64,000 nt of DNA from Olsenella sp. An270 (GTDB lineage: Bacteria > Actinomycetota > Coriobacteriia > Coriobacteriales > Atopobiaceae), in the NCBI RefSeq assembly GCF_002159735.1, contig NZ_NFJF01000001.1:1-64000 (forward strand), written 5' to 3'. Each line of letters begins with the position of its first letter. Positions within the stretch are counted from its first letter, which is position 1. Below the pieces are notes generated by a model. It did not search any database. It worked only from the letters and a program-made list of their open reading frames with translations, and was not told the origin of the DNA. Shown here in pieces: positions 1 through 64,000 of the stretch. The position numbers were made by a program, and so were the translations under genes.

Positions 1-320
1 CTCCGACGACGACCGCCCGCCCCGCCCGAGCGGGCTGTGAGCGTTCTTCTCGCCCGCCGGCTCTTCTCGTCCGATCTAGAAAGTGCCGTCCTTGTCATGG
101 GGGCTTCTAGAAATCGGGGGGCTTGTACGGCATGGCCGCCCCACCACGGTGCAACCCCGTCGATTCCTAGAAGAAAAGGCGACAAGGGCGAGAATAACCG
201 GATCGGGTTGGGACAACCCCGGGGATTCCTGGAGGCGCTCAGGACAAGAGCGCGAATTCCTAGACGGCCCAGTGACAACCCCGCCGAGTTTCGGATCGAG
301 TCGAGGCGGCCAGCACGGCG
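1..320. other. Intergenic region before the phospholipase C-like gene
   Basis: No gene is supported here. Bases 1-73 hold a GC-rich stretch with a small GCCCG-AGC-GGGC hairpin and one exact copy of the window-wide octamer TTCTCGCC (47-54). Bases 74-296 are the first 31-bp repeat array, described separately. The remaining bases run up to the stop codon of the minus-strand gene at 321. Confidence 0.8.
74..296. repeat. Inverted array 1 of a 31-bp-period repeat
   Basis: Repeat unit is about 23 bp: a TTCTAGAA-like box, then a core like TCGCCGCCCTTGTC, followed by about 8 variable bases. Two forward units end at 96 and 127. Five reverse units (GACAAGGGC... ending in a CCTAGAA-like box) start at 150, 181, 212, 243 and 274. 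Every step is exactly 31 bp. A 22-bp centre (128-149) separates the two halves, the same length as in the second array at 18891-19237. Several units are mutated (the one at 150 begins TGCAA instead of GACAA). The array lies directly beyond the 3' end of the minus-strand gene ending at 321. Function unknown. Confidence 0.85.
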
Positions 321-1253
321 CTAGTCGTCGGTCCCGGGCCGGCCGGAGAAGTCGAGGCCGGCCACGAGCGCGCGCAGACGGGCCTCGTCCCCGCGGACGA
401 ACGCCTCGGCGAGCCCGGGATAGGCCAGACGCGCCTCGTCGAAGAGGTCGGCGGCGCTGTCGGTGCGCACCTCGCCGGTGAACGGGTGGGTCCACGGGTG
501 GCGCTCGAGGTTGGCGGCCGGGCACTCGTCGGAGCGGCGTACGTAGTGGGTGCATGCCGTCGTGAGCCCGGTCCCGCGCAGGGCGCGCTCTGCCAGCGCG
601 GCGCCGCGGGCGCGCAGCGTGCCGGCCGGCTCGATCAGGCGGTAGACGACCTCGTAGTCGCGGACCGCGGCGGCGTACTCGCGGGCGTCGATCGCGACGC
701 CAAAGACGCCGAGTGCCACCTGCGAGAGCAGGGCGCCCGCGACGCGCTCGGTGCGGGCGGTGCGCATGAGGTTGGTCGACGACGGGCGCTCGCAGATGGT
801 GGCGTGCCGCTTCTCCCAGAGGATCCAGGAGTCGAGGTCGCTCTCGATGACGGCGTGGACCTCGCGCTCGAGCCCGGCGAGCGAGGGCTCGACGTCGCAG
901 AGCGCCCGCTGCTGGGCGACCACGAACGGGTGGGCGGCGCGGTCGAGCGCGTAGTGGCCCAGGATGCCGAGCGCGAAGGCGCGACCCACGCGCTCGTCGG
1001 GCGCGGGCAGGTGGCCCACGCCGTCGCGCAGGGCGAGCAGGGCCCGCGTGACGTGGCCGGACTGGATCTTTCGGCCGAGGTCGTGGCAGACGGCGGCGCG
1101 GGACGGGAGCGTCGAGAACCGGGCGGCGAGCGGGTCGGGGCCCTGGTTGCCCAGCAGGAACGCGAGGAGCTCCTCCTCGCCCTCCACGAGGCCGCGCGGC
1201 AGCTCGGAGAGGATGTCCTCGCCAAATATGTGATGCGTGATGAGCGCGGGCAT
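321..1253 (-). CDS. Zinc-dependent phospholipase C family protein
   Basis: A 310-residue protein. It has the pattern of the bacterial zinc-dependent phospholipase C domain (PF00882-like): an N-terminal ALITHHIFGEDIL, then FLLGNQGPDPL (residues about 31-41), CHDLGRKIQSGH, and ILGHYALDRAAHPFV near residue 100, with histidines and aspartates spaced as zinc ligands. Members without a signal peptide are common in Gram-positive bacteria and their substrates are mostly unknown. No signal peptide or membrane segment is visible. The ATG at 1253 is chosen because a GGGAGGGG ribosome-binding site precedes it; a longer upstream frame runs antisense-like through rnhA and is not credible. The gene lies downstream of polA and rnhA on the same strand, with a 77-bp gap that suggests separate or read-through expression. 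The catalytic role is inferred from the family. Confidence 0.8.
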   Translation of the reverse strand: MPALITHHIFGEDILSELPRGLVEGEEELLAFLLGNQGPDPLAARFSTLPSRAAVCHDLGRKIQSGHVTRALLALRDGVGHLPAPDERVGRAFALGILGHYALDRAAHPFVVAQQRALCDVEPSLAGLEREVHAVIESDLDSWILWEKRHATICERPSSTNLMRTARTERVAGALLSQVALGVFGVAIDAREYAAAVRDYEVVYRLIEPAGTLRARGAALAERALRGTGLTTACTHYVRRSDECPAANLERHPWTHPFTGEVRTDSAADLFDEARLAYPGLAEAFVRGDEARLRALVAGLDFSGRPGTDD

Positions 1254-1330
1254 GGCCCCTCCCTGCGTGCGCGGTCCTTCTCGGCAGTGCCCTAAGGGTA
1301 GCGCAAAGGGGCGCGCGCGGGCGAGAGGGA

Positions 1331-1870
1331 CTACCCGTCGAAGCCGACGTCCTCCGCCAGGTCCGACCCGTCGGCGGCCCCCGTGGCGAGCCCGTCGCAG
1401 CGCTCGTTCTCGGGATGCCCCGCGTGCCCCTTGATCCAGACCCACGTCACCTCGTGCGGCTCGCAGGCTGCGAGCAGCCGCCGCCAGAGGTCGACGTTCT
1501 TCACGGGCTGCTTGCTCGCGGTCTTCCAGCCGCGCCGCTGCCAGCCGCCGATCCAGTTCTGGTTGAAGGCGTTGCACACGTACTGGGAGTCGGTCGTCAT
1601 GGTCACCGCGCACGGGCGTCGCAGCGCCTCGAGCGCGGCGATCGCACCCATGAGCTCCATGCGGTTGTTGGTGGTGCGCCGGTAGCCGCCGGAGAGCTCG
1701 CGCTCGTGGACGGCGCCGTCGGGCCCGGTGTAGCGCAGCAGCGCGCCGTAGCCGCCCGGCCCCGGGTTGCCGCGCGACGACCCGTCCGACCACGCCTCCA
1801 CGCGCATGAGCGGGCCCGCTGCCGCGACCTTCTCGCCCGCCGTGCGCGAGAACTCCTCCCAGCTCGCCAC
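1331..1870 (-). CDS. rnhA: Ribonuclease HI
   Basis: A 179-residue ribonuclease HI, which cleaves the RNA strand of RNA-DNA hybrids in the cytoplasm. The four acidic catalytic residues are visible in order: D in [17 protein letters not shown] in [11 protein letters not shown] in TTDSQYV and D in NERCDGLA; the [12 protein letters not shown] segment supplies the flexible-loop histidine. The start is taken as GTG at 1870, sharing one base with the TAG of polA (TAGTG), which implies translational coupling. An internal ATG at 1807 (MRVEAWSDG) would give a protein of more usual length, so the first 21 residues are uncertain. Sitting directly behind polA fits a joint role in RNA primer and R-loop removal. 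Confidence 0.93.
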
Positions 1871-4554
1871 TACTTGGCCTCCGCCCAGTTGGCGCCGTAG
1901 GAGACCTCGGCCACCAGCGGCACCTTGAGCTCCACGATGCCCTCCATCGTCTCGCGCACGAGCGCGCTCACGGTCTCGACCTCGGCCTCGGGGACCTCGA
2001 GGTCCAGCTCGTCGTGGATCTGCAGCACGAGCTTGGAGGCGAGGCCCTCCTCGTGCAGGCGCCGCTCCACGCGCACCATCGCGATCTTGATGATGTCGGC
2101 GGCGGTGCCCTGCATGGGGTGGTTCATCGCCGTGCGCTCGCCAAAGGCCACGAGCTGGCGATTGCGCTGCTGGAACTCGCGGATGTGGCGCTTGCGGCCG
2201 TACATGGTCTCGGCCCAGCCGCGCTCGTGGGCGAGGCGCACCGACTCGTCGAGGAACGCGCGCACGCCGGGGTAGGCGGCAAAGTAGCGGTCGATCATCT
2301 CCTGCGCCTCGGCGCGGGGAATCTTGAGCGAGCTCGACAGGCCAAAGGCCTGCTGGCCGTAGACGATGCCAAAGTTCACGGCCTTGGCGCGGCTGCGCAG
2401 CTGCGGCGTGACCTCGTCGAGCGGCACGCCAAAGACGCGCGCGGCGGTGGCGGCGTGGAAGTCGCGGCCCTCGCAGAAGGCGGCGATCAGGTGCTCGTCC
2501 CCGGAGAGGTGGGCCAGCAGCCTCAGCTCGATCTGCGAGTAGTCGCAGGCGAGAAACACGCTGCCCTCGGGCACCGTGAACGCCTGGCGCACGCGGTGGC
2601 CCAGCTCCGAGCGCGTGGGGATGTTCTGCAGGTTGGGGTCCGAGCTCGAGAGGCGCCCGGTGGCCGTGACCGTCTGGTTGAGCGTGGTGTGCACGCGGCC
2701 GTCGCCGCGCACGAGCGCGGGCAGGGCGTCGAGGTAGGTGCTCTTGATCTTGGAGCGCTCGCGGTAGTCCAGCACGTCGGCCACGATCTCGTGCTCCGCG
2801 GCGAGGTCGGCCAGCACCTTCGCGTTGGTCGAGTAGTAGCCGCGCTTCGTGCGCTTGAGGCCGTAGGTGGGCAGGCCCAGCACGTCAAAGAGGACGTGGC
2901 TGAGCTGCATGGGGGAGTCGATGTTGAAGGGCTCGCCGGCGGCCGCGTGGATCCTCTCGGCCATCGTGGAGACCTCGGCGCCGAGCTCGGCCGACTGCGC
3001 CGCGAGCACGCGTGTGTCCACGGACAGGCCCACGCGCTCCATCTCGGCGAGCACGGGCAGAAGCGGCATCTCCATGTCGTCGAAGAGCCGCTCCGACCCG
3101 TCCTGTCCCAGGCGCTCGCGCAGGGGGGCAACCAGGTCGCGAGCGCGCACGGCGTCGAGCGCGGCCTCGGGGAGCTCCTCGGTGGCGGCGGGCAGCACGC
3201 GGCTGAGGTAGGCCTCGGCGAGCTCCGCGGGCGAGAGGGACGTGCGCTCGGAGTCGAGCAGGTATGCCGCGACGGCCACGTCGAAGATGCGCGCCGGGTC
3301 CACCTCGCGCGGGGCGAGGCGCTCGGCCTCGCTGGAGTCGACGGGGGAGAGCACGTGCAGGAGCGCCTTCACGTCGCCGGCGGCGAGCCGCCCCTCGCGA
3401 AGGAGCCGCTCGAGCGCGTCGTCGGCGTCCGCGTCGTCGAAGCGGCAGACGCTCTCGCCCGTCGCCGCCCAGAGGGTGTGCGCCGTGCCAAAGAGGGCGC
3501 CCTCCTGGCGGTCGTCGTCGAGCGCGCAGCCGACCCACGCGCCGCCTGCGATCGCGGCGTCGAGCGCCGCCGCGGCGTCCTCGCCGACGAGGGGGGCGGG
3601 CAGCGGGGCGGCGGGCTCGGCCGCGGCCTCATCCTCGCCCAGCGCCGCGCGGGCGGCCGCCTCGGCGCCCTCTCCGGCCAGGCGCACGAGGCGCGTGGTC
3701 ATGCCGGTGAAGCCCAGGGCCGAGAAGGCACGGGCCACCTCGGCGGGGTCGAAGGTGGGGAAGCGCGCGTCGGCGAGGTCGAGCTCGATCGGCGCGTCGG
3801 TGCGGATCGTGGCCACGCGGCGGCTGAGCAGGGCGTCGTCCACGTGCGCGCGGAGGTTCTCGCCCATCTTGCCGGGGACCTCGTCCGCGTGCGCGATGAC
3901 CTCGTCCAGGCTGCCGTACTGCACGATCAGCGCGGCGGCCTTCTTGGGGCCGATGCCCGGCACGCCGGGGATGTTGTCGGAGGAGTCGCCCTTGAGGCCG
4001 TAGAAGTCCGGCACCAGCTCGGGCGTGATGCCGTGGTAGAGGTCCTCCACGCTCTCCGGGTCCATGATCTTGACCTCGCTCACGCCCTTCTGGGTGGAGA
4101 CGATCTTCACGTGCTCGGTGGAGAGCTGGTACATGTCGCGGTCGCCGGTGAAGAGCAACATCTCGTAGCCGGCCGCCTCGCCGCGGCGCGCCAGGGTGCC
4201 GAGGATGTCGTCGCCCTCCCAGCCCTCGAGCTCGGCCACGGGGACGTCGAGCGTGCGCAGGAGCTCCTTCACCATCGGGAACTGCTCGTGCAGCGCCGGG
4301 TCCATCGGCGGGCGCTGTGCCTTGTACTGCGGCAGCATCTCCATGCGCACGCGCGGCTTGCCCTTGTCGAAGGCGCAGATCACGCCGTCGGGGTGGAAGG
4401 TGTCCACCATCTTGATGAACATGTTGAAGAAGCCGAAGAGCGCGCCCGTGGAGCGGCCGTCCGGCGCGTTCATGGGCTGGCGGATCGCGTGGAACGCGCG
4501 GTGCATGAGCGAGTTCCCGTCGATGACGGCGATGGTGCGGGTGGGTTCTGCCAT
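1870..4554 (-). CDS. polA: DNA polymerase I, apparently without proofreading
   Basis: An 894-residue DNA polymerase I used in Okazaki fragment maturation and repair. The N-terminal 5'-nuclease domain begins with [14 protein letters not shown]. The C-terminal polymerase domain has motif [11 protein letters not shown] near residue 670, motif [15 protein letters not shown] near 720 and motif [11 protein letters not shown] near 846. The middle 3'-5' exonuclease-like domain (about 300-480) lacks the Asp-x-Glu catalytic motif: the matching strand near residue 340 reads GCALDDDRQ. This resembles the proofreading-dead domains known in Taq and Bacillus Pol I. The ATG at 4554 has an AAGGAGG site in front; an in-frame extension further upstream has none and crosses the promoter region. 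Divergent from gltB. Confidence 0.96.
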
Positions 4555-4747
4555 GGGGCCTCCTTGTGGTTGCCCCTCGATTGTAGGCGAGAAGCGCCGT
4601 GCGTTTCTCAGTCGTTTCCGGTCCGCGTCGCGCGGATGGCAGGCGAGAAACGCGCGCGTGGCGAGCGCGTAGCGAGTTCGTCTCGCTTTTCTCGCCCGCC
4701 CGGGACGCGCCGTAGACTGCCCCTTGAAGTCGAACGAGGGGAGTCCC
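4555..4747. promoter_or_regulatory. Divergent polA/gltB promoter region
   Basis: This 193-bp spacer separates the divergent polA and gltB genes and must hold both promoters. For gltB a possible -10 TAGACT lies at 4713-4718; no clear -35 is visible. The spacer holds three exact copies of the octamer GGCGAGAA/TTCTCGCC (4587-4594, 4642-4649, 4689-4696). Parts of these can pair, for example GAGAAGCGC with GCGTTTCTC. No known operator is recognised. Confidence 0.45.
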
Positions 4748-7700
4748 ATGAAGCGCGGTCTCTACAGGGAGAGCTACGAACACGACGCCTGCGGCATCGG
4801 GGCGATCGCGCACCTGCACGGAAGGCGCAGCCACCAGACGCTCGACGACGCGCTCTCGGTGCTCGTGAACCTGGAGCACCGCGGCGGCAAGGGCCTCGAG
4901 CGCAACACCGGCGACGGCGCGGGCGTGCTCTTCCAGGTGCCGCACCGCTTCTTCCGCAAGGAGGCGCAGAAGGAGGGCCAGATCCTGCCCGACGAGGGCG
5001 ACTACGGCGTGGCCATGCTCTTCCTGCCCCATGACGACCCCGCCGGCGTGCGCGCCGCGCGCCAGGTCTTCGAGCGCGGCTGTGCGGAGTGCGGCCTTCC
5101 GCTCATGTTCTGGCGCGAGGTCCCGGTGGACCCGCACGACCTGGGCTCCACCGCGCGGGCCTGCATGCCCACGATCTGCCAGGCGTTCCTGCGTCGTCCG
5201 GACGACGTGCCCCGCGGCCAGGACTTCGAGCGCCGTCTCTACGTGACCCGGCGCGCGGTCGAGCGCGCGGCCGACGCCGAGCCCGCCCTCGCCGGCAAGA
5301 TCTTCTACGTCTGCAGCATGTCCAGCCGGACCATCGTGTACAAGGGCATGCTCGTGGCCACCCAGATGCGCCGCTTCTACCTGGACCTCAACGATGCCGC
5401 GGTGGAGACGGCGCTCGCCCTCGTGCACTCGCGCTACTCGACCAACACCACGCCCTCCTGGGAGCGCGCCCACCCCAACCGCTACCTCATCCACAACGGC
5501 GAGATCAACACCCTGCGCGGCAACGTGAGCTGGATCCGCGCCCGCGAGCCCAGGCTCTACTCGCCCGTGCTGGGGGCCGACCTCGAGCGCGTGATGCCGA
5601 TCATCAACCGCGAGGGCTCCGACTCCGCGATCCTGGACAACGTGCTCGAGTTCCTCGTCATGAACGGGCGGCCGCTCGACCGCGCGGTCACGCTCATGAT
5701 GCCCGAGCCCTGGGACAAGAACCCCGCGCTCGGCGAGAAGCGCCGTGCCTACGACGAGTACCAGTCCATGCTCATGGAGCCCTGGGACGGCCCGGCGGCG
5801 ATCGTGTTCACGGACGGCCGCATGCTGGGCGCGGCGCTCGACCGCAACGGCCTGCGTCCCGCGCGCTACTACGTGACGCGCGACGACCGCCTGATCCTGG
5901 CCTCCGAGGTGGGCACCATCGACGTCGACCCCGCCAACGTTCTGCGCGCGGGCTGCCTCGGTCCCGGGGAGATGCTCGAGGTCGACCCGGTCGCCGGACG
6001 GGTCATCGGCAACGACGAGATCCGCGACCGCCTGGCGGGCGAGAAGCCCTATCGCGACTGGATCGACGAGGAGACGATCGACCTCACGGACCTGCCCCCG
6101 ACGGAGGACCCCGGCACCTTTGCCAACCTGACGAAGGTGCCGGGCACCTTTGTCAGGTCTCTCGCGGAGCACGGCTGGCACTACGACGACGTGGACGAGG
6201 TCGTGCGACCCATGGCCGAGAAGGGCGCGGTGCCGCTGGCCTCGATGGGCGTGGACGCGCCGCTCGCGTGCCTCTCGACGCGCGACCGCTCGTTCTTCGA
6301 CTACTTCCACCAGCTCTTCGCGCAGGTGACCAACCCGCCGATCGACGCGCTGCGCGAGAGCGTCGTCACGAGCACGAAGCTCTACCTCGGCAACCACGGC
6401 AACCTGCTCGAGGACTGCCGCGACAGCTGCCGCCTCGTGCGCCTCCCGTCGCCGATCCTCTCGGACGACGACTTCCGTCGCCTCTGCGCGATCGACCGGC
6501 CGGGCTTCCGCGTGGCGAGCGTCTGCGCGACCTACCCGTTGGCGGGCGGCCCCCACGCGCTCGACCGCGCCCTCACCGAGCTGGCGGAGCAGGTCGAGAA
6601 GGACGTGCGCGCCGGTGCGAACATCGTGGTGATCTCGGACCGCGCGGCGGCCGGCGAGGTACCCGTCCCCTCGCTGCTCGCCCTCGGCTGCGTGCACAAC
6701 CACCTGATCCGTCGCGGTCTTCGCACCCTCGTCGACCTCGTCGTGGAGACGGGAGACGCGATCAGCGCGCACGACTTCGCGTGCCTCGTGTCCTTCTCGG
6801 CCTCCGGCATCTGCCCCTACCTGGCACACGACTGCGTCCGCGACCTCTGTGCCCGCGGCGAGCTCGAGTCCGACCCCGAGGAGGCCTGCGCCAGCTACGA
6901 CCGCGCGGTCACGGCCGGCATCGTCTCCATCATGTCCAAGATGGGCATCTCCACGATGCAGGGCTATCACTCCGCGCAGATATTCGAGATCGTGGGCCTT
7001 GCGGACGAGCTTGTGGAGCGCTGCTTCACCTACACCGCCACGCGCGTGGGCGGCCTCACGGTGGACGACCTCCAGCGCCTGCTCGACGAGCGCCACGCGG
7101 CGGCGCTCGCGCTCGGGCGCACGCCGGCGCCGGGCCAGCTCCCCACGCTCGGCCTCACCAAATGGCGGCCGTCCGGCGAGGAGCACCTCATCGACCCCAA
7201 GGCCATCTACCTGCTTCAGCGCGCCTGTCGCGAGGGCGACTACGACCTCTTCAGGGAGTACGCCGCCTGGGTGCACCGACCCGGCCGCGCCGTCACCCTG
7301 CGCGACCTCATGGACCTGTCGCCCGCCGCCGACCCCGTCCCGCTCGACGAGGTCGAGCCCGCGAGCCAGATCGTGAGGCGCTTCAACACCGGCGCCATGA
7401 GCTACGGCTCGATCTCCCGCGAGCAGCACGAGTGCCTGGCCGTCGCGATGAATCGCCTGCACGGACGGTCAAACTCGGGCGAGGGCGGCGAGGACCCGGC
7501 GCGCGAGACGCCTCGCGCAAACGGCGACTCCGCACGCTCCGCGATCAAGCAGGTGGCATCCGGCCGCTTTGGCGTGACGAGCCGCTACCTGGTCTCCGCG
7601 ACGGAGATCCAGATCAAGATGGCCCAGGGCGCCAAGCCCGGCGAGGGCGGCCACCTCCCCGGGAAGAAGGTCTACCCGTGGATCGCGGAGGTCCGCCAGT

Positions 7701-9340
7701 CCACGCCCGGCGTGAGCCTCATCTCTCCGCCGCCCCACCACGACATCTACTCGATCGAGGACCTCGCCGAGCTCATCTTTGACCTCAAGTGCGCCAACCC
7801 CGGCGCCCGCGTCTCGGTCAAGCTCTGCTCGCTCGCGGGCGTGGGCACCATCGCCACAGGCGTGGCCAAGGGCGGGGCCGACAAGATCCTCGTCTCGGGA
7901 CACAACGGCGGCACCGGCGCCGCCCCGCGCGACTCGATCTACCACGCCGGCATCCCGTTCGAGATCGGCCTCGCCGAGACGCAGCAGACGCTCGTGCGCA
8001 ACGGCCTGCGCTCGCGCGTGGTGCTCGAGACCGACGGCAAGCTCATGAGCGGCCGCGACGTGGCGATCGCGGCGCTTCTGGGCGCCGAGGAGTTTGGCTT
8101 CGCCACGATGCCGCTCATCGCCTGCGGCTGCCTCATGCAGCGCGACTGCCAGCGCGACACCTGCCCGGCGGGCGTGGCCACGCAGGACGAGCGCCTGCGC
8201 TGCCGCTTTGCTGGCCGGCCCGAGCACGTGGTCAACTTCATGACGTTCGTCGCCGAGGAGCTGCGCGAGATCATGGCGTCGCTGGGCTTCCGCACGGTCG
8301 ACGAGATGGTGGGCCGCGCGGACTGCCTGCGCCAGGTCCCCGTCGCCGGCGAGGCAAACTGGAAGGCCAACCGCCTGGACCTCTCCGACCTCCTCGCCGA
8401 GCCGGTCTGCGAGTACGGGCAGCAGATCCCCGGGGCGGACGCCCCGCGCTTCCTGCCCGAGATGGCCGCAGACCTGGAGCTGGACCGCACGCTCGACGCC
8501 ACGCTGCTCGTGCCCTACACCGAGCGATCCCGAGCGCACCTCGAGCCGATCCGCCTGAGTGCGGACATCGACAACGTCAACCGCTGCGTGGGCACGATGC
8601 TCGGCAGCCGCGTGACGGCGGCGCACCCCGAGGGCCTGCCGGAGGGGTCGGTCACCGTGGACTGCGCGGGCTCGGCGGGTCAGAGCTTCGGGGCGTTCCT
8701 GCCCGCGGGCGTCACGCTCAACGTTGCCGGCGACGCCAACGACTACTTTGGCAAGGGTCTCTCGGGCGGCGTGCTCTCGGTGCGCCCCTCGCCCGGCGCC
8801 ACCTACAAGTTCGACGAGAACGTGATCGTGGGCAACGTTGCCCTCTACGGCGCCACGGGAGGCCGCGCCTTCGTGAACGGCCTCGCCGGCCAGCGCTTCT
8901 GCGTGCGCAACTCCGGCGCCTCCGTGGTGGTGGAGGGCGTGGGAGCGCACGGCTGCGAGTACATGACCGGCGGCACGGTCGTCGTGCTCGGCGAGGTGGG
9001 CCCCAATTTCGCGGCCGGCATGTCGGGTGGCGTGGCGTACGTCTACGACCGCTTCGGCACGCTCGCGAGCCGCTGCAACCGCGAGCTCGTGAACCTGGAG
9101 GAGCCGGACGAGAAGGACCTCGCGCTCGTGCGCGAGCTCGTGGAGGAGCACGTGCGCCGCACGGCGAGCCCGCGCGGCATCAAGCTGCTCTACCAGTTCG
9201 ACGAGGCGCGCCGCAGCTTCGTGAAGGTGATACCGCGCGACTACGAGCGGGTGCTCGGCCTGGTCGCCGAGGCCGAGGCGGCGGGGGAGACCCACGAGTC
9301 CGCGCTCGAGCGCGCGTTCGACGTCATGAGGGAGGGCTAG
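4748..9340 (+). CDS. gltB: Glutamate synthase large subunit
   Basis: A 1530-residue large subunit of glutamate synthase, which moves the amide nitrogen of glutamine to 2-oxoglutarate. A 14-residue leader precedes the expected nucleophile cysteine (EHDACGIGAIAHL), so a class II glutaminase N-terminus is generated by processing. The FMN synthase domain includes GAKPGEGGHLPGKKVYPW and GHNGGTGAAPRDS. The 3Fe-4S cysteines lie in CGCLMQRDCQRDTCPAG near residue 1130. A C-terminal GXGXG beta-helix domain ends the protein. The ATG at 4748 is preceded by AGGGGAG; a TTG 24 bp upstream is less likely. The gene lies 1 bp before gltD. A palindromic insertion-like segment encodes about residues 454-470 (see 6127-6157). 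Confidence 0.97.
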   Translation: MKRGLYRESYEHDACGIGAIAHLHGRRSHQTLDDALSVLVNLEHRGGKGLERNTGDGAGVLFQVPHRFFRKEAQKEGQILPDEGDYGVAMLFLPHDDPAGVRAARQVFERGCAECGLPLMFWREVPVDPHDLGSTARACMPTICQAFLRRPDDVPRGQDFERRLYVTRRAVERAADAEPALAGKIFYVCSMSSRTIVYKGMLVATQMRRFYLDLNDAAVETALALVHSRYSTNTTPSWERAHPNRYLIHNGEINTLRGNVSWIRAREPRLYSPVLGADLERVMPIINREGSDSAILDNVLEFLVMNGRPLDRAVTLMMPEPWDKNPALGEKRRAYDEYQSMLMEPWDGPAAIVFTDGRMLGAALDRNGLRPARYYVTRDDRLILASEVGTIDVDPANVLRAGCLGPGEMLEVDPVAGRVIGNDEIRDRLAGEKPYRDWIDEETIDLTDLPPTEDPGTFANLTKVPGTFVRSLAEHGWHYDDVDEVVRPMAEKGAVPLASMGVDAPLACLSTRDRSFFDYFHQLFAQVTNPPIDALRESVVTSTKLYLGNHGNLLEDCRDSCRLVRLPSPILSDDDFRRLCAIDRPGFRVASVCATYPLAGGPHALDRALTELAEQVEKDVRAGANIVVISDRAAAGEVPVPSLLALGCVHNHLIRRGLRTLVDLVVETGDAISAHDFACLVSFSASGICPYLAHDCVRDLCARGELESDPEEACASYDRAVTAGIVSIMSKMGISTMQGYHSAQIFEIVGLADELVERCFTYTATRVGGLTVDDLQRLLDERHAAALALGRTPAPGQLPTLGLTKWRPSGEEHLIDPKAIYLLQRACREGDYDLFREYAAWVHRPGRAVTLRDLMDLSPAADPVPLDEVEPASQIVRRFNTGAMSYGSISREQHECLAVAMNRLHGRSNSGEGGEDPARETPRANGDSARSAIKQVASGRFGVTSRYLVSATEIQIKMAQGAKPGEGGHLPGKKVYPWIAEVRQSTPGVSLISPPPHHDIYSIEDLAELIFDLKCANPGARVSVKLCSLAGVGTIATGVAKGGADKILVSGHNGGTGAAPRDSIYHAGIPFEIGLAETQQTLVRNGLRSRVVLETDGKLMSGRDVAIAALLGAEEFGFATMPLIACGCLMQRDCQRDTCPAGVATQDERLRCRFAGRPEHVVNFMTFVAEELREIMASLGFRTVDEMVGRADCLRQVPVAGEANWKANRLDLSDLLAEPVCEYGQQIPGADAPRFLPEMAADLELDRTLDATLLVPYTERSRAHLEPIRLSADIDNVNRCVGTMLGSRVTAAHPEGLPEGSVTVDCAGSAGQSFGAFLPAGVTLNVAGDANDYFGKGLSGGVLSVRPSPGATYKFDENVIVGNVALYGATGGRAFVNGLAGQRFCVRNSGASVVVEGVGAHGCEYMTGGTVVVLGEVGPNFAAGMSGGVAYVYDRFGTLASRCNRELVNLEEPDEKDLALVRELVEEHVRRTASPRGIKLLYQFDEARRSFVKVIPRDYERVLGLVAEAEAAGETHESALERAFDVMREG
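6127..6157. repeat. Palindrome inside gltB coding sequence
   Basis: The 31 bases form two 15-nt arms around a single central G. The left arm is CCTGACGAAGGTGCC and the right arm is GGCACCTTTGTCAGG, with only one non-Watson-Crick position (G-T). A partial direct copy, CCGGCACCTTTGCCA, sits just before it at 6110-6125. The segment stays in frame and encodes KVPGTFV between the glutaminase and central domains of GltB. GGTGCC/GGCACC palindromes of this form resemble REP-type repeats, but no other copy was seen in this window. Confidence 0.75.
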
Positions 9341-9341
9341 C

Positions 9342-10811
9342 ATGGGCAGGCCGGGAGCGTTTCTGACGGTGGGCCGCCGCGCCCACGAGCTGCGCGCGGT
9401 CGAGGACCGGGTGCGCGACTACGAGGAGCTCTACGAGGAGCCGCCCGCGGACGTGCGCCGCGCGCAGGCGAGCCGCTGCATGCACTGCGGCGTCGCGTTC
9501 TGCCAGGCGGGCATCTCGTTTGGCGGGGCGCGCCCGAGCGGCTGCCCGCTCCACAACCTCATCCCCGAGTGGAACGACCTCGTCTACCGGGGGCTCTGGC
9601 GCGAGGCGGCGGACCGGCTGGCGCTGACGTCGCCCCTGCCGGAGTTCACGAGCCGCGTGTGCCCGGCGCTGTGCGAGGCGTCGTGCAACCTGGGCTGCCA
9701 CGACGAGCCCGAGACGATCCACGACAACGAGCGCGCCATCTCCGACTGGGAGTGGGCGCACGGCGGGCCCCGGCGCTTCTCGCCCGCCGCGCCGGACGCC
9801 CCGCGCGTCGCCGTGGTGGGCTCCGGCCCCGCCGGGCTCGCGGCCGCCTGGGAGCTCGCCCGGCGCGGGGCCCGCGTGACGGTCGTCGAGCGCGCCGACC
9901 GGGCGGGCGGTCTTCTCACCTACGGCATCCCCAACATGAAGCTCCCCAAGGACGTGGTCGCGCGCCGCGTGTCCCTCATGGAGGAGCTGGGGGTCGAGTT
10001 TCGCCTGGGCACCGACGCGGCCGAGAAGGACGTGGCCTCCGCGCTGCTCGCGGAGTCCGACGCCGTGGTCGTGGCGGCGGGCGCGCGTCGTCCCCGGGGC
10101 CTCTCCGTCGCGGGCTTCGAGGAGGGTCTCGCCTCGGGCGGCGTGGTCTGGGCCGTGGACTACCTCACGGCCTCCACGCGCTCGCTGCTCGACGGCGGCG
10201 AGCCCGCCGTGAGCGCCGAGGGGCTCGACGTCGTGGTGATCGGCGGCGGCGACACGGGCAACGACTGCCTCGGCACCGCCGTGCGCCAGGGCGCCCGGTC
10301 GGTGCGGCAGATCGAGTTCCTGCCGCGCCCCGCCGAGCCGGGGCCGGGCGTCACGCGCTGGCCCGAGTGGCCCGCCACGCTCAAGACCGACTACGGGCAG
10401 CAGGAGGCGATCGAGCTCATGGGCGGCGAGATGCGCGCCTGGGGCGTCGACACGCTCGAGGTCCTTCTCGACGAGGCGGGCGCGGTGCGCGGCCTCGCCG
10501 TCGCCGACCTCGACTGGTCGGGCGGTCGGCCCGAGCGCGTGACGGGCGGCGAGCGCGAGATCCCCGCACAGCTCGTGCTCGTGGCCTGCGGCTTCACGGG
10601 GCCGGAGCGCGGCGTGCTGGACGCGCTGGGCGTGGGCGTGGGGGAGCGCGGGCTGCCGGTCGTCGCCGCGGGCTCGCACCGCGCCGAGACGGCTGCGGGT
10701 GCCCCGGTCTTTCTCGCCGGCGACGTGCGCACGGGCTCCTCGCTCGTGGTGAGCGCGATCGCGGACGCGATGGCCTGCGCGGGCGAGGTTGCCAAGACGC
10801 TGGGGCTCTGA
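9342..10811 (+). CDS. gltD: Glutamate synthase small subunit
   Basis: A 489-residue NADPH-dependent small subunit that passes electrons to GltB. The N-terminal cysteine clusters for two 4Fe-4S centres are visible as CMHCGVAFCQ (about residues 47-56) with GCPLHNLIP, and CPALCEASCNLGC near 110. An FAD-binding Rossmann fold begins at VAVVGSGPAGLAAAWELA, and the pyridine nucleotide fold at VVVIGGGDTGNDCLGTA. The C-terminal FAD-contact segment is VFLAGDVRTGSSLVVSAIADA. The ATG follows the gltB stop by one base, so the two subunits are coupled. Length and order are normal for bacterial GltD. Confidence 0.96.
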   Translation: MGRPGAFLTVGRRAHELRAVEDRVRDYEELYEEPPADVRRAQASRCMHCGVAFCQAGISFGGARPSGCPLHNLIPEWNDLVYRGLWREAADRLALTSPLPEFTSRVCPALCEASCNLGCHDEPETIHDNERAISDWEWAHGGPRRFSPAAPDAPRVAVVGSGPAGLAAAWELARRGARVTVVERADRAGGLLTYGIPNMKLPKDVVARRVSLMEELGVEFRLGTDAAEKDVASALLAESDAVVVAAGARRPRGLSVAGFEEGLASGGVVWAVDYLTASTRSLLDGGEPAVSAEGLDVVVIGGGDTGNDCLGTAVRQGARSVRQIEFLPRPAEPGPGVTRWPEWPATLKTDYGQQEAIELMGGEMRAWGVDTLEVLLDEAGAVRGLAVADLDWSGGRPERVTGGEREIPAQLVLVACGFTGPERGVLDALGVGVGERGLPVVAAGSHRAETAAGAPVFLAGDVRTGSSLVVSAIADAMACAGEVAKTLGL

Positions 10812-10812
10812 C

Positions 10813-10989
10813 ATGGGCGAGGCGGACGACAGGCACGGCATCGTCTGGCTGGAGGACGGCCGGGAGGCCGCCTTCGAGCCGGCGGCGCCCTCGCGTCCGT
10901 GGCTCGAGGAGTCGCTGGAGTGGGGGACGCGCTCCGAGGACGAGCCCGAGCCGGACGAGGACGGCCCCGCCGAGCTCGTCTGGCTGTGA
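10813..10989 (+). CDS. Small acidic hypothetical protein after gltD
   Basis: A 58-residue ORF starting one base after the gltD stop, with no gap for its own promoter. It is very acidic in its second half (EDEPEPDEDG) and has two tryptophan patches (GIVWLEDGRE and AELVWL at the C-terminus). No domain is recognised, and no membrane or metal-binding pattern is seen. The tight coupling to gltBD and the compatible codon use support a real gene, but no function can be assigned. It could be an adaptor for glutamate synthase; that is speculation. Confidence 0.55.
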   Translation: MGEADDRHGIVWLEDGREAAFEPAAPSRPWLEESLEWGTRSEDEPEPDEDGPAELVWL

Positions 10990-11131
10990 GGCCCGTGTCC
11001 TTCTCGCCATGAAATGGCCCTGAAGATGCAACCAAACCATGCCCCGCGCTTCACGTTGGCGCAACGGCTGTGAAACAATGGGCCCGTAGAGTAGTCGACC
11101 GTAAGCCACAACGCCGGGAGAAAGGGCGCAC

Positions 11132-13222
11132 ATGGGCAAGGACAAGGTCTCTCAGGAGTTCGGAAGCCTGCTGTTCACGGACGCCGTGATGCAGGAGAGG
11201 CTCCCCAAGCCGACGTACCGGGAGCTCCGTCAGGTCATCGACGACGGCAAGCCGCTCGACCTGGACATCGCCAACGAGGTCGCGCACGCGATGAAGGAGT
11301 GGGCGCTCGAGAAGGGCGCCACGCACTTCGCGCACTGGTTCCAGCCGCTCACGGGCATCACGTCCGAGAAGCACGACAGCTTCCTCACGCCGATCAACGA
11401 CGGCACGATCCTCATGTCCTTCTCGGGCAAGGAGCTCGTCCAGGGCGAGCCGGACGCCTCCTCCTTCCCGAGCGGCGGCCTGCGCGCCACCTTCGAGGCC
11501 CGCGGCTACACCGCCTGGGACCCCACGAGCCCGGCCTTCATCAAGGACGAGGTCCTCTGCATCCCCACGGCCTTCGTCTCCTACACCGGCGAGGCGCTCG
11601 ACAAGAAGACGCCGCTCCTGCGCTCGCAGGTGGTGCTCGAGCAGCAGGCCAAGCGCGTGCTCGCGCTCTTTGGCCGCGAGCCCAAGCGCGTCTTCACCAC
11701 GATCGGCCCCGAGCAGGAGTACTTCCTCGTGAAGGAGGAGGACTACGAGGCGCGCCCCGACCTCGTCTACTGCGGGCGCACGCTCTTTGGCTGCGAGCCG
11801 GTCAAGGGCCAGGAGCTCGAGGAGCACTACTTCGGCGCCATCCGCCCGACCGTCAACGACTTCATGAAGGAGGTCGACGACGAGCTCTGGAAGCTGGGCG
11901 TCCCGGTCAAGACCAAGCACAACGAGGTCGCGCCGTCCCAGCACGAGCTGGCGCCGATCTTCGAGCAGGGGTCGCTCGCCATCGACGACAACCTCCTCAC
12001 GATGGAGAAGCTCAAGCTCATGGCCACCCGTCACGGCCTGGCCTGCCTCGAGCACGAGAAGCCCTTCGAGTACGTGAACGGCTCCGGCAAGCACAACAAC
12101 TGGTCCATCTGCGCCGACGGCAAGAACCTGCTCGAGCCGGGCGCGGTGCCGAGCGAGAACCTGCAGTTCCTGGTGTTTCTCGCCGCCCTCGTGGCTGCCG
12201 TCGACGAGCACGCCGACCTGCTGCGCGCCTCCGTGGCCTCTGCGGGCAACGACCACCGTCTCGGCGCCAACGAGGCGCCCCCGGCGATCATCTCGGTCTT
12301 TTTGGGCGACCAGCTCCACGCCATCGTGGAGGCCCTCATCAACAAGGAGGAGCCCGAGGTCCACGAGGCCGAGGTCATGGACCTGGGCGTGCCCGCCCTG
12401 CCCGACCTCCTGCGCGACTCCACCGACCGCAACCGCACCTCGCCCTTCGCGTTCACGGGCAACAAGTTCGAGTTCCGCATGTGCGGCAGCCAGCAGAACC
12501 TGGCCGACCCCAACGTGGTCCTCAACACCGCGGTGGCCGAGCAGTGCGACCGCTTTGCCACCAAGCTCGAGGGCAAGACGGGCGACGAGTTCACCAACCT
12601 CGCGCTGCGCTGGGTGCGCCACACCCTGCGCGACCACCAGCGCGTGCTCTTCGAGGGCAACGGCTACTCCGAGGAGTGGGAGGCCGAGGCAGAGCGTCGC
12701 GGGCTGCCCAACCTCAAGACCACGCCGGACGCGCTGCCGTGCATGATCCGTCCCGAGAACGTGGCGTTCTACGAGCGTTACCACGTGCTCGACGAGGCCG
12801 AGATCCACGCCCGCTACGTCTCCAAGGCCGAGCAGTACGCCAAGCTCCTCAACATCGAGGCCAACACGATGGTCTACATGGCGCGCCACCTCTACGTGCC
12901 CGCGCTCTCCGACTACTCGGGCGACCTCGCCACGAGCGTGGCCACCAAGGCCGAGATCGGCATCGAGGCCAAGGTCGAGAAGGACCTCGTGCGCACGCTC
13001 ACCGAGGGGATCGCGCAGATCGACGAGGCGGCCCACGCCCTGGAGGAGGCCAACGCCGCCGCGCGCGAGGTCGCCGACCCGCAGGAGCGCTGCGACGCCT
13101 ACCGCGACGAGGTCCTGCCGGCCATGGACGCCCTGCGCGCCCCGGTCGACGCGATGGAGCGCGTCTGCGGCGCCGACTACTGGCCCGTGCCCACCTACAA
13201 CAAGATGCTCTTCTGGGTGTAG
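11132..13222 (+). CDS. glnN: Glutamine synthetase type III
   Basis: A 696-residue type III glutamine synthetase, which makes glutamine from glutamate, ammonium and ATP. Its length is typical of GSIII and far above the roughly 450 residues of GSI. Visible family signatures include [13 protein letters not shown] (metal-binding glutamates), [16 protein letters not shown], the histidine-containing [11 protein letters not shown] and [10 protein letters not shown]. The ATG at 11132 has a GGGAGAAAGG ribosome-binding site. The 142-bp spacer upstream holds a possible weak promoter (TTCACG at 11051, AACAAT at 11074) and one TTCTCGCC octamer at 11001. The gene lies behind gltBD, so the GS-GOGAT cycle is encoded in one block. 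A terminator follows. Confidence 0.96.
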
Positions 13223-13242
13223 TCGCAGCTCACAGCCCTCGC

Positions 13243-13290
13243 AGGGCGCCCGGCACGCCGTGCGTCGCGTGCCGGGCGCCCTGTTCTTCT
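13243..13290 (+). terminator. glnN terminator
   Basis: A perfect 16-bp stem, AGGGCGCCCGGCACGC at 13243-13258 with its complement at 13267-13282, has an 8-nt loop and is followed by a short T-rich run (GTTCTTCT). It is preceded by TCGCAGCTCACAG, a string that also lies in the gap terminator. Confidence 0.85.
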
Positions 13291-13356
13291 CGCCCGGTCG
13301 CCGCGCCTCGCCGCGCGCCTGTTCTTCTCGCCCGACAGCCGCGCCTCGCCGCGCAC
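13281..13356. repeat. Tandem duplication of 38 bp
   Basis: Two adjacent 38-bp copies (13281-13318 and 13319-13356) differ at a few bases. Each starts CTGTTCTTCTCGCCCG and continues GCCGCGCCTCGCCGCGC. Each copy carries one exact TTCTCGCC octamer (13287 and 13325). The first copy overlaps the tail of the glnN terminator. Confidence 0.85.
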
Positions 13357-13361
13357 CTGAT

Positions 13362-13461
13362 CGAGTGTACGAGTTTCCTCATCCAGAGGACCTCAACGCT
13401 TATATTTGTTAATCTAAAGACTAAACAAGCGAGAAGAACGGACGCGAAACTCGTACACTCG
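13362..13461. repeat. Perfect 16-bp inverted repeat between convergent genes
   Basis: CGAGTGTACGAGTTTC at 13362-13377 is exactly repeated in inverse at 13446-13461. The 68-bp interior is AT-rich (TTATATTTGTTAATC) in an otherwise GC-rich region. It sits between the convergent glnN and HAD genes. A degenerate copy in the opposite order is present at 60582-60670, so this is a repeat family and not a chance hairpin. Confidence 0.85.
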
Positions 13462-13511
13462 CCGAGGAGCGAGGCACGGCGGGAGTGGGATGGGGCGCGG
13501 GCAGGGTGGGC

Positions 13512-14249
13512 CTACCCGTCCCGCTCGTCCAGGCGGGCGATAAGGTCGGGCAGCTCGCGCGCGAGGCGATCCATCGGGCCGCGCCAGACGGCGTCCTTGG
13601 GCCGGGCGTGGCCGACGTAGGCCGTGCGCAGCCCGCAGCCGTCGCGCACGATGTCGCGCACGGCGTCGTTGCCCACCATGAGGCACTCCTCGAGCCGCAC
13701 GCCCAGCTGGTTGGCAAACTCCTGGTAGTAGCGCGTGCTCGGCTTGCAGCGCGTGGAGTTGGAGTAGGTCGAGACGAGCGCGAAGTCGTCCTCGCCAACG
13801 CCGGCCCAGCCCATGCGGGCGCGGTCGCAGGAGAGCGAGAAGGTGGGGTTGGTGGCGAGGGCGCAGAGGAGCCCGGCGTCGTGCACCGCCTCGATGGCCT
13901 CGCGGGCGCCCGGGACGGGGCGCGCGGCCACGATGCCGCCCGAGAAGCCGGGGACGATCTGCTCCTCGTAGTAGGTCATGAGGTCGGCGATCACGGGATC
14001 GTCGAGCGGGATGCCCGTGGACGCGAGGAAGGTCTGGTTGAAGAGGCGCTCGTTGGTGAGGGAGTCCTCGCGGTCCTGGGCGTCCATGGCGAGAAACGCC
14101 CGCACGTAGGGGATCCCGAGCGCGGCGGGGCTCGTCCGCGCGGCGCTCGCGAGCAGGCGCGTGGCCCCGCAGACGTAGCGGGCGATGAACGCGGTGAGGT
14201 TGAGGCGCAGCAGCGTGTCGTCAAGGTCAAAGAGGACCGCCTTGATCAT
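13512..14249 (-). CDS. HAD-family hydrolase
   Basis: A 245-residue haloacid dehalogenase superfamily protein, likely a phosphatase. Motif I is LFDLDDTLL near residue 7 with the nucleophile and acid-base aspartates; motif II is the threonine in LATNP near 131; motif III lysine is in RCKPSTRYY; motif IV is MVGNDAVRDI. An alpha-helical cap (about residues 17-100) follows motif I, as in subfamily I members. The substrate cannot be told from sequence. The ATG at 14249 is the first good start. The gene is convergent with glnN and divergent from rpsA, so it appears to be a single transcription unit. Confidence 0.88.
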   Translation of the reverse strand: MIKAVLFDLDDTLLRLNLTAFIARYVCGATRLLASAARTSPAALGIPYVRAFLAMDAQDREDSLTNERLFNQTFLASTGIPLDDPVIADLMTYYEEQIVPGFSGGIVAARPVPGAREAIEAVHDAGLLCALATNPTFSLSCDRARMGWAGVGEDDFALVSTYSNSTRCKPSTRYYQEFANQLGVRLEECLMVGNDAVRDIVRDGCGLRTAYVGHARPKDAVWRGPMDRLARELPDLIARLDERDG

Positions 14250-14318
14250 GCGCGCATCACCCCCTCGTTCTTCTCGGCCGACGTCTTGCGGAAATTAGAG
14301 AATACCCGTTCCCCGTGC

Positions 14319-14348
14319 TTGAAAAACCGGTGAGACAAACGCTATTCT
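14319..14348 (+). promoter_or_regulatory. rpsA promoter and start of a long leader
   Basis: A -35 TTGAAA (14319-14324) and a -10 TATTCT (14343-14348) are 18 bp apart, close to the housekeeping consensus. Transcription from here leaves a leader of about 140 nt before rpsA. The leader can form a hairpin around GTGTGGGC-ATAGG-GCCCGCAC and a second GC-rich one near 14460, which could take part in S1 autoregulation (inference). Confidence 0.65.
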
Positions 14349-14492
14349 AATGCGCGTGTGGGCATAGGGCCCGCACAACCGTATCTGTCGGCCCCCGAGA
14401 GCATGCAAGTTTCCACGTAGACGCCACGATTTAGGCACTGCAGGCAGCGACCATGACGACCGGGGCCCCGAAAGTTCGAAAGGGGTCCACTT

Positions 14493-15698
14493 TTGAGTGA
14501 GATTCAGAACTCGTCCATCTTCGCGCTGGACGACATCTCCGACGAGGAGATGAGCAACCTCATCGACGGCACCGTGACCGACTTCGACGAGGGCGGTCTG
14601 GTTACCGGCACCGTCGTGAAGATCGAGCGCGACGAGGTCCTGCTTGACATCGGCTACAAGTCCGAGGGCGTCATCCCGTCCCGCGAGCTGTCCATCCGCA
14701 AGGACGTCAACCCCGCCGAGGTCGTCTCCATGGGCGAGGAGATCGAGGCGCTCGTCCTCCAGAAGGAGGACAAGGAGGGCCGTCTGGTCCTGTCCAAGAA
14801 GCGCGCCGAGTACGAGCGCGCCTGGAACGCCGTCGAGGAGAAGTTCAACTCCGGCGAGACCGTCGAGGGCGAGGTCATCGAGGTCGTCAAGGGCGGCCTG
14901 ATCCTCGACATCGGCCTGCGCGGCTTCCTGCCCGCCTCCCTCGTCGACCTCCGTCGCGTCAAGGACCTCAACGCCTACCTCGGCACCCGCATCGAGGCCC
15001 GCGTCATCGAGATGGACCGCAACCGCAACAACGTCGTCCTCTCCCGCCGCGTCGTCCTCGAGGAGGCCCGCAAGGCCGAGCGCCAGGAGATCCTCTCCAA
15101 GCTCCAGGTCGGCATGCGCCTCAAGGGCACCGTCTCCTCGATCGTCGACTTCGGCGCCTTCGTCGACCTCGGCGGCATCGACGGCCTGGTCCACATCTCC
15201 GAGCTCTCCTGGAACCACGTCAACCACCCCTCCGAGGTCGTCAAGGTCGGCCAGGAGGTCGAGGTCCAGGTGCTCGACGTCGACCTCAACCGCGAGCGCA
15301 TCTCCCTCGGTCTCAAGCAGACCACCGAGGACCCCTGGCGCTCCCTCGTCAAGAAGTACCCGATCGACGCCATCGTCGAGGGCACCGTCACCAAGCTCGT
15401 CACCTTTGGTGCGTTCGTCGACCTCGGCGAGGGCGTGGAGGGTCTCGTGCACATCTCCGAGATGGCCAAGACCCACGTCGACCAGCCGTCCCAGGTCTGC
15501 GCCGTGGGCGACACCGTCCAGGTGAAGGTCATGGAGATCGACCTCGACCGTCGTCGCATCTCCCTGTCCATGAAGGCCGCCGCCGAGACCCTCGGCACCG
15601 AGGTCGAGGTCAAGCCGCTCCCCGAGAGCGAGCAGGCCGAGGCTGAGGTCGAGGCCGAGCCCGAGGCCGTCGAGGCCGAGGAGACCGTCGAGGAGTAG
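14493..15698 (+). CDS. rpsA: Ribosomal protein S1
   Basis: A 401-residue S1 protein, which helps the 30S subunit bind mRNA. Four S1 (OB-fold) repeats are seen, beginning about residues 33, 120, 203 and 288; the last two carry the near-identical signatures VDFGAFVDLGGIDGLVHIS and VTFGAFVDLGEGVEGLVHIS. Four repeats are usual for Gram-positive lineages, compared with six in E. coli. The C-terminus is an acidic Glu-Ala tail. The start is TTG at 14493, the only start in frame that follows a ribosome-binding site (AAAGGGG) at a proper distance. Codon use is the most biased in the window, with C-ending codons throughout, as expected for high expression. Confidence 0.96.
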   Translation: MSEIQNSSIFALDDISDEEMSNLIDGTVTDFDEGGLVTGTVVKIERDEVLLDIGYKSEGVIPSRELSIRKDVNPAEVVSMGEEIEALVLQKEDKEGRLVLSKKRAEYERAWNAVEEKFNSGETVEGEVIEVVKGGLILDIGLRGFLPASLVDLRRVKDLNAYLGTRIEARVIEMDRNRNNVVLSRRVVLEEARKAERQEILSKLQVGMRLKGTVSSIVDFGAFVDLGGIDGLVHISELSWNHVNHPSEVVKVGQEVEVQVLDVDLNRERISLGLKQTTEDPWRSLVKKYPIDAIVEGTVTKLVTFGAFVDLGEGVEGLVHISEMAKTHVDQPSQVCAVGDTVQVKVMEIDLDRRRISLSMKAAAETLGTEVEVKPLPESEQAEAEVEAEPEAVEAEETVEE

Positions 15699-15722
15699 TC
15701 CTTCTCGCCAACGCGTCTGAGA

Positions 15723-15752
15723 GCGGGGTCACCTTCCGGTGGCCCCGCTTTT
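15723..15752 (+). terminator. rpsA terminator
   Basis: The stem GCGGGGTCACC (15723-15733) pairs perfectly with GGTGGCCCCGC (15738-15748) across a TTCC loop, followed by TTTT. Confidence 0.9.
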
Positions 15753-15776
15753 CTCGTGCGTGACGGCGCTGTTCGT

Positions 15777-15842
15777 CGAGACAGAGAAACGGCACAGAAG
15801 AGGCATCCCAGGAGGGCGATTCTGTGCCGTTTCTCTGTCTCG
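15777..15842. repeat. Perfect 23-bp inverted repeat after rpsA
   Basis: The arm 15777-15799 (beginning CGAGACAGAGAAACGG) is exactly inverted at 15820-15842, around a 20-bp centre. Pairing continues outward for a few bases with one mismatch. It lies after the rpsA terminator and has no T-run, so it is not a normal terminator. The right arm runs into a GGCGAGAAGGAC copy of the window-wide 12-mer. It may be an operator for the next gene or a structural repeat. Confidence 0.85.
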
Positions 15843-15921
15843 GCGAGAAGGACGGGCCATGGGGCGCTCGTCAGGCGATTTTGGGTATGTTAGAGACGTT
15901 GACCAACGAGAGGGGAGCGAC

Positions 15922-16332
15922 ATGGCGTCGGGTGACTGGCAGCGCAAGGTGGCGGAGTGGCTCCGCGGGAGACAGGGTCCGGACGACCTCGCGGTATTCT
16001 GCGTGAACCTCGCCATCGTGGTCCTCCTGGTGAACGCGTTTCTGCGCACGAGCTGGCTCGGCTGGACGGCGCTTCTGCTCGTGGCGTACTCGGTGTTCCG
16101 CATCCAGTCCAAGAACCTCGGCGCCCGCGCCCGCGAGAACGAGGCCTTCCTCAAGGCGCTCGGCCCGGCGCGCCCCTGGTTCCAGAACCCGCGCGCGGCG
16201 TGGGGCGAGCTGCGCGCCTACAAGCACGTCCGCTGCGGTTCGTGCCGCCAGAAGGTGCGCGTCCCGCGCGGCAAGGGGCGTCTGCGCGTGACGTGCCCCA
16301 AGTGCGGCACCAAGTTCGAGGTCCGCTCGTAG
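15922..16332 (+). CDS. Membrane protein with C-terminal zinc ribbon
   Basis: A 136-residue protein of unknown role. Two hydrophobic segments, at about residues 24-42 (VFCVNLAIVVLLVNAFL) and 45-63 (WLGWTALLLVAYSVF), would form a short membrane hairpin. The C-terminal 40 residues hold two Cys-x-x-Cys pairs, CGSC and CPKC, separated by a basic loop; this is a zinc-ribbon pattern. Coriobacterial and actinobacterial genomes often have such small membrane-anchored zinc ribbons without known function. The ATG at 15922 follows GAGGGGAGCGAC; a longer upstream frame crosses the inverted repeat and is rejected. Confidence 0.75.
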   Translation: MASGDWQRKVAEWLRGRQGPDDLAVFCVNLAIVVLLVNAFLRTSWLGWTALLLVAYSVFRIQSKNLGARARENEAFLKALGPARPWFQNPRAAWGELRAYKHVRCGSCRQKVRVPRGKGRLRVTCPKCGTKFEVRS

Positions 16333-16383
16333 GGCCGCTCGGCGCCCCCGGACCGACCAGCGGTCGGCGTCAGCCTCGTAGTG

Positions 16384-16412
16384 CTATCGTCTTTATCGCA
16401 TATCGACGATAG
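16384..16412. promoter_or_regulatory. Inverted repeat in front of the ABC transporter
   Basis: CTATCGTC (16384-16391) and GACGATAG (16405-16412) form an 8-bp inverted repeat with a 13-bp AT-rich centre, directly before the AGGGAGG ribosome-binding site of the binding-protein gene. It could be a repressor operator or an RNA hairpin controlling translation. No known riboswitch fold is seen. Confidence 0.5.
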
Positions 16413-16423
16413 GGAGGCTCGCC

Positions 16424-17470
16424 ATGAGAGTTGACAGAAGGACGTTCCTGAAGATCGCCGGCGCCGGCTCGGCGTCGCTCGCGCTCGCCGCCTGCGGCAC
16501 GACCGCCCAGGAGCCCGCGGCCGAGGAGGAGCCCGCCGAGGAGGAGCCCGCGGCCGACGCGGAGCCCGTCGCCGTGCGCACCGCCGCCCTCAAGGGCCCG
16601 ACCGCCATGGGCCTCGTGCGCTTCATGAGCGAGGTCGACGCCGGCAACCTCGCGGACAACGACTACACCTTCGAGATCTACGCCGCCCCGGACGAGATTA
16701 CCCCGCTCATCGCCAAGGAGGGCGTCGACGTCGCCGCCGTGCCCGCCAACCTCGCGGCAACGCTCTACAACAAGACCGAGGGCGGCGTCCGCGTCATCGC
16801 GATCAACACGCTCGGCGTGCTCTACATCTGCGAGCTGGGCGACACCGTCAGAAGCGTCGAGGACCTGCGCGGCAAGACGATCTACGCCTCCGGCAAGGGC
16901 TCCACGCCCGAGTACGGCCTCCAGTACGTGCTCGAGAAGAACGGCCTCACCGTGGGCGAGGACGTGCAGATCGAGTGGAAGAGCGAGCACGCCGAGTGCG
17001 TCCAGGCGCTCGCGACCGCCGAGGGCGAGGCCGTGGCGATGCTGCCGCAGCCCTTCGTGACCACCGCACAGGCGCAGAACGACAAGATCCGCGTGGCGCT
17101 CGACCTCACCGAGGAGTGGGACCGCGTCCAGACCGGTGACGAGACGAGCTCCATGATCACCGGCGTCGCCGTCGTCCGCTCCGCCTTCGCCGACGAGAAC
17201 CCCGCCGCCGTGGATGCGTTCCTGGAGCACTACGCCGAGTCCGTCGACTTCGTGAACGAGAACGTGGCAGACGCCGCGCAGCTCGTGGGCAGCTACGACA
17301 TCGTGCCGGCCCAGGTGGCCGAGAAGGCCCTGCCCGAGTGCAACATCGTCTGCGTGACCGGCGAGGACATGAAGGAGCGGCTCTCCGGTTACCTCGCGGT
17401 CCTCGCCGACCAGAACGCCGAGGCCGTGGGCGGCGCCGTTCCCGGCGACGACTTCTACTACGGCGCGTAG
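16424..17470 (+). CDS. ABC transporter substrate-binding lipoprotein
   Basis: A 348-residue solute-binding protein. The N-terminus has a twin-arginine motif, DRRTFLKIAG, followed by a lipobox ending LALAAC, so it is likely exported by Tat and lipid-anchored. An acidic Glu-Pro-Ala linker (about residues 29-51) precedes the binding domain. The fold resembles the NMT1/SsuA/ThiY group: an N-terminal lobe with EITPLIAKEGVDVAAVPANLA and the central VEDLRGKTIYASGKGSTPEYGLQYVLEKNGL. Relatives bind thiamine precursors, sulfonates, nitrate or other small molecules; the ligand cannot be told here. The ATG at 16424 has AGGGAGG in front. The permease and ATPase genes follow directly. Confidence 0.88.
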   Translation: MRVDRRTFLKIAGAGSASLALAACGTTAQEPAAEEEPAEEEPAADAEPVAVRTAALKGPTAMGLVRFMSEVDAGNLADNDYTFEIYAAPDEITPLIAKEGVDVAAVPANLAATLYNKTEGGVRVIAINTLGVLYICELGDTVRSVEDLRGKTIYASGKGSTPEYGLQYVLEKNGLTVGEDVQIEWKSEHAECVQALATAEGEAVAMLPQPFVTTAQAQNDKIRVALDLTEEWDRVQTGDETSSMITGVAVVRSAFADENPAAVDAFLEHYAESVDFVNENVADAAQLVGSYDIVPAQVAEKALPECNIVCVTGEDMKERLSGYLAVLADQNAEAVGGAVPGDDFYYGA

Positions 17471-17472
17471 GC

Positions 17473-18264
17473 TTGGCGCGCGCGGGCGAGAGAGGTGCCG
17501 AGAAGGACGGGCGGCTCCGGACGTGGGCCGTCCGTCTCGCGTGCGTCGCCTTCTGGCTCGTGGTCTGGGAGCTCGGTGCGCGGGCGATCGACGCGCGCAT
17601 CATCCTCGTAGGCCCGCTCGAGGTGCTGGCCCGTCTCGCCCAGCTGGCGACGACCGGTGAGTTCTGGGCCTCGGTGGGCGTGTCGCTCGGGCGTATTGGC
17701 GTCGGGTTTCTTACCGCGGTCATCGCGGGGACGGCCCTCGCCGCGCTCGCGAGTCGCGTGACCGTGGTCCGCGAGCTGCTCGCCCCGGTGATGGGGGCCA
17801 TGAAGGCCGTGCCGGTGGCGTCGTTCGTGATCCTCGTGCTGCTGTGGGTCTCGTCGAGCTACCTCTCGGTCGTGATCGCGCTCGTCATGGCGCTGCCCAT
17901 CGTCTATACCAACGTGCTCGAGGGCATCCTCCAGACCGACCCGGGCCTGCTCGAGATGTGCGACGTCTTTGGTGTGCTCGGCTGGGATCGCGTGCGGCTC
18001 GTCTACGCCTCCCAGGTGCTGCCGTACTTCCGCGTCGCGGTGACGCTCGCGCTCGGCCTCGCCTGGAAGGCGGGCATCGCCGCCGAGGTGATCGGGCTTC
18101 CCGACTTCACGATCGGCGAGCACCTCTACGACGCCAAGGTCTATCTGGACACGCCGGACCTCTTTGCCTGGACGGTGGCGATCGTCGTCGTCTCCGTCAC
18201 GCTCGAGACGGTGGTCCGCCGTCTGCTCGACCGTGTCGTGGTGCGGTGGGAGGCGAGGCCATGA
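17473..18264 (+). CDS. ABC transporter permease
   Basis: A 263-residue inner-membrane permease of the SsuC/TauC type (MetI-like fold), with about six hydrophobic segments. The cytoplasmic EAA loop is recognisable in MCDVFGVLGWDRVRLVYASQVLPYF and ALGLAWKAGIAAEVIG. No ATG or GTG fits, so TTG at 17473, two bases after the binding-protein stop, is chosen; the ribosome-binding site is poor, which suggests translational coupling. The overlap with the next gene (ATGA) completes a three-gene operon. The substrate is unknown and depends on the binding protein. Confidence 0.86.
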   Translation: MARAGERGAEKDGRLRTWAVRLACVAFWLVVWELGARAIDARIILVGPLEVLARLAQLATTGEFWASVGVSLGRIGVGFLTAVIAGTALAALASRVTVVRELLAPVMGAMKAVPVASFVILVLLWVSSSYLSVVIALVMALPIVYTNVLEGILQTDPGLLEMCDVFGVLGWDRVRLVYASQVLPYFRVAVTLALGLAWKAGIAAEVIGLPDFTIGEHLYDAKVYLDTPDLFAWTVAIVVVSVTLETVVRRLLDRVVVRWEARP

Positions 18265-18884
18265 GCTGCGGGTTCTCGCTGACAAACGTCGAGAAGGGCT
18301 ACAGCGGCATCTCCGTTCTCACGGGAGTGACGGCGTGCTTCGAGTCTGGCCGCACCCACGTGCTGATGGGTCCCTCCGGCTCCGGCAAGACCACCTTGCT
18401 GCGTCTGCTCGCCGGCCTGGAGACGCCCGACGCGGGTGAGGTGGGGCGCTCGGGCGTCGAGCGTCTCGCCATGACGTTCCAGGAGGACCGCCTCTGCGAC
18501 AACCTCACGGTCACGGCCAACGTCCGCCTCCCGCACGCCCGTCTGCGCGGCGCGGAGCGTGCAGCGTTCCTCGAGCTCGAGCGTGAGGCGTGTGCGGCCG
18601 TGGGTCTGCCCTGCGACGCGCGGCCGGTCCGCGAGCTCTCCGGCGGCCAACGCCGACGCGTCTCGATCCTGCGGTGCGTCCTGGCCGACGCCGACGCGTT
18701 CCTGTTCGACGAGCCGCTCAAGGGCATGGACGAGAAGACCGTGGACGCCGTCATGGACTTCGTCCTCCCCCGCCTCGCTGGCCGCACGACCCTCTGGGTC
18801 ACCCACGACGAGCGCGAGCTCTCCCGCTTCGACGACCCCGTCCTCTGGCGCGTCGAGGGCGGCCGCGTCATCTCGTGCTCGTAG
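18261..18884 (+). CDS. ABC transporter ATP-binding protein
   Basis: A 207-residue ABC ATPase. Walker A is MGPSGSGKTTLLRLLAG (near residue 35), the Q-loop is in MTFQEDRLC, the signature is LSGGQRRRVSI, Walker B is ADAFLFDEPLKGMD and the H-loop is WVTHDEREL. It is shorter than the usual roughly 250-residue SsuB/TauB ATPases because the C-terminal tail is missing; all catalytic motifs are present. Its ATG overlaps the permease stop. Seven bases after its stop codon the large 31-bp repeat array begins. Confidence 0.9.
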   Translation: MSCGFSLTNVEKGYSGISVLTGVTACFESGRTHVLMGPSGSGKTTLLRLLAGLETPDAGEVGRSGVERLAMTFQEDRLCDNLTVTANVRLPHARLRGAERAAFLELEREACAAVGLPCDARPVRELSGGQRRRVSILRCVLADADAFLFDEPLKGMDEKTVDAVMDFVLPRLAGRTTLWVTHDERELSRFDDPVLWRVEGGRVISCS

Positions 18885-19296
18885 GAGCGTCTCCAGGAAT
18901 CGCCGCCCTTGTCCGCCTGCGATCCGGAAATCGCCGCCCTTGTCGCGACGCCTTCTAGAAACCGTCGCCCTTGTCGCCGGCCCTTCTAAGAATCGCCGCC
19001 CTTGTCCGGTGTCACTCTAAGAAAAGCCGTCCTTGTCATGAGGCGCTCTAAAAAATGCGGCCCTTGTCCGCGTCGTGACCGTTTCAACCGGACAAGGGCG
19101 GCGATTCTTAGAAGGGCCGGCGACAAGGGCAGCTATTCCTAGAACCCTTTGTGACAAGAGCGGCGATTGCTGGATCGCGGGCGGACAAGGACAGCGATCC
19201 TTGGAGTGCGTCCGGACAAGGGCGGCGAACTCTAGACGTCCCAACGGGCCGTCGCATGTGCGATGATGGGTTGAGGATCGGCGAGGGGAGCCTGGG
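18885..19296. other. 412-bp intergenic region with repeat array
   Basis: No gene is supported. Bases 18891-19237 are the second 31-bp repeat array, described separately. Only the last 60 bases lie outside it; they hold a possible extended -10 (TGTGCGATGAT near 19255-19265) and the GAGGGGAG ribosome-binding site of coaE. Confidence 0.8.
18891..19237. repeat. Inverted array 2 of a 31-bp-period repeat (6 + 5 units)
   Basis: Six forward units end in CTTGTC at 18913, 18944, 18975, 19006, 19037 and 19068. Five reverse units begin GACAAGG (or GACAAGA) at 19091, 19122, 19153, 19184 and 19215. Every step is exactly 31 bp, and a 22-bp centre (19069-19090) separates the halves. The best units read as a TTCTAAGAA or TTCTAGAA box joined to TCGCCGCCCTTGTC; the other 8 bases or so of each period vary freely. 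CTTGTC ends point toward the centre in both halves. The same unit, period and centre length occur at 74-296. This is not a CRISPR array: the spacers are too short and half the units are inverted. Confidence 0.93.
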
Positions 19297-19902
19297 TTGT
19301 ACGCGGTGTTTCTGGCAGGGGGGACGGCGTCGGGGAAGTCGACGGTCGCGCGCGAGCTGGAGCGGCTCGGGGCGTGGCGCATCGACCTCGACGAGCTCTC
19401 CCGCGCCGTGCTCGCGCCCGGGGAGCCCTGCGTGGCCGAGGTGTGCGCCGCGTTCGGCGACGACCTCGTCGACCCCGAGACCGGGATGCTCGACCGCGCC
19501 CTTCTCGCCCGACGCGCCTTTGCCGACGAGCCCTCCGCCGAGCTGCTCGAGAAGATCGAGCTCCCGCACATCCGCGCCATGCTCGTCCGCATGCTCACGT
19601 CCGGCATCTGCGGCCAGCGCGAGCCGGCGTGCTGCGTGGTGGAGGTTCCACTGCTCGACCGGGTGGAGTCGATGGTCGACCTCGCCGACGAGGTCGTGGT
19701 GGTGGCCTGCCCGCTGGAGGTGCGCCGCGAGCGGGCACGGGGTCGCGGCATGGACGTGGGGGACTTCGACCGACGCGTGGCGCGCCAGCCCTCCGACGAG
19801 TATCTGCGCTCGCATGCGACGACCGTGATCGACAACACGGGGGACGAGAAGGACCTGCTCGTGCGGGTCCGCGCCTGGTGGGACGCGCATGGCTGGGCGT
19901 AG
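19297..19902 (+). CDS. coaE: Dephospho-CoA kinase
   Basis: A 201-residue kinase for the last step of coenzyme A synthesis, the 3'-phosphorylation of dephospho-CoA. Walker A is FLAGGTASGKSTVAREL, at the extreme N-terminus as in other CoaE proteins; IDLDELSRAVLAPGEP matches the conserved D-x-D region for substrate binding, and VVEVPLL the Walker B-like strand. The start is TTG at 19297, with GAGGGGAGCC in front; no other start keeps the P-loop. It overlaps the following transglycosylase gene by 14 bp. Confidence 0.92.
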   Translation: MYAVFLAGGTASGKSTVARELERLGAWRIDLDELSRAVLAPGEPCVAEVCAAFGDDLVDPETGMLDRALLARRAFADEPSAELLEKIELPHIRAMLVRMLTSGICGQREPACCVVEVPLLDRVESMVDLADEVVVVACPLEVRRERARGRGMDVGDFDRRVARQPSDEYLRSHATTVIDNTGDEKDLLVRVRAWWDAHGWA

Positions 19903-20533
19903 GCCGACGCCGCGACAGGGCGCGCGACGGGAGACCCCGCGCGCCGCCCGGGGACACGAGCGCCTCGTTCGCTGGTACCGTGTGGTGCCCGTGGCCCTTC
20001 TCGCCCTCACGCTCCTGCTGGTCGGCGTCGTCGCGGCAAACCCTACGGGCCTCGGGCGCGCGCTGCATCCCGTGCGCCACGCCGAGGCGATCGAGGCGTC
20101 GTGCGAGCGCCATGGCGTTGACCCGCTGCTCGCCTGCGCGGTCATCAAGTGCGAGTCGGACTGGGACGAGGACGCCCATTCCGCCGCGGGTGCGGTGGGA
20201 CTCATGCAGCTCATGCCGCAGACCTCCGAGAGCCTCTCCGCCCTGGGCGTCGTCGACGCCGGGCGCTGGGACCCGGAGGACCTCACCGACCCCGAGGTGA
20301 ACATCGAGTACGGCGTCGCCTGCCTGGGATACCTGCAGGGGCAGCTCTCGAGCACCGACGAGGTGGTCGCGGCCTACAACGCCGGGATCGGCACGGTCCA
20401 GGGATGGCTCGCCGAGGGCGGGTCGATCCCGGAGGACGTGGAGTATGCTGAGACGCGTGCCTACCTGGAGAACGTGCGGCGCGCCTACGAGGGCTACCGA
20501 CAGAGCTATCCGAACGGCATCACGGGGGACTGA
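19889..20533 (+). CDS. Membrane-anchored lytic transglycosylase
   Basis: A 214-residue SLT-type lytic transglycosylase that would cleave peptidoglycan glycan strands outside the membrane. A basic N-terminus leads into one hydrophobic anchor (VVPVALLALTLLLVGVVA, about residues 33-50). The catalytic glutamate is in VIKCESDW, followed by the family motifs GAVGLMQLMPQT and VVAAYNAGIGTVQGWL. Length and motif order match the Slt-C/MltE-like family. The ATG at 19889 lies inside the end of coaE, so the two are co-transcribed with uvrB 12 bp further on. Confidence 0.9.
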   Translation: MAGRRPTPRQGARRETPRAARGHERLVRWYRVVPVALLALTLLLVGVVAANPTGLGRALHPVRHAEAIEASCERHGVDPLLACAVIKCESDWDEDAHSAAGAVGLMQLMPQTSESLSALGVVDAGRWDPEDLTDPEVNIEYGVACLGYLQGQLSSTDEVVAAYNAGIGTVQGWLAEGGSIPEDVEYAETRAYLENVRRAYEGYRQSYPNGITGD

Positions 20534-20545
20534 GAGGGGAGAGCG

Positions 20546-22777
20546 ATGGCAGACGAAAGAGGCGCCCGGGGCCCGGAGCGCGTCGGCGGCGAGCTCGTGC
20601 GCTTTGGGCGCGAGGGCGCCGGCGAGCCGCTCCGCGTGGTCTCCCCCTACGAGCCCGCGGGCGACCAGCCCCAGGCCATAGACAAGCTGAGCGAGGGCGT
20701 GGAGCGGGGGCTCCGCTACCAGACGCTCATGGGCGTCACGGGCTCGGGCAAGACCTACACCATGGCCAAGACCATCGAGCGGCTCAACCGCCCCACGCTC
20801 ATCATGGAGCCCAACAAGACGCTCGCCGCGCAGGTGGCGAGCGAGATGCGCGAGCTCTTCCCCAACAACTCGGTCGTCTACTTCGTGAGCTACTACGACT
20901 ACTACCAGCCCGAGGCCTACGTCCCGCAGACCGACACCTACATCGAGAAGGACGCCTCTATCAACGAGGAGGTCGAGAAGCTCCGCCACCAGGCCACCTC
21001 GAGCCTGCTCTCGCGCCGCGACGTCATCGTGGTGGCGTCGGTGAGCTGCATCTACGGCATCGGCAGCCCGCAGGACTACGCGGGGCTCGCGCCCAACGTG
21101 AGCAAGGACGAGCCGCTCGAGCGCGACGACCTCATCAAGAGCCTGATAGACATCCAGTACGACCGCAACGACTACGACCTCTCGCGCGGCACCTTCCGCG
21201 TGCGCGGCGACACCGTGGACGTGTTTCCGCCCTACGCCGAGAACCCCCTGCGCATCTCGTTCTTCGGCGACGAGGTGGAGCTCATCGCCGAGGTTGATAG
21301 CGTCACCGGCGAGCTGGTGCGCGAGTTCGACGCCATCCCGATCTGGCCCGCGTCGCACTACGTGACCGAGCGCCCCAAGGTGACGCACGCGCTCGAGACG
21401 ATAAACGAGGAGCTCGAGCAGCGCGTGGCCGAGCTCAAGGCCAACGACCTCCTGCTCGAGGCCCAGCGCCTCGCCCAGCGCACGAGCTACGACCTCGAGA
21501 TGCTCGAGACGATGGGCTACTGCAACGGCATCGAGAACTACTCGCGCCACCTCGACGGCCGCAAGGCCGGCGAGCCCCCGTACACGCTGATCGACTACTT
21601 CCCCAAGGACATGGTCTGCATCATCGACGAGTCACACGTCACGGTGCCCCAGATCCGCGGTATGTACGAGGGCGACCGCTCGCGCAAGGTGACGCTCGTC
21701 GACCACGGCTTCCGCCTGCCCTCGGCGCTTGACAACCGCCCCTTGCGCTTCGACGAGTTCGAGGCGCGCGTCCCGCAGTTCATCTACGTCTCGGCCACCC
21801 CCGGCGACTACGAAGAGTCGGTCACCCAGCAGCAGGTCGAGCAGATCATCCGCCCCACCGGTCTTCTCGACCCCAAGGTGGACGTCCGCCCGGTGAACGG
21901 GCAGATCGACGACCTCATCTCAGAGATCAAGGAGCGCGTGGCCAAGAAGGAGCGCGTGCTCGTGACCACGCTCACCAAGCGCATGGCCGAGGACCTCACC
22001 GACCACCTGCTCGACGAGGGCGTCCGCGTGAACTACATGCACTCCGACACCGCAACGCTCGACCGCGTGGACATCATCCGCGACCTGCGCGTGGGCAAGA
22101 TCGACGTGCTCGTGGGCATCAACCTTCTGCGCGAGGGCCTCGACATCCCCGAGGTCTCGCTCGTGGCGATCCTGGACGCCGACAAGGAGGGGTTCCTCCG
22201 CAACCGGCGCTCGCTGATCCAGACCATGGGCCGCGCGGCGAGAAACGCCCAGGGCGAGGTCATCATGTACGCCGACACGATCACCGACTCCATGCGCGCC
22301 GCGATCGGCGAGACCAACCGCAGGCGCGCCCTGCAGGAGGCCTTCAACGAGGAGCACGGCATCGTGCCGCGCACGGTCAAGAAGTCCATCACGGACGTCT
22401 CGTCGTTTATCTCGGAGGCGGAGGCCACGCTCGAGGGCAAGACGCGCGACCGTCACGGAACGGGCAGCCATGGCGCCTTCGAGAGTCTCTCGGCGCGGGA
22501 GGAGAGCGAGACCACGGCGCGCTCCGTCGCCGAGGAGCTGGCGAGCCTCTCCAAGGAGGAGCTCGCGGACGTGCTCGACGCCCTCGAGGAGGAGATGGCC
22601 GCGGCGTCCGAGGCCATGGACTTCGAGGCCGCGGCGCGCATCCGCGACCAGATCGTCGAGATTCGCACGAGGGTCGAGGGCGGCAGCGCCGACGAGGTCA
22701 TCGAACGCCTCAAGGCCGGCGCGCGCAAGGGGAGCGCACACGCCACCCGTCGTCGCTACCGCCCGCGCAGGAAGTAG
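20546..22777 (+). CDS. uvrB: Excinuclease ABC subunit B
   Basis: A 743-residue UvrB, the damage-verifying helicase-like subunit of nucleotide excision repair. The Walker A is [15 protein letters not shown] near residue 65; the beta-hairpin that probes DNA is [13 protein letters not shown]; helicase motif II is IIDESH and motif VI is QTMGRAARN. The C-terminal UVR domain for UvrC binding is present ([20 protein letters not shown]). About 55 extra residues precede the UVR helix, a linker rich in Glu and Ala. The ATG at 20546 follows GAGAGGGGAG. uvrA and uvrC are also in this window at separate sites. Confidence 0.97.
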
Positions 22778-22783
22778 GGTGCC

Positions 22784-24010
22784 ATGGGAGCCAACGCGTC
22801 GCAGGACGAGAAGAACCTCTTCGGCTATCTCGCGCGGGAGTTCGAGACGCTCGACGAGCGGCCGCTCGCCGAGGTGGACAGCCTCGTGCTCGCCTGTCTC
22901 TCGTACTATCGCTGGCCGGGCGAGGAGGTGCGCGGGCGCGACGGCGTGACGGTGCGCGAGCTCTTCCGCGCCGAGTGCTTCGACGAGATGACCCGCGGCC
23001 TCTGGGACCCCGAGGGGCTCGTTCGCCTGCTCACGGCCGTCGCGGCGAGCCCACGCTTCAGGGACGTGCGTGTGTGCTGCTACGTCGACGACTTCGACGA
23101 GACCGCCGAGAAGCAGTTCTCCGCCTGCACGCTGCGCCTCCCCTCGGGCGGCGCCTACCTCTCCTTCCGCGGCACGGACAACACGGTCGTGGGGTGGAAG
23201 GAGGACTTCAACATGGCGTTCGAGACGGGCGTGCCCTCGCAGTACGCCGCGATCTCCTACCTCGAGCTCGTCGAGCCCCTGGTGGAGGGCCCGATCTACC
23301 TGGGCGGCCACTCAAAGGGCGGCAACCTCGCCGTCTGCGCGACCGCACGCTGCCCGGGGCGCGTCGCCGCGCGCATCGCACGGGCCTTCTCGCACGACGG
23401 CCCCGGCTTCACCGAGGAAGCGCTGTCGGACGCAGGCTGGCTGGACCGCGCCCACCTGGTGTCCAAGACGGTCCCGCGCTCATCGGTGATCGGCATGCTC
23501 TTCGAGCGGCAGGAGGACTACGCGGTCGTCGAGTCCTCCACGAGCGGCCTCATGCAGCACAACCCGTTCTCGTGGGTCGTCGAGGGCACGGACTTCTCCT
23601 ACGCGGAGGGGATAGGCCGGGGCGCGAGCTTCGTGGACAAGACGCTCAACGAGTGGATCGCGAGCATGACGCACGAGGAGCGCGCGGGGTTCGTGGACAC
23701 GCTCTTCTCGGTCATCGGGGCGGGAGGCAAGGACACCTTCGGCGAGCTGGGGGAGAACTGGCAGACCACGGTGCCCGCGATGCTTCGCGAGCTCGGCAAG
23801 CTCGAGCCAGAGGAGCGCGCCAACATCACGCGCGCCCTCGCCCTTCTCGTCCGCACCGTCATGCCTGACTTCGAGCTGCCGCAGATGCCCGAGCTCGAGC
23901 TCCCGCAGTTCGAGCTCCCCGACTTCGCCGCACTCGAGCAGGGGAGGATGACCTCGCTCGAGGAGAGGATGGCGCAGCTCTCCAACCCGACGCCCCCGTC
24001 GGAGGGCTAG
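22784..24010 (+). CDS. DUF2974 (Mbeg1-like) alpha/beta hydrolase
   Basis: A 408-residue protein with a lipase-like core. YLSFRGTDNTVVGWKEDFNM and the nucleophile elbow LGGHSKGGNLA are the marks of the DUF2974/Mbeg1-like alpha/beta-hydrolase family, which is widespread in Firmicutes and Coriobacteriia and poorly characterised. The C-terminal 60 residues are acidic with proline and leucine repeats (ELPQMPELELPQFELPD). There is no signal peptide, so it is probably cytoplasmic. It starts 6 bp after uvrB. Its stop codon overlaps the stop of the convergent oxidoreductase gene within the shared bases CTAG. Confidence 0.82.
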   Translation: MGANASQDEKNLFGYLAREFETLDERPLAEVDSLVLACLSYYRWPGEEVRGRDGVTVRELFRAECFDEMTRGLWDPEGLVRLLTAVAASPRFRDVRVCCYVDDFDETAEKQFSACTLRLPSGGAYLSFRGTDNTVVGWKEDFNMAFETGVPSQYAAISYLELVEPLVEGPIYLGGHSKGGNLAVCATARCPGRVAARIARAFSHDGPGFTEEALSDAGWLDRAHLVSKTVPRSSVIGMLFERQEDYAVVESSTSGLMQHNPFSWVVEGTDFSYAEGIGRGASFVDKTLNEWIASMTHEERAGFVDTLFSVIGAGGKDTFGELGENWQTTVPAMLRELGKLEPEERANITRALALLVRTVMPDFELPQMPELELPQFELPDFAALEQGRMTSLEERMAQLSNPTPPSEG

Positions 24011-25626
24011 AGGCTCCCCACGATCTTCTGGGCCGCGAGGATGCCGTCGGTGGCGGCGCTCATGATGCCGCCCGCGTATCCCGCCCCCTCGCCGACGGGC
24101 CAGAGGCCGCGCACGGACACGCTCTGGCCGTCGTCCCCGCGCGTGACGCGCACCGGGGAGCTCGAGCGCGTCTCCACGCCGGTGAGCACCGCGTCCGCCG
24201 CGTCGAAGCCGCGGAGCCTGCGGCCGAGCACGGGGATGGCGTCGCGCAGGGTCCCGGCGACATAGGGAGGCAGACACGTCGCCACGTCGCCCCAGCTCAC
24301 GCCGCGGGGGTAGGTCGGGCGCACACGTCCGCCCGCGCTGGAGGGCACGCCTTGGAGGAAGTCGCCGACGAGCTGGGCGGGGGCGACGTAGGCCCCGCCG
24401 CCGGCGGCGAAGGCGGCTCGCTCGCACGCGCGCTGCAGCTCGACGCCGGCGAGTGCGTCGTCGCCGGGGAGGTCCTCGGGGAAGACGTTGGCGAGCAGAC
24501 CCGCGTTGGCGTTCGTGCCGGCCCGGTCGGAGAGGCTCATGCCGTTGGTGCAGACGCCGCCGCGCTCGCTCGCCGCCGAGACCACGTAGCCGCCGGGGCA
24601 CATGCAGAACGAGAACGCGCTCCTGCTCGACGGGAGGTGACAGGAGAGGCCGTAGGGCGCCGCCCCGAGGGCGGGATGCCCGGCCGCCGGCCCGTAGAGG
24701 GCGCGGTCGATGTCCGCCTGCAGGTGTTCGATGCGCACGCCCATGGCGAAGGTCTTGCGCTCTAGGGCCACGCCGCGGTCGCGCAGCAGCTCGAAGACGT
24801 CGCGGGCGGAGTGGCCGCAGGCGAGGACCACGCAGCTCGCGCTGACGCGCTCCTCCCGCTCGACGCCGTCGTCGCCCGTGGTGGCGAGCGTGACCGAGTG
24901 CACCCGGCCGCCCGTGACGTCGAGGTCGCTCATCCGGCAGCGAGTCCGGACCTCGCCGCCCGCCTCTTCGATCTGCCGCACGATGTCGGTCACCACGCGG
25001 GGGAGCACGTCGCTGCCCACGTGGGGCTTGGCATCCCAGAGGATCTGCCGCTGAGCGCCCGCCGCGACGAAGGTCTCGAGGATGAGGCGGTGCGCAGGGC
25101 TCCTGGTCCCGGTCTGGAGCTTGCCGTCGGAGAAGGTCCCGGCCCCGCCCACGCCAAACTGGATGTTGCTCTCGACGTCGAGCTCGCCGGTCTCGTTGTG
25201 GCGGCGCACGGCCTCGGCGCGACGGGCGGCGTCATCGCCGCGCTCCACGAGCAGCGGCTCGAGCCCGGCGCGCGCGAGCGAGAGCGCGCAGAAGAGCCCC
25301 GCGCAGCCCGCGCCCACGACGACGGGCCTGCTCCCGGTATGCGCAACGGGCGCGGGGAAGGTGAAGGGCCGCTCGTCGACGAGCTTGACGCCCTTGTCGG
25401 CACGCACGCGCGCGCCCGGGGCGAGCTCGGCGCGCAGCGTGAACGTGAGCTGCACGTCGCCGCGCTTCCGGGCGTCGATCGAGCGCCGCCGCCGCTCCAG
25501 GAGCTCGATGTCCGACTCGCGAACGTGCAGCTTGCGCGCCAGTGCGCGGCGACACGCCGCCAGCTCGCGCTCGTCGCTGCCGTCCAGCGCGGAGAGCGGG
25601 ATTCGAATGCCGGAGACCTCGATCAT
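24007..25626 (-). CDS. FAD-dependent dehydrogenase (COG2509-type)
   Basis: A 539-residue predicted flavoprotein. An N-terminal alpha/beta domain of about 90 residues precedes the FAD-binding Rossmann motif VVVGAGCAGLFCALSLARAG (near residue 105). Further landmarks are NIQFGVGGAGTFSDGKLQTG, CMCPGGYVV and the C-terminal GEGAGYAGGIMSAATDGI. This order matches uncharacterised FAD-dependent dehydrogenases of the COG2509 type; the substrate is unknown. The ATG at 25626 is used. Directly upstream lies the composite repeat at 25648-25771. Confidence 0.82.
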   Translation of the reverse strand: MIEVSGIRIPLSALDGSDERELAACRRALARKLHVRESDIELLERRRRSIDARKRGDVQLTFTLRAELAPGARVRADKGVKLVDERPFTFPAPVAHTGSRPVVVGAGCAGLFCALSLARAGLEPLLVERGDDAARRAEAVRRHNETGELDVESNIQFGVGGAGTFSDGKLQTGTRSPAHRLILETFVAAGAQRQILWDAKPHVGSDVLPRVVTDIVRQIEEAGGEVRTRCRMSDLDVTGGRVHSVTLATTGDDGVEREERVSASCVVLACGHSARDVFELLRDRGVALERKTFAMGVRIEHLQADIDRALYGPAAGHPALGAAPYGLSCHLPSSRSAFSFCMCPGGYVVSAASERGGVCTNGMSLSDRAGTNANAGLLANVFPEDLPGDDALAGVELQRACERAAFAAGGGAYVAPAQLVGDFLQGVPSSAGGRVRPTYPRGVSWGDVATCLPPYVAGTLRDAIPVLGRRLRGFDAADAVLTGVETRSSSPVRVTRGDDGQSVSVRGLWPVGEGAGYAGGIMSAATDGILAAQKIVGSL

Positions 25627-25647
25627 GGATGCCCTTCTTATGACCCT

Positions 25648-25771
25648 GAACCCAAACCCAATTCCGGTTTGGGTTCATTATGCGACGCATTCCGGGGGCG
25701 TCGCGCAAAAACCGCAGCCGCGCGAACCCAAACCGCGAGAGGGGGTGTGCCAGAGGGCGAGCTTTGGGTTC
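25648..25771. repeat. Composite repeat block with GAACCCAAACC units
   Basis: Forward units GAACCCAAACC occur at 25648-25658 and 25724-25734; reverse units (GGTTTGGGTTC, or the shorter TTTGGGTTC) at 25666-25676 and 25763-25771. Between them lies TTATGCGACGC (25678-25688) and its imperfect inverse GCGTCGCGCA (25698-25707), related to the unit found at 54027-54152. The last reverse unit overlaps the stop codon of the minus-strand gene at 25770. Confidence 0.7.
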
Positions 25772-26942
25772 ACCGTGCCGCCGCGGCGCCCGCCACGAGG
25801 CCGCTCCTCCACGCCCAGGCGAGGTTGAAGCCGCCGCAGGCCCCGTCTACATGGAGCGCCTCACCGCAGGCGAAGAACCCGGGCAGCCCGTGCGCCCCCA
25901 GCGTGGCGGGGTCGAACTGGCTGGTGAGCAGCCCGCCCCTCGTGACCTGGGCGCGTTCGGGATCGGCAGGCCCCTGCACAACGAGTCGCAGGTCGCGTGC
26001 CCTGTCGAGCGAGTCGCCCAGCGCGCGTGCGATCAGGGGGTCCAGGAGCCCGGCGCAGCCACCCGCCGTCTCGGCGAGGTGCCGGGCGACGCCCTCGTCG
26101 AGCCCGCAGGTGAGGTCGAGCGAGATCACGTCGCCGCGCCGCGCCGCGCGAGAGAGGTCGAAGACCACGATCCCCGAGAGCCCGTAGCCGCGGAACAGCA
26201 CCTCGCCCTCCTCGCGCGCGACCTCGGTCCCGTCGCGCAGGAGCCGTGCCGCCGCGTGGGCGCGCCGACCGTCGAGCGCCTCGAGAGATACGACCTCGGG
26301 CGCCTCGCAGGCGAGCGAGCAGAGCACCGGCTCGAAGGGCGCGCACGCAAGCCCCAGCGAGCGGGCGAGACCCTCGCCGCCCCCGACCGCGAGCACCACG
26401 GAGCGCACCTCGAGCTCGCCCGAGGTCGCGCCCGCAAACGTCACGCGCCAGGATCCCGCCTCGCGGGCGATGCCGCCCACCTCGCGCGCCGCCGCCAGCG
26501 TCACGCCCGCCCTCCCGGCTCGGGCGAGCAGCACCTCGCGCACCGAGGCCGCCTGCCGCGAGAGCGGGTAGAGCCTCCCGCCCTCCTCGGCCCATGCCAG
26601 GCCGCAGCCCTCGAAGAAGGCGAGCACGTTCTCGCCAAAGCGCGGCCCGCAGACCGCCTCGACGAAGGCGGGGTCGTTGTAGCGCTCCCACGAGAGCCGC
26701 GCGTTGGAGAAGTTGCAGCGCCCGTTGCCGGTGGCGAGGATCGTGCGCCCGCACTCGGGGGCGCGCTCCAGCACCACGACGGACGCCCCGCCCTCGGCGG
26801 CCGCGATCGCCGCGGCGAGGCCGGCGGCCCCGCCGCCGACCACGCAGACGTCACAGCGCGCGGGCACGCGCACGGAGGCCGCGGCGGCGAGGGCCGCCTC
26901 GCGCGCCTGCGACCTCGATGGTCTTCTCGGCCCCCGCGCCAC
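25770..26942 (-). CDS. HI0933-like NAD(P)/FAD-dependent oxidoreductase
   Basis: A flavoprotein of about 390 residues in the HI0933/YhiN family. The FAD motif CVVGGGAAGLAAAIAAAEGG is followed by the family-specific ATGNGRCNFSN and GGRLYPLSRQAASV. Near the C-terminus TRGGLLTSQFDPATL and CGEALHVDGACGGFNLAWAW complete the pattern. The start is uncertain: GTG at 26942 overlaps the region just after mrp and adds about 28 residues before the FAD motif, whereas GTG at 26873 would give a more typical N-terminus. Neither has a clear ribosome-binding site, so coupling to mrp is likely. Function unknown. Confidence 0.82.
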   Translation of the reverse strand: MARGPRRPSRSQAREAALAAAASVRVPARCDVCVVGGGAAGLAAAIAAAEGGASVVVLERAPECGRTILATGNGRCNFSNARLSWERYNDPAFVEAVCGPRFGENVLAFFEGCGLAWAEEGGRLYPLSRQAASVREVLLARAGRAGVTLAAAREVGGIAREAGSWRVTFAGATSGELEVRSVVLAVGGGEGLARSLGLACAPFEPVLCSLACEAPEVVSLEALDGRRAHAAARLLRDGTEVAREEGEVLFRGYGLSGIVVFDLSRAARRGDVISLDLTCGLDEGVARHLAETAGGCAGLLDPLIARALGDSLDRARDLRLVVQGPADPERAQVTRGGLLTSQFDPATLGAHGLPGFFACGEALHVDGACGGFNLAWAWRSGLVAGAAAAR

Positions 26943-26943
26943 G

Positions 26944-27819
26944 CTACGCGCCCTGGCCGTGCAGGGCGTCCATGAACTCGGCGGTGCGCACGACGACGTC
27001 CACGGCGTCGGGCAGGAGTCCCTCGGGGAGCTTCCCCTCAAAGGTGCCGGTGTCGCATGCCTCCGCGAGCGCGGCGTCCATCGGGAGCTGCCCCAGCGCC
27101 TCCACGTCGAAGGCCTTGGCGGTCTCCTCCAGGCGCGACGGCCCGTAGGGATAGATCTTCTCGCCGCAGTGCGGGCACTCGACGTAGGCCATGTTCTCCA
27201 CGAGGCCGAGCACCGGCACGTTCATCATGTTGGCCATGTTCACGGCCTTGCCGACGACCATCTGCACGAGGTCCTGCGGCGAGCTCACGATCACCACGCC
27301 GTCCACCGGCAGAGACTGGAAAACGGTGAGCGCCACGTCGCCCGTCCCCGGGGGCATGTCCACGAGCAGGTAGTCGAGCTCGCCCCAGGCGCAGTCCTCC
27401 CAGAACTGCTTGATGGCGCCGGCCACGACCGGTCCGCGCCAGATCACGGGGTCGCTCTCGTGCTCGAGCACGAGGTTGGCGCTCATGACCTCGATGCCGC
27501 CGCGCGTGAGCACGGGGACGATGAGCTCGTCCACGCCGCGAGCTCGCGCGCCCGCGAGGCCCATCATGCGCGGGATCGAGGGGCCGGTGATGTCGGCGTC
27601 GAGGATGCCCACGCGGGCGCCGCGGCGCGCCAGCTCGACGGCCAGGATGCCGCACACGAGCGACTTGCCCACGCCCCCCTTGCCCGACATCACGCCGATG
27701 ACGTGGTGGATGTTGGAGTAGTCGTTCTGCTGGAAGCCGGCGGGAGGCTCGGGCTGCCTCTGGCCGTGCAGCACCTCGTCGACCTCCTGGCGGAGCTTGT
27801 CCTGCTCGTTCTGGTCCAT
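26944..27819 (-). CDS. mrp: Mrp/NBP35-type Fe-S cluster carrier ATPase
   Basis: A 291-residue P-loop ATPase of the Mrp/ApbC family, thought to carry and deliver iron-sulfur clusters. The deviant Walker A GVMSGKGGVGKSLV lies near residue 42, with LDADITGPSIPRMMG and LLVDMPPGTGDVAL following. The cluster-binding Cys-x-x-Cys is CPHC in ENMAYVECPHCGEKI. There is no N-terminal DUF59 domain. The ATG at 27819 follows AGGAAGG; the in-frame extension upstream has no such site. Divergent from the MBL-fold gene. Confidence 0.92.
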   Translation of the reverse strand: MDQNEQDKLRQEVDEVLHGQRQPEPPAGFQQNDYSNIHHVIGVMSGKGGVGKSLVCGILAVELARRGARVGILDADITGPSIPRMMGLAGARARGVDELIVPVLTRGGIEVMSANLVLEHESDPVIWRGPVVAGAIKQFWEDCAWGELDYLLVDMPPGTGDVALTVFQSLPVDGVVIVSSPQDLVQMVVGKAVNMANMMNVPVLGLVENMAYVECPHCGEKIYPYGPSRLEETAKAFDVEALGQLPMDAALAEACDTGTFEGKLPEGLLPDAVDVVVRTAEFMDALHGQGA

Positions 27820-27938
27820 GGCCTTCCTCTCGACGCGCCCCCTCGGGGCGAAGTTTGGCAACGTGTTGATTCTACCCGAGGCGCCCTCGGATGGTTCATA
27901 CTGGCGAGAAGAACGGGACGGCTGCGAGGGAGGCGCAC

Positions 27939-29012
27939 ATGGGCGGCGACGCGCTCGACGGAACGTGGGGCCAGGGCTGCGGCGAGAACTGCTTCACGCT
28001 CGACGGAGACGGCTTCACCTGCAGCCGCGTGCTCGACGAGCCCGAGGTCTGGCGCGTCGAGCTGCTCATGCATGACACGTTCCTGCCCTCCGTGAACGCC
28101 TTCGTGCTGCGCGACGGCGACGAGACGCTCGTCGTGGACGCGGGGACCTCGGACGACTTCAACGACACGCGCCTCATGCGCGCGCTCCTCGGCCTGGGCG
28201 TGGACCCCGAGCGCACGACGCTGGTCTGCACGCACGCCCACATGGACCACGCCGGCCTCGCCCGGGAGCTCACGGAGGCGGGCGTCCGCGCCGTCGTCCC
28301 GGAGGGCGTGCTCTCCGACATGCGTCGCCTCGCGGTCCCCGCGTGGCGCGACGAGATGGTGGCGCGCATGAGCGCGGAGGGCGTGGGCGCGACGGAGTCC
28401 GTCGAGCTCGCCGACGTCATCTGGGACCACGCGGTCAACTTCGAGACCGAGAGGATCGCCTTCTCGACGGTCGCCGCCGGCGAGGCGCTCCGCTGCGGTC
28501 GCTGGTCCCTCGAGGTCGTCCCCACCCCGGGTCACACCCCGGGCCACTGCGCGCTCTGGGAGCCGCGCACGCGCACGGCGTTTCTCGGTGACGCGGTGCT
28601 CTTCCTGTGCTCCACGTGCATCGGCTTCTGGGGCGAGGGGGAGGACCCCATGGGGGAGCAGCTCGCAACGCTGCGGCGCCTTGCGGGGACGGGCATCGAG
28701 CGGGCGCTCTTGGGCCACGGCCTGCAGGAGGGGAGCGTGGCCGAGCGCTGCCTCGCAAACGCCGCCCACCACGAGCGCCGCAGCGCCCGCGCCCTGGCGG
28801 CGATTCGCGAGACGCCCGGCCAGACGGGCTTCGAGCTCGTGCCGGCGATGGGCTGGCGTGCCCCGTTCGACCACTGGGCGCAGACGCCGGCGCTCACGCG
28901 CTGGTTCCTCGTCTCCGAGAGCATCGCGCATCTCGACCACCTCGTTGCGACGGGCGCCGTCCGCCGCGAGCGCGATGGTGCCGGCGTGAACCGCTACGTC
29001 GCCGTGGGCTAG
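27939..29012 (+). CDS. MBL-fold metallo-hydrolase
   Basis: A 357-residue metallo-beta-lactamase fold hydrolase. The zinc motif is CTHAHMDHAGLAREL; further ligands are in PTPGHTPGHCALW, the aspartate in FLGDAVLF and the histidine in ALLGHG. The C-terminal 80 residues form an extra winged-helix-like domain (LTRWFLVSESIAHLDHLVATGAVRRE), as in several hydrolases of the glyoxalase II-like or LACTB2 group. The N-terminus has a cysteine-bearing extension (GQGCGENCFTL). The ATG at 27939 follows GAGGGAGG. Substrate unknown. Confidence 0.87.
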   Translation: MGGDALDGTWGQGCGENCFTLDGDGFTCSRVLDEPEVWRVELLMHDTFLPSVNAFVLRDGDETLVVDAGTSDDFNDTRLMRALLGLGVDPERTTLVCTHAHMDHAGLARELTEAGVRAVVPEGVLSDMRRLAVPAWRDEMVARMSAEGVGATESVELADVIWDHAVNFETERIAFSTVAAGEALRCGRWSLEVVPTPGHTPGHCALWEPRTRTAFLGDAVLFLCSTCIGFWGEGEDPMGEQLATLRRLAGTGIERALLGHGLQEGSVAERCLANAAHHERRSARALAAIRETPGQTGFELVPAMGWRAPFDHWAQTPALTRWFLVSESIAHLDHLVATGAVRRERDGAGVNRYVAVG

Positions 29013-29027
29013 GCGCCGCGCGCGGGA

Positions 29028-29033
29028 TACAAT
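29028..29033 (+). promoter_or_regulatory. uvrA -10 element
   Basis: TACAAT lies 40 bp before the uvrA ATG. No good -35 is seen at the normal distance, and no LexA-type operator is recognised nearby. Confidence 0.5.
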
Positions 29034-29072
29034 CAAAAGGTTGGTCCGGCCGGCACATCCGAGGAGGGTCCC

Positions 29073-31958
<2,886 letters not shown>

Positions 31959-31965
31959 GGGCACC

Positions 31966-32466
31966 GTGGCGCGCAGGGACAAGTTCCAGAAGACCAACGC
32001 CATGCGCGAGCTCGAGGCCGCCGGCGTGCCCTTCTCGTACGAGACCTACGAGGTCGACGAGACGGACACGTCGAGCGAGCTCGGCCTGCACATCGCGCAG
32101 ATGCTCGGCGAGGACCCGGCGGCGAGCTTCAAGACGCTCGTGTGCGTGACGCCGGCGGGGGAGCACGTGGTCTGCTGCGTGCCGGTGGCCGACGAGCTCG
32201 ACCTCAAGAAGGCGGCCGCGGCGGCGGGCGAGAAGAGCCTCTCGCTCATGCACGTACGCGACCTCGAGCCGGTGACGGGCTACGTCCGCGGCGGCTGCTC
32301 GCCGGTAGGCATGAGGAAGCGCTTCCCGACGCTGATCGACGAGACGGCCCAGCTCTTCGACGAGATCCACGTCTCGGGCGGCCGGCGCGGCCTCAGCCTC
32401 GTGATTGCCCCCGACGACCTGGTCGGCTTCTGCGACGCCACCCTCGCCGACATCGTCCGGGACTAG
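31966..32466 (+). CDS. ybaK: Cys-tRNA(Pro)/Cys-tRNA(Cys) deacylase YbaK/EbsC
   Basis: A 166-residue aminoacyl-tRNA editing protein that removes cysteine from mischarged tRNA-Pro. The family marks are TNAMRELEAAGVPFSYETYE at the N-terminus, FKTLVCVTPAGEHVVCCVPV, the key lysine region LDLKKAAAAAGEKSL and the GYVRGGCSPVGMRKRFPT segment with the glycines of the editing site. The start is GTG at 31966, seven bases after the uvrA stop, with GGTAGGGG acting as ribosome-binding site. It ends four bases before the convergent DUF2442 gene. Confidence 0.93.
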   Translation: MARRDKFQKTNAMRELEAAGVPFSYETYEVDETDTSSELGLHIAQMLGEDPAASFKTLVCVTPAGEHVVCCVPVADELDLKKAAAAAGEKSLSLMHVRDLEPVTGYVRGGCSPVGMRKRFPTLIDETAQLFDEIHVSGGRRGLSLVIAPDDLVGFCDATLADIVRD

Positions 32467-32470
32467 GGCG

Positions 32471-32725
32471 TCACGACTGCGTAACCGGCTTGCTCAGGTC
32501 GTGGAGCTCATGGGGGGCGATGTCCTGCCCGTGGGGCCACTCGATGCCCGTCCCTCCGTCGGAAATGCGGACGCTCCTGAAGTATGCGGCGTCAGCGAGC
32601 TCCCCGTACCAAGGTCCGTTCGCGTAGGGGGCCACGTCAAACTCGCGGGTGTCCCCGTCCTCATAGACGAGCAGGAGGCGAAGCGTGTCGAGGGGCTTCA
32701 CGGAGGTCAGACGAGGCTGCAGCAT
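32471..32725 (-). CDS. DUF2442 family protein
   Basis: An 84-residue protein with the DUF2442 pattern: LTSVKPLDTLRLLLVYEDGDTREFDV followed by GGTGIEWPHGQDIAPHELH. DUF2442 genes are commonly paired with DUF4160 genes in bacterial chromosomes and phages, and the pair is suspected to act as a toxin-antitoxin or related two-gene module; this is not proven. The ATG at 32725 has a strong AGGAGGA site. The partner gene lies 13 bp upstream. GC is lower than in neighbouring genes. Confidence 0.8.
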   Translation of the reverse strand: MLQPRLTSVKPLDTLRLLLVYEDGDTREFDVAPYANGPWYGELADAAYFRSVRISDGGTGIEWPHGQDIAPHELHDLSKPVTQS

Positions 32726-32738
32726 GAGTGGCGTCCTC

Positions 32739-33005
32739 CTACGAGAGGGGGTCGATGCGAAAGAACTGCTCGCCCCGTTCGAGGAGCGACCAGTTTGCCT
32801 CCAGCTCGTCGTGATGAATCTCCATCCAAGCAAGAAGCAACCTCATTTTATTACGAGGGAGAAGGCCTTCAAGAACCGTTCCGTCGAGCGCGACGACCAC
32901 CTCGTCTCCCGAGAACTCCGCGTGAATGTGCGGAAGGTTATGACGACCCCCTATCTCACGGTACATGCGAACGATGATCCCAAAGAACATGCTGAGTACT
33001 GGCAT
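32739..33005 (-). CDS. DUF4160 family protein
   Basis: An 88-residue DUF4160 protein. The diagnostic parts are GIIVRMYREIGGRHNLPHIH, with the conserved PHIHAEF, and VALDGTVLEGLLPRNKMRL. It is the usual partner of DUF2442, encoded 13 bp downstream here. The ATG at 33005 follows GAGGGGACGCG. Together with the next gene upstream it forms a low-GC accessory patch between ybaK and the his operon. Biochemical function is unknown. Confidence 0.8.
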   Translation of the reverse strand: MPVLSMFFGIIVRMYREIGGRHNLPHIHAEFSGDEVVVALDGTVLEGLLPRNKMRLLLAWMEIHHDELEANWSLLERGEQFFRIDPLS

Positions 33006-33032
33006 GCGCGCGTCCCCTCTGGGCTTGTTTGA

Positions 33033-33401
33033 CTAGGCGCTGTCCTCCTCCAGGTCGCGCTCGATGAGCTGACGGAGCCGCTGCGAGCGCGTCTGTCCGT
33101 TTCGAGCGGCCTTCTCGTCAAAGGCTTGCACCTTTGACACGGGGACCTTGACCCCGATGAGCTTGAGCTGCTCGGAGCTTATGCGCGGGCGCCCCACTAG
33201 GATACGGCCCCATTTCCCGGGGAGCTCTCCGCGTTCGAGGCGCTCGGCGATCTCCTCGATGTCCTGATCGGTGAGGACGTCGCCTCCCTGTGTGACGTAC
33301 TTCACGTTGCACCTCCCATAGTTCGTCAGCACGTCGGCTGCGGAGAGCTCCGGATGTCGACGATGGATGCGTTCATGGATCCGGATGGGGACCTTCCTCA
33401 T
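33033..33401 (-). CDS. Putative antitoxin-like protein, possibly a fused toxin-antitoxin remnant
   Basis: A 122-residue protein with two dissimilar parts. Residues 1-40 (KVPIRIHERIHRRHPELSAA onward) resemble the N-terminus of small BrnT/DUF4258-like toxins. Residues about 45-122 look like a CopG-type ribbon-helix-helix antitoxin: VLTDQDIEEIAERLERGELP, a Gly-Arg-Pro-x linker (VGRPRIS) and VKVPVSKVQAFDEKAARNG with a C-terminal helix. The join suggests a deletion that fused the start of a toxin gene to its antitoxin; this is inference from pattern only. The ATG at 33401 has AAAGGTG before it and an AT-rich promoter-like stretch at 33411-33440. It is likely first in an operon with the DUF4160/DUF2442 pair. 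Confidence 0.6.
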   Translation of the reverse strand: MRKVPIRIHERIHRRHPELSAADVLTNYGRCNVKYVTQGGDVLTDQDIEEIAERLERGELPGKWGRILVGRPRISSEQLKLIGVKVPVSKVQAFDEKAARNGQTRSQRLRQLIERDLEEDSA

Positions 33402-33500
33402 GGCGCACCTTTCGTTAAACAAAACGTTATACGTAAATAGAGGGAGGTGCAAGGTGCAGGTTGGCGGGCGGCGAGTCGCCGCCGCCCGCCGGGCGCCGTC

Positions 33501-33956
33501 TCAGTTGTGCACCACGAGCTCCTCGACGTGGCTGATGAAGATCCTCACGCCCCTCCCGGCGTCGGCGCCGAGCCACAGGCCTCCCTCGGAGAGGGAGGGC
33601 CGCGGTCCCACCCAGTCGTGCTCGTCGCCCAGGTCGTCCTCGACGTCCTCCTCGCGCTCCCTCAGGTTCTCGAGCAGCCTCTGCTCGGCGAGCGCGGCCT
33701 CGTCGGGCTCGCCCTCGACCTCGTCCGTGACGGGCTCGGGCATGGACAGCCCAAGCTCGTAGACATCGCTCAGGACCTGGCGGCGCCGCTCGATCGTCCG
33801 GTCGAGCACGAGGTTGCGCACGGCCTCGACCGCCTCCGGGTCGTCCACCTCCTCGGGCTTGAGGGTGAGCACGATCGCGTCGTCCGGCACCTCCCCCAGC
33901 TCCCTCATGTCGCCGCAGGTCACGATCACCCGAGCCTCTTCCCAGTGCAGTGCCAT
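33501..33956 (-). CDS. Hypothetical acidic protein
   Basis: A 151-residue protein with no domain that I recognise. It is strongly acidic, mainly in the middle (EGEPDEAALAEQ and EREEDVEDDLGDEHD), with a predicted long helix between about residues 40 and 105. The C-terminus is more hydrophobic (VRIFISHVEELVVHN). There is no signal peptide or membrane span. The ATG at 33956 has a GAGAAGGGAG site, and codon use agrees with the rest of the chromosome, which supports a real gene. It faces away from the his operon. Function unknown. Confidence 0.65.
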   Translation of the reverse strand: MALHWEEARVIVTCGDMRELGEVPDDAIVLTLKPEEVDDPEAVEAVRNLVLDRTIERRRQVLSDVYELGLSMPEPVTDEVEGEPDEAALAEQRLLENLREREEDVEDDLGDEHDWVGPRPSLSEGGLWLGADAGRGVRIFISHVEELVVHN

Positions 33957-34185
33957 GTGCGTCTCCCTTCTCTCGCCAACGGGGTGCCGAGCGTAGCAGG
34001 GGAGGCGTCGGCGCTGTCTTGCACGTCCCTGACACCTAGCTGACGCCCCAGCTGAAGGGGTCGGGGACGACTGTCGATTCGACGATCTATCGGCATGAGG
34101 GTCCTTCTCGCCCGCAGGTGGTCCTTCGTGCGTTCGGCTCGCTCCTACGAGGCGTTTCCGTGGCGCGGTGCGTCTCGAGACCCAT

Positions 34186-34260
34186 ATAACACGCAGAATC
34201 CGACTTCTTTCTAAATCCCAACTGGTTGTATATGAAATCGAATTGGATTCTGCGTGTTAT
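34186..34260. repeat. Perfect 16-bp inverted repeat with AT-rich interior
   Basis: ATAACACGCAGAATCC (34186-34201) is exactly inverted at 34245-34260. The 43-bp interior is mostly A and T, in sharp contrast with the surrounding DNA. It lies about 105 bp before the hisZG start. It is too far from any gene end to be a simple terminator, and no other copy is seen in the window. Confidence 0.85.
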
Positions 34261-34293
34261 CGGAGCGGGGAGTCGTGCGAAACGACCCCGGCC

Positions 34294-34321
34294 TTGCGTC
34301 GGCACTTTAGTGTGCTAAAGT
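34294..34321 (+). promoter_or_regulatory. his operon promoter with overlapping operator-like palindrome
   Basis: A -35 TTGCGT (34294-34299) and a -10 TAAAGT (34316-34321) are 16 bp apart. The perfect palindrome CTTTAGTGTGCTAAAG, 6-bp arms around TGTG at 34305-34320, overlaps the -10, as a repressor operator would. No T-box or leader peptide with histidine codons is seen before hisZG, so a protein repressor is the likeliest control (inference). Confidence 0.6.
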
Positions 34322-34366
34322 AGTCGACGCAACGCCCGACGAGCGGGCAGGCCGAAGGGAGCCAAC

Positions 34367-36034
34367 GTGATCGCAAGAACGCCCCGCGGATTCCGCGACA
34401 TCCTTCCCCGGGAGGCGCTCGCCCGCGAGCGCATCTGCGACGTGGTGCGGGAATGCTTCTCGGCGCACGGGTACCTGCCCGTCGAGACGCCGCTTCTGGA
34501 GGACCGCTCCGCCCTCGAGCGCGGCGGTCGCATCAAGGACTCAGCCTTCCAGCTCTTCGACACCGACCAGACGCTGCTCATGCTGCGCCCCGACCTCACG
34601 CTGCCCGTGGCGCGTCTCGTCGCCGGGCGCGTCGCGTCGGGGGACCTCCCGGCGCGCCTGCGCTACAGCGCCCCGGTCGTCCGGGAGGAGCCGAGCCTGC
34701 GCGGCCAGCCGCGCCAGTTCACGCAGCTGGGCGTGGAGCTCGTGGCCACGGACGGCACCGCCTCGGAGGCCGAGGTCGTGCGCCTGCTCGCCGAGACCCT
34801 CTCCACGCTCGAGGTCCCCGCGTGGCGCATCGTCTTCGGCTCGCCCGTGCCCGTGACCGCGCTGCTCGACGCCTGCTCGCCGAGCCCCGCGTTCTCCGAG
34901 CGCGTCCGCGCGCTCGTCCACGACTCCGACCTCGTCACGCTCGACGAGGTCATAGCGGCCGAGAAGGACCTCGACCCCGCGGCCGCGCGCGCCCTCTCCG
35001 AGGTCTGCCGCATGGGCGGCGGGACGGAGGTGATCGCGCGGCTGGACGCGCTTCTCGCCGGCGCCGGCGTGCCCGAGGCGTGTCGCGGCACCGCCGAGCT
35101 CGCGGCGCTCGCCGCCGAGCTCGCGGACCTCTTCGAGGCGGGTCGCGTCTCCTTTGACTTCTCGATCATCAACTCCTTCGACTACTACACCGGCATCATC
35201 TTCAAGGGCTATGCCGAGGGCATCGCCGCGAGCCTCGCCTCGGGCGGCCGCTACGACGCGGTCCTTGCCAACCTGGGGCGCCCGGGGCTCGTCGCCTGCG
35301 GGTTCGCCCTCTCGCTCGAGCGCCTCCAGGAGGTGCTCGGGGAGCCGGGGGAGTCGGGCGTGGTGACGCCGGGCGTGCGCCTGGCGGAGCGCCCGCTGCG
35401 CGTCGCGGTGCCCAAGGGCTCGCTCTTCGCCGACACGGTGCGCGCCCTCGCCGCCGCCGGACTGCCCACCGCCGAGCTTCAGGACCCGGGACGCCGCCTC
35501 GTCGTGCGCGAGGGCGACGTGGAGTACGTGATCGTGCGCGCGCAGGACGCGCCGGCCTTCGTGGGCCACGGCGGCGCCGACTGCGGCTTCTGCGGCACGG
35601 ACTCGCTCGTGGAGGCAGACCTCGACCTGCTCCAACTCGTGGACATGGGCTACGGCGCGTGCCGCTTCGTCGTGGCGGAGCCGGCGGGCCGCGCCGGCGA
35701 GGCCGAGCGCAACTACGCCTGGCGCGGCACCGTGCGCGTGGCCACCAAGTACCCGCGCATCACGCGCCGCTACTACGACTCCATAGGCCAGCAGGTGGAC
35801 ATCGTCACGCTGCACGGTAACATCGAGCTGGGCCCGATCGTGGGCATGACCGACCGCATCGTGGACATCACCGCCACCGGCACCACGCTCGCCGAGAACG
35901 ACCTCGTGATCGTCGACGACGTGATGGAGTGCTCGGCGCGCTTCTTCGCGGGGCCGGCGGCGTATCGCTGCGACAAGAGGATTCGCGACCTCGCGGCTCG
36001 TCTCGCCGAGGTCAGGAAGGGGAGTGCGTCATGA
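34367..36034 (+). CDS. hisZG: HisZ-HisG fusion: ATP phosphoribosyltransferase regulatory and catalytic subunits
   Basis: A 555-residue fusion. Residues 1 to about 335 are HisZ, the histidyl-tRNA synthetase paralogue that activates short-form HisG: TPRGFRDILPREALARERI, MLRPDLTLPVARLVA, REEPSLRGQPRQFTQLGVEL and FDFSIINSFDYYTGIIFKGY. Residues from about 342 are short-form HisG: RVAVPKGSLFADTVRALAAA, GADCGFCGTDSLVE and the PRPP loop DRIVDITATGTTLAEN. In most bacteria with short HisG the two are separate genes. HisG catalyses the first step of histidine synthesis. The GTG at 34367 follows GAAGGGAG. The frame is open and uninterrupted over the join, so this is not a sequencing artefact of two overlapping genes by appearance. 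hisD overlaps its stop. Confidence 0.93.
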   Translation: MIARTPRGFRDILPREALARERICDVVRECFSAHGYLPVETPLLEDRSALERGGRIKDSAFQLFDTDQTLLMLRPDLTLPVARLVAGRVASGDLPARLRYSAPVVREEPSLRGQPRQFTQLGVELVATDGTASEAEVVRLLAETLSTLEVPAWRIVFGSPVPVTALLDACSPSPAFSERVRALVHDSDLVTLDEVIAAEKDLDPAAARALSEVCRMGGGTEVIARLDALLAGAGVPEACRGTAELAALAAELADLFEAGRVSFDFSIINSFDYYTGIIFKGYAEGIAASLASGGRYDAVLANLGRPGLVACGFALSLERLQEVLGEPGESGVVTPGVRLAERPLRVAVPKGSLFADTVRALAAAGLPTAELQDPGRRLVVREGDVEYVIVRAQDAPAFVGHGGADCGFCGTDSLVEADLDLLQLVDMGYGACRFVVAEPAGRAGEAERNYAWRGTVRVATKYPRITRRYYDSIGQQVDIVTLHGNIELGPIVGMTDRIVDITATGTTLAENDLVIVDDVMECSARFFAGPAAYRCDKRIRDLAARLAEVRKGSAS

Positions 36035-37416
36035 GGACGGTAACGCTCGAAGGGGGAGCGCGCCTCACGCAGGCCGACCTCAACCGCTCGGGGGTCCTTC
36101 CCGCCGAGGTCATGGCCGCGGCCGAGAAGATCGTCGACGACGTGCGCGAGCGCGGCGACGCCGCGGTGCGCGAGTACTGCCTGCGCTTTGACGGCGCGTG
36201 CCCGCGGGACTTCTGCGTGCCGGACGAGCTGGTCGCCGGCGCGCTCGACCTCGTGCCGCCCGAGTTTCTGGCCGCGCTCACCCGGGCGCGCGACCAGATC
36301 CGCGACTTCCACGAGCGCGAGCGCGAGCAGTCCTGGTTCACCACCCGCGCGGACGGCACGATGCTCGGCGTGAAGGTGACGCCTGTTGCCTCCGCCGCAG
36401 TCTACGTGCCCGGTGGGCGCGCGCAGTACCCCTCCACGGTCCTCATGGACACGATGCCGGCCAAGGTGGCCGGCGTGGAGCGCGTGGTCATGGTCACCCC
36501 GCCGCAGGCGGACGGCACGCTCTCCGCCTACACCCTCGCCGCCGCGGCGCTCGCCGGCGTGGACGAGGTCTACGCCGTGGGCGGAGCCCAGGCGATTGCC
36601 GCCGTGGCCTACGGCACCGAGTCGATCCCTGCGGTCGAGAAGATCGTGGGCCCGGGCAACGCCTACGTGGCCGCTGCCAAGCGCTACGTCTCCGGCGACG
36701 TGGGCATCGACATGGTGGCCGGCCCCTCCGAGGTGTGCGTGCTCGCGGATGCCGACGCCGCGCCCGAGGTGGTCGCCGCCGACCTCATGGCACAGGCCGA
36801 GCACGACCCGATGGCGAGCTGCTACCTCGTGACCTGCGACACCGCGCTCGCCGAGCGCGTCCTGGCCGCCGTCGAGCTGCTCGTCTCCCAGAGCCCGCGC
36901 GAGGAGATAACCCGCGCGAGCCTCGACGACCGCGGCGTGGTCGTGGTCTGCGACACGCTCGACGCCGCCGTCGACGCGATCAACGTGATCGCCCCCGAGC
37001 ACCTGGAGCTCCACTGTGCGGACGCGCTCGGGCTCCTCGGACGCGTGCGCAACGCGGGCGCGATCTTCGTGGGGCCCTGGAGCTCCGAGCCGCTGGGCGA
37101 CTACGTGGCCGGCCCCAACCACACGCTGCCCACGGGCGGCACCGCGCGCTGGGCCAACCCGCTCGGCGTCTACGACTTCCAGAAGCGCTCGAGCGTGATC
37201 TGCTACACGCCCGAGGGCCTGCTCGCGGACGCCCCCGCAACGCAGACCATCGCCCAGGCCGAGGGACTCTGGGCCCATGCCCTCTCCGTCGGCCTGCGCC
37301 GCCGCGCCGCGGAGGGCGCCGAGGTCGACGTCCGCGACGTGGCGCGCGTCGCCTGGCCGGAGGCGCTGCCCGCGCCGGCGGGCGTCCCGCTGCCCGGCTT
37401 CGAGCGGAGGGGCTAG
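36031..37416 (+). CDS. hisD: Histidinol dehydrogenase
   Basis: A 461-residue NAD-dependent enzyme that oxidises histidinol to histidine. Typical segments are YVPGGRAQYPSTVLMDTMPA, VGPGNAYVAAAKRYVSGDVG, DMVAGPSEVCVLAD and the zinc and catalytic region DLMAQAEHDPMASC and APEHLELHCADA. The C-terminal TGGTARWANPLGVYDFQK is also conserved. The length is slightly above the usual 430. The ATG at 36031 overlaps the hisZG stop (ATGA), showing translational coupling. Confidence 0.96.
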   Translation: MRTVTLEGGARLTQADLNRSGVLPAEVMAAAEKIVDDVRERGDAAVREYCLRFDGACPRDFCVPDELVAGALDLVPPEFLAALTRARDQIRDFHEREREQSWFTTRADGTMLGVKVTPVASAAVYVPGGRAQYPSTVLMDTMPAKVAGVERVVMVTPPQADGTLSAYTLAAAALAGVDEVYAVGGAQAIAAVAYGTESIPAVEKIVGPGNAYVAAAKRYVSGDVGIDMVAGPSEVCVLADADAAPEVVAADLMAQAEHDPMASCYLVTCDTALAERVLAAVELLVSQSPREEITRASLDDRGVVVVCDTLDAAVDAINVIAPEHLELHCADALGLLGRVRNAGAIFVGPWSSEPLGDYVAGPNHTLPTGGTARWANPLGVYDFQKRSSVICYTPEGLLADAPATQTIAQAEGLWAHALSVGLRRRAAEGAEVDVRDVARVAWPEALPAPAGVPLPGFERRG

Positions 37417-37418
37417 CC

Positions 37419-38510
37419 ATGGCCGATAAGACCCTCGACGTGACGGCGCGCCTGCGTCCCGCGCTGCGTGGGTTCGAGCCCTATGACCCGCGCTTCTCGC
37501 CCGTGCGCGTGAACCTCTCCGCGAACGAGAACACGCACCCGCTGCCGGAGGAGCTCGCTGAGGCGGCCTCGGCGGCCTCGGCTGCCACGCCGCTCAACCG
37601 CTACCCGGACCCCATGGCAAACGCCCTGCGTGACGCCCTCGCAGAGCGCCACGGCACGGACCGCGCCCACGTTATCGTGGGCAACGGCGGCGACGAGCTG
37701 CTCTTCAACCTGCTCTTCGCCTTCGGCGGGCCCGGGCGTGCCGTCGTCACCTGCCCGCCGGACTTCGCGGAGTACGCCAACTTCGCCGCGATGTGCGAGA
37801 CGCCCGTCGTGGCCGTCCCGCGCGACACGGAGGACTTCTCCGTGGACGCCGATGCCCTTCTCGCCGCCGCACGTGACGCGGCCCTCGTGATCCTCACCTC
37901 ACCCAACAACCCCACGGGTGGCCTCGTCGACCGTGGCCTCGTGGAGCGGCTGCTCGCCGAGACCGAGGCGCTCGTGCTCGTGGACGAGGCGTACGTGGAG
38001 TTTGCCGGCGAGGAGGCGAGCCTCGTGCCGCTCGTCGCGGACAGGCCGCGCCTCATCGTGCTGCGGACGCTCTCCAAGGCCTTCGCCCTCGCCGGCCTGC
38101 GCGTGGGCTACCTCGTGGCGGACTCCAAGGTCGTGGACGCCCTGGGGGCCGTGCGCCAGATATACTCGGTAGACGTGCTCGCCCAGGCGGTCGCGCTCGC
38201 CTTCGTGGAGCGCCGCGACCTCCTCGCGCCCGTCGTCGCCGACATCGTGGCGGAGCGGGAGCGTCTGGCGGCGGGCCTCTCCGCGCTGCCCGGCGTGCGC
38301 GTGTGGCCCTCTGCCGCCAACTTCGTGCTGGCGCGCGTCCCGGGCGCCCACCGCACGTGGGAGCGGCTGCGCGACGAGCGCTCGATCCTGGTGCGCGACT
38401 TCTCGTCCACGCCGGGGCTCGACGACTGTCTCAGGCTCACCGTGGGCACGCGGGAGGAGAACGACGCCCTCCTCGACGCGCTCGCGGTGCTCACAAGGGA
38501 GGAATCATGA
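37419..38510 (+). CDS. hisC: Histidinol-phosphate aminotransferase
   Basis: A 363-residue class I/II PLP aminotransferase. The catalytic lysine is in [17 protein letters not shown]; other PLP contacts are in [26 protein letters not shown] and [29 protein letters not shown] near residue 60 is typical of HisC. The ATG at 37419 lies two bases after the hisD stop, with GGAGGGG just before it. It carries out the seventh step of the pathway. Confidence 0.95.
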
Positions 38511-39094
38511 CAAGGACCGCCAAGGTCGTCCGTGCCACCTCGGAGACGGACATCGGCCTCTCCGTGGACCTCGACGGCACCGGGGTCGCCGACGTCGAGA
38601 CGGGAGTGGGCTTCTTCGACCACATGCTCGACGCCCTCGCGCGCCACTCGCTCGTCGACCTCACGGTGCGCGTCAAGGGCGACACCGAGGTGGACGACCA
38701 CCACACCGTGGAGGACACCGGCATCGCACTCGGCCAGGCGCTGCGCGAGGCGCTCGGCGACAGGCGCGGCGTGCGCCGCTTTGGCTCGGTCATGGTCCCG
38801 CTCGACGAGGCGCTCGTCATGGCAGCCGTGGACCTCTCCGGTCGCGGCGAGCTCTACTGGGACGTCCCGATCGGCCCCTCCAAGGTGGGGACCTTCGACA
38901 CCGAGCTCGCGAAGGAGTTCTTCGTCGGGCTCGCGCGCGAGGCCGGCATCACGCTGCACCTGCGGCTCGTCACTGGCGAGAACGCGCACCACATCATCGA
39001 GGCCACGTTCAAGGCGGCGGCGCGCGCCCTGCGCGAGGCCGTCGAGAGCGACCCGCGCGTCGACGGCGTGCCCTCCACGAAGGGCTCGCTGTGA
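38507..39094 (+). CDS. hisB: Imidazoleglycerol-phosphate dehydratase
   Basis: A 195-residue monofunctional HisB. The manganese-binding histidine clusters [13 protein letters not shown] and [18 protein letters not shown], and the second pair [19 protein letters not shown], are complete. There is no HisN-type phosphatase domain, so histidinol phosphatase must be encoded elsewhere. The ATG at 38507 overlaps the hisC stop and follows AGGGAGG. Confidence 0.96.
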
Positions 39095-39741
39095 CGGCGC
39101 CGATCGTCGTCATCGACTACCACAAGGGGAACCTCAGCTCCGTCGAGCGAGGCCTGGTCGAGGCTGGCGGGTCGGCCCTCGTGACCGACGACCCGGCCGC
39201 GATCGCCTCCGCGCACGCCCTGGTGCTCCCCGGCGTGGGGAGCTTTGGTGACGCCATGGCGTACCTGCGCGAGAGCGGGCAGCGCGAGGCGATTCTCTCC
39301 GCGCTGGGCAGGGGGGTGCCGTTCCTGGGCATCTGCCTGGGCCTCCAGCTCCTCCTCGAGCGCGGGAACGAGACGGGCGACGGCTCGTGGGAGGAGGGCC
39401 TGGGCGTGGTCGCCGGCTCCGCCACGCGGCTCGAGTCCCCCCGACTCAAGGTTCCCCACGTGGGCTGGGACCAGCTCGACCTCACGCCCCGCGGCCGCGC
39501 GTGCCCGCTCTTCGATGGCGTCGCGGAGGGCGCGCACGTCTACTTCACGCACTCCTTCGCCCTGGCGGACGACGTCCCGCCCGAGGTGGTCACCGCGCGC
39601 ACGCACTACGCGCGCAGCTTCGCCTCCGCCGTCTGGGACGGCGCCAACACCTACGGCGTCCAGTTCCACCCCGAGAAGAGCTCCGCGGTGGGCCTTCGGA
39701 TCCTGCGCAACTTCGTGCGTCTGGCAGGGGGTGCCGCATGA
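39091..39741 (+). CDS. hisH: Imidazole glycerol phosphate synthase, glutaminase subunit
   Basis: A 216-residue class I glutamine amidotransferase. The nucleophile cysteine is in [13 protein letters not shown], the catalytic His-Glu pair in [29 protein letters not shown] begins the protein. HisH gives ammonia to HisF, which here is encoded 2.4 kb downstream beyond an inserted segment. The start is GTG at 39091, overlapping the hisB stop (GTGA). Confidence 0.95.
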
Positions 39742-40484
39742 TCCTCTTTCCGGCGATCGACCTGGTGGGCGGACGCGTGGTACGGCTCGCCAACGGAGAG
39801 CGCTCCCGCATGGACGTCTACTCGGACGACCCGGCGGCGGTCGCCGAGGAGTTCCGTGACGCCGGCGCGAGCTGGGTGCACGTGGTCGACCTCTCCGCCA
39901 CGCTCGAGGAGGACGAGGCCGCCCGCGCGGCCAACGACGCCGCCATCCGTGCGATATGCGTCGTCGACGGCATCTCGGTGGACGCGGGGGGCGGCGTGCG
40001 CTCGATGGGCGCCGTCGAGCGCCTCGCAGGTCTCGGCGTGCGCCGGATCGCCATCGGAACGGCCCTCGTGCGCGACCCGTCCTTCGCCGCCGAGGCGGCT
40101 CGAGAGTTCAGCGAGCTCGTGGTCGCGGACGTCGCCGCCCGCGCCGGGGAGGTGCGCGTGAACGGATGGCGCGAGGGCGCCTCGCTCTCCGCCGACGAGC
40201 TCGTGGCGCGCCTCGCCGACCTCGGCTACCGCCACCTCGTGTTCACCGACGTCGCGCGTGACGGCATGCGGTGCGGCATCGACGCCGACGCCTACCGCCA
40301 CGTCGCCGGGGTGGCGGGGTTTCCCGTCGTGGCCTCGGGCGGCATCGCGAGCCTGGACGACCTGCGCGCGCTTGCAGACCTCGGCCCGGACGTGGTCGAA
40401 GGGGCCATCACCGGACGCGCCCTCTACGAGGGATCGTTCTCTCTCGCCGACGCGCTCGCCGTCTCAGGGTCCCGCGGTGCATAA
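39738..40484 (+). CDS. hisA: ProFAR isomerase
   Basis: A 248-residue (beta-alpha)8-barrel isomerase of the fourth histidine step. The N-terminal catalytic aspartate is in [20 protein letters not shown]; the second is in FTDVARDGMRCGID. Phosphate-binding loops are VDAGGGVRSM and VVASGGIASLDDL. The GMRCGID form resembles HisA rather than bifunctional PriA, but this is not decisive. The ATG at 39738 overlaps the hisH stop. It is the last gene before a 338-bp repeat-bearing spacer that breaks the operon. Confidence 0.93.
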   Translation: MILFPAIDLVGGRVVRLANGERSRMDVYSDDPAAVAEEFRDAGASWVHVVDLSATLEEDEAARAANDAAIRAICVVDGISVDAGGGVRSMGAVERLAGLGVRRIAIGTALVRDPSFAAEAAREFSELVVADVAARAGEVRVNGWREGASLSADELVARLADLGYRHLVFTDVARDGMRCGIDADAYRHVAGVAGFPVVASGGIASLDDLRALADLGPDVVEGAITGRALYEGSFSLADALAVSGSRGA

Positions 40485-40822
40485 AAAGCCCGCTCGTGCG
40501 ACATTTGGGCGACTCCGAAGATCAAAACCCTCGTTCGTGCAGCGTCGTTTTCCGAAAAAACCGGCCTTCAATTTTTGATAATCGACGTTTGCCCATATAA
40601 GGAAATAAAGACTCGAATCAATTCCGCGAAACTGGACAAAAACACGCTACACGAACGACGTTTTTGATCCCGCGACCACCCTGAATGCAGCACGAGCGAC
40701 CGTTTTGACGCGAATAAGCCCGTCATCTGACGCCCGGCGGCGAGAGGCCAGACGTATGGTGCGATAAACTGACGCCGGACCGCTTCACGAGGGACGGGTC
40801 TTCGACGCGACAGGAGGTCGCC
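40485..40822. other. 338-bp spacer inside the his gene cluster
   Basis: No gene is supported. Most of it is the AT-rich inverted repeat block at 40492-40697. After the block are a few GC-rich bases, a CAGGAGG ribosome-binding site and the GTG of the reductase gene. A possible -10 is TATGGT (40755-40760). No terminator with a T-run is seen behind hisA. Confidence 0.65.
40492..40697. repeat. Nested inverted repeat with 41-bp period (2 + 2 units)
   Basis: The unit is like GYTCGTGC. Forward copies start at 40492 (GCTCGTGC) and 40533 (GTTCGTGC); reverse copies start at 40649 (ACACGAAC) and 40690 (GCACGAGC). Both steps are exactly 41 bp. The inner pair extends to 14 bases with one mismatch (CGTTCGTGCAGCGT at 40532 against ACGCTACACGAACG at 40644) and the flanks share runs of T or A. 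The 108-bp centre is AT-rich. The layout copies the 31-bp arrays with an unrelated sequence. Confidence 0.75.
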
Positions 40823-42007
40823 GTGCAGTATCGCGTGAACCCCAAAAACGGAGAGCGCATATCCGCGCTCGGTCTCGGCTGCATGCGCTTCCCCGGGGCG
40901 CTCGGCCGTCCCGACCAGCGCCAGGCCCGCGACATCATCTCCCGTGCCGTCGAGCGCGGCATCAACTACCTTGACACGGCCTACCTCTACCCGGGCAACG
41001 AGGCCTGCGTGGGCGCCGCCCTCGAGGAGCTGGGCGTGCGAGACCGGGTGCTCGTGGCCACCAAGCTCCCGCACGGCTCGGTCCGTGGCGCCCCCGACCT
41101 CGACCGCATCCTCGACGAGCAGCTCCGCCGCCTTCGCACCGACCACGTGGACTACTACCTGATCCACAACGTCACGAGCCCCGGGCAGTGGGATCGCCTG
41201 CGCGAGCTCGGCATCGAGGGGTGGGTCGCCCGCCAGCGCGACGCCGGCCGCATCCGGCAGGTCGGCTTCTCCTATCACGGCAGCGCCGGGGACTTTCCCG
41301 TCGTCCTGGATGCCTATGACTGGGACTTCTGCCAGATCCAGTACAACTACGTCGGAGAGAGCTACCAGGCGGGGACGGCGGGCCTTCGCGCGGCCGCCGC
41401 GCGCGGCCTCGCCGTGTTCGTCATGGAGCCGCTGCTGGGCGGACGTCTGGCGGATCGCCTGCCCGACCGGGCCCGGCGCATCCTCGACGACGCCTCCGAG
41501 CCCGGGCTCGAGACGCCGGCCGCCTGGGGGCTCTCCTGGGTCTGGGACCATCCGGAGGTCACGATGCTGCTCTCCGGCATGGCGGCGCCCGAGCAGGTCG
41601 ACGAGAACGCCGCAATCGCCGAGCGGGCGCTCCCCGGTTCGCTCACGCCGGCGCAGCACGAGGTGGTCGCGCGGGTGGTCGCCGAGTTCGAGCGCGCCAA
41701 CCGCGTGAGATGCACGGGCTGCAACTACTGCATGCCGTGTCCGCAGGGCATCAACATCCCTGGCTCGTTCTCCGCCTACAACGCGAGCTACGCGCACGGC
41801 TGGTTCTCGGGCGCGTGGCAGTACTACGCCGCGAGCGCCGTCCGCACGAGCGAGCCCAAGCTCGTGAGCAACTGCGTGCGCTGCGGCGCCTGTGCGCGCA
41901 AGTGCCCCCAGCACATCGACATCCCCGCGCGCCTCGCCGACGTCGGCCGCCGGTTCCAGCCCGGTCCCGTGGGCTGGGCCCTCAAGGCCTGGTCGCGTCT
42001 GCGCTAG
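40823..42007 (+). CDS. Aldo/keto reductase with C-terminal 4Fe-4S domain
   Basis: A 394-residue protein. The N-terminal aldo/keto reductase barrel has [10 protein letters not shown], the catalytic [14 protein letters not shown] with Asp and Tyr, the lysine in VATKLP and the histidine in YYLIHNV. From about residue 290 a ferredoxin-like domain has [18 protein letters not shown] and [18 protein letters not shown], giving ligands for two 4Fe-4S clusters. Such two-domain reductases are common in strict anaerobes; their substrates are mostly unknown. The GTG at 40823 has CAGGAGG in front. It lies between hisA and hisF with its own upstream spacer, so it looks like an insertion into the his operon. 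Confidence 0.88.
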
Positions 42008-42123
42008 CCGCCCATGTTACGACCCGTGTGCAAGAGGGCCGCCCGCCCCGATCTCGCGGTAAGCTTGCCAGCATGGACCCTCCGCCTGGGGCGGCGGCTC
42101 GCCGGCATCGACGAAAGGAAGCC

Positions 42124-42891
42124 ATGCTGACCAAGCGCGTCATACCATGCCTGGACGTCCACGACGGCCGCGTGGTCAAGGGCGTCAACTTCGTGGACCT
42201 GCGCGACGCCGGCGACCCCGTTGAACTCGCGCGCAAGTACGACCACGAGGGCGCCGACGAGATCGTGTTCCTCGACATCACCGCCACCTCCGATGACAGG
42301 GCGACCACGATCGACCTGGCCGGTCGCGCCGCGGCCGAGCTGCGCATCCCCTACACGGTGGGGGGCGGCTTCCGCGACGTCGCGGGGTGTCGCACGATGA
42401 TCGCGGCGGGCGCCGACAAGGTCTCGCTCAACTCGGCCGCCGTGCGCGACCCGAGCCTCATCACCGCCGCGGCGACAGCCTTCGGCAGCCAGGCCGTCAT
42501 CTGCGCGATCGACGCCAAGCGTGTGGGTCGGGAGGACCGCTGGGAGGTCTACCTCGCGGGCGGCAGGGTGGCCACGGGCATCGACGCCGTCGCGTGGGCG
42601 GAGGAGGCGGCCCGCCGCGGCGCCGGGGAGATCCTGCTCACCAGCATGGACCGAGACGGCACGAAGGACGGCTTCGACCTCGCGCTCACCCGCGCGGTCT
42701 CGCGTGCCGTGCCGATCCCGGTGATCGCCTCGGGCGGCGTGGGCACGCTCGAGCACTTCGCCGAGGGCATCCTCGAGGGCGAGGCGGACGCCGTGCTCGC
42801 CGCGAGCGTCTTCCACTTTGGCACGTTCACGATCAGGCAGGTCAAGGAATACATGGCGAGCCAGGGCATCCCGGTGCGCCTGGACTTCTAG
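42124..42891 (+). CDS. hisF: Imidazole glycerol phosphate synthase, cyclase subunit
   Basis: A 255-residue (beta-alpha)8 barrel that closes the imidazole ring using ammonia from HisH. Catalytic aspartates are in [19 protein letters not shown] and [16 protein letters not shown]; phosphate loops are TVGGGFRDV and [13 protein letters not shown]. The ATG at 42124 follows AAAGGAAG. The 116-bp spacer before it has GC-rich imperfect hairpins (CCGCCTGGGGCGG near 42080) but no clear promoter. Confidence 0.96.
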
Positions 42892-42899
42892 GGGGAATG

Positions 42900-43283
42900 A
42901 TGGCCGAGAGGTACGCCGGCGAGGAGGTCGAGCGGCTGGGCGTCGACGTCGCGAGCGTGCGGTTCGACGAGCGCGGTCTCGTGCCCGCCGTGGTGCAGCA
43001 GGAGGGAACCGGCGAGGTCCTCATGGTCGCGTGGATGAGCGAGGAGTCGCTCGCCCTCACGCTCGAGACCGGGACCACGTGGTTCTGGAGCCGCAGTCGC
43101 CAGGAGCTCTGGAACAAGGGAGCGACCAGCGGAAACATGCAGCATGTCCGCCGCGTCCTGGTTGACTGCGACGCCGACACGCTGCTCGTCGAGGTGGACT
43201 CTCCGGGCCCTGCCTGTCACACGGGACACCGGAGCTGCTTCTTCCGAGAGATGGCGGGCACGGCCGAGAGGGACGGGGAGTAG
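42900..43283 (+). CDS. hisI: Phosphoribosyl-AMP cyclohydrolase
   Basis: A 127-residue monofunctional cyclohydrolase. The family core is present: [37 protein letters not shown] and the metal cysteines in [20 protein letters not shown] and GHRSCFF. Two tandem ATG codons occur (42897 and 42900); the second is better spaced from GGGGGA. HisE follows as a separate gene two bases after the stop, so the two activities are not fused. Confidence 0.95.
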
Positions 43284-43285
43284 GC

Positions 43286-43603
43286 ATGGGTGAGCGCACT
43301 GAGAACGTCGTCAACGGGGACCTCGGGGAGACCATCTCCGGCCTCGCTGCGGTGATCCGCGACAGGAGGGGCTCCTCGCCGGAGACCTCCTACACGGCGC
43401 GCCTGCTCTCGGGCAAGGAGGACAGCCTCCTCAAGAAGCTCACCGAGGAGGCGACGGAGGTCGTCATGGCATGCAAGGACGACGACCACGACCACATACG
43501 CTACGAGGCTGCTGACCTCGTGTACCACCTGCTCGTCACCCTCGAGCGCTATGGCGTCTCGACCGAGGAGCTCGCCGGGGAGCTGGACGCCCGCCGTCAC
43601 TAG
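43286..43603 (+). CDS. hisE: Phosphoribosyl-ATP diphosphatase
   Basis: A 105-residue HisE of the MazG-like all-alpha NTP pyrophosphohydrolase fold. SYTARLLSGKEDSLLKKLTE and EEATEVVMACKDDD carry the metal-binding glutamates and aspartates, and YEAADLVYHLLVTL is the second helix pair. It carries out the second step of histidine synthesis. It is the last gene of the his cluster; a small GC hairpin (CAGGGC-GGGC-GCCCTG, 43632-43647) follows but has no T-run. Confidence 0.95.
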   Translation: MGERTENVVNGDLGETISGLAAVIRDRRGSSPETSYTARLLSGKEDSLLKKLTEEATEVVMACKDDDHDHIRYEAADLVYHLLVTLERYGVSTEELAGELDARRH

Positions 43604-43661
43604 CCTTTCCGTTCGATTTGAGGAGGCTCGCCAGGGCGGGCGCCCTGAAGGAGCGGTTTGC

Positions 43662-43667
43662 TATGAT
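43662..43667 (+). promoter_or_regulatory. -10 element of the NlpC/P60 gene
   Basis: TATGAT, 33 bp before the ATG, is a good -10. A -35 is not evident; the region upstream holds the small hairpin behind hisE. Confidence 0.5.
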
Positions 43668-43699
43668 GTGCGACAACGAAACGAAAAGGTGGTTCGCAC

Positions 43700-44848
43700 A
43701 TGAAGTTCAGTCGCACCCTGCCCGCCGCCCTCGTGTCCGGGTCGCTCGCGCTCGCGCTGGCCCTCTTCCCGTCGCCCGCCCGCGCCGAGACCTCTGCGGA
43801 GATTCAGGCGCGCGTGAACGAGGCCTACGCCAAGCTCCAGGAGTACACGATGGAGCTGGAGCTCGCCAACGGGGAGCTCCAGACCGTGACCGCAGAGCTC
43901 GAGGAGACGCGTGGCCAGATCGCGCAGACCGAGGAGGAGATCGAGCGGACCGAGGAGGAGATCTCCCGGAAGGAACGTGAGATCGCCCAGGGTCAGCAGG
44001 CCATCTCCGACCGTCTCTCGGACAGCTACAAGCACGGGGGCACGTCGCTTCTTGACGTCGTTCTCGGCTCCTCGGACTTCGACGAGCTCTTCTCCAACCT
44101 CTTCTACGCCAATCGCATCGCCGACTACGATGCCGAGCTCGTGGAGCAGGTCAAGGAGGATCGCGTGGAGCTCCGGCAGCAGCAGGACGCGCTCCAGCGG
44201 CAGCAGGAGCAGCTTGCCGAGCAGGAGAGCGCCCAGTCCGAGCTCGTGGCCGAGCAACAGGCGCACGTGGACGACGTCAACGCGCGCGTCGCCGCGCAGG
44301 AGAGCTACTACGAGGAGCTCGACCAGGACCTCAAGGACAAGCTCGCCGAGGAGGAGGCCATCCGCATTGCCGAGGAGGAGGCCCGTCGCCAGCAGGAGCT
44401 GCAGCAACAGCAGCAGGGCGGTTCCGCCGGAGGCTCCGCGAGCGGCAACACCAACACCGACTCGGGCAACGCGCCCTCGAGCGTCGTCGACATCGCGCTG
44501 GCCCAGGTGGGCAAGCCTTACGTCTGGGCTGCGGGCGGGCCCGGGTCCTTCGACTGCTCGGGTCTCACCTCCTACGCCTACGCGCAGGTGGGCGTCAGCA
44601 TACCTCACCAGTCCCAGCAGCAGTACAATCTCGTCGCCCGCAAGGGCCACCTCGTCTACGACATCGGGAGCCTGAAGCCCGGCGACCTTGTCTTCTGGGG
44701 CAACGGCGGCAGCGCGTCCGCCATCTACCACGTGGGCGTCTACATCGGCGGCGGTCGCTACGTGCACGCCTCCTCCCCGGGCGTGGGCGTGATCACCTCC
44801 ACCCTCGGCACGGGCGGAAACTACGTCGGCGGCGGCTCGCCGGTGTAG
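43700..44848 (+). CDS. Secreted NlpC/P60 peptidoglycan endopeptidase
   Basis: A 382-residue exported cell-wall hydrolase. A Sec signal peptide (residues 1-29, ending SPARAE) leads to a long coiled coil (about 31-240) rich in Glu and Gln, like the regulatory coiled coils of RipA, CwlO and PcsB. A Gln, Gly and Ser linker follows (about 241-260). The catalytic NlpC/P60 domain has the cysteine in SFDCSGLTSYAYAQVG and the histidine in IYHVGVYIGGGRYVHA. The protein probably cleaves stem peptides during cell separation, perhaps under control of FtsEX, as shown for relatives. The ATG at 43700 follows AAAAGGTGG. Confidence 0.92.
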   Translation: MKFSRTLPAALVSGSLALALALFPSPARAETSAEIQARVNEAYAKLQEYTMELELANGELQTVTAELEETRGQIAQTEEEIERTEEEISRKEREIAQGQQAISDRLSDSYKHGGTSLLDVVLGSSDFDELFSNLFYANRIADYDAELVEQVKEDRVELRQQQDALQRQQEQLAEQESAQSELVAEQQAHVDDVNARVAAQESYYEELDQDLKDKLAEEEAIRIAEEEARRQQELQQQQQGGSAGGSASGNTNTDSGNAPSSVVDIALAQVGKPYVWAAGGPGSFDCSGLTSYAYAQVGVSIPHQSQQQYNLVARKGHLVYDIGSLKPGDLVFWGNGGSASAIYHVGVYIGGGRYVHASSPGVGVITSTLGTGGNYVGGGSPV

Positions 44849-44869
44849 CGCATGGGCGAGAGGGGAGAC

Positions 44870-46522
44870 ATGACGGACGCAGAGAAGAGCGCCACTGCCG
44901 TTGCCGAGGAGAGCGAGGAGGAGGTCGAGAGCCTCGCCGCTCGCAAGGCGAACGGCGCGAGCTTGCTCATCATCGTGAGTCGCATCACCGGGTTCGGCAG
45001 GACGATGGCGCAGGCGAACGCCCTCTCCGGCGCGCTCATGGCGGTGGCGAGCTGCTACACCGTCGCCTCGACGCTGCCCAACTTCCTCTATGAGCTCGTC
45101 ATGGGCGGGATGCTCATCACGTCGTTTCTGCCGGTCTACCTCTCCGTCCGGCGCCGGCTGGGCAGCGGCGGCGCGGCGGACTACGCCTCCAACCTCCTCT
45201 CGCTCGTCCTTCTCGCGATGGGCGCCCTCTCGGTGCTCTGCCTCGTCTTCGCCGTGCCGCTCGTGTGGACGCAGTCTGCGGGCGCGAGCGCGGACTTCGA
45301 CTTCGACCTCGCGGTCTGGTTCTTCCGCTTCTTCGCCTTCGAGGTCATGCTCTACGGCGCGTCCTCCGTCATCTCGGGCGTCCTCAACGCCGAGCGGGAC
45401 TACGTCTGGAGCAACGCCGCGCCCATCCTGAACAACGTCATCACGATCGCGTCGTTCTCCATCTACGCCTACCTGGTGAACTCGGGGGTCATGGCGTGGG
45501 ACCAGGCACTCATCGTCCTCGCCGTGGGCAATCCCCTCGGCGTGGCGTCGCAGGTCCTCGTCCAGCTCCCCGCGCTCAGGCGCCACGGCGTGCGCCTGCG
45601 CTTCCGTGTGAACCTGCACGACCCCGCCCTGCGCGAGACGCTCGCCATCGGACTGCCGACGCTCGTCGTGACCTTCGCATCGTTCCCCACCAACGCGGTT
45701 CAGTCCTCCTGTGCCCTGCAGGTGACCGCCAACGGTGCCGCGATCGCCTACTACTCTCGTGTCTGGTACGTGCTGCCGTACTCGATCCTGGCGATCCCCA
45801 TCTCCACCACCATGTTCACCGAGCTCTCCAACTTCCGCGTGGCGGACAGGATGGACGCCTACCGTCACACGGTCGCGTCGGGCATACGCAAGATCGCCTT
45901 CACGCTGATTCCCTGCACGCTGTTGCTTGTCGTCTTCGCTCCCTATCTCATCGCGATCATCGGGGGCTTCGACGCGCATGACGCCGCCCTCACGGCGACC
46001 TACCTCCAGTTCCAGGCGATCGCCCTGCCGTTCTACGGCGTCTCCACCTACTTCCAGAAGATCTGCTCATCGCTCATGCGCATGCGGATCTACGCGCTGG
46101 CAACGGTCGTCGCCGCGGCGATCCAGGTAGCGTTCTGTATTGTGCTCACGCCGCTCTACGGCCTCTATGTGGTGCCCTTCAGCTCTACGTTCCTGTTCAT
46201 TGCCGTAGACGTCATCTCCTTCGTCTCCGTACGAAAGGAAATCGGTCCGTTCGGGATGCGCTCGATCCTGGTTTCCTGCGCGCGCGCCCTCGGCTTCGGG
46301 GCGCTTGGTGCCGCAGCGGGAGCGCTCGTCCTCTTTGGTATGGGCTCATTGTTCGGAGCCGCGCAGGGAATGCTCTCCAACATAATCTACACGCTCGTCG
46401 CCGGCTCGGTCGCGCTCGTGGCCTGCTACGGAAGTGCGCACGCAGCCCACGTCTCCGAGGCACCCTTCTTCGACGCGCTCTTTGATCGTCTGGGGCGGGT
46501 TCTCGCTCGCGTCCGCCGCTAG
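44870..46522 (+). CDS. murJ: MurJ/MviN-type lipid II flippase
   Basis: A 550-residue polytopic membrane protein of the MOP superfamily, with about 14 hydrophobic segments. SRITGFGRTMAQANALSG and TLPNFLYELVMGGMLITSFL are the usual start of MurJ. It would flip the peptidoglycan precursor lipid II, or a related polymer precursor. A 30-residue acidic cytoplasmic N-terminus precedes the first helix. The ATG at 44870 follows AGAGGGGAGAC; another ATG at 44852 has a poorer site. It ends flush against the convergent aminotransferase-like gene at 46523. Confidence 0.9.
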   Translation: MTDAEKSATAVAEESEEEVESLAARKANGASLLIIVSRITGFGRTMAQANALSGALMAVASCYTVASTLPNFLYELVMGGMLITSFLPVYLSVRRRLGSGGAADYASNLLSLVLLAMGALSVLCLVFAVPLVWTQSAGASADFDFDLAVWFFRFFAFEVMLYGASSVISGVLNAERDYVWSNAAPILNNVITIASFSIYAYLVNSGVMAWDQALIVLAVGNPLGVASQVLVQLPALRRHGVRLRFRVNLHDPALRETLAIGLPTLVVTFASFPTNAVQSSCALQVTANGAAIAYYSRVWYVLPYSILAIPISTTMFTELSNFRVADRMDAYRHTVASGIRKIAFTLIPCTLLLVVFAPYLIAIIGGFDAHDAALTATYLQFQAIALPFYGVSTYFQKICSSLMRMRIYALATVVAAAIQVAFCIVLTPLYGLYVVPFSSTFLFIAVDVISFVSVRKEIGPFGMRSILVSCARALGFGALGAAAGALVLFGMGSLFGAAQGMLSNIIYTLVAGSVALVACYGSAHAAHVSEAPFFDALFDRLGRVLARVRR

Positions 46523-47710
46523 CTAGCCCAGGTGCCTCAGCACAATCTCGACGACGTCCTTCTGACGGGAGGGGTCGAGGTCGGTGGGGAGTCCCACGAT
46601 GCCGCCGTAGGTCTCCCGGAAGCTCCGATACGCCTCGTCCGTCTCGGACATGTTATAGGCCGCAAGGTCGGTCGCGCCCGGGTAGAAGGGCACGCGATAC
46701 CAGTCCACGCAGTAGAACCCCCGGGAGCGAAGGTCATCGATGAGCTCACGTGCCTGAGGCTCACTGGAAAGGATGATCGGGAACCGAGTGAGCGGCTGAG
46801 TCCGACCCACTCCGAGAGCCCCGGCGGGAATGGAAATCCCCTTCCGGCCCTCGAGAGCTCTGGCGTATCCGTTCACCCAGACGCGTCGCATGGCCTCGTC
46901 CTCATCTATGCCTGGGACCGCAGCGAGGATTCGCTCGGTGATTTCCGCGCTGGGCAGGTAAGAGGGGTAGGGAAGCTGACCGCGTTGCTCGACGGCGGCC
47001 ACGGGCGGCTCGAGCCGGCCTGTCTGCGTCAGCCAAGCGCGCAGCGCCCTCCCGAGAGAGCCGGGCAGGTGGACGAGCACCCGGTTCTGCGTGCCGTAGC
47101 GACGGGCGTTGCGCCCGAGTCGTGCCGGCGGCTCGTCGAGGGAGCTTAGTGACGAGACGAGACGCTCGTGCAGCGCGGCGTCGGGCATGTCCGGGTTCAC
47201 CCATACGAGCCCGCCGAAGCCGATGGAGAACTGCTTCTCGATGCCGAGCGAGTGGATCGAGACGTCGGCGAGCGGCTGGCCCTCCGCGTCGCGTGCCATG
47301 CGCATGACACAGTGCGCGCTGTCCTCCATGAACAAAGCGCCCGCCTCGTGCGTCTTGACGGCACACTCCGCGCTCGCACGCTCGTCGATGATTCCGTAGG
47401 AGTTCTGGAGTATCACCGCTCGAACGGAAGCGTCCAGGACGAGCGCTCCGGTGTCCACGGTAAGCGTTGCCGGGTCGATGGCGTCGTAGCGAGGTGAGAG
47501 ACCAGCCGAGATGATCGAGTCGACTGCGGTGCAGCCCGTGAAGAGCGTGGTCACCACGCTGCCGTCCCCGTGGACGTCAGCGGCGGCGCGAAAGACCTCC
47601 CTCATCCCGTAGCGTGCCTTGAAGACGGGAAACCAGTCTTGAGCCGATGTGTGTGTCCTACGGGCAAATGCCTCGCGAAGCTCCTCGAGCCTGGGGCTCT
47701 TCCCGGCCAT
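46523..47710 (-). CDS. DegT/DnrJ/EryC1-like PLP aminotransferase
   Basis: A 395-residue protein related to DegT/DnrJ/EryC1/StrS sugar aminotransferases. The PLP lysine is probably K in HSLGIEKQFSIGFGGLVW, and the cofactor aspartate is in LFMEDSAHCV. The usual glycine-rich N-terminal motif is altered (LFTGCTAVDSIISA). It is encoded 15 bp after the ATP-grasp gene on the same strand, so the two probably act together on an envelope or secondary-metabolite building block. The ATG at 47710 follows GGGAGGAG. The substrate is unknown. Confidence 0.78.
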   Translation of the reverse strand: MAGKSPRLEELREAFARRTHTSAQDWFPVFKARYGMREVFRAAADVHGDGSVVTTLFTGCTAVDSIISAGLSPRYDAIDPATLTVDTGALVLDASVRAVILQNSYGIIDERASAECAVKTHEAGALFMEDSAHCVMRMARDAEGQPLADVSIHSLGIEKQFSIGFGGLVWVNPDMPDAALHERLVSSLSSLDEPPARLGRNARRYGTQNRVLVHLPGSLGRALRAWLTQTGRLEPPVAAVEQRGQLPYPSYLPSAEITERILAAVPGIDEDEAMRRVWVNGYARALEGRKGISIPAGALGVGRTQPLTRFPIILSSEPQARELIDDLRSRGFYCVDWYRVPFYPGATDLAAYNMSETDEAYRSFRETYGGIVGLPTDLDPSRQKDVVEIVLRHLG

Positions 47711-47725
47711 GCGCGTCTCCTCCCG

Positions 47726-48964
47726 CTAGAAAGAGGTGTCGGTGGGTTTGGGGTAGTACTGGGCGAATTTGCGGATGTGGTTCTTCTCGGTGAGCTCCAC
47801 GTCAATGATGCGGCGCAGTCCGCGGTCACGGTCGTAGCGCTGCGGGTCGAAGACCCTCCCGCGTGCGACCAGGTCGTCAACCTCGGCGAGAAGCGCCTCT
47901 TCGCGCACGTAGCGTCTCAGTAACGAGACGGGGACGAGCGTGTAGAGCGCCTCGTCGTCGGCAATGCGGGTCTCGTCCTTCTCCCCATCGATGACGTCAC
48001 GTACGAGCACCTCCATGGGATTGACGCCGCCCGCGACGTTATAGTAGGAGTTGCGTCCGATGCGCGGGTTGCAGTCTAAGAAGAGTTCGCGACCAGTTAC
48101 GGGGTCGCGCTTGATGTCGAAGTTGGCGAAGCCACGGTAGCCTGCTTCGGATAGCAGCGCCGCGGCACGCTCCCACAGCTCGGGCTTCTCGCGGATGACC
48201 ATGGCCACGGGGTTGCCGAGCATGGCGGGGGCGTGGTCCTCGAGCAGAACCTGTGCGGCGCCAAGCAGCCGGGCGCCGCCGTCGCGACCGATGTAGAGCG
48301 TGAGCGAGTCCATGTAGGTGTCGTCGCCGCTGATGAGCTCCTGAACGAGAAAGTCCCCGGAATAGCCGGAGGCCCTGAGGTTGCGCCACAGCTCGTCGAG
48401 CTGTTCCTGGGCAGTCATGTAGTAGACCTTCTTGAAGCCCTTCATAAGCGTGGGGTAGTAGCCAGCGGAGACGGCAGGTTTGGCGATGACGGGGAAGGGT
48501 AGCTCGCTCGGCGCGATTCTCTCGTTACCGGCAAGGCGGACCACCTCGGTGCGTGGGGTGTCCAACCCGTGCTCGCCGCACAGTCGGGTGAATACGCCCT
48601 TGTCGCATACCGCGTCGAAGGCGGCACGGGGAGGCAGGGGGCAGACGACCTGCTCCGGCAGCTCGTCGTGAACCTCCTCGAGCAGCTCGATGAGGGGGTC
48701 AGTGTTGGCGACGAGCAAGAGGGTGACGCCGGGACGCTCGGCGGCGATCCGAGCAAGGCCAGAGATGAGCTCCTCGCGCGTGAGCGCGGGGACGGTGTGC
48801 GTCGACAGAATCTTCGAGTGTGCGATGGCGCCGATGAAGCCCGTGCTCATGATGACGGGGCGCACCCCGTAGGCCTCGTGGAACTCGCGGCAGAGCGCAT
48901 ATGCGCCGATGTCGCCGCCGAGGACGACGGGAAGGAAGTCAGTGCGGGTGGGCGAGGGTGCCAT
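47726..48964 (-). CDS. ATP-grasp carboxylate-amine ligase
   Basis: A 412-residue ATP-grasp enzyme (COG3919-like). The pre-ATP-grasp domain contains VVLGGDIGAYALCREFHE; the ATP-binding lysines are near PFPVIAKPAVSAGYY and KVYYM, and the magnesium site is FLDCNPRIGRNSYYN. Enzymes of this family join a carboxylate to an amine, for instance an amino acid to a wall or peptide precursor. The ATG at 48964 has only a weak ribosome-binding site (GAAAGAC). The aminotransferase-like gene follows as the second gene of the operon. Base composition is less GC-rich than the flanking genes, which suggests acquisition. Confidence 0.8.
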   Translation of the reverse strand: MAPSPTRTDFLPVVLGGDIGAYALCREFHEAYGVRPVIMSTGFIGAIAHSKILSTHTVPALTREELISGLARIAAERPGVTLLLVANTDPLIELLEEVHDELPEQVVCPLPPRAAFDAVCDKGVFTRLCGEHGLDTPRTEVVRLAGNERIAPSELPFPVIAKPAVSAGYYPTLMKGFKKVYYMTAQEQLDELWRNLRASGYSGDFLVQELISGDDTYMDSLTLYIGRDGGARLLGAAQVLLEDHAPAMLGNPVAMVIREKPELWERAAALLSEAGYRGFANFDIKRDPVTGRELFLDCNPRIGRNSYYNVAGGVNPMEVLVRDVIDGEKDETRIADDEALYTLVPVSLLRRYVREEALLAEVDDLVARGRVFDPQRYDRDRGLRRIIDVELTEKNHIRKFAQYYPKPTDTSF

Positions 48965-49108
48965 GGGGAGTCTTTCGTCCGAGGGTTCGCGCGCCGGCCA
49001 GACGGGCGCGTGCTTGCGCACCCGATTGTAGCCTAGTGACCAGTTTGCCGACCAACTCCGGTGTGATTGGATAAGATGTGGAGAGACGGTGTGTCGAGAG
49101 GGGCGGGC

Positions 49109-50851
49109 ATGGTGAGTTGCAGGCATATGAGAGATGCGTCAGAGACGACGGACGGTCGTGCCTCCGTGAGGCAGGTGGCGTTTTGTCTGGGCGTCTCCGT
49201 CGCGATCGTCGTGCTTGTCTGCTTGGTTCAGGTGCCCAAGTATGCGATGCCTGACGACTTCATGCAGGACCTCTACGCTCGCGGTGCCTACTTCGATACA
49301 CCCGGGTTCCTGATGCTCTACTCGCTCGTGGGCTTCAGCGCCCCGCTGGCCGGGCTCTACGCGCTCTTTCCTACAGTCCCGTGGTTTCCGATTTCACTGC
49401 TCGCCCTCATTGTGATTTCGTTTGCGGTAATGGACGTAATCACCCTCCTCTCTCGCGCTCACGCCCCGTTGAGGATCTTTCTGCTTTGCGCGCTCTCGCT
49501 CTGCGAGATCATGGTCACGGTATACCTTACCTACACGATAGTCGCGTTCCTTGCCCTCGCGGCGGGCGTCGCCCTCGTGCTTCGTCGCGCCGCGTTCCGT
49601 CGCCCGACGGGGGTGCGTTCCTCGGACGTGCTGGCATTTTCCTTCATTATTCTCGGCTTTTCGCTTCGCCCCGAGTCTGGCCTCGCTGCGCTCGCCCTGT
49701 TCGCACCCTTCCTCGTCTGGGCGCTCGTTCGGAACCGCAATCTCGCGACGATGCTCATGGCGCTCGGGGTAGTCGCTGCGATGGGGGTCTCATGGGTGGC
49801 GGGCATGCTTGCCTGGCATCTCACTCCCGGCTGGGAGGAGTTCGAACCCACGTTTAGGGCGGCACAGGCTGTCGCCGACTACCCTGTGGTGGACTACGAT
49901 GACATCCAACGGGTTGCTCCCGAGCTCTCGCAAACCGACGTAGACATGATCTACGGCTTCCTCTTCGTGGACGCCGACACCTACTCGCTGGAGACCTTCC
50001 AGAAAGTCGGAGAGGTGGTGAGCGGCTACGGGCTCAACACGATGGTCGAGGGTATTCTCGCCCGACCGTCCTTTACCGCGTTCGTGCTCGGCCTTGTCAT
50101 TGTGCTTTTTGCCACCGCGGGTTTCATCTGCGCGTCGCGCCGTTACCGTGGTGCCGCCCGTGCGCTCACGCTCTCGGTGCCCGTGCTCGCACTGCTCGAG
50201 TTTCTCCTCATATTCCTGCGCGCCCGCCTGAAGGTCCATGTGTTCCTTCCGGTCTTCGTGGTCGCACTGTTTGCGCTCGTGGTGTGCTGCCTTGCTCCCG
50301 AGGAAGACGAGGGGCGTCCTGAGGGCGTCTTCCTGGGATGGGTGGTGCCCGCTGCCGGGGTTGTGGCATATGCGGGCGTGCTGGGCCTGCTCTGGCTCAC
50401 CTATGTGCGGCCGCTGCAGGCCTCGCTTGCCAACGACATGACCTCTGCGGCGGAGGCCTACCTCGCAAGCAACGCGGACACGACGGTGCTCTTCACGCAG
50501 ACCCAGGGAATCCTTACCAACGAGGACATCTTTGCGTTTGATGCCTGGGAGCAGCCCGACAACGCCGTGTTCATTGGTGGTTACGAGTACTACACCCCGT
50601 CGTGGCAGACCTATCTCGAGCGCTCCGGCCTCTCGCGCAGCGGCTACCTCTCCAATCTCGTGGACAGCGAGGACATGGTGACGGCCAGCTACGAGAGCCA
50701 AGCCGATCTCATCGCCACGTATCTCACGGAACACACGGGGTCGGATGTGCGCGCTGAGCGTCTTGACACGCTCGGCGAGACCACCCAGACCGGAGAGCAG
50801 GTTGCGATCTGGCGCTACGTGAGTGAGCCTGTTGCCTCATCGTCTGAATAA
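49109..50851 (+). CDS. Large polytopic membrane protein, possibly a GT-C type transferase
   Basis: A 580-residue membrane protein with about ten or eleven hydrophobic segments between residues 25 and 430 and a soluble C-terminal part of about 150 residues (LQASLANDMTSAAEAYLASN onward) with extracytoplasmic character. MPDDFMQDLYARGAYFDTPG between the first two spans looks like the acidic first loop of GT-C glycosyltransferases and similar DUF membrane proteins, but no family can be named firmly. The ATG at 49109 follows AGAGGGGCGGG. Divergent from the ATP-grasp gene, and of lower GC than the core genes. A role in surface polymer assembly is a guess from context. Confidence 0.7.
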   Translation: MVSCRHMRDASETTDGRASVRQVAFCLGVSVAIVVLVCLVQVPKYAMPDDFMQDLYARGAYFDTPGFLMLYSLVGFSAPLAGLYALFPTVPWFPISLLALIVISFAVMDVITLLSRAHAPLRIFLLCALSLCEIMVTVYLTYTIVAFLALAAGVALVLRRAAFRRPTGVRSSDVLAFSFIILGFSLRPESGLAALALFAPFLVWALVRNRNLATMLMALGVVAAMGVSWVAGMLAWHLTPGWEEFEPTFRAAQAVADYPVVDYDDIQRVAPELSQTDVDMIYGFLFVDADTYSLETFQKVGEVVSGYGLNTMVEGILARPSFTAFVLGLVIVLFATAGFICASRRYRGAARALTLSVPVLALLEFLLIFLRARLKVHVFLPVFVVALFALVVCCLAPEEDEGRPEGVFLGWVVPAAGVVAYAGVLGLLWLTYVRPLQASLANDMTSAAEAYLASNADTTVLFTQTQGILTNEDIFAFDAWEQPDNAVFIGGYEYYTPSWQTYLERSGLSRSGYLSNLVDSEDMVTASYESQADLIATYLTEHTGSDVRAERLDTLGETTQTGEQVAIWRYVSEPVASSSE

Positions 50852-50880
50852 AAAGGCCGCGAGGGCGGCCGAGAAGAACA

Positions 50881-50955
50881 TGGAGCCGACGGCAGGAGTC
50901 GAACGCTGCATCCCCGGAAAACAAGACCGGTGCTCTGACGTTGAGCTACATCGGC
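50881..50955 (-). tRNA. tRNA-Thr(TGT)-like gene with defects
   Basis: Read on the minus strand, 75 bases form a tRNA shape with encoded CCA. The acceptor arm GCCGATG/CGTCGGC is fully paired and the D stem is GCTC/GAGC. The anticodon arm CCGGT-CTTGTTT-TCCGG gives anticodon TGT with a T-T mismatch at the base of the loop. The D loop (AACGTCA) lacks the normal GG, and the T arm carries one extra C (GCAGCG-TTCGACT-CCTGC) that spoils its pairing. It may be a functional but odd tRNA or, more likely, a decaying copy. Confidence 0.6.
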
Positions 50956-51061
50956 GTGTGAGCGTGCCCCAGTATAGCGGTGTGTCGAGTTGATGCAAGC
51001 AGAGCGCGCCGTGGTAGAGTTACGACACAGCTAAACCACACATCGAGGGGACATACGGCGC

Positions 51062-52030
51062 ATGACGGAGTTTCGTGAGGTCACGTCCGCTGAGGACTGG
51101 GACGCGCTCGTCGAGGAGCGCGGCGGGCACCCCATGCAGGCATGGGGATGGGGCGAGCTCAAGGAGAGGACGGGCTCGTGGACGGCCCGGCGCATCGTGA
51201 TCGAGCGCGACGGGTGCGTCGACGGCGCCTGCCAGGTGCTCGTGCGCAAGCTCCCGTGGCCGTTCGGCCACATCTGCTACGCCCCCCGCGGCCCCGTGGC
51301 GTCCCCCGACCGCCTGCCCGAGGTGGCCGACGCGGTCGCGGAGTGGTGCCGCGAGAGCCTCTCCGCCGTCTCCCTCAAGATCGACCCGGCCGTGAGGGAG
51401 GGCGAGCTCTCCCTCGGCGCGCGCTGGGAGCGCTCCGAGAAGGTCCTGCTGCCCCGCACCGCCGCGATCGACCTCACGCCCACCGAGGACGAGATCATGG
51501 CCGGCCTCCACTCCAAGAAGGCGCGCCAGTACATCCGCAAGGCGGCGCGCTCCGGCGTCACCGTGCGCCGGGCGACCGAGGCCGACCTCGACGCCATCCT
51601 CGACATCTACCACCACACGGCCGACACCGACGAGTTCGCCCTCCATCCCGACGAGTACTATCGCACGGCGATGTCGGCATGCGACGACGTCAACCAGGTC
51701 TTCGTCGCCGAGTTCGAGGGCAGGGCGCTCGCCTTCCTGTGGAACGTGGCCACGTCCGGCACGGCCTTCGAGCTGTGGGGCGGCGTGACCGACGAGGGCA
51801 AGCGGCTGCGTGCGAACTACCTGCTCAAGTGGGAGGCCATCGTCACCGCAAAGCGCGGCGGGTCCCGGCTGTACGACCTGAACGGCCTGCTCGAGGGCGG
51901 CGTGAGCACCTTCAAGATGCTCTTCGTCGACGAGCCCACCGTGTGGGTCGGCTCGTTCGACCGCCCGCTCTCCCCGCTGTACCGCGTGTGGGACGCGGCC
52001 CTCAAGCTGTACCGGAAGCTGTTCAAGTAG
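51062..52030 (+). CDS. FemABX-type peptidyltransferase
   Basis: A 322-residue protein of the FemABX fold (two GNAT-like domains). MQAWGWGELKERTGSW near the start and HSKKARQYIRKAARSGV near residue 150, then LFVDEPTVWVGSFDRPLSPL near the end, are as in aminoacyl-tRNA-dependent enzymes that add bridge residues to peptidoglycan precursors. A substrate cannot be given. There is no signal peptide, so it acts on the inner face of the membrane. A possible promoter, TTGATG (50990) and TAGAGT (51015), precedes it. uvrC starts two bases after its stop. Confidence 0.88.
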   Translation: MTEFREVTSAEDWDALVEERGGHPMQAWGWGELKERTGSWTARRIVIERDGCVDGACQVLVRKLPWPFGHICYAPRGPVASPDRLPEVADAVAEWCRESLSAVSLKIDPAVREGELSLGARWERSEKVLLPRTAAIDLTPTEDEIMAGLHSKKARQYIRKAARSGVTVRRATEADLDAILDIYHHTADTDEFALHPDEYYRTAMSACDDVNQVFVAEFEGRALAFLWNVATSGTAFELWGGVTDEGKRLRANYLLKWEAIVTAKRGGSRLYDLNGLLEGGVSTFKMLFVDEPTVWVGSFDRPLSPLYRVWDAALKLYRKLFK

Positions 52031-52032
52031 CC

Positions 52033-53982
52033 ATGGCCGGCCGTGCCGCCGACGTCCCCGACGACCACCTCGCCCTTCTCGCCGAGCGCGTGGCGCAGGT
52101 TCCCACCGAGCCCGGCTGCTACCTGTGGAAGGATGCCAAGGGCGAGGTCGTCTACGTGGGCAAGGCCAAGAGCCTGCGCGCCCGCATGCGCCAGTACGTG
52201 ACGCTCTCCGACGAGCGCGAGAAGATCCCGCTCATGATGCAGGTGGTCCGCGACTTCGACTACGTGGTCGTGGGCTCCGAGCACGAGGCGCTCGTGCTGG
52301 AGCGCAACCTCATCGCGCAGTACCACCCCTACTTCAACGTCGACTACAAGGACGACAAGAGCTACCCCTTCATCGCGATCACCGAGTCCGACGTCTTCCC
52401 GGCGATCAAGTACACCCGCGAGAGGCACCGCAAGGGCACGCGCTACTTCGGCCCCTACACCGACGCCCGCGCCGCCCGCGAGACGATCGACACCCTCCGC
52501 AAGGTGGTCCCCATCTGTACGGCGACCTGCGCGGAGTGGAAGCGCGCCAAGCGGATCCTGGACCGCGACCCCTCGCAGGCCGCGGTCGCCAATCTGGTGC
52601 TCGCGCAGCGCTGCCGCCCCTGCTTCGACTACCACGTGGGACGCGGGCCCGGCGTGTGCGCGGGCATGATCGACACCGTTGAGTACGCGCGCCACGTGCG
52701 CCAGGTCGAGAGCTTCCTCGCCGGCAACCGTCGCGAGATCGTCGGCGAGCTGACCGACCAGATGCGCGAGGCGGCGGCGAACCTCGACTTCGAGCGCGCG
52801 GGCCGCCTCAAGGCCCGGCTCGACGGTCTGGACGCCCTCGACGACCGCCAGCAGGTGGTCTTCTCGTCAAACGTGAGCGCCGACCTCATCGGCTTCTACC
52901 GCGAGGAGACGATCAGCTGCGCCTGCGTCTTCGTGGTGCGCGAGGGCCGCACGGTGCGCTCCGTCGAGTTCATCCTCGACAAGGGCCTCGACGTGGGCGA
53001 GGAGGAGCTCGTCGGCGGCTTCGTCAAGCGCTACTACGACGAGACGGCCGACGTCCCCGCCGAGGTGGACCTCGACTGCGAGCTCGCGGACGCCGAGGTT
53101 GTGGAGGGGTGGCTCGCCGAGAAGCGCGGCCACGGCGTGCACCTCCACAGGCCGCGCCGCGGCGAGAAGCGCCACCTGCTCGACATGGCCTCGGCCAACG
53201 CGCGCCACGCCCTCATGCGCTACATGGTCAAGACCGGCTACGCCGACGACCGCACCAACCAGGCGCTGCTGCAGCTGGAGAGCGCCCTTGCGCTGGACGC
53301 CCCGCCGATGCGCATCGAGTGCTTCGACATCTCCACCCTCCACGGCCACTTCACCGTGGCGTCGATGGTGGTCTTCACCAACGGCCGTCCCGACAAGTCG
53401 CAGTACCGCCGCTTCAAGATCCAGACGCCGCTCACCGAGGCCAACGACTTCGTGAGCATGTCCGAGGTGCTGGGCCGGCGCTACGCGCCCGAGCGCATGG
53501 CCGACGAGCGCTTTGGCAGCCGTCCCGACCTGCTCGTCGTGGACGGCGGCAAGCCGCAGCTCACGGCCGCCATGGCACAGCTCGAGGAGCTGGGGCTGGA
53601 CATCCCGGTGTGCGGCCTGGCCAAGTCCGACGAGGAGATCTTCGTACCCTGGGACGACACGCCGGTCGTGCTGCCCTCCGGATCGCCCTCGCTCTACCTG
53701 ATCAAGCAGGTGCGCGACGAGTCCCACCGCTTTGCGATCACGTTCCACCGGGAGCTGCGCGACAAGGCGATGACGCGCTCGGCGATCGACGACGTCCCGG
53801 GCGTCGGCCCCAAGCGGCGCCGCGCCCTCATGAGGCGCTTCGGGTCCATGAAGCGGCTGCGCGCCGCGAGCGAGGAGGAGATCGCCGCGACGCCGGGCGT
53901 GCCCGCCGATGTGGCGCATGCCGTCTGGCAGGCCCTGCGCGCCGCCGAGGAGCTTGCCGAGAAGCCCGCGGAAGGGGAGTGA
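52033..53982 (+). CDS. uvrC: Excinuclease ABC subunit C
   Basis: A 649-residue UvrC, the nuclease of nucleotide excision repair that makes both incisions. The GIY-YIG domain is near the N-terminus (PGCYLWKDAKGEVVYVGKAK), four cysteines of the FeS or zinc site are in CTATCAEWKRAKR and CRPCFD...CAGM, the UVR domain is LTDQMREAAANLDFERAGRL, the RNase H-like nuclease core includes IECFDISTLHGHFTVAS and VVDGGKPQL, and tandem HhH motifs end the protein (IDDVPGVGPKRRRALMRRFG). ATG at 52033. Confidence 0.97.
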   Translation: MAGRAADVPDDHLALLAERVAQVPTEPGCYLWKDAKGEVVYVGKAKSLRARMRQYVTLSDEREKIPLMMQVVRDFDYVVVGSEHEALVLERNLIAQYHPYFNVDYKDDKSYPFIAITESDVFPAIKYTRERHRKGTRYFGPYTDARAARETIDTLRKVVPICTATCAEWKRAKRILDRDPSQAAVANLVLAQRCRPCFDYHVGRGPGVCAGMIDTVEYARHVRQVESFLAGNRREIVGELTDQMREAAANLDFERAGRLKARLDGLDALDDRQQVVFSSNVSADLIGFYREETISCACVFVVREGRTVRSVEFILDKGLDVGEEELVGGFVKRYYDETADVPAEVDLDCELADAEVVEGWLAEKRGHGVHLHRPRRGEKRHLLDMASANARHALMRYMVKTGYADDRTNQALLQLESALALDAPPMRIECFDISTLHGHFTVASMVVFTNGRPDKSQYRRFKIQTPLTEANDFVSMSEVLGRRYAPERMADERFGSRPDLLVVDGGKPQLTAAMAQLEELGLDIPVCGLAKSDEEIFVPWDDTPVVLPSGSPSLYLIKQVRDESHRFAITFHRELRDKAMTRSAIDDVPGVGPKRRRALMRRFGSMKRLRAASEEEIAATPGVPADVAHAVWQALRAAEELAEKPAEGE

Positions 53983-54026
53983 CGCGCGGGCGTCCTTCTC
54001 GCCGCCCTGTCCTTCTCGCCCCAAAG

Positions 54027-54152
54027 AGGTTATGCGACATCGCCGAGGGTATGCGACGTCTGTCGCCTTCACATCATCCCAGCCAGACGCCTTGCTAAGC
54101 TGGAGGAGCCCCTCTGCGCACGCCGCATAACCGAGCGAATGTCGCATAACCT
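54027..54152. repeat. Nested inverted repeat with 19-bp period (2 + 2 units)
   Basis: The unit is TATGCGAC, best seen as AGGTTATGCGACAT. Forward copies of TATGCGAC start at 54031 and 54050; reverse copies (GCCGCATA, GTCGCATA) start at 54122 and 54141. Both steps are 19 bp. The outer arms, 54027-54040 and 54139-54152, are a perfect 14-bp inverted repeat. It lies between uvrC and the oxidoreductase gene, after two TTCTCGCC octamers (53996, 54013). A related pair exists at 25678-25707. Confidence 0.8.
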
Positions 54153-54221
54153 CATGCGGTGTCCGACGGGGCATCGACTACCATGGGGGCGACAAGGACA
54201 AGCGAGAAGGGAGTCCTCCCC

Positions 54222-55280
54222 ATGCCTGACGCCGCAACCGCCGCCGCTGCCGCCTACGAGGCCGCGAAGGACCGCCCGTTCCCCGACGACGTCTTCGTCG
54301 CGCCGCAGCTCACCTGGGCCGTGATTGGCTGCGGCGTGATCGCCAACCAGATGGCGGAGTCGCTCGCCCTCGCCGGCCGCCGCATCCACGGCGTGGCCAA
54401 CCGCACGCGCGAGAAGGCCGCCGCCTTCGCCGAGCGCCACGGCGTCGAGCGCGTCTACGACAGCTTCGAGGACCTCTACGCCGACCCCGCGGTGGACGCC
54501 GTCTACGTCACCACGCCGCACAACACCCACATCCGCTACCTGCGCGGCGCCCTCGCTGCCGGCAAGCACGTGCTCTGCGAGAAGTCCATCACGCTCAACT
54601 CCGCCGAGCTCGACGAGGCCCGCGCGCTGGCCGAGAAGAACGGCGTGGTCCTCATGGACGCCACGACGATCCTGCACATGCCGCTCTACGTCGAGCTGCT
54701 GCGCCGGGCCCGCACGGGCGAGTTTGGCCGCATGAACCTCGCCCAGCTGAACTTTGGCAGCTACAAGGAGTACGGTGACCTCACCAACCGCTTCTACAAC
54801 ATCGACCTCGCCGGCGGCGCGATGCTCGACATCGGCGTCTATGCCCTCTCCCTGATGCGCCTGTTCATGGAGAGCCAGCCCACCGAGGTCGTCTCGCTCG
54901 GCAACCTGGCCTCGACCGGCGTGGACGAGGCGGGCGGCGTTGTCTGCCGCAACGCCGAGGGACAGATCGGCGTGGTCTCGCTCACGCTTCACTCCAAGCA
55001 GCCCAAGCGCGCGGTGCTCTCCTTCGACCGCTGCTACGTTGAGGTCGAGGAGTACCCGCGCGCCGACGCGGCGACCATCGTCTGGACCGAGGACGGACGG
55101 CGCGAGACCGTGGCGTGCGGCGAGGAGGCCTACGCGCTCTGTTACGAGATGGCCGACCTCGAGGCCGCCGTGGCCGGGGACGCCGAGAAGCGCGCGCTTC
55201 TCGGCTGCGCGTCCGACGTCATGGAGCTCATGACGCGCCTGCGCGCCGACTGGGGCGTCGTCTACCCCGAGGAGCGCTAG
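54222..55280 (+). CDS. Gfo/Idh/MocA family oxidoreductase
   Basis: A 352-residue NAD(P)-dependent oxidoreductase. The Rossmann motif is WAVIGCGVIANQMAESLALAG (near residue 27), followed by DAVYVTTPHNTHI and CEKSITLNSAE, where the usual EKP is EKS. The C-terminal domain includes GGAMLDIGVYALSLMRLFM, with the catalytic aspartate and tyrosine region. Such enzymes act on sugars, inositols or trans-dihydrodiols; the substrate here is unknown. The ATG at 54222 follows AAGGGAG; an extension to 54159 has no site. It separates uvrC from rapZ. Confidence 0.88.
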   Translation: MPDAATAAAAAYEAAKDRPFPDDVFVAPQLTWAVIGCGVIANQMAESLALAGRRIHGVANRTREKAAAFAERHGVERVYDSFEDLYADPAVDAVYVTTPHNTHIRYLRGALAAGKHVLCEKSITLNSAELDEARALAEKNGVVLMDATTILHMPLYVELLRRARTGEFGRMNLAQLNFGSYKEYGDLTNRFYNIDLAGGAMLDIGVYALSLMRLFMESQPTEVVSLGNLASTGVDEAGGVVCRNAEGQIGVVSLTLHSKQPKRAVLSFDRCYVEVEEYPRADAATIVWTEDGRRETVACGEEAYALCYEMADLEAAVAGDAEKRALLGCASDVMELMTRLRADWGVVYPEER

Positions 55281-55331
55281 GGTCTCGCCCCGGGCGCGGG
55301 CTATACTGAACCTCAGCCGAGAGGAGGTCCC

Positions 55332-56258
55332 ATGTCAGCAGACGGCCAGCAGATGCGCGCCGCGGAGGGTGCCGCCCGCGTGCCCGACGTGGTGGTGATC
55401 ACGGGCATGAGCGGATCGGGCCGCACACAGGCGCTCCACGTCTTCGAGGACATGGGCTACTACTGCATCGACAACCTCCCGCCGCGCCTGCTCCTGCAGC
55501 TCGCCGAGCTCGTGGGCATCAACTCGGGCGTGGGCCGCCACCTCGCCGTGACCTGCGACCTGCGCAGCCAGGGGCTCTTCGACGAGTTCGCCGAGTCGGT
55601 CACGCGCCTGCGCGAGCACGAGATCTCCTGCTCCGTGGTGTTTCTCGACACCTCGGACGACGTCCTCATGCGCCGCTACGACGAGAACCGCCGACGCCAC
55701 CCGCTGGCCGCGCCGGGCGAGTCGCTCGACCGGGCGATCGCCCGCGAGCGCTCCGGCCTCGCCGCCGTGCGCGACGCCGCCGACCTCGTGATCGACACGA
55801 GCCGCCTGCGCACGGCCGACCTGCGCTCCCGTCTGCGCCGCGCGTTCTCCGAGCTCACCGACCAGCAGCTCATGGAGGTGTCGGTCTTCTCGTTTGGCTT
55901 CAAGCACGGCATGCCGGTCGAGGCGGACCTGATGATCGACGTCCGCTTCCTGCCCAACCCCTTCTACGACCCGGTGATGCGCACCCTCACGGGCAAGGAC
56001 CAGATCGTCGCCGACTTCGTCCTGGGCAACCCCACCACCGAGAAGTTCATGGACGCCTGGGAGCGCCTGCTCGACGTGGTCATGCCCGGCTACGTCACCG
56101 AGGGCAAGAGCCACCTCTCCATCGCGGTGGGCTGCACGGGCGGCCAGCACCGAAGCGTCGCCATCGCCGAGGCGACGGCGTCCTACCTCGAGAAGGGCGG
56201 CTATCACGTGAGCATCTCGCACCGTGACCTCGCGCTCGCCAACGTGCGGACGAGCTAG
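55332..56258 (+). CDS. rapZ: RapZ/YvcJ-type nucleotide-binding protein
   Basis: A 308-residue protein of the RapZ family (ATP- and GTP-binding; an RNA adaptor in E. coli, role less clear in Gram-positives). The P-loop variant is VITGMSGSGRTQALHVFED with CIDNLPPRLL following; the C-terminal domain has FGFKHGMPVEADLMIDVRFL, LPNPFYDP and VGCTGGQHRSVAIAE. A good -10 TATACT lies at 55302-55307 and the ATG at 55332 follows GAGGAGG. whiA starts seven bases after the stop. Confidence 0.95.
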   Translation: MSADGQQMRAAEGAARVPDVVVITGMSGSGRTQALHVFEDMGYYCIDNLPPRLLLQLAELVGINSGVGRHLAVTCDLRSQGLFDEFAESVTRLREHEISCSVVFLDTSDDVLMRRYDENRRRHPLAAPGESLDRAIARERSGLAAVRDAADLVIDTSRLRTADLRSRLRRAFSELTDQQLMEVSVFSFGFKHGMPVEADLMIDVRFLPNPFYDPVMRTLTGKDQIVADFVLGNPTTEKFMDAWERLLDVVMPGYVTEGKSHLSIAVGCTGGQHRSVAIAEATASYLEKGGYHVSISHRDLALANVRTS

Positions 56259-56265
56259 GGGCGCC

Positions 56266-57222
56266 ATGTCGTTCACCGCTGAGGTAAAAGACGAGCTCTC
56301 TCGCGTGGAGGCCCCCTCGCCCGTGGCCGAGCTCGCGCAGCTCTCCGCGCTCGTGCGCATCTGCGGCACGCTCTCCTTCCACGGGTCGGGGCGCTACTCC
56401 ATCCGCGTGGCAACGGAGACGGGCGCCGTGGCGCGCACCGTGATCAAGCTCACGCATAAGCTCTTCGACCTCCAGACCTCGCTCACCGTGCGGCGCTCCG
56501 TGCTGCACAAGACGCGCAACTACCTGATAGAGATCCCCGAGCAGGAGGGGCTCGACCGCGACCTCGTCCGCATGGGCATCCTCGCGCCGGGGCGCGGGCT
56601 CGCCTCCGGCGTGCCCGCGGCGCTCGTCGCAACCGCGGCGGCGCGCTCCGCCTACGTGCGCGGCGCGTTCATGGCGGGCGGCTTCATCGCCGACCCGCGC
56701 GGGGAGTTCCACCTGGAGATCGCCGTGACGGGGGAGGACTACGCCTCCGACCTCGTGACCCTCGTCGGCGCGCTCGGCGCCTCCGCGCGCCTCAACCGCC
56801 GCCGCGGGGCCTTCGCCATCTACCTGAAGAGCTACGACGACGTGAGCACGCTCCTGCGCGGGATGGGCGCGCTCAGGACGGCGCGCTTCGTGGACGTGGC
56901 CCGCGCGAAGAAGTCCGTCAAGAACGACGTCAACCGCCGCGTGAACGCCGAGATGGCCAACCAGGCCCGCTCGACCGGTGCGGCGGTCGAGCAGCTCGAG
57001 CTGATCGAGCGCGCCGAGCATGCCCCGGGCCTCTCGGCGCTGCCGCCCGCGCTACGCGAGTTCTGTCGCGTGCGCCGCGCAAACCCGGAGCTCTCCCTCG
57101 CCGCGCTCGGCGAGATGCTCGACCCGCCCGCGTCCAAGTCGGCCATGTACCACCGTGTCCTGCGCCTCCAGGCCATCGTGGAGGAAGCCGAGGGCAACGC
57201 CGAGAAGGACGAGCGGCCCTGA
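56266..57222 (+). CDS. whiA: WhiA DNA-binding regulator
   Basis: A 318-residue WhiA, a regulator of sporulation and cell division in actinobacteria and of chromosome segregation in Bacillus. The N-terminus MSFTAEVKDELSRVE is diagnostic; the degenerate homing-endonuclease domain has SAYVRGAFMAGGFIADPRGE, and the C-terminal helix-turn-helix region includes LREFCRVRRANPELSLAALG and ASKSAMYHRVLRL. ATG at 56266. The usual neighbour between rapZ and whiA, yvcK, is absent. Confidence 0.95.
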   Translation: MSFTAEVKDELSRVEAPSPVAELAQLSALVRICGTLSFHGSGRYSIRVATETGAVARTVIKLTHKLFDLQTSLTVRRSVLHKTRNYLIEIPEQEGLDRDLVRMGILAPGRGLASGVPAALVATAAARSAYVRGAFMAGGFIADPRGEFHLEIAVTGEDYASDLVTLVGALGASARLNRRRGAFAIYLKSYDDVSTLLRGMGALRTARFVDVARAKKSVKNDVNRRVNAEMANQARSTGAAVEQLELIERAEHAPGLSALPPALREFCRVRRANPELSLAALGEMLDPPASKSAMYHRVLRLQAIVEEAEGNAEKDERP

Positions 57223-57427
57223 CGTTCTTCTCGTCCCGCCCTGCGGGAACAATCCCACGTCGGCGGGTCAAATCTGAGCGCCCACGGCCTAAATTGCCCC
57301 ACCCTTCAGTTTTAGGGATACGCCTCGCCGCGCGTGGGGTACACTATCGGGTGGCAAGGGCGAGAAGCCCAATGTCTGCTTAGGTCCGCCGGGGAGGAGC
57401 CCCGTCGGCCCCGTGAAAGGAGAAAGC
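57223..57427 (+). promoter_or_regulatory. gap promoter and leader
   Basis: This 205-bp spacer begins with GTTCTTCTCGTCC, a variant of the window-wide 12-mer, and a GTCCCGCCCTGCGGGAAC hairpin (57230-57250) that may end whiA transcripts. A TACACT -10 lies at 57340-57345 without an obvious -35. The leader of about 80 nt contains a GC hairpin around CCGGGGAGGAGCCCC and the GAAAGGAG ribosome-binding site. Confidence 0.5.
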
Positions 57428-58453
57428 ATGGCAGTAAAGGTTGCTATCAACGGCTTTGGTCGCATCGGCCGTCTGGCTTTCCGTCAGATGTTCGGTCACG
57501 AGGGCTCCGAGATCGTCGCCATCAACGACCTCACCTCCCCCGACATGCTCGCGTACCTCCTGAAGTACGACACCACGCAGGGCAACTACGCCCGCGACCA
57601 CAAGGTCGAGGCCGGCGAGGACTCCATCACCGTCGACGGCAAGAAGATCACCATCTACAAGGAGGCCGACGCCTCCAAGCTCCCCTGGGGCGAGCTCGGC
57701 GTTGACGTCGTCCTCGAGTGCACCGGCTTCTACACCTCCAAGGCCAAGGCCCAGGCTCACATCGACGCCGGTGCCAAGAAGGTCGTCATCTCCGCTCCCG
57801 CGGGCAACGACCTCCCCACGATCGTCTACAACGTCAACCACGAGCAGCTGACCGCCGATGACAACATCATCTCCGCGGCCTCCTGCACCACCAACTGCCT
57901 CGCCCCGATGGCCAAGGGCCTGAACGACTTCGCCCCCATCGTCTCCGGCATCATGACCACCATCCACGCCTACACCGGCGACCAGATGCCGCTCGACGGC
58001 CCGCAGCGCAAGGGCAACAAGCGTCGTTCCCGCGCCTGCGCGCAGAACATCGTCCCCAACTCCACGGGTGCCGCCAAGGCCATCGGCCTGGTCCTCCCGG
58101 AGCTCAACGGCAAGCTGATCGGTGCCGCCCAGCGCGTCCCGACGCCCACCGGCTCCATCACCAACCTCTACTGCGTCGTTGACAAGAAGGTCACCGTCGA
58201 CGAGGTCAACGCTGCCATGAAGGCCTACGCCGAGACCATCCCCGAGACCTTCGCCTACAACGAGGACGACATCGTCTCCTCCGACATCATCGGCGAGACC
58301 CACGGCTCGATCTTCGACGCCACCCAGACCATGGTCCAGGACCTCGGCAACGGCCAGAGCCTCGTCCAGGTCACCTCTTGGTACGACAACGAGAACTCCT
58401 ACACCTCTCAGATGGTCCGCACCATCAAGTACTTCGAGAAGTTCGTCGCGTAG
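57428..58453 (+). CDS. gap: Glyceraldehyde-3-phosphate dehydrogenase
   Basis: A 341-residue glycolytic GAPDH. The NAD-binding start is [18 protein letters not shown]; the catalytic cysteine is in [13 protein letters not shown], and the catalytic histidine in the following [25 protein letters not shown] ends the protein as usual. The [13 protein letters not shown] and [15 protein letters not shown] segments fit the class I bacterial type. Codon bias is strong, as for other highly expressed genes. The ATG at 57428 follows AAAGGAGAA. A terminator separates it from pgk. Confidence 0.97.
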
Positions 58454-58478
58454 TCACTCGCTTCGCATCAGCTTCGCA

Positions 58479-58522
58479 GGGGTGCGGTCGCAGCTCACAG
58501 GGCCGCGGCCGCACCCCCTTTT
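58479..58522 (+). terminator. gap terminator
   Basis: The stem GGGGTGCGG (58479-58487) pairs with CCGCACCCC (58509-58517) and is followed by TTTT; inner bases can pair further. The loop contains TCGCAGCTCACAG, shared with the leader of the glnN terminator. Confidence 0.85.
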
Positions 58523-58549
58523 CGTAGGAACCCGTCAAAGGAGCTAACC

Positions 58550-59740
58550 ATGGCCTTCACCAAGAAGACCGTCCGCGACGCCGACGTCGCGGGCAAGCGC
58601 GTCCTCATGCGCGTCGACTTCAACGTCCCCCTGAAGGACGGCGTCGTCACCGACGACACCCGCGTCCGCGCCGCCATCCCCACCATCGAGTACCTCAAGG
58701 ACAAGGGCGCCAAGATTATCCTCATGAGCCACCTCGGCCGCCCCAAGGGCGACGGCCCCGAGCCCCAGTTCTCCCTCAAGCCGGCCGCCGACAAGCTCGC
58801 CGAGATTACCGGCTATGACGTGAAGTTCGTCGACGACACCTACGGCGAGAAGGCCAAGGCCGCCGTCGACGCCCTCCAGGATGGTGAGATCCTCGTCCTC
58901 GAGAACGTCCGCTTCGACAAGCGCGAGAAGAAGAACGACCCCGAGATCGCCAAGATCCTCGCCTCCTACGGCGACATCTTCGTGCTCGACGCCTTTGGCA
59001 CCGCGCACCGCGCCCAGGGCTCCGTGGTCGGCCCCGCCGCGTATCTCCCCGCCTACGCCGGCTTCCTGCTCGAGAAGGAGGTCGACACCCTGACGTCGAT
59101 CTTCGCCGAGCCCGAGCGTCCCTTCGTCGCCATCGTCGGCGGCTCCAAGGTGTCCTCCAAGATCGGCGTCCTCGATCACCTGATCGACTCCGCCGACACC
59201 CTCATTATCGGCGGCGGCATGGCCTACACCTTCTTCCTCGCCCAGGGCATGTCCGTCGGCATGTCCCTCAAGGAGGAGGACTGGGTCGAGCGCGCCGGTG
59301 AGATGCTGAAGAAGGCCGAGGAGAAGGGCGTCAAGATCCTCCTCCCGATTGACAACCGCGTCGCCGACCACTTCGGCGAGGACGCCGTGCCCGAGGTCGT
59401 CGCCTCCGACGCCATCCCCGACGACCGCGAGGGCATGGACATCGGCCCCGAGACCGAGAAGCTCTACGCCGACGCCGTCAAGGCCGCCAAGACCGTCTTC
59501 TGGAACGGCCCGATGGGCGTCTTCGAGTTCGACAACTTCGCCCACGGCACCGAGGCCGTCGCCCGCGCCATCGCGGACTCCGACTGCACCTCGATCATCG
59601 GCGGCGGCGACTCCGTCGCGGCCATCAACAAGTTTGGCCTGGCCGACAAGATGAGCTGGATCTCCACCGGCGGTGGCGCCTCCATGGAGCTCGTCGAGGG
59701 CAAGGCCCTTCCCGGAGTGGAGGCGCTTCTCGATGCGTAA
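58550..59740 (+). CDS. pgk: Phosphoglycerate kinase
   Basis: A 396-residue phosphoglycerate kinase, which makes ATP in glycolysis. The substrate loop is [14 protein letters not shown] near residue 17; other landmarks are [61 protein letters not shown] and the C-terminal [16 protein letters not shown] at 58550 with CAAAGGAG. The end overlaps tpiA by 8 bp, so pgk and tpiA are one operon. Confidence 0.97.
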
Positions 59741-60500
59741 GAGGATGATCGCTGGCAACTGGAAGATGAACAAGACCTACAGCGAGGGCGTCGTCCTCGC
59801 CCAGGGCCTTGCCGACGAGCTCAAGGACGGCACCGGCGACGTCGACGTCGTCGTCTGCCCGCCCGCCGTCGACCTCAAGGGCGTCTCCGAGGTCATCGAG
59901 CAGACGAGCGCCTCGTTCGCGCTCGGCGCGCAGAACGTCTACTGGGAGGAATCCGGCGCCTACACCGGCGAGACCGCTCCTGACATGCTCGAGGCCGTGG
60001 GCGCCACCCACTGCATCATCGGCCACTCCGAGCGCCGCGACTACTTCGGCGAGACGGACGAGGACGTGAACAAGAAGGCCAAGGCCCTCATGGCTCACAG
60101 CATCGTGCCCATCTCCTGCTGCGGCGAGTCCCTCGAGGTCCGCGAGGCCGGCAAGCACGTCGAGTTCGTCGTCGACCAGATCAAGAAGGACACCGAGGGC
60201 CTCACGATCACCGATCCCTCCAAGTACGTGATCGCCTACGAGCCCATCTGGGCCATCGGCACCGGCAAGACCGCCACGGCCGACGACGCCCAGGAGGTCT
60301 GCGGCGCCATCCGCGCGACCCTCGTCGAGGTCTTCGGCGAGGAGACTGCCCAGGGCATCCGCATCCTCTACGGCGGCTCCGCCAAGCCAGAGAACATCGC
60401 CGGCTTCCTCGAGAAGGAGGACGTCGACGGCGCGCTCGTCGGCGGTGCCTCCCTCAAGGCTGACAGCTTCGCGGCCATGGTCAAGAGCGCCATGGCGTAA
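59733..60500 (+). CDS. tpiA: Triosephosphate isomerase
   Basis: A 255-residue (beta-alpha)8 barrel enzyme interconverting dihydroxyacetone phosphate and glyceraldehyde 3-phosphate. The active site lysine is in AGNWKMNKT, the histidine in [14 protein letters not shown], the glutamate in [16 protein letters not shown], and the phosphate loop is [11 protein letters not shown]. The ATG at 59733 lies inside the end of pgk. A strong terminator follows the stop. Confidence 0.97.
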
Positions 60501-60524
60501 GGTCGTCCCGACAGCGGCTACCTT

Positions 60525-60555
60525 GGGGCCCGGGCTTCGGCTCGGGCCCCTTTTT
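60525..60555 (+). terminator. pgk-tpiA terminator
   Basis: The stem GGGGCCCG (60525-60532) pairs with CGGGCCCC (60543-60550); the loop includes GGCTTCGGCT. TTTTT follows directly. Confidence 0.92.
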
Positions 60556-60581
60556 GTCGCGGTCCTTCTCGCCCAACGCGT

Positions 60582-60670
60582 GAAACTCATACATTGGGTA
60601 CCTGAAAGGATGAGAAGCCGCAGGTCGAGAAGAACCATGTCGCAGCGATGCACGTCGAGTGTACGAGTTC
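60582..60670. repeat. Degenerate second copy of the GTGTACGAGTTTC inverted pair
   Basis: GAAACTCATACATT (60582-60595) and CGAGTGTACGAGTTC (60656-60670) match the two arms seen at 13362-13461, but in reverse order and with mutations in the left arm. The interior of 60 bp has a GAGAAGAAC variant of the 12-mer. It lies between the tpiA terminator and secG. Confidence 0.7.
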
Positions 60671-60743
60671 GCTTCCTCGGACGGCGGTCCCGACAGTGTG
60701 GTACCATCGTCAATCGCTATGCATCTGTCCTGAAGGAGCCTCT

Positions 60744-60995
60744 GTGAACCCGCTCAACGTCATCCTCACCATCCTGCTGTTCCTCTCCGGTGCGCTCACC
60801 GTGATCCTGGTGCTCATGCACTCCGGCAAGGGGACCGGCGTCTCCGAGATGATCGCGTCCTCGCTCTACAACTCCGGCACCGGCTCGGGCGTGCTCGAGA
60901 AGAACCTCAACCGCCTCACGGTGATCACCGCCACGGTGTTCGTCCTCTGCGTCGTCGTCATGGCGCTCACGTTCCCCACCGGCACGCTGGGCTAG
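60744..60995 (+). CDS. secG: SecG protein translocase subunit
   Basis: An 83-residue SecG, a small subunit of the SecYEG channel. It has the normal two membrane helices (ILTILLFLSGALTVILVLM and VITATVFVLCVVVMALTF) and the connecting conserved stretch MHSGKGTGVSEMIASS. The start is GTG at 60744 with GAAGGAGCC. A possible -10 TACCAT lies at 60702-60707. The place behind tpiA is the actinobacterial arrangement. Confidence 0.93.
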   Translation: MNPLNVILTILLFLSGALTVILVLMHSGKGTGVSEMIASSLYNSGTGSGVLEKNLNRLTVITATVFVLCVVVMALTFPTGTLG

Positions 60996-61023
60996 GGGAG
61001 GGCCACAGACCCCAAGCGATTGC

Positions 61024-61057
61024 GCCCCCGGACGCCGTCTCCCCGGCATCTGGGGGC
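61024..61057 (+). terminator. Hairpin after secG
   Basis: A 13-bp stem with two G-U pairs, GCCCCCGGACGCC (61024-61036) with GGCATCTGGGGGC (61045-61057), has an 8-nt loop. It lacks a T-run, so termination may be weak or factor-dependent. Confidence 0.6.
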
Positions 61058-61211
61058 CTAAACGTTTCCGGCTCGTGTCGGGTGAGACGAGAGTCGCTTT
61101 TTTCGGGTAAAGTAAGCTGCTGTCAAGCTAGGGGTGGTACATACCTCTGGCATGGACCGAGGGACGGGGCAAAGAAGTTGTCCGCCTCGACAACAGGAGG
61201 AGGAAATTAGT

Positions 61212-62882
61212 ATGGCTCAGCAGAAGATGGGCGGTGTCACTCGCCGCACCTTCGTCAAGGGTGGCCTCGCCGCGAGCGCGCTCGCCGCTCTTGCCGCGTG
61301 CAAGAACGATGCGGCTGCCGGTGGCTCCGAGGGCGCCGAGGGCGGAATCCTCAGCTACTACATCAACAACCCCGTCGCCATCGATCCCTATGACCTCGAG
61401 GAGGATCAGGGCATGATGGTGGGCTATCAGCTCTTTGATGCCCTCACCACTTTCGACTTCGACGCCAACGAGCTCGTGGGTCTTGCCGCCGAGACCTGGG
61501 AGGCCAACGACGACGCCTCCGAGTTCACCTTCCACCTCAAGGAAGGCAAGTTCCACGACGGCACCGACGTGACCTCCAAGTCCTTCAAGCAGGGCTGGGA
61601 GCGCATCTGCAACCCCAACACCTCGCCGGACAAGCCGTCCGCCATCGGCTACCACCTCGCCATGATCGAGGGCTACTCCGAGCTCTCCAGCGGCGAGGCC
61701 GAGGAGCTCACGGGCGTCACCTGCCCCGACGACAAGACCCTCGTCGTCAAGCTCATCCAGTCCTACGCCGACTTCCCCTACGTGTGCATGCACCCCGGCC
61801 TCTCTCCGGTGCCCGACTGCGCGCTCGAGGACTTCGACACCTTCTTCTACGCGCCCGTGGGCAACGGCCCCTTCATGATGGACGGCAAGTGGGAGGACGG
61901 CCAGGAGATTAACCTCGTCCGCTTTGACGACTACTCCTACGGCGAGCCCGCCAAGATCGCCGGCATCCACTTTAACATCCAGAAGGACGTCGAGACCGCC
62001 TACCGCGAGTTCCAGGCCGGCAACCTCGACGTGGCCCAGGTTCCCACCAACCAGCTCTCCGACGCCATCGAGCAGTACGGCGAGTCCGAGGACGGCTACA
62101 CCGCCACGCCGGGCCACCAGGTCCTCACGGGCGACGAGCTCTCCATCTACTACCTGCTCCTGAACCTCGAGGACCCCGTGCTTCAGGACCTCGACCTGCG
62201 TCGCGCCCTGTCCCTCGCCATCAACCGCGAGGCCATCTGCGAGACGGTCTTCGAGGGCACCCGCGAGCCCGCCAGCGGCATCGTCCCCAACGGCGTCCCG
62301 GGCTACACCGAGAACATGTGGGCCGACTCCCACTATGACGTCGAGGCCGCCAAGGAGATCCTCGACGCCAAGTACCCGGCGGACGCCGACGGCAACCGCG
62401 GCATCACCATCGACCTGACCTACAACCTCGACGGCGACCACAAGACCGTCATGGAGATGGTCATGGCCGACTGGAACGCCGTGGGCATCCAGACCACGTC
62501 CACCACGGGCGAGTGGGCCTCCATCATCACCAACGCCTATCCCAACGGCGACTTCCAGGTCGGCCGCCTCGGCTGGATCGCCGACTACCCGATCTACGAC
62601 AACTTCATGTACCCGCTGTTCGTGACCGGTGGCGACAACAACTACGGCAAGTACTCCAACGCCGACGTTGACGCCGGCATGCTCGAGGCCCGCGCCATGC
62701 TCGACGACGCCGAGCGCATCGCCAAGTTCCAGGAGGTCGACAAGCTCGTCGCTGCTGACATGCCGGTCATCCCGCTGTTCGTCTACAAGCACCAGCTGGT
62801 CTGCTCCGACCGCGTTGACGGCCTCTACATGGACGCCCAGAAGCTTGCTGACCTGAGCACCTGCGAGCTGGTGGAGGAGTAG
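61212..62882 (+). CDS. oppA: Oligopeptide ABC transporter substrate-binding lipoprotein
   Basis: A 556-residue family 5 solute-binding protein (OppA/DppA/MppA group). The N-terminus has a twin-arginine motif VTRRTFVKGG and a lipobox ending LAALAACKND, so export by Tat and lipidation are likely. Family marks include FTFHLKEGKFHDGTDVTSKS, RRALSLAINREAI and NPNTSPDKPSAIGYHLAMI. Its ATG at 61212 follows AGGAGGAGG. A GTTGTC-CGCCTC-GACAAC hairpin (61177-61194) lies just before the ribosome-binding site and may regulate it. The permease gene follows after a hairpin. Strong codon bias suggests high expression. Confidence 0.93.
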   Translation: MAQQKMGGVTRRTFVKGGLAASALAALAACKNDAAAGGSEGAEGGILSYYINNPVAIDPYDLEEDQGMMVGYQLFDALTTFDFDANELVGLAAETWEANDDASEFTFHLKEGKFHDGTDVTSKSFKQGWERICNPNTSPDKPSAIGYHLAMIEGYSELSSGEAEELTGVTCPDDKTLVVKLIQSYADFPYVCMHPGLSPVPDCALEDFDTFFYAPVGNGPFMMDGKWEDGQEINLVRFDDYSYGEPAKIAGIHFNIQKDVETAYREFQAGNLDVAQVPTNQLSDAIEQYGESEDGYTATPGHQVLTGDELSIYYLLLNLEDPVLQDLDLRRALSLAINREAICETVFEGTREPASGIVPNGVPGYTENMWADSHYDVEAAKEILDAKYPADADGNRGITIDLTYNLDGDHKTVMEMVMADWNAVGIQTTSTTGEWASIITNAYPNGDFQVGRLGWIADYPIYDNFMYPLFVTGGDNNYGKYSNADVDAGMLEARAMLDDAERIAKFQEVDKLVAADMPVIPLFVYKHQLVCSDRVDGLYMDAQKLADLSTCELVEE

Positions 62883-62932
62883 AGCCTTCCCGCTCGGGCC
62901 CTGGCCCAAGCTCACCAAGAGTTGCACCACGG

Positions 62933-62987
62933 CGACGGGACATCATACGATGTCCCGTCGCTTAGGTCCCTCGCCCCGACGAGGGAA
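62933..62987 (+). promoter_or_regulatory. Intercistronic hairpins between oppA and oppB
   Basis: A perfect 13-bp stem, GCGACGGGACATC (62933-62945) with its inverse at 62950-62962 and loop ATAC, is followed by a second stem TCCCTCG-CCCCGA-CGAGGGA (62968-62987). Neither has a T-run. Such hairpins between a binding-protein gene and its permeases often stabilise the upstream mRNA and lower downstream expression; that role is inferred. Confidence 0.75.
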
Positions 62988-63016
62988 GATCCGTCCACAT
63001 GACAGGAGTTGTACGT

Positions 63017-64000
63017 ATGGCAAAGTACATACTCAAGCGCGTCCTGCAGTTCATTCCAGTCTTCATCGGCGTGACGATCATCCTGTTCGCCATGAAGGCC
63101 ATCGTCCCCGGTGATCCCGTGAAGATCATCACCGGTGGCAAGCAGGTCACGCCTGAGACCGAGCTTCAGATTCGTATCGCGAACGGACTCATCGAGACGG
63201 ACGAGGACGGACGCCCCCTTTACGATGAGAACGGCGACACCATCCCCACCCCCATCTGGAAGCAGTACCTCGTCTACATGAGTGATCTGCTCCAGGGTGA
63301 CCTGGGGACCTCCTACACCCGCAACATGCAGGTGTCGGACATCCTGGCTTCGAAATATCCTTATACCGTGCGCCTTGCCATCGTCGCCATCTGCCTCGAG
63401 GCGGTGGTCGGCATCGGCGCCGGCATGATCTCCGCAATAAAGAAATACTCGTTCTGGGACGTCCTGGTGACACTTCTCACCTCGATTCTCGTCGCCATGC
63501 CCGCCTTCTGGCTCGGCATGCTGCTCCAGCTCTTCTTTGGCGTGTTCCTCCGCAACGTGACCGGCGAGGCGTTCTATCTCCCCATCTCCGGAGCAGGCGG
63601 AAGCCACGCCGAGTTCCAGGCGTGGGTCTACTACATCCTGCCCGCTATCACGCTCGCGTCGGTCTCCACCGCCTACACCGCGCGCATCATGCGCTCCCAG
63701 CTGCTCGAGGTCATGAACCAGGACTACATCCGCACGGCGAAGGCCAAGGGCCTCTCCCGTCGAGACGTCATCGTGCACCACGCGCTCAAGAACGCCCTCA
63801 TCCCGGTCGTGACCTACATCGGCATCGACTTTGGCGCCATGCTCGCCGGCGCCATCCTCACCGAGACGGTCTTCAACTGGCCGGGCGTGGGGTATGAGAT
63901 CTATCGAGCGGTCACGCAGCGCGACTGGCCCATCGTGCTCGGCGGCGTCACCGTGATCGTGGTCGTGGTCATGATCATCAACCTGCTCGTCGACATCAGC
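63017..64000 (+). CDS. oppB: Oligopeptide ABC transporter permease OppB (partial)
   Basis: The first 328 residues of a permease; the frame is open to the edge of the window, so the 3' end is missing. MAKYILKRVLQFIPVFIGVT is the usual OppB/DppB start. A first helix is followed by a long extracytoplasmic loop with LQGDLGTSYTRNMQVSDIL, then five more hydrophobic segments. The EAA loop is seen in VMNQDYIRTAKAKGLSRRDV, with HHALKNALIPVVTYIG after it. The ATG at 63017 has ACAGGAG in front. OppC, OppD and OppF would be expected beyond the window. Confidence 0.95.
   Translation, partial: MAKYILKRVLQFIPVFIGVTIILFAMKAIVPGDPVKIITGGKQVTPETELQIRIANGLIETDEDGRPLYDENGDTIPTPIWKQYLVYMSDLLQGDLGTSYTRNMQVSDILASKYPYTVRLAIVAICLEAVVGIGAGMISAIKKYSFWDVLVTLLTSILVAMPAFWLGMLLQLFFGVFLRNVTGEAFYLPISGAGGSHAEFQAWVYYILPAITLASVSTAYTARIMRSQLLEVMNQDYIRTAKAKGLSRRDVIVHHALKNALIPVVTYIGIDFGAMLAGAILTETVFNWPGVGYEIYRAVTQRDWPIVLGGVTVIVVVVMIINLLVDIS

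Follow-up and report, generated by a model that had tools for sequence, protein, structure and literature searches.

Mirrored arrays of a directional 22-bp site at helically phased steps in an Olsenella genome, and their possible role as platforms for an oligomerising DNA-binding protein

What keeps eleven diverged copies of a short site in exact register between two bacterial genes? The question is raised by the gap upstream of coaE in Olsenella sp. An270, within the 64-kb stretch of DNA analysed here (the window), for which a preliminary description made from the letters alone had claimed eleven repeat units at exact 31-bp steps, inverted around a 22-bp centre. All of these units and steps could be located, as eleven sites at 18892-19236, six on the minus strand and then five on the plus strand, with a 31-bp step throughout. 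The unit proposed there, 23 bp with a gap of about 8 bp, proved to be a real repeat that is better delimited as 22 bp with a 9-bp spacer. The features of the window to which we refer are the following.

43-54, minus strand: 12-mer GGCGAGAAGAAC next to the second array, an independent word of high copy number

75-295, no strand assigned: second array of the same family, with minus units starting at 75 and 106 and plus units at 150, 181, 212, 243 and 274

18261-18884, plus strand: upstream gene, ABC transporter ATPase (PF00005), ending with its stop codon 7 bp ahead of the array

18892-19068, minus strand: minus half of the array, six 22-bp units starting at 18892, 18923, 18954, 18985, 19016 and 19047, with 9-bp spacers

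19069-19090, no strand assigned: 22-bp array centre; the inner units stand 44 bp apart start to start, which is the modal centre distance of the genome

19091-19236, plus strand: plus half of the array, five 22-bp units starting at 19091, 19122, 19153, 19184 and 19215, with a 31-bp step

19297-19902, plus strand: downstream gene coaE, dephospho-CoA kinase (PF01121)

The plus-half consensus is GACAAGGGCGGCGATTCCTAGA (22 bp, 9-bp spacers), and scanning the window for it, at most three mismatches being allowed, returned eight matches, all of them units of the array at 18892-19236 (8 of its 11), where 100 dinucleotide shuffles gave an expectation of 0. The second array, which the earlier account had put at about 74-296, obeys the same rule, with two minus and five plus units at steps of 31 bp and 44 bp across the centre, start to start. 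Nor is the unit confined to these two places, an outcome that would have spoken against the idea of a selected geometry. A pattern of two units at a 31-bp step, with up to three mismatches, matched the 2.01-Mb genome (G000) 242 times and its backwards control 0 times, and from the matches listed we assembled at least 47 arrays with 361 units. The number of units varies, up to eleven per array, and the minus units come before the plus units in each of the 47 apart from two at contig ends, which show minus units only. Positions 1-5 (GACAA), 9 (C), 15-16 (TT) and 19-22 (TAGA) are conserved and the middle of the unit and the 9-bp spacer are variable, so that the unit is a directional, bipartite 22-bp site with the core GACAA-N3-C-N5-TT-N2-TAGA. 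Diverged units in two mirrored halves, instead of near-identical repeats in a single orientation, also bear out the earlier judgement that this is not a CRISPR.

All 47 arrays lie between genes, as called by a simple script of our own. The flanking genes are oriented ++ in 15 cases, +- in 12, -- in 9 and -+ in 5, with only one called neighbour for the remaining six; many arrays start just past stop codons, and in six instances a TAG inside the outermost unit ends the gene. We looked for even spacing of the arrays along the chromosome and saw none among 38 gaps, inter-array distances appearing random on the contigs (coefficient of variation 1.03, in a 14-contig assembly with origin and terminus unplaced). 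No partner gene emerged from the 275 genes lying up to 3.5 kb from an array: the family with most members had 17 (ABC ATPases in the ten members shown), and all others had four at most. Searches with blastn against phages and plasmids gave no match, and the family to which it belongs (motif I) had no match in IMG/VR. A single IMG/VR match for the related motif II described below contained one weak unit on re-scanning and was taken as chance. Six arrays lie within about 120 bp of contig ends (both ends of C1 and of C7, and one each on C9 and C10), for which reason the assembly seems to break at arrays.

The strictness of the spacing was measured in a non-circular way, by scoring strong units wherever they lay. 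Of 464 adjacent same-orientation pairs from six sets of loci, 444 had a step of 31 bp (G000, 245/257; G113, 55/59; G107, 101/104; G086, 24/25; L057, 7/7; G091, 12/12), and reversed sequence yielded no strong unit in G000 and one in G113. Only two neighbours were in plus-then-minus order, both in G107. Of 78 minus-to-plus centre distances, corrected by multiples of 31 where inner units were missing, 69 were 44 bp and four were 43 or 45 bp; the other five (33, 34 three times, and 55) lie about one helical turn off 44, so the exceptions are themselves roughly quantised. The proposal that the geometry is selected, with all sites on one face of the DNA, is thus well supported, since the step is fixed while the spacers vary, and the spacing statistics show the integer number of turns expected of a phased protein-binding array. 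Random spacing in relatives, which would have told against it, was absent among the carriers of the motif.

Motif I itself is patchily distributed, occurring in 5 of the 140 family genomes, which all belong to one genus (5 of its 31 members); a stricter pattern run over named genomes matched records labelled Olsenella, Atopobium and, once, Collinsella, and the closest relatives by CoaE include species without it. Olsenella strain An820 has motif I arrays as well, and G087, G098 and G110 are close relatives that lack the motif. One relative that lacks motif I, G087, carries arrays of the related motif II (GAGAA...GATTCCGGGAC). In 293 kb of this genome the steps were 41 bp (27), 31 bp (4) and 40 bp (1), and in 693 kb the minus-to-plus centres measured 44 bp (8), 54, 34, 33, 23 (2) and 85 (= 44 + 41), along with two overlapping matches at 3 bp and plus-to-minus neighbours at 7, 28 and 38 bp. 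When the exact motif II pattern was searched with steps of 29-43 bp left free, 29 neighbours were found in 4 of 140 genomes, 21 at 41 bp, six at 31 bp and one each at 30 and 39 bp. The grid also appears when no motif is given. A scan for three chained similar 20-mers at steps of 22-63 bp picked out 31 bp in G113 (11 loci in 400 kb) and 41 bp in G087 (nine loci in 293 kb). Apart from 62 (= 2 x 31), no other step outside the multiples of 3 had more than one locus; multiples of 3, which are what coding sequence yields, gave up to five. In twelve further genomes, sampled at 40-100 kb each and one at only 5.7 kb, there were three loci each at 41 bp in G106 and G109, one at 41 bp in G115 and one each at 31 bp in G041 and G106; eight of these twelve smaller samples had no three-copy chain at 31, 40, 41 or 42 bp, multiples of 3 aside.

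Further families gave the same picture, some of their pairs sharing spacers or sitting in duplicated stretches and hence not being independent. With the step free between 28 and 57 bp, family III had 15 pairs at 41 bp and 15 at 42 bp (n = 30, in 3 of 31 genomes) and family IV had 26 at 41, two at 42 and two at 52 bp (n = 30, likewise in 3 of 31). Family VI, from a genome of another genus (G041) and with a word found there only (1 of 31 genomes), had 84 of 92 pairs at 31 bp with the step free between 23 and 52 bp, the remainder being one each at 30, 32, 33, 41 and 52 bp and three at 42 bp. Short phased repeats of another family occur in G085 and G088. The scan seeds 'V G091', 'G087c', 'G115' and apparently 'G087d' were coding noise and were discarded. 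There are several motif families, even within one genome, with steps near 31 or 41 bp and exceptions mostly of about one helical turn, as one-face phasing predicts; different words on a common three- or four-turn grid are the strongest sign of a B-DNA grid.

In G041 we examined the geometry at 20 loci picked from the family VI match list (L237-L256), which show longer alternating blocks with mirror distances of 56 and 38 bp and partly repeated macro-units. Same-orientation steps (n = 215) were 31 bp (161), 30 (23), 32 (4), 41 (10), 42 (9), 40 (1), 34 (1) and 17 (6). Plus-to-minus distances (n = 43) were 56 bp (32), 39 (6), 23 (3) and 24 (2), the six 39s and six 17s together making 56, and minus-to-plus distances (n = 53) were 38 bp (43), 37 (6), 42, 67, 68 and 70. 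The two main mirror distances add up to 94 bp, or nine turns of 10.44 bp. The reversed sequence, as a control, yielded 29 units where the true one had 345, which means that some of the weak units are false, and 55 of 94 units lie in long open frames, compared with 74% of random positions, so that we make no intergenic claim for this genome.

We compared orthologous arrays at seven loci of G000 and G113, where the flanking proteins are 73-98% identical. Spacer identity was 0.35 against 0.32 for non-orthologous arrays, in a comparison that matched units according to their rank outwards from a centre set at 44, so that gain or loss of units would mask homologous spacers; unit core identity was 0.87 against 0.85, a value inflated by the restriction to phased units above 4 bits. 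With spacer identity near saturation and unit cores at 0.87, it seems that the units are kept in position or rewritten, and that the spacers change in sequence but not in length; a re-templating enzyme could be another source of conserved units with variable spacers. Direct alignment showed the spacers and the centre to be partly conserved at the window locus and little conserved at the others. Spacers alike at eight or more of their nine bases made up 13 of 660 pairs within arrays and 98 of 31,980 between arrays, which indicates that growth by duplication of units occurs and is uncommon.

Arrays are gained or lost, as two comparisons indicate. At the convergent junction C1:366125 there is an array in G000 and a different hairpin in G113; this was the one arrayless site examined closely for a target-site duplication, and the hairpin obscures the junction. 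At C1:67429 an array in G000 stands after a tRNA gene with a terminator of its own; there is no unit here in G087 and, in G113, an apparent single degenerate unit. We also considered whether arrays of different motif families keep the same positions and set this aside, as 3 of 8 G000 array gaps traced in G087 hold a G087 array compared with 4 of 28 control gaps (Fisher p = 0.17). The positions turn over, which gives no support to a role specific to any one locus. In relatives without the array at the window locus (L110, L111, L112 and L114), the gap upstream of coaE holds other palindromic repeats, of the GCGGGGCAACATACCCCATCTGCTC and GCGCGCCGACATACCCTC types.

Three other explanations have to be weighed against a protein-bound array, and two of them concern transcription. 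The preliminary description had offered, as its own alternative, a transcript folding in register as a segmented long hairpin, which might act in regulation, processing or termination. The window array taken alone invites this reading, for its predicted RNA fold is very stable (-231 kcal/mol, z = -17.6) and, in a register shifted by two units, three of its spacer pairs are 78% complementary on average. One of these pairs is perfectly complementary (AGGGCCGGC) and looks like an inverted duplication of one unit. The claim that spacers are unconserved needs correcting to this extent for the window array, where they are not wholly free. In a partner-pairing test on the 36 arrays whose centre distance is 44 bp (the other 11 of the 47 being left out; positions before spacer 4), mirrored units were no more complementary than units of other arrays (unit 1: 0.688 vs 0.692), mirrored spacers likewise (spacer 1: 0.288 vs 0.325), and the spacers showed no pairing of the kind seen in the window array; the outer four bases of the centre were slightly more complementary than shuffled ones (p = 0.0055, uncorrected). 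Compensatory changes between paired units, which the description had named as a sign of RNA, were not seen, and native arrays folded more stably than chimeras in only 21 of 34 cases (p = 0.48). A search of the 64-kb window against Rfam at gathering thresholds found tRNA only and left the array without a match, so there was no annotated RNA family to account for it, and steps of three and four B-DNA turns would be unexpected for an RNA helix. We therefore reject a selected RNA hairpin and regard an RNA element of any such kind as highly improbable. The second explanation is a roadblock formed by protein on the DNA: the bound array would stop RNA polymerase and act as a bidirectional terminator or as an insulator between transcription units. 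The many arrays directly after stop codons and the six genes that end in an outer unit point this way, as does an enrichment of convergent gene pairs (12 of 41 array gaps vs 22 of the 242 remaining adjacent pairs, Fisher p = 0.0009, against a background that includes within-operon pairs), and at C1:366125 a hairpin stands in G113 in place of the array. Terminator-like hairpins, however, were about equally frequent at gene ends that face an array (11 of 42) and at control ends (18 of 78; script of our own), so that arrays are not supported as substitutes for terminators. The array at C1:67429 follows a gene that already has its own terminator, and 47 arrays in 2 Mb would leave most transcription units without one. 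We consider a transcription boundary unlikely. As the earlier account had stated, the window array is not a terminator either, no hairpin with a T run being visible in it by eye.

A more serious competitor holds that the arrays are non-autonomous elements of the REP, BIME or MITE kind, amplified by a transposase that binds the unit, and that the geometry belongs to this enzyme and reflects no function of the host. The arrays resemble REPs, BIMEs and REPINs in being short, many-copy intergenic repeats whose families differ between relatives, and the patchy occurrence, the several motif families, some inside one genome, and the gain and loss at loci are all in keeping with selfish spread. A few arrays also appear to have been copied or moved. 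The centres of two C10 arrays are exactly inverted, and the two C9 arrays around a PTS operon in G000 share several near-identical windows. By eye, this operon is of the mannose-type PTS-like kind and lies between two similar arrays in both G091 (L072:6390-13493) and G000 (L073:5924-13903); all 11 of the unit pairs of G091 are in the two arrays that flank it, which suggests horizontal transfer of the PTS block, together with its arrays, into G091. Copying of whole arrays nonetheless looks rare, since among the 25 best 53-bp windows collinear sets occurred only in the two C9 arrays. Decaying copies should lose units and spacers alike, yet spacers look saturated and units persist, with the pairing caveats given above, and no strongly conserved base, such as would mark an outer boundary, is present in the 20-bp flanks of 36 arrays. 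REPs have been described as 20-40-bp palindromic repeats (PMC3733652); the units of the arrays differ in being directional and non-palindromic (the consensus GACAAGGGCGGCGATTCCTAGA is not self-complementary), in having a fixed helical step and a mirror centre, and in lacking an accompanying Y1 transposase. A search with PF01797 gave 0 matches in G000, an assembly that is 98.6% complete and could miss a gene, and Y1/RAYT transposases are absent from G085 and G088 as well, so that a RAYT-mediated REP is not supported for the motif I family. Of the 31 genus members, 28 carry Y1 (RAYT-type) transposase genes, up to six per genome, and the three without them are these same genomes. On balance we find dispersed selfish repeats a doubtful explanation, and the least improbable of the three.

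Our preferred explanation, which we think rather likely to be correct, is that a putative oligomerising DNA-binding protein uses the arrays as platforms on one face of the helix, with mirrored sites, at some 50 loci; the platform would probably serve bridging or chromosome architecture. A sequence-specific protein would bind each directional, bipartite site, and each bound copy would touch its neighbour three turns on (four turns in other families), so that all copies would stand on one face. Two cooperative runs, as a nucleoprotein filament or cluster, would then meet head to head at the centre, and the assembled complex could hold or bridge DNA in intergenic gaps, while the other motif families would be served by related proteins of drifting specificity with a similar three- or four-turn geometry. 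Motifs I and II share 44 bp as their commonest centre distance despite their different usual steps, a pattern that points to a constant head-to-head contact. We infer the protein and its cooperativity; that it bridges the two halves, as the preliminary description had imagined, is plausible, and bridging, architecture and insulation of transcription units are candidate roles.

It is tempting to go further and to regard the arrays as an undescribed class of chromosomal element, a phased dyad array, in which each motif would have its own protein polymerising from the mirror centre along one face, with a chromatin-like boundary or bridging function, the motif turning over fast while the geometry is kept; we put this forward tentatively, as a possibility somewhat short of an even chance. 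If the platform reading is right, the geometry by which a nucleoprotein complex assembles is written directly in the sequence; each genome, with its hundreds of sites, shows which spacings are allowed (three or four turns, and the mirror distances), and comparison could reveal the rules of assembly ahead of the protein itself. Olsenella and its relatives would then hold a new kind of chromosomal element whose natural variants of motif and step make a protein-DNA code testable.

Several known systems share part of this design. In sopC of the F plasmid and in the EBV family of repeats bound by EBNA1, tandem sites at about three to four helical turns assemble a large nucleoprotein complex, but these are single loci on a plasmid or episome, whereas the arrays occupy 47 chromosomal loci, are mirrored and differ in motif among relatives. 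The sites of parS, Noc, SlmA and MatP are dispersed over the chromosome and bound by one architectural protein, and are mostly single palindromes in contrast to the phased multi-site arrays. Transposon ends of the TnsB/MuA type contain several directional sites of about 22 bp in inverted ends, and two such ends joined would give a mirrored array; unlike them, the arrays vary in unit number, have no strongly conserved terminus and contain units that seem to outlast the similarity of the spacers. A precedent for integer-turn spacing is NrdR, which has been reported to bind best when the centres of its boxes lie a whole number of turns apart (PMC12051234), although NrdR sites consist of two boxes at ribonucleotide reductase genes, and the arrays are found in dozens, with many mirrored sites of other motifs and often away from promoters. 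A literature search, for which subscription papers were mostly outside its reach, found no description of such arrays, and the O. uli genome paper speaks of repeats, palindromes or CRISPR in a single place, a CRISPR count.

A separate word lies beside the second array. The 12-mer GGCGAGAAGRAC has 12 copies in the window compared with 0.05 expected (43-54, 10997-11008, 13283-13294, 13321-13332, 15698-15709, 15842-15853, 27903-27914, 30369-30380, 34101-34112, 53992-54003, 54009-54020 and 60562-60573), 11 of them between called genes, and most other segments of the genus that were scanned are likewise enriched between genes. It occurs 416 times in the genome compared with once in the backwards control, and at 40 to 855 copies per genome in the 31 genus members, and the three genomes of the genus g27 have 291 to 484. 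Its copy number and strand balance are like those of a DNA uptake sequence. The word is present in 4 of 36 array centres, two of which are inverted copies of each other.
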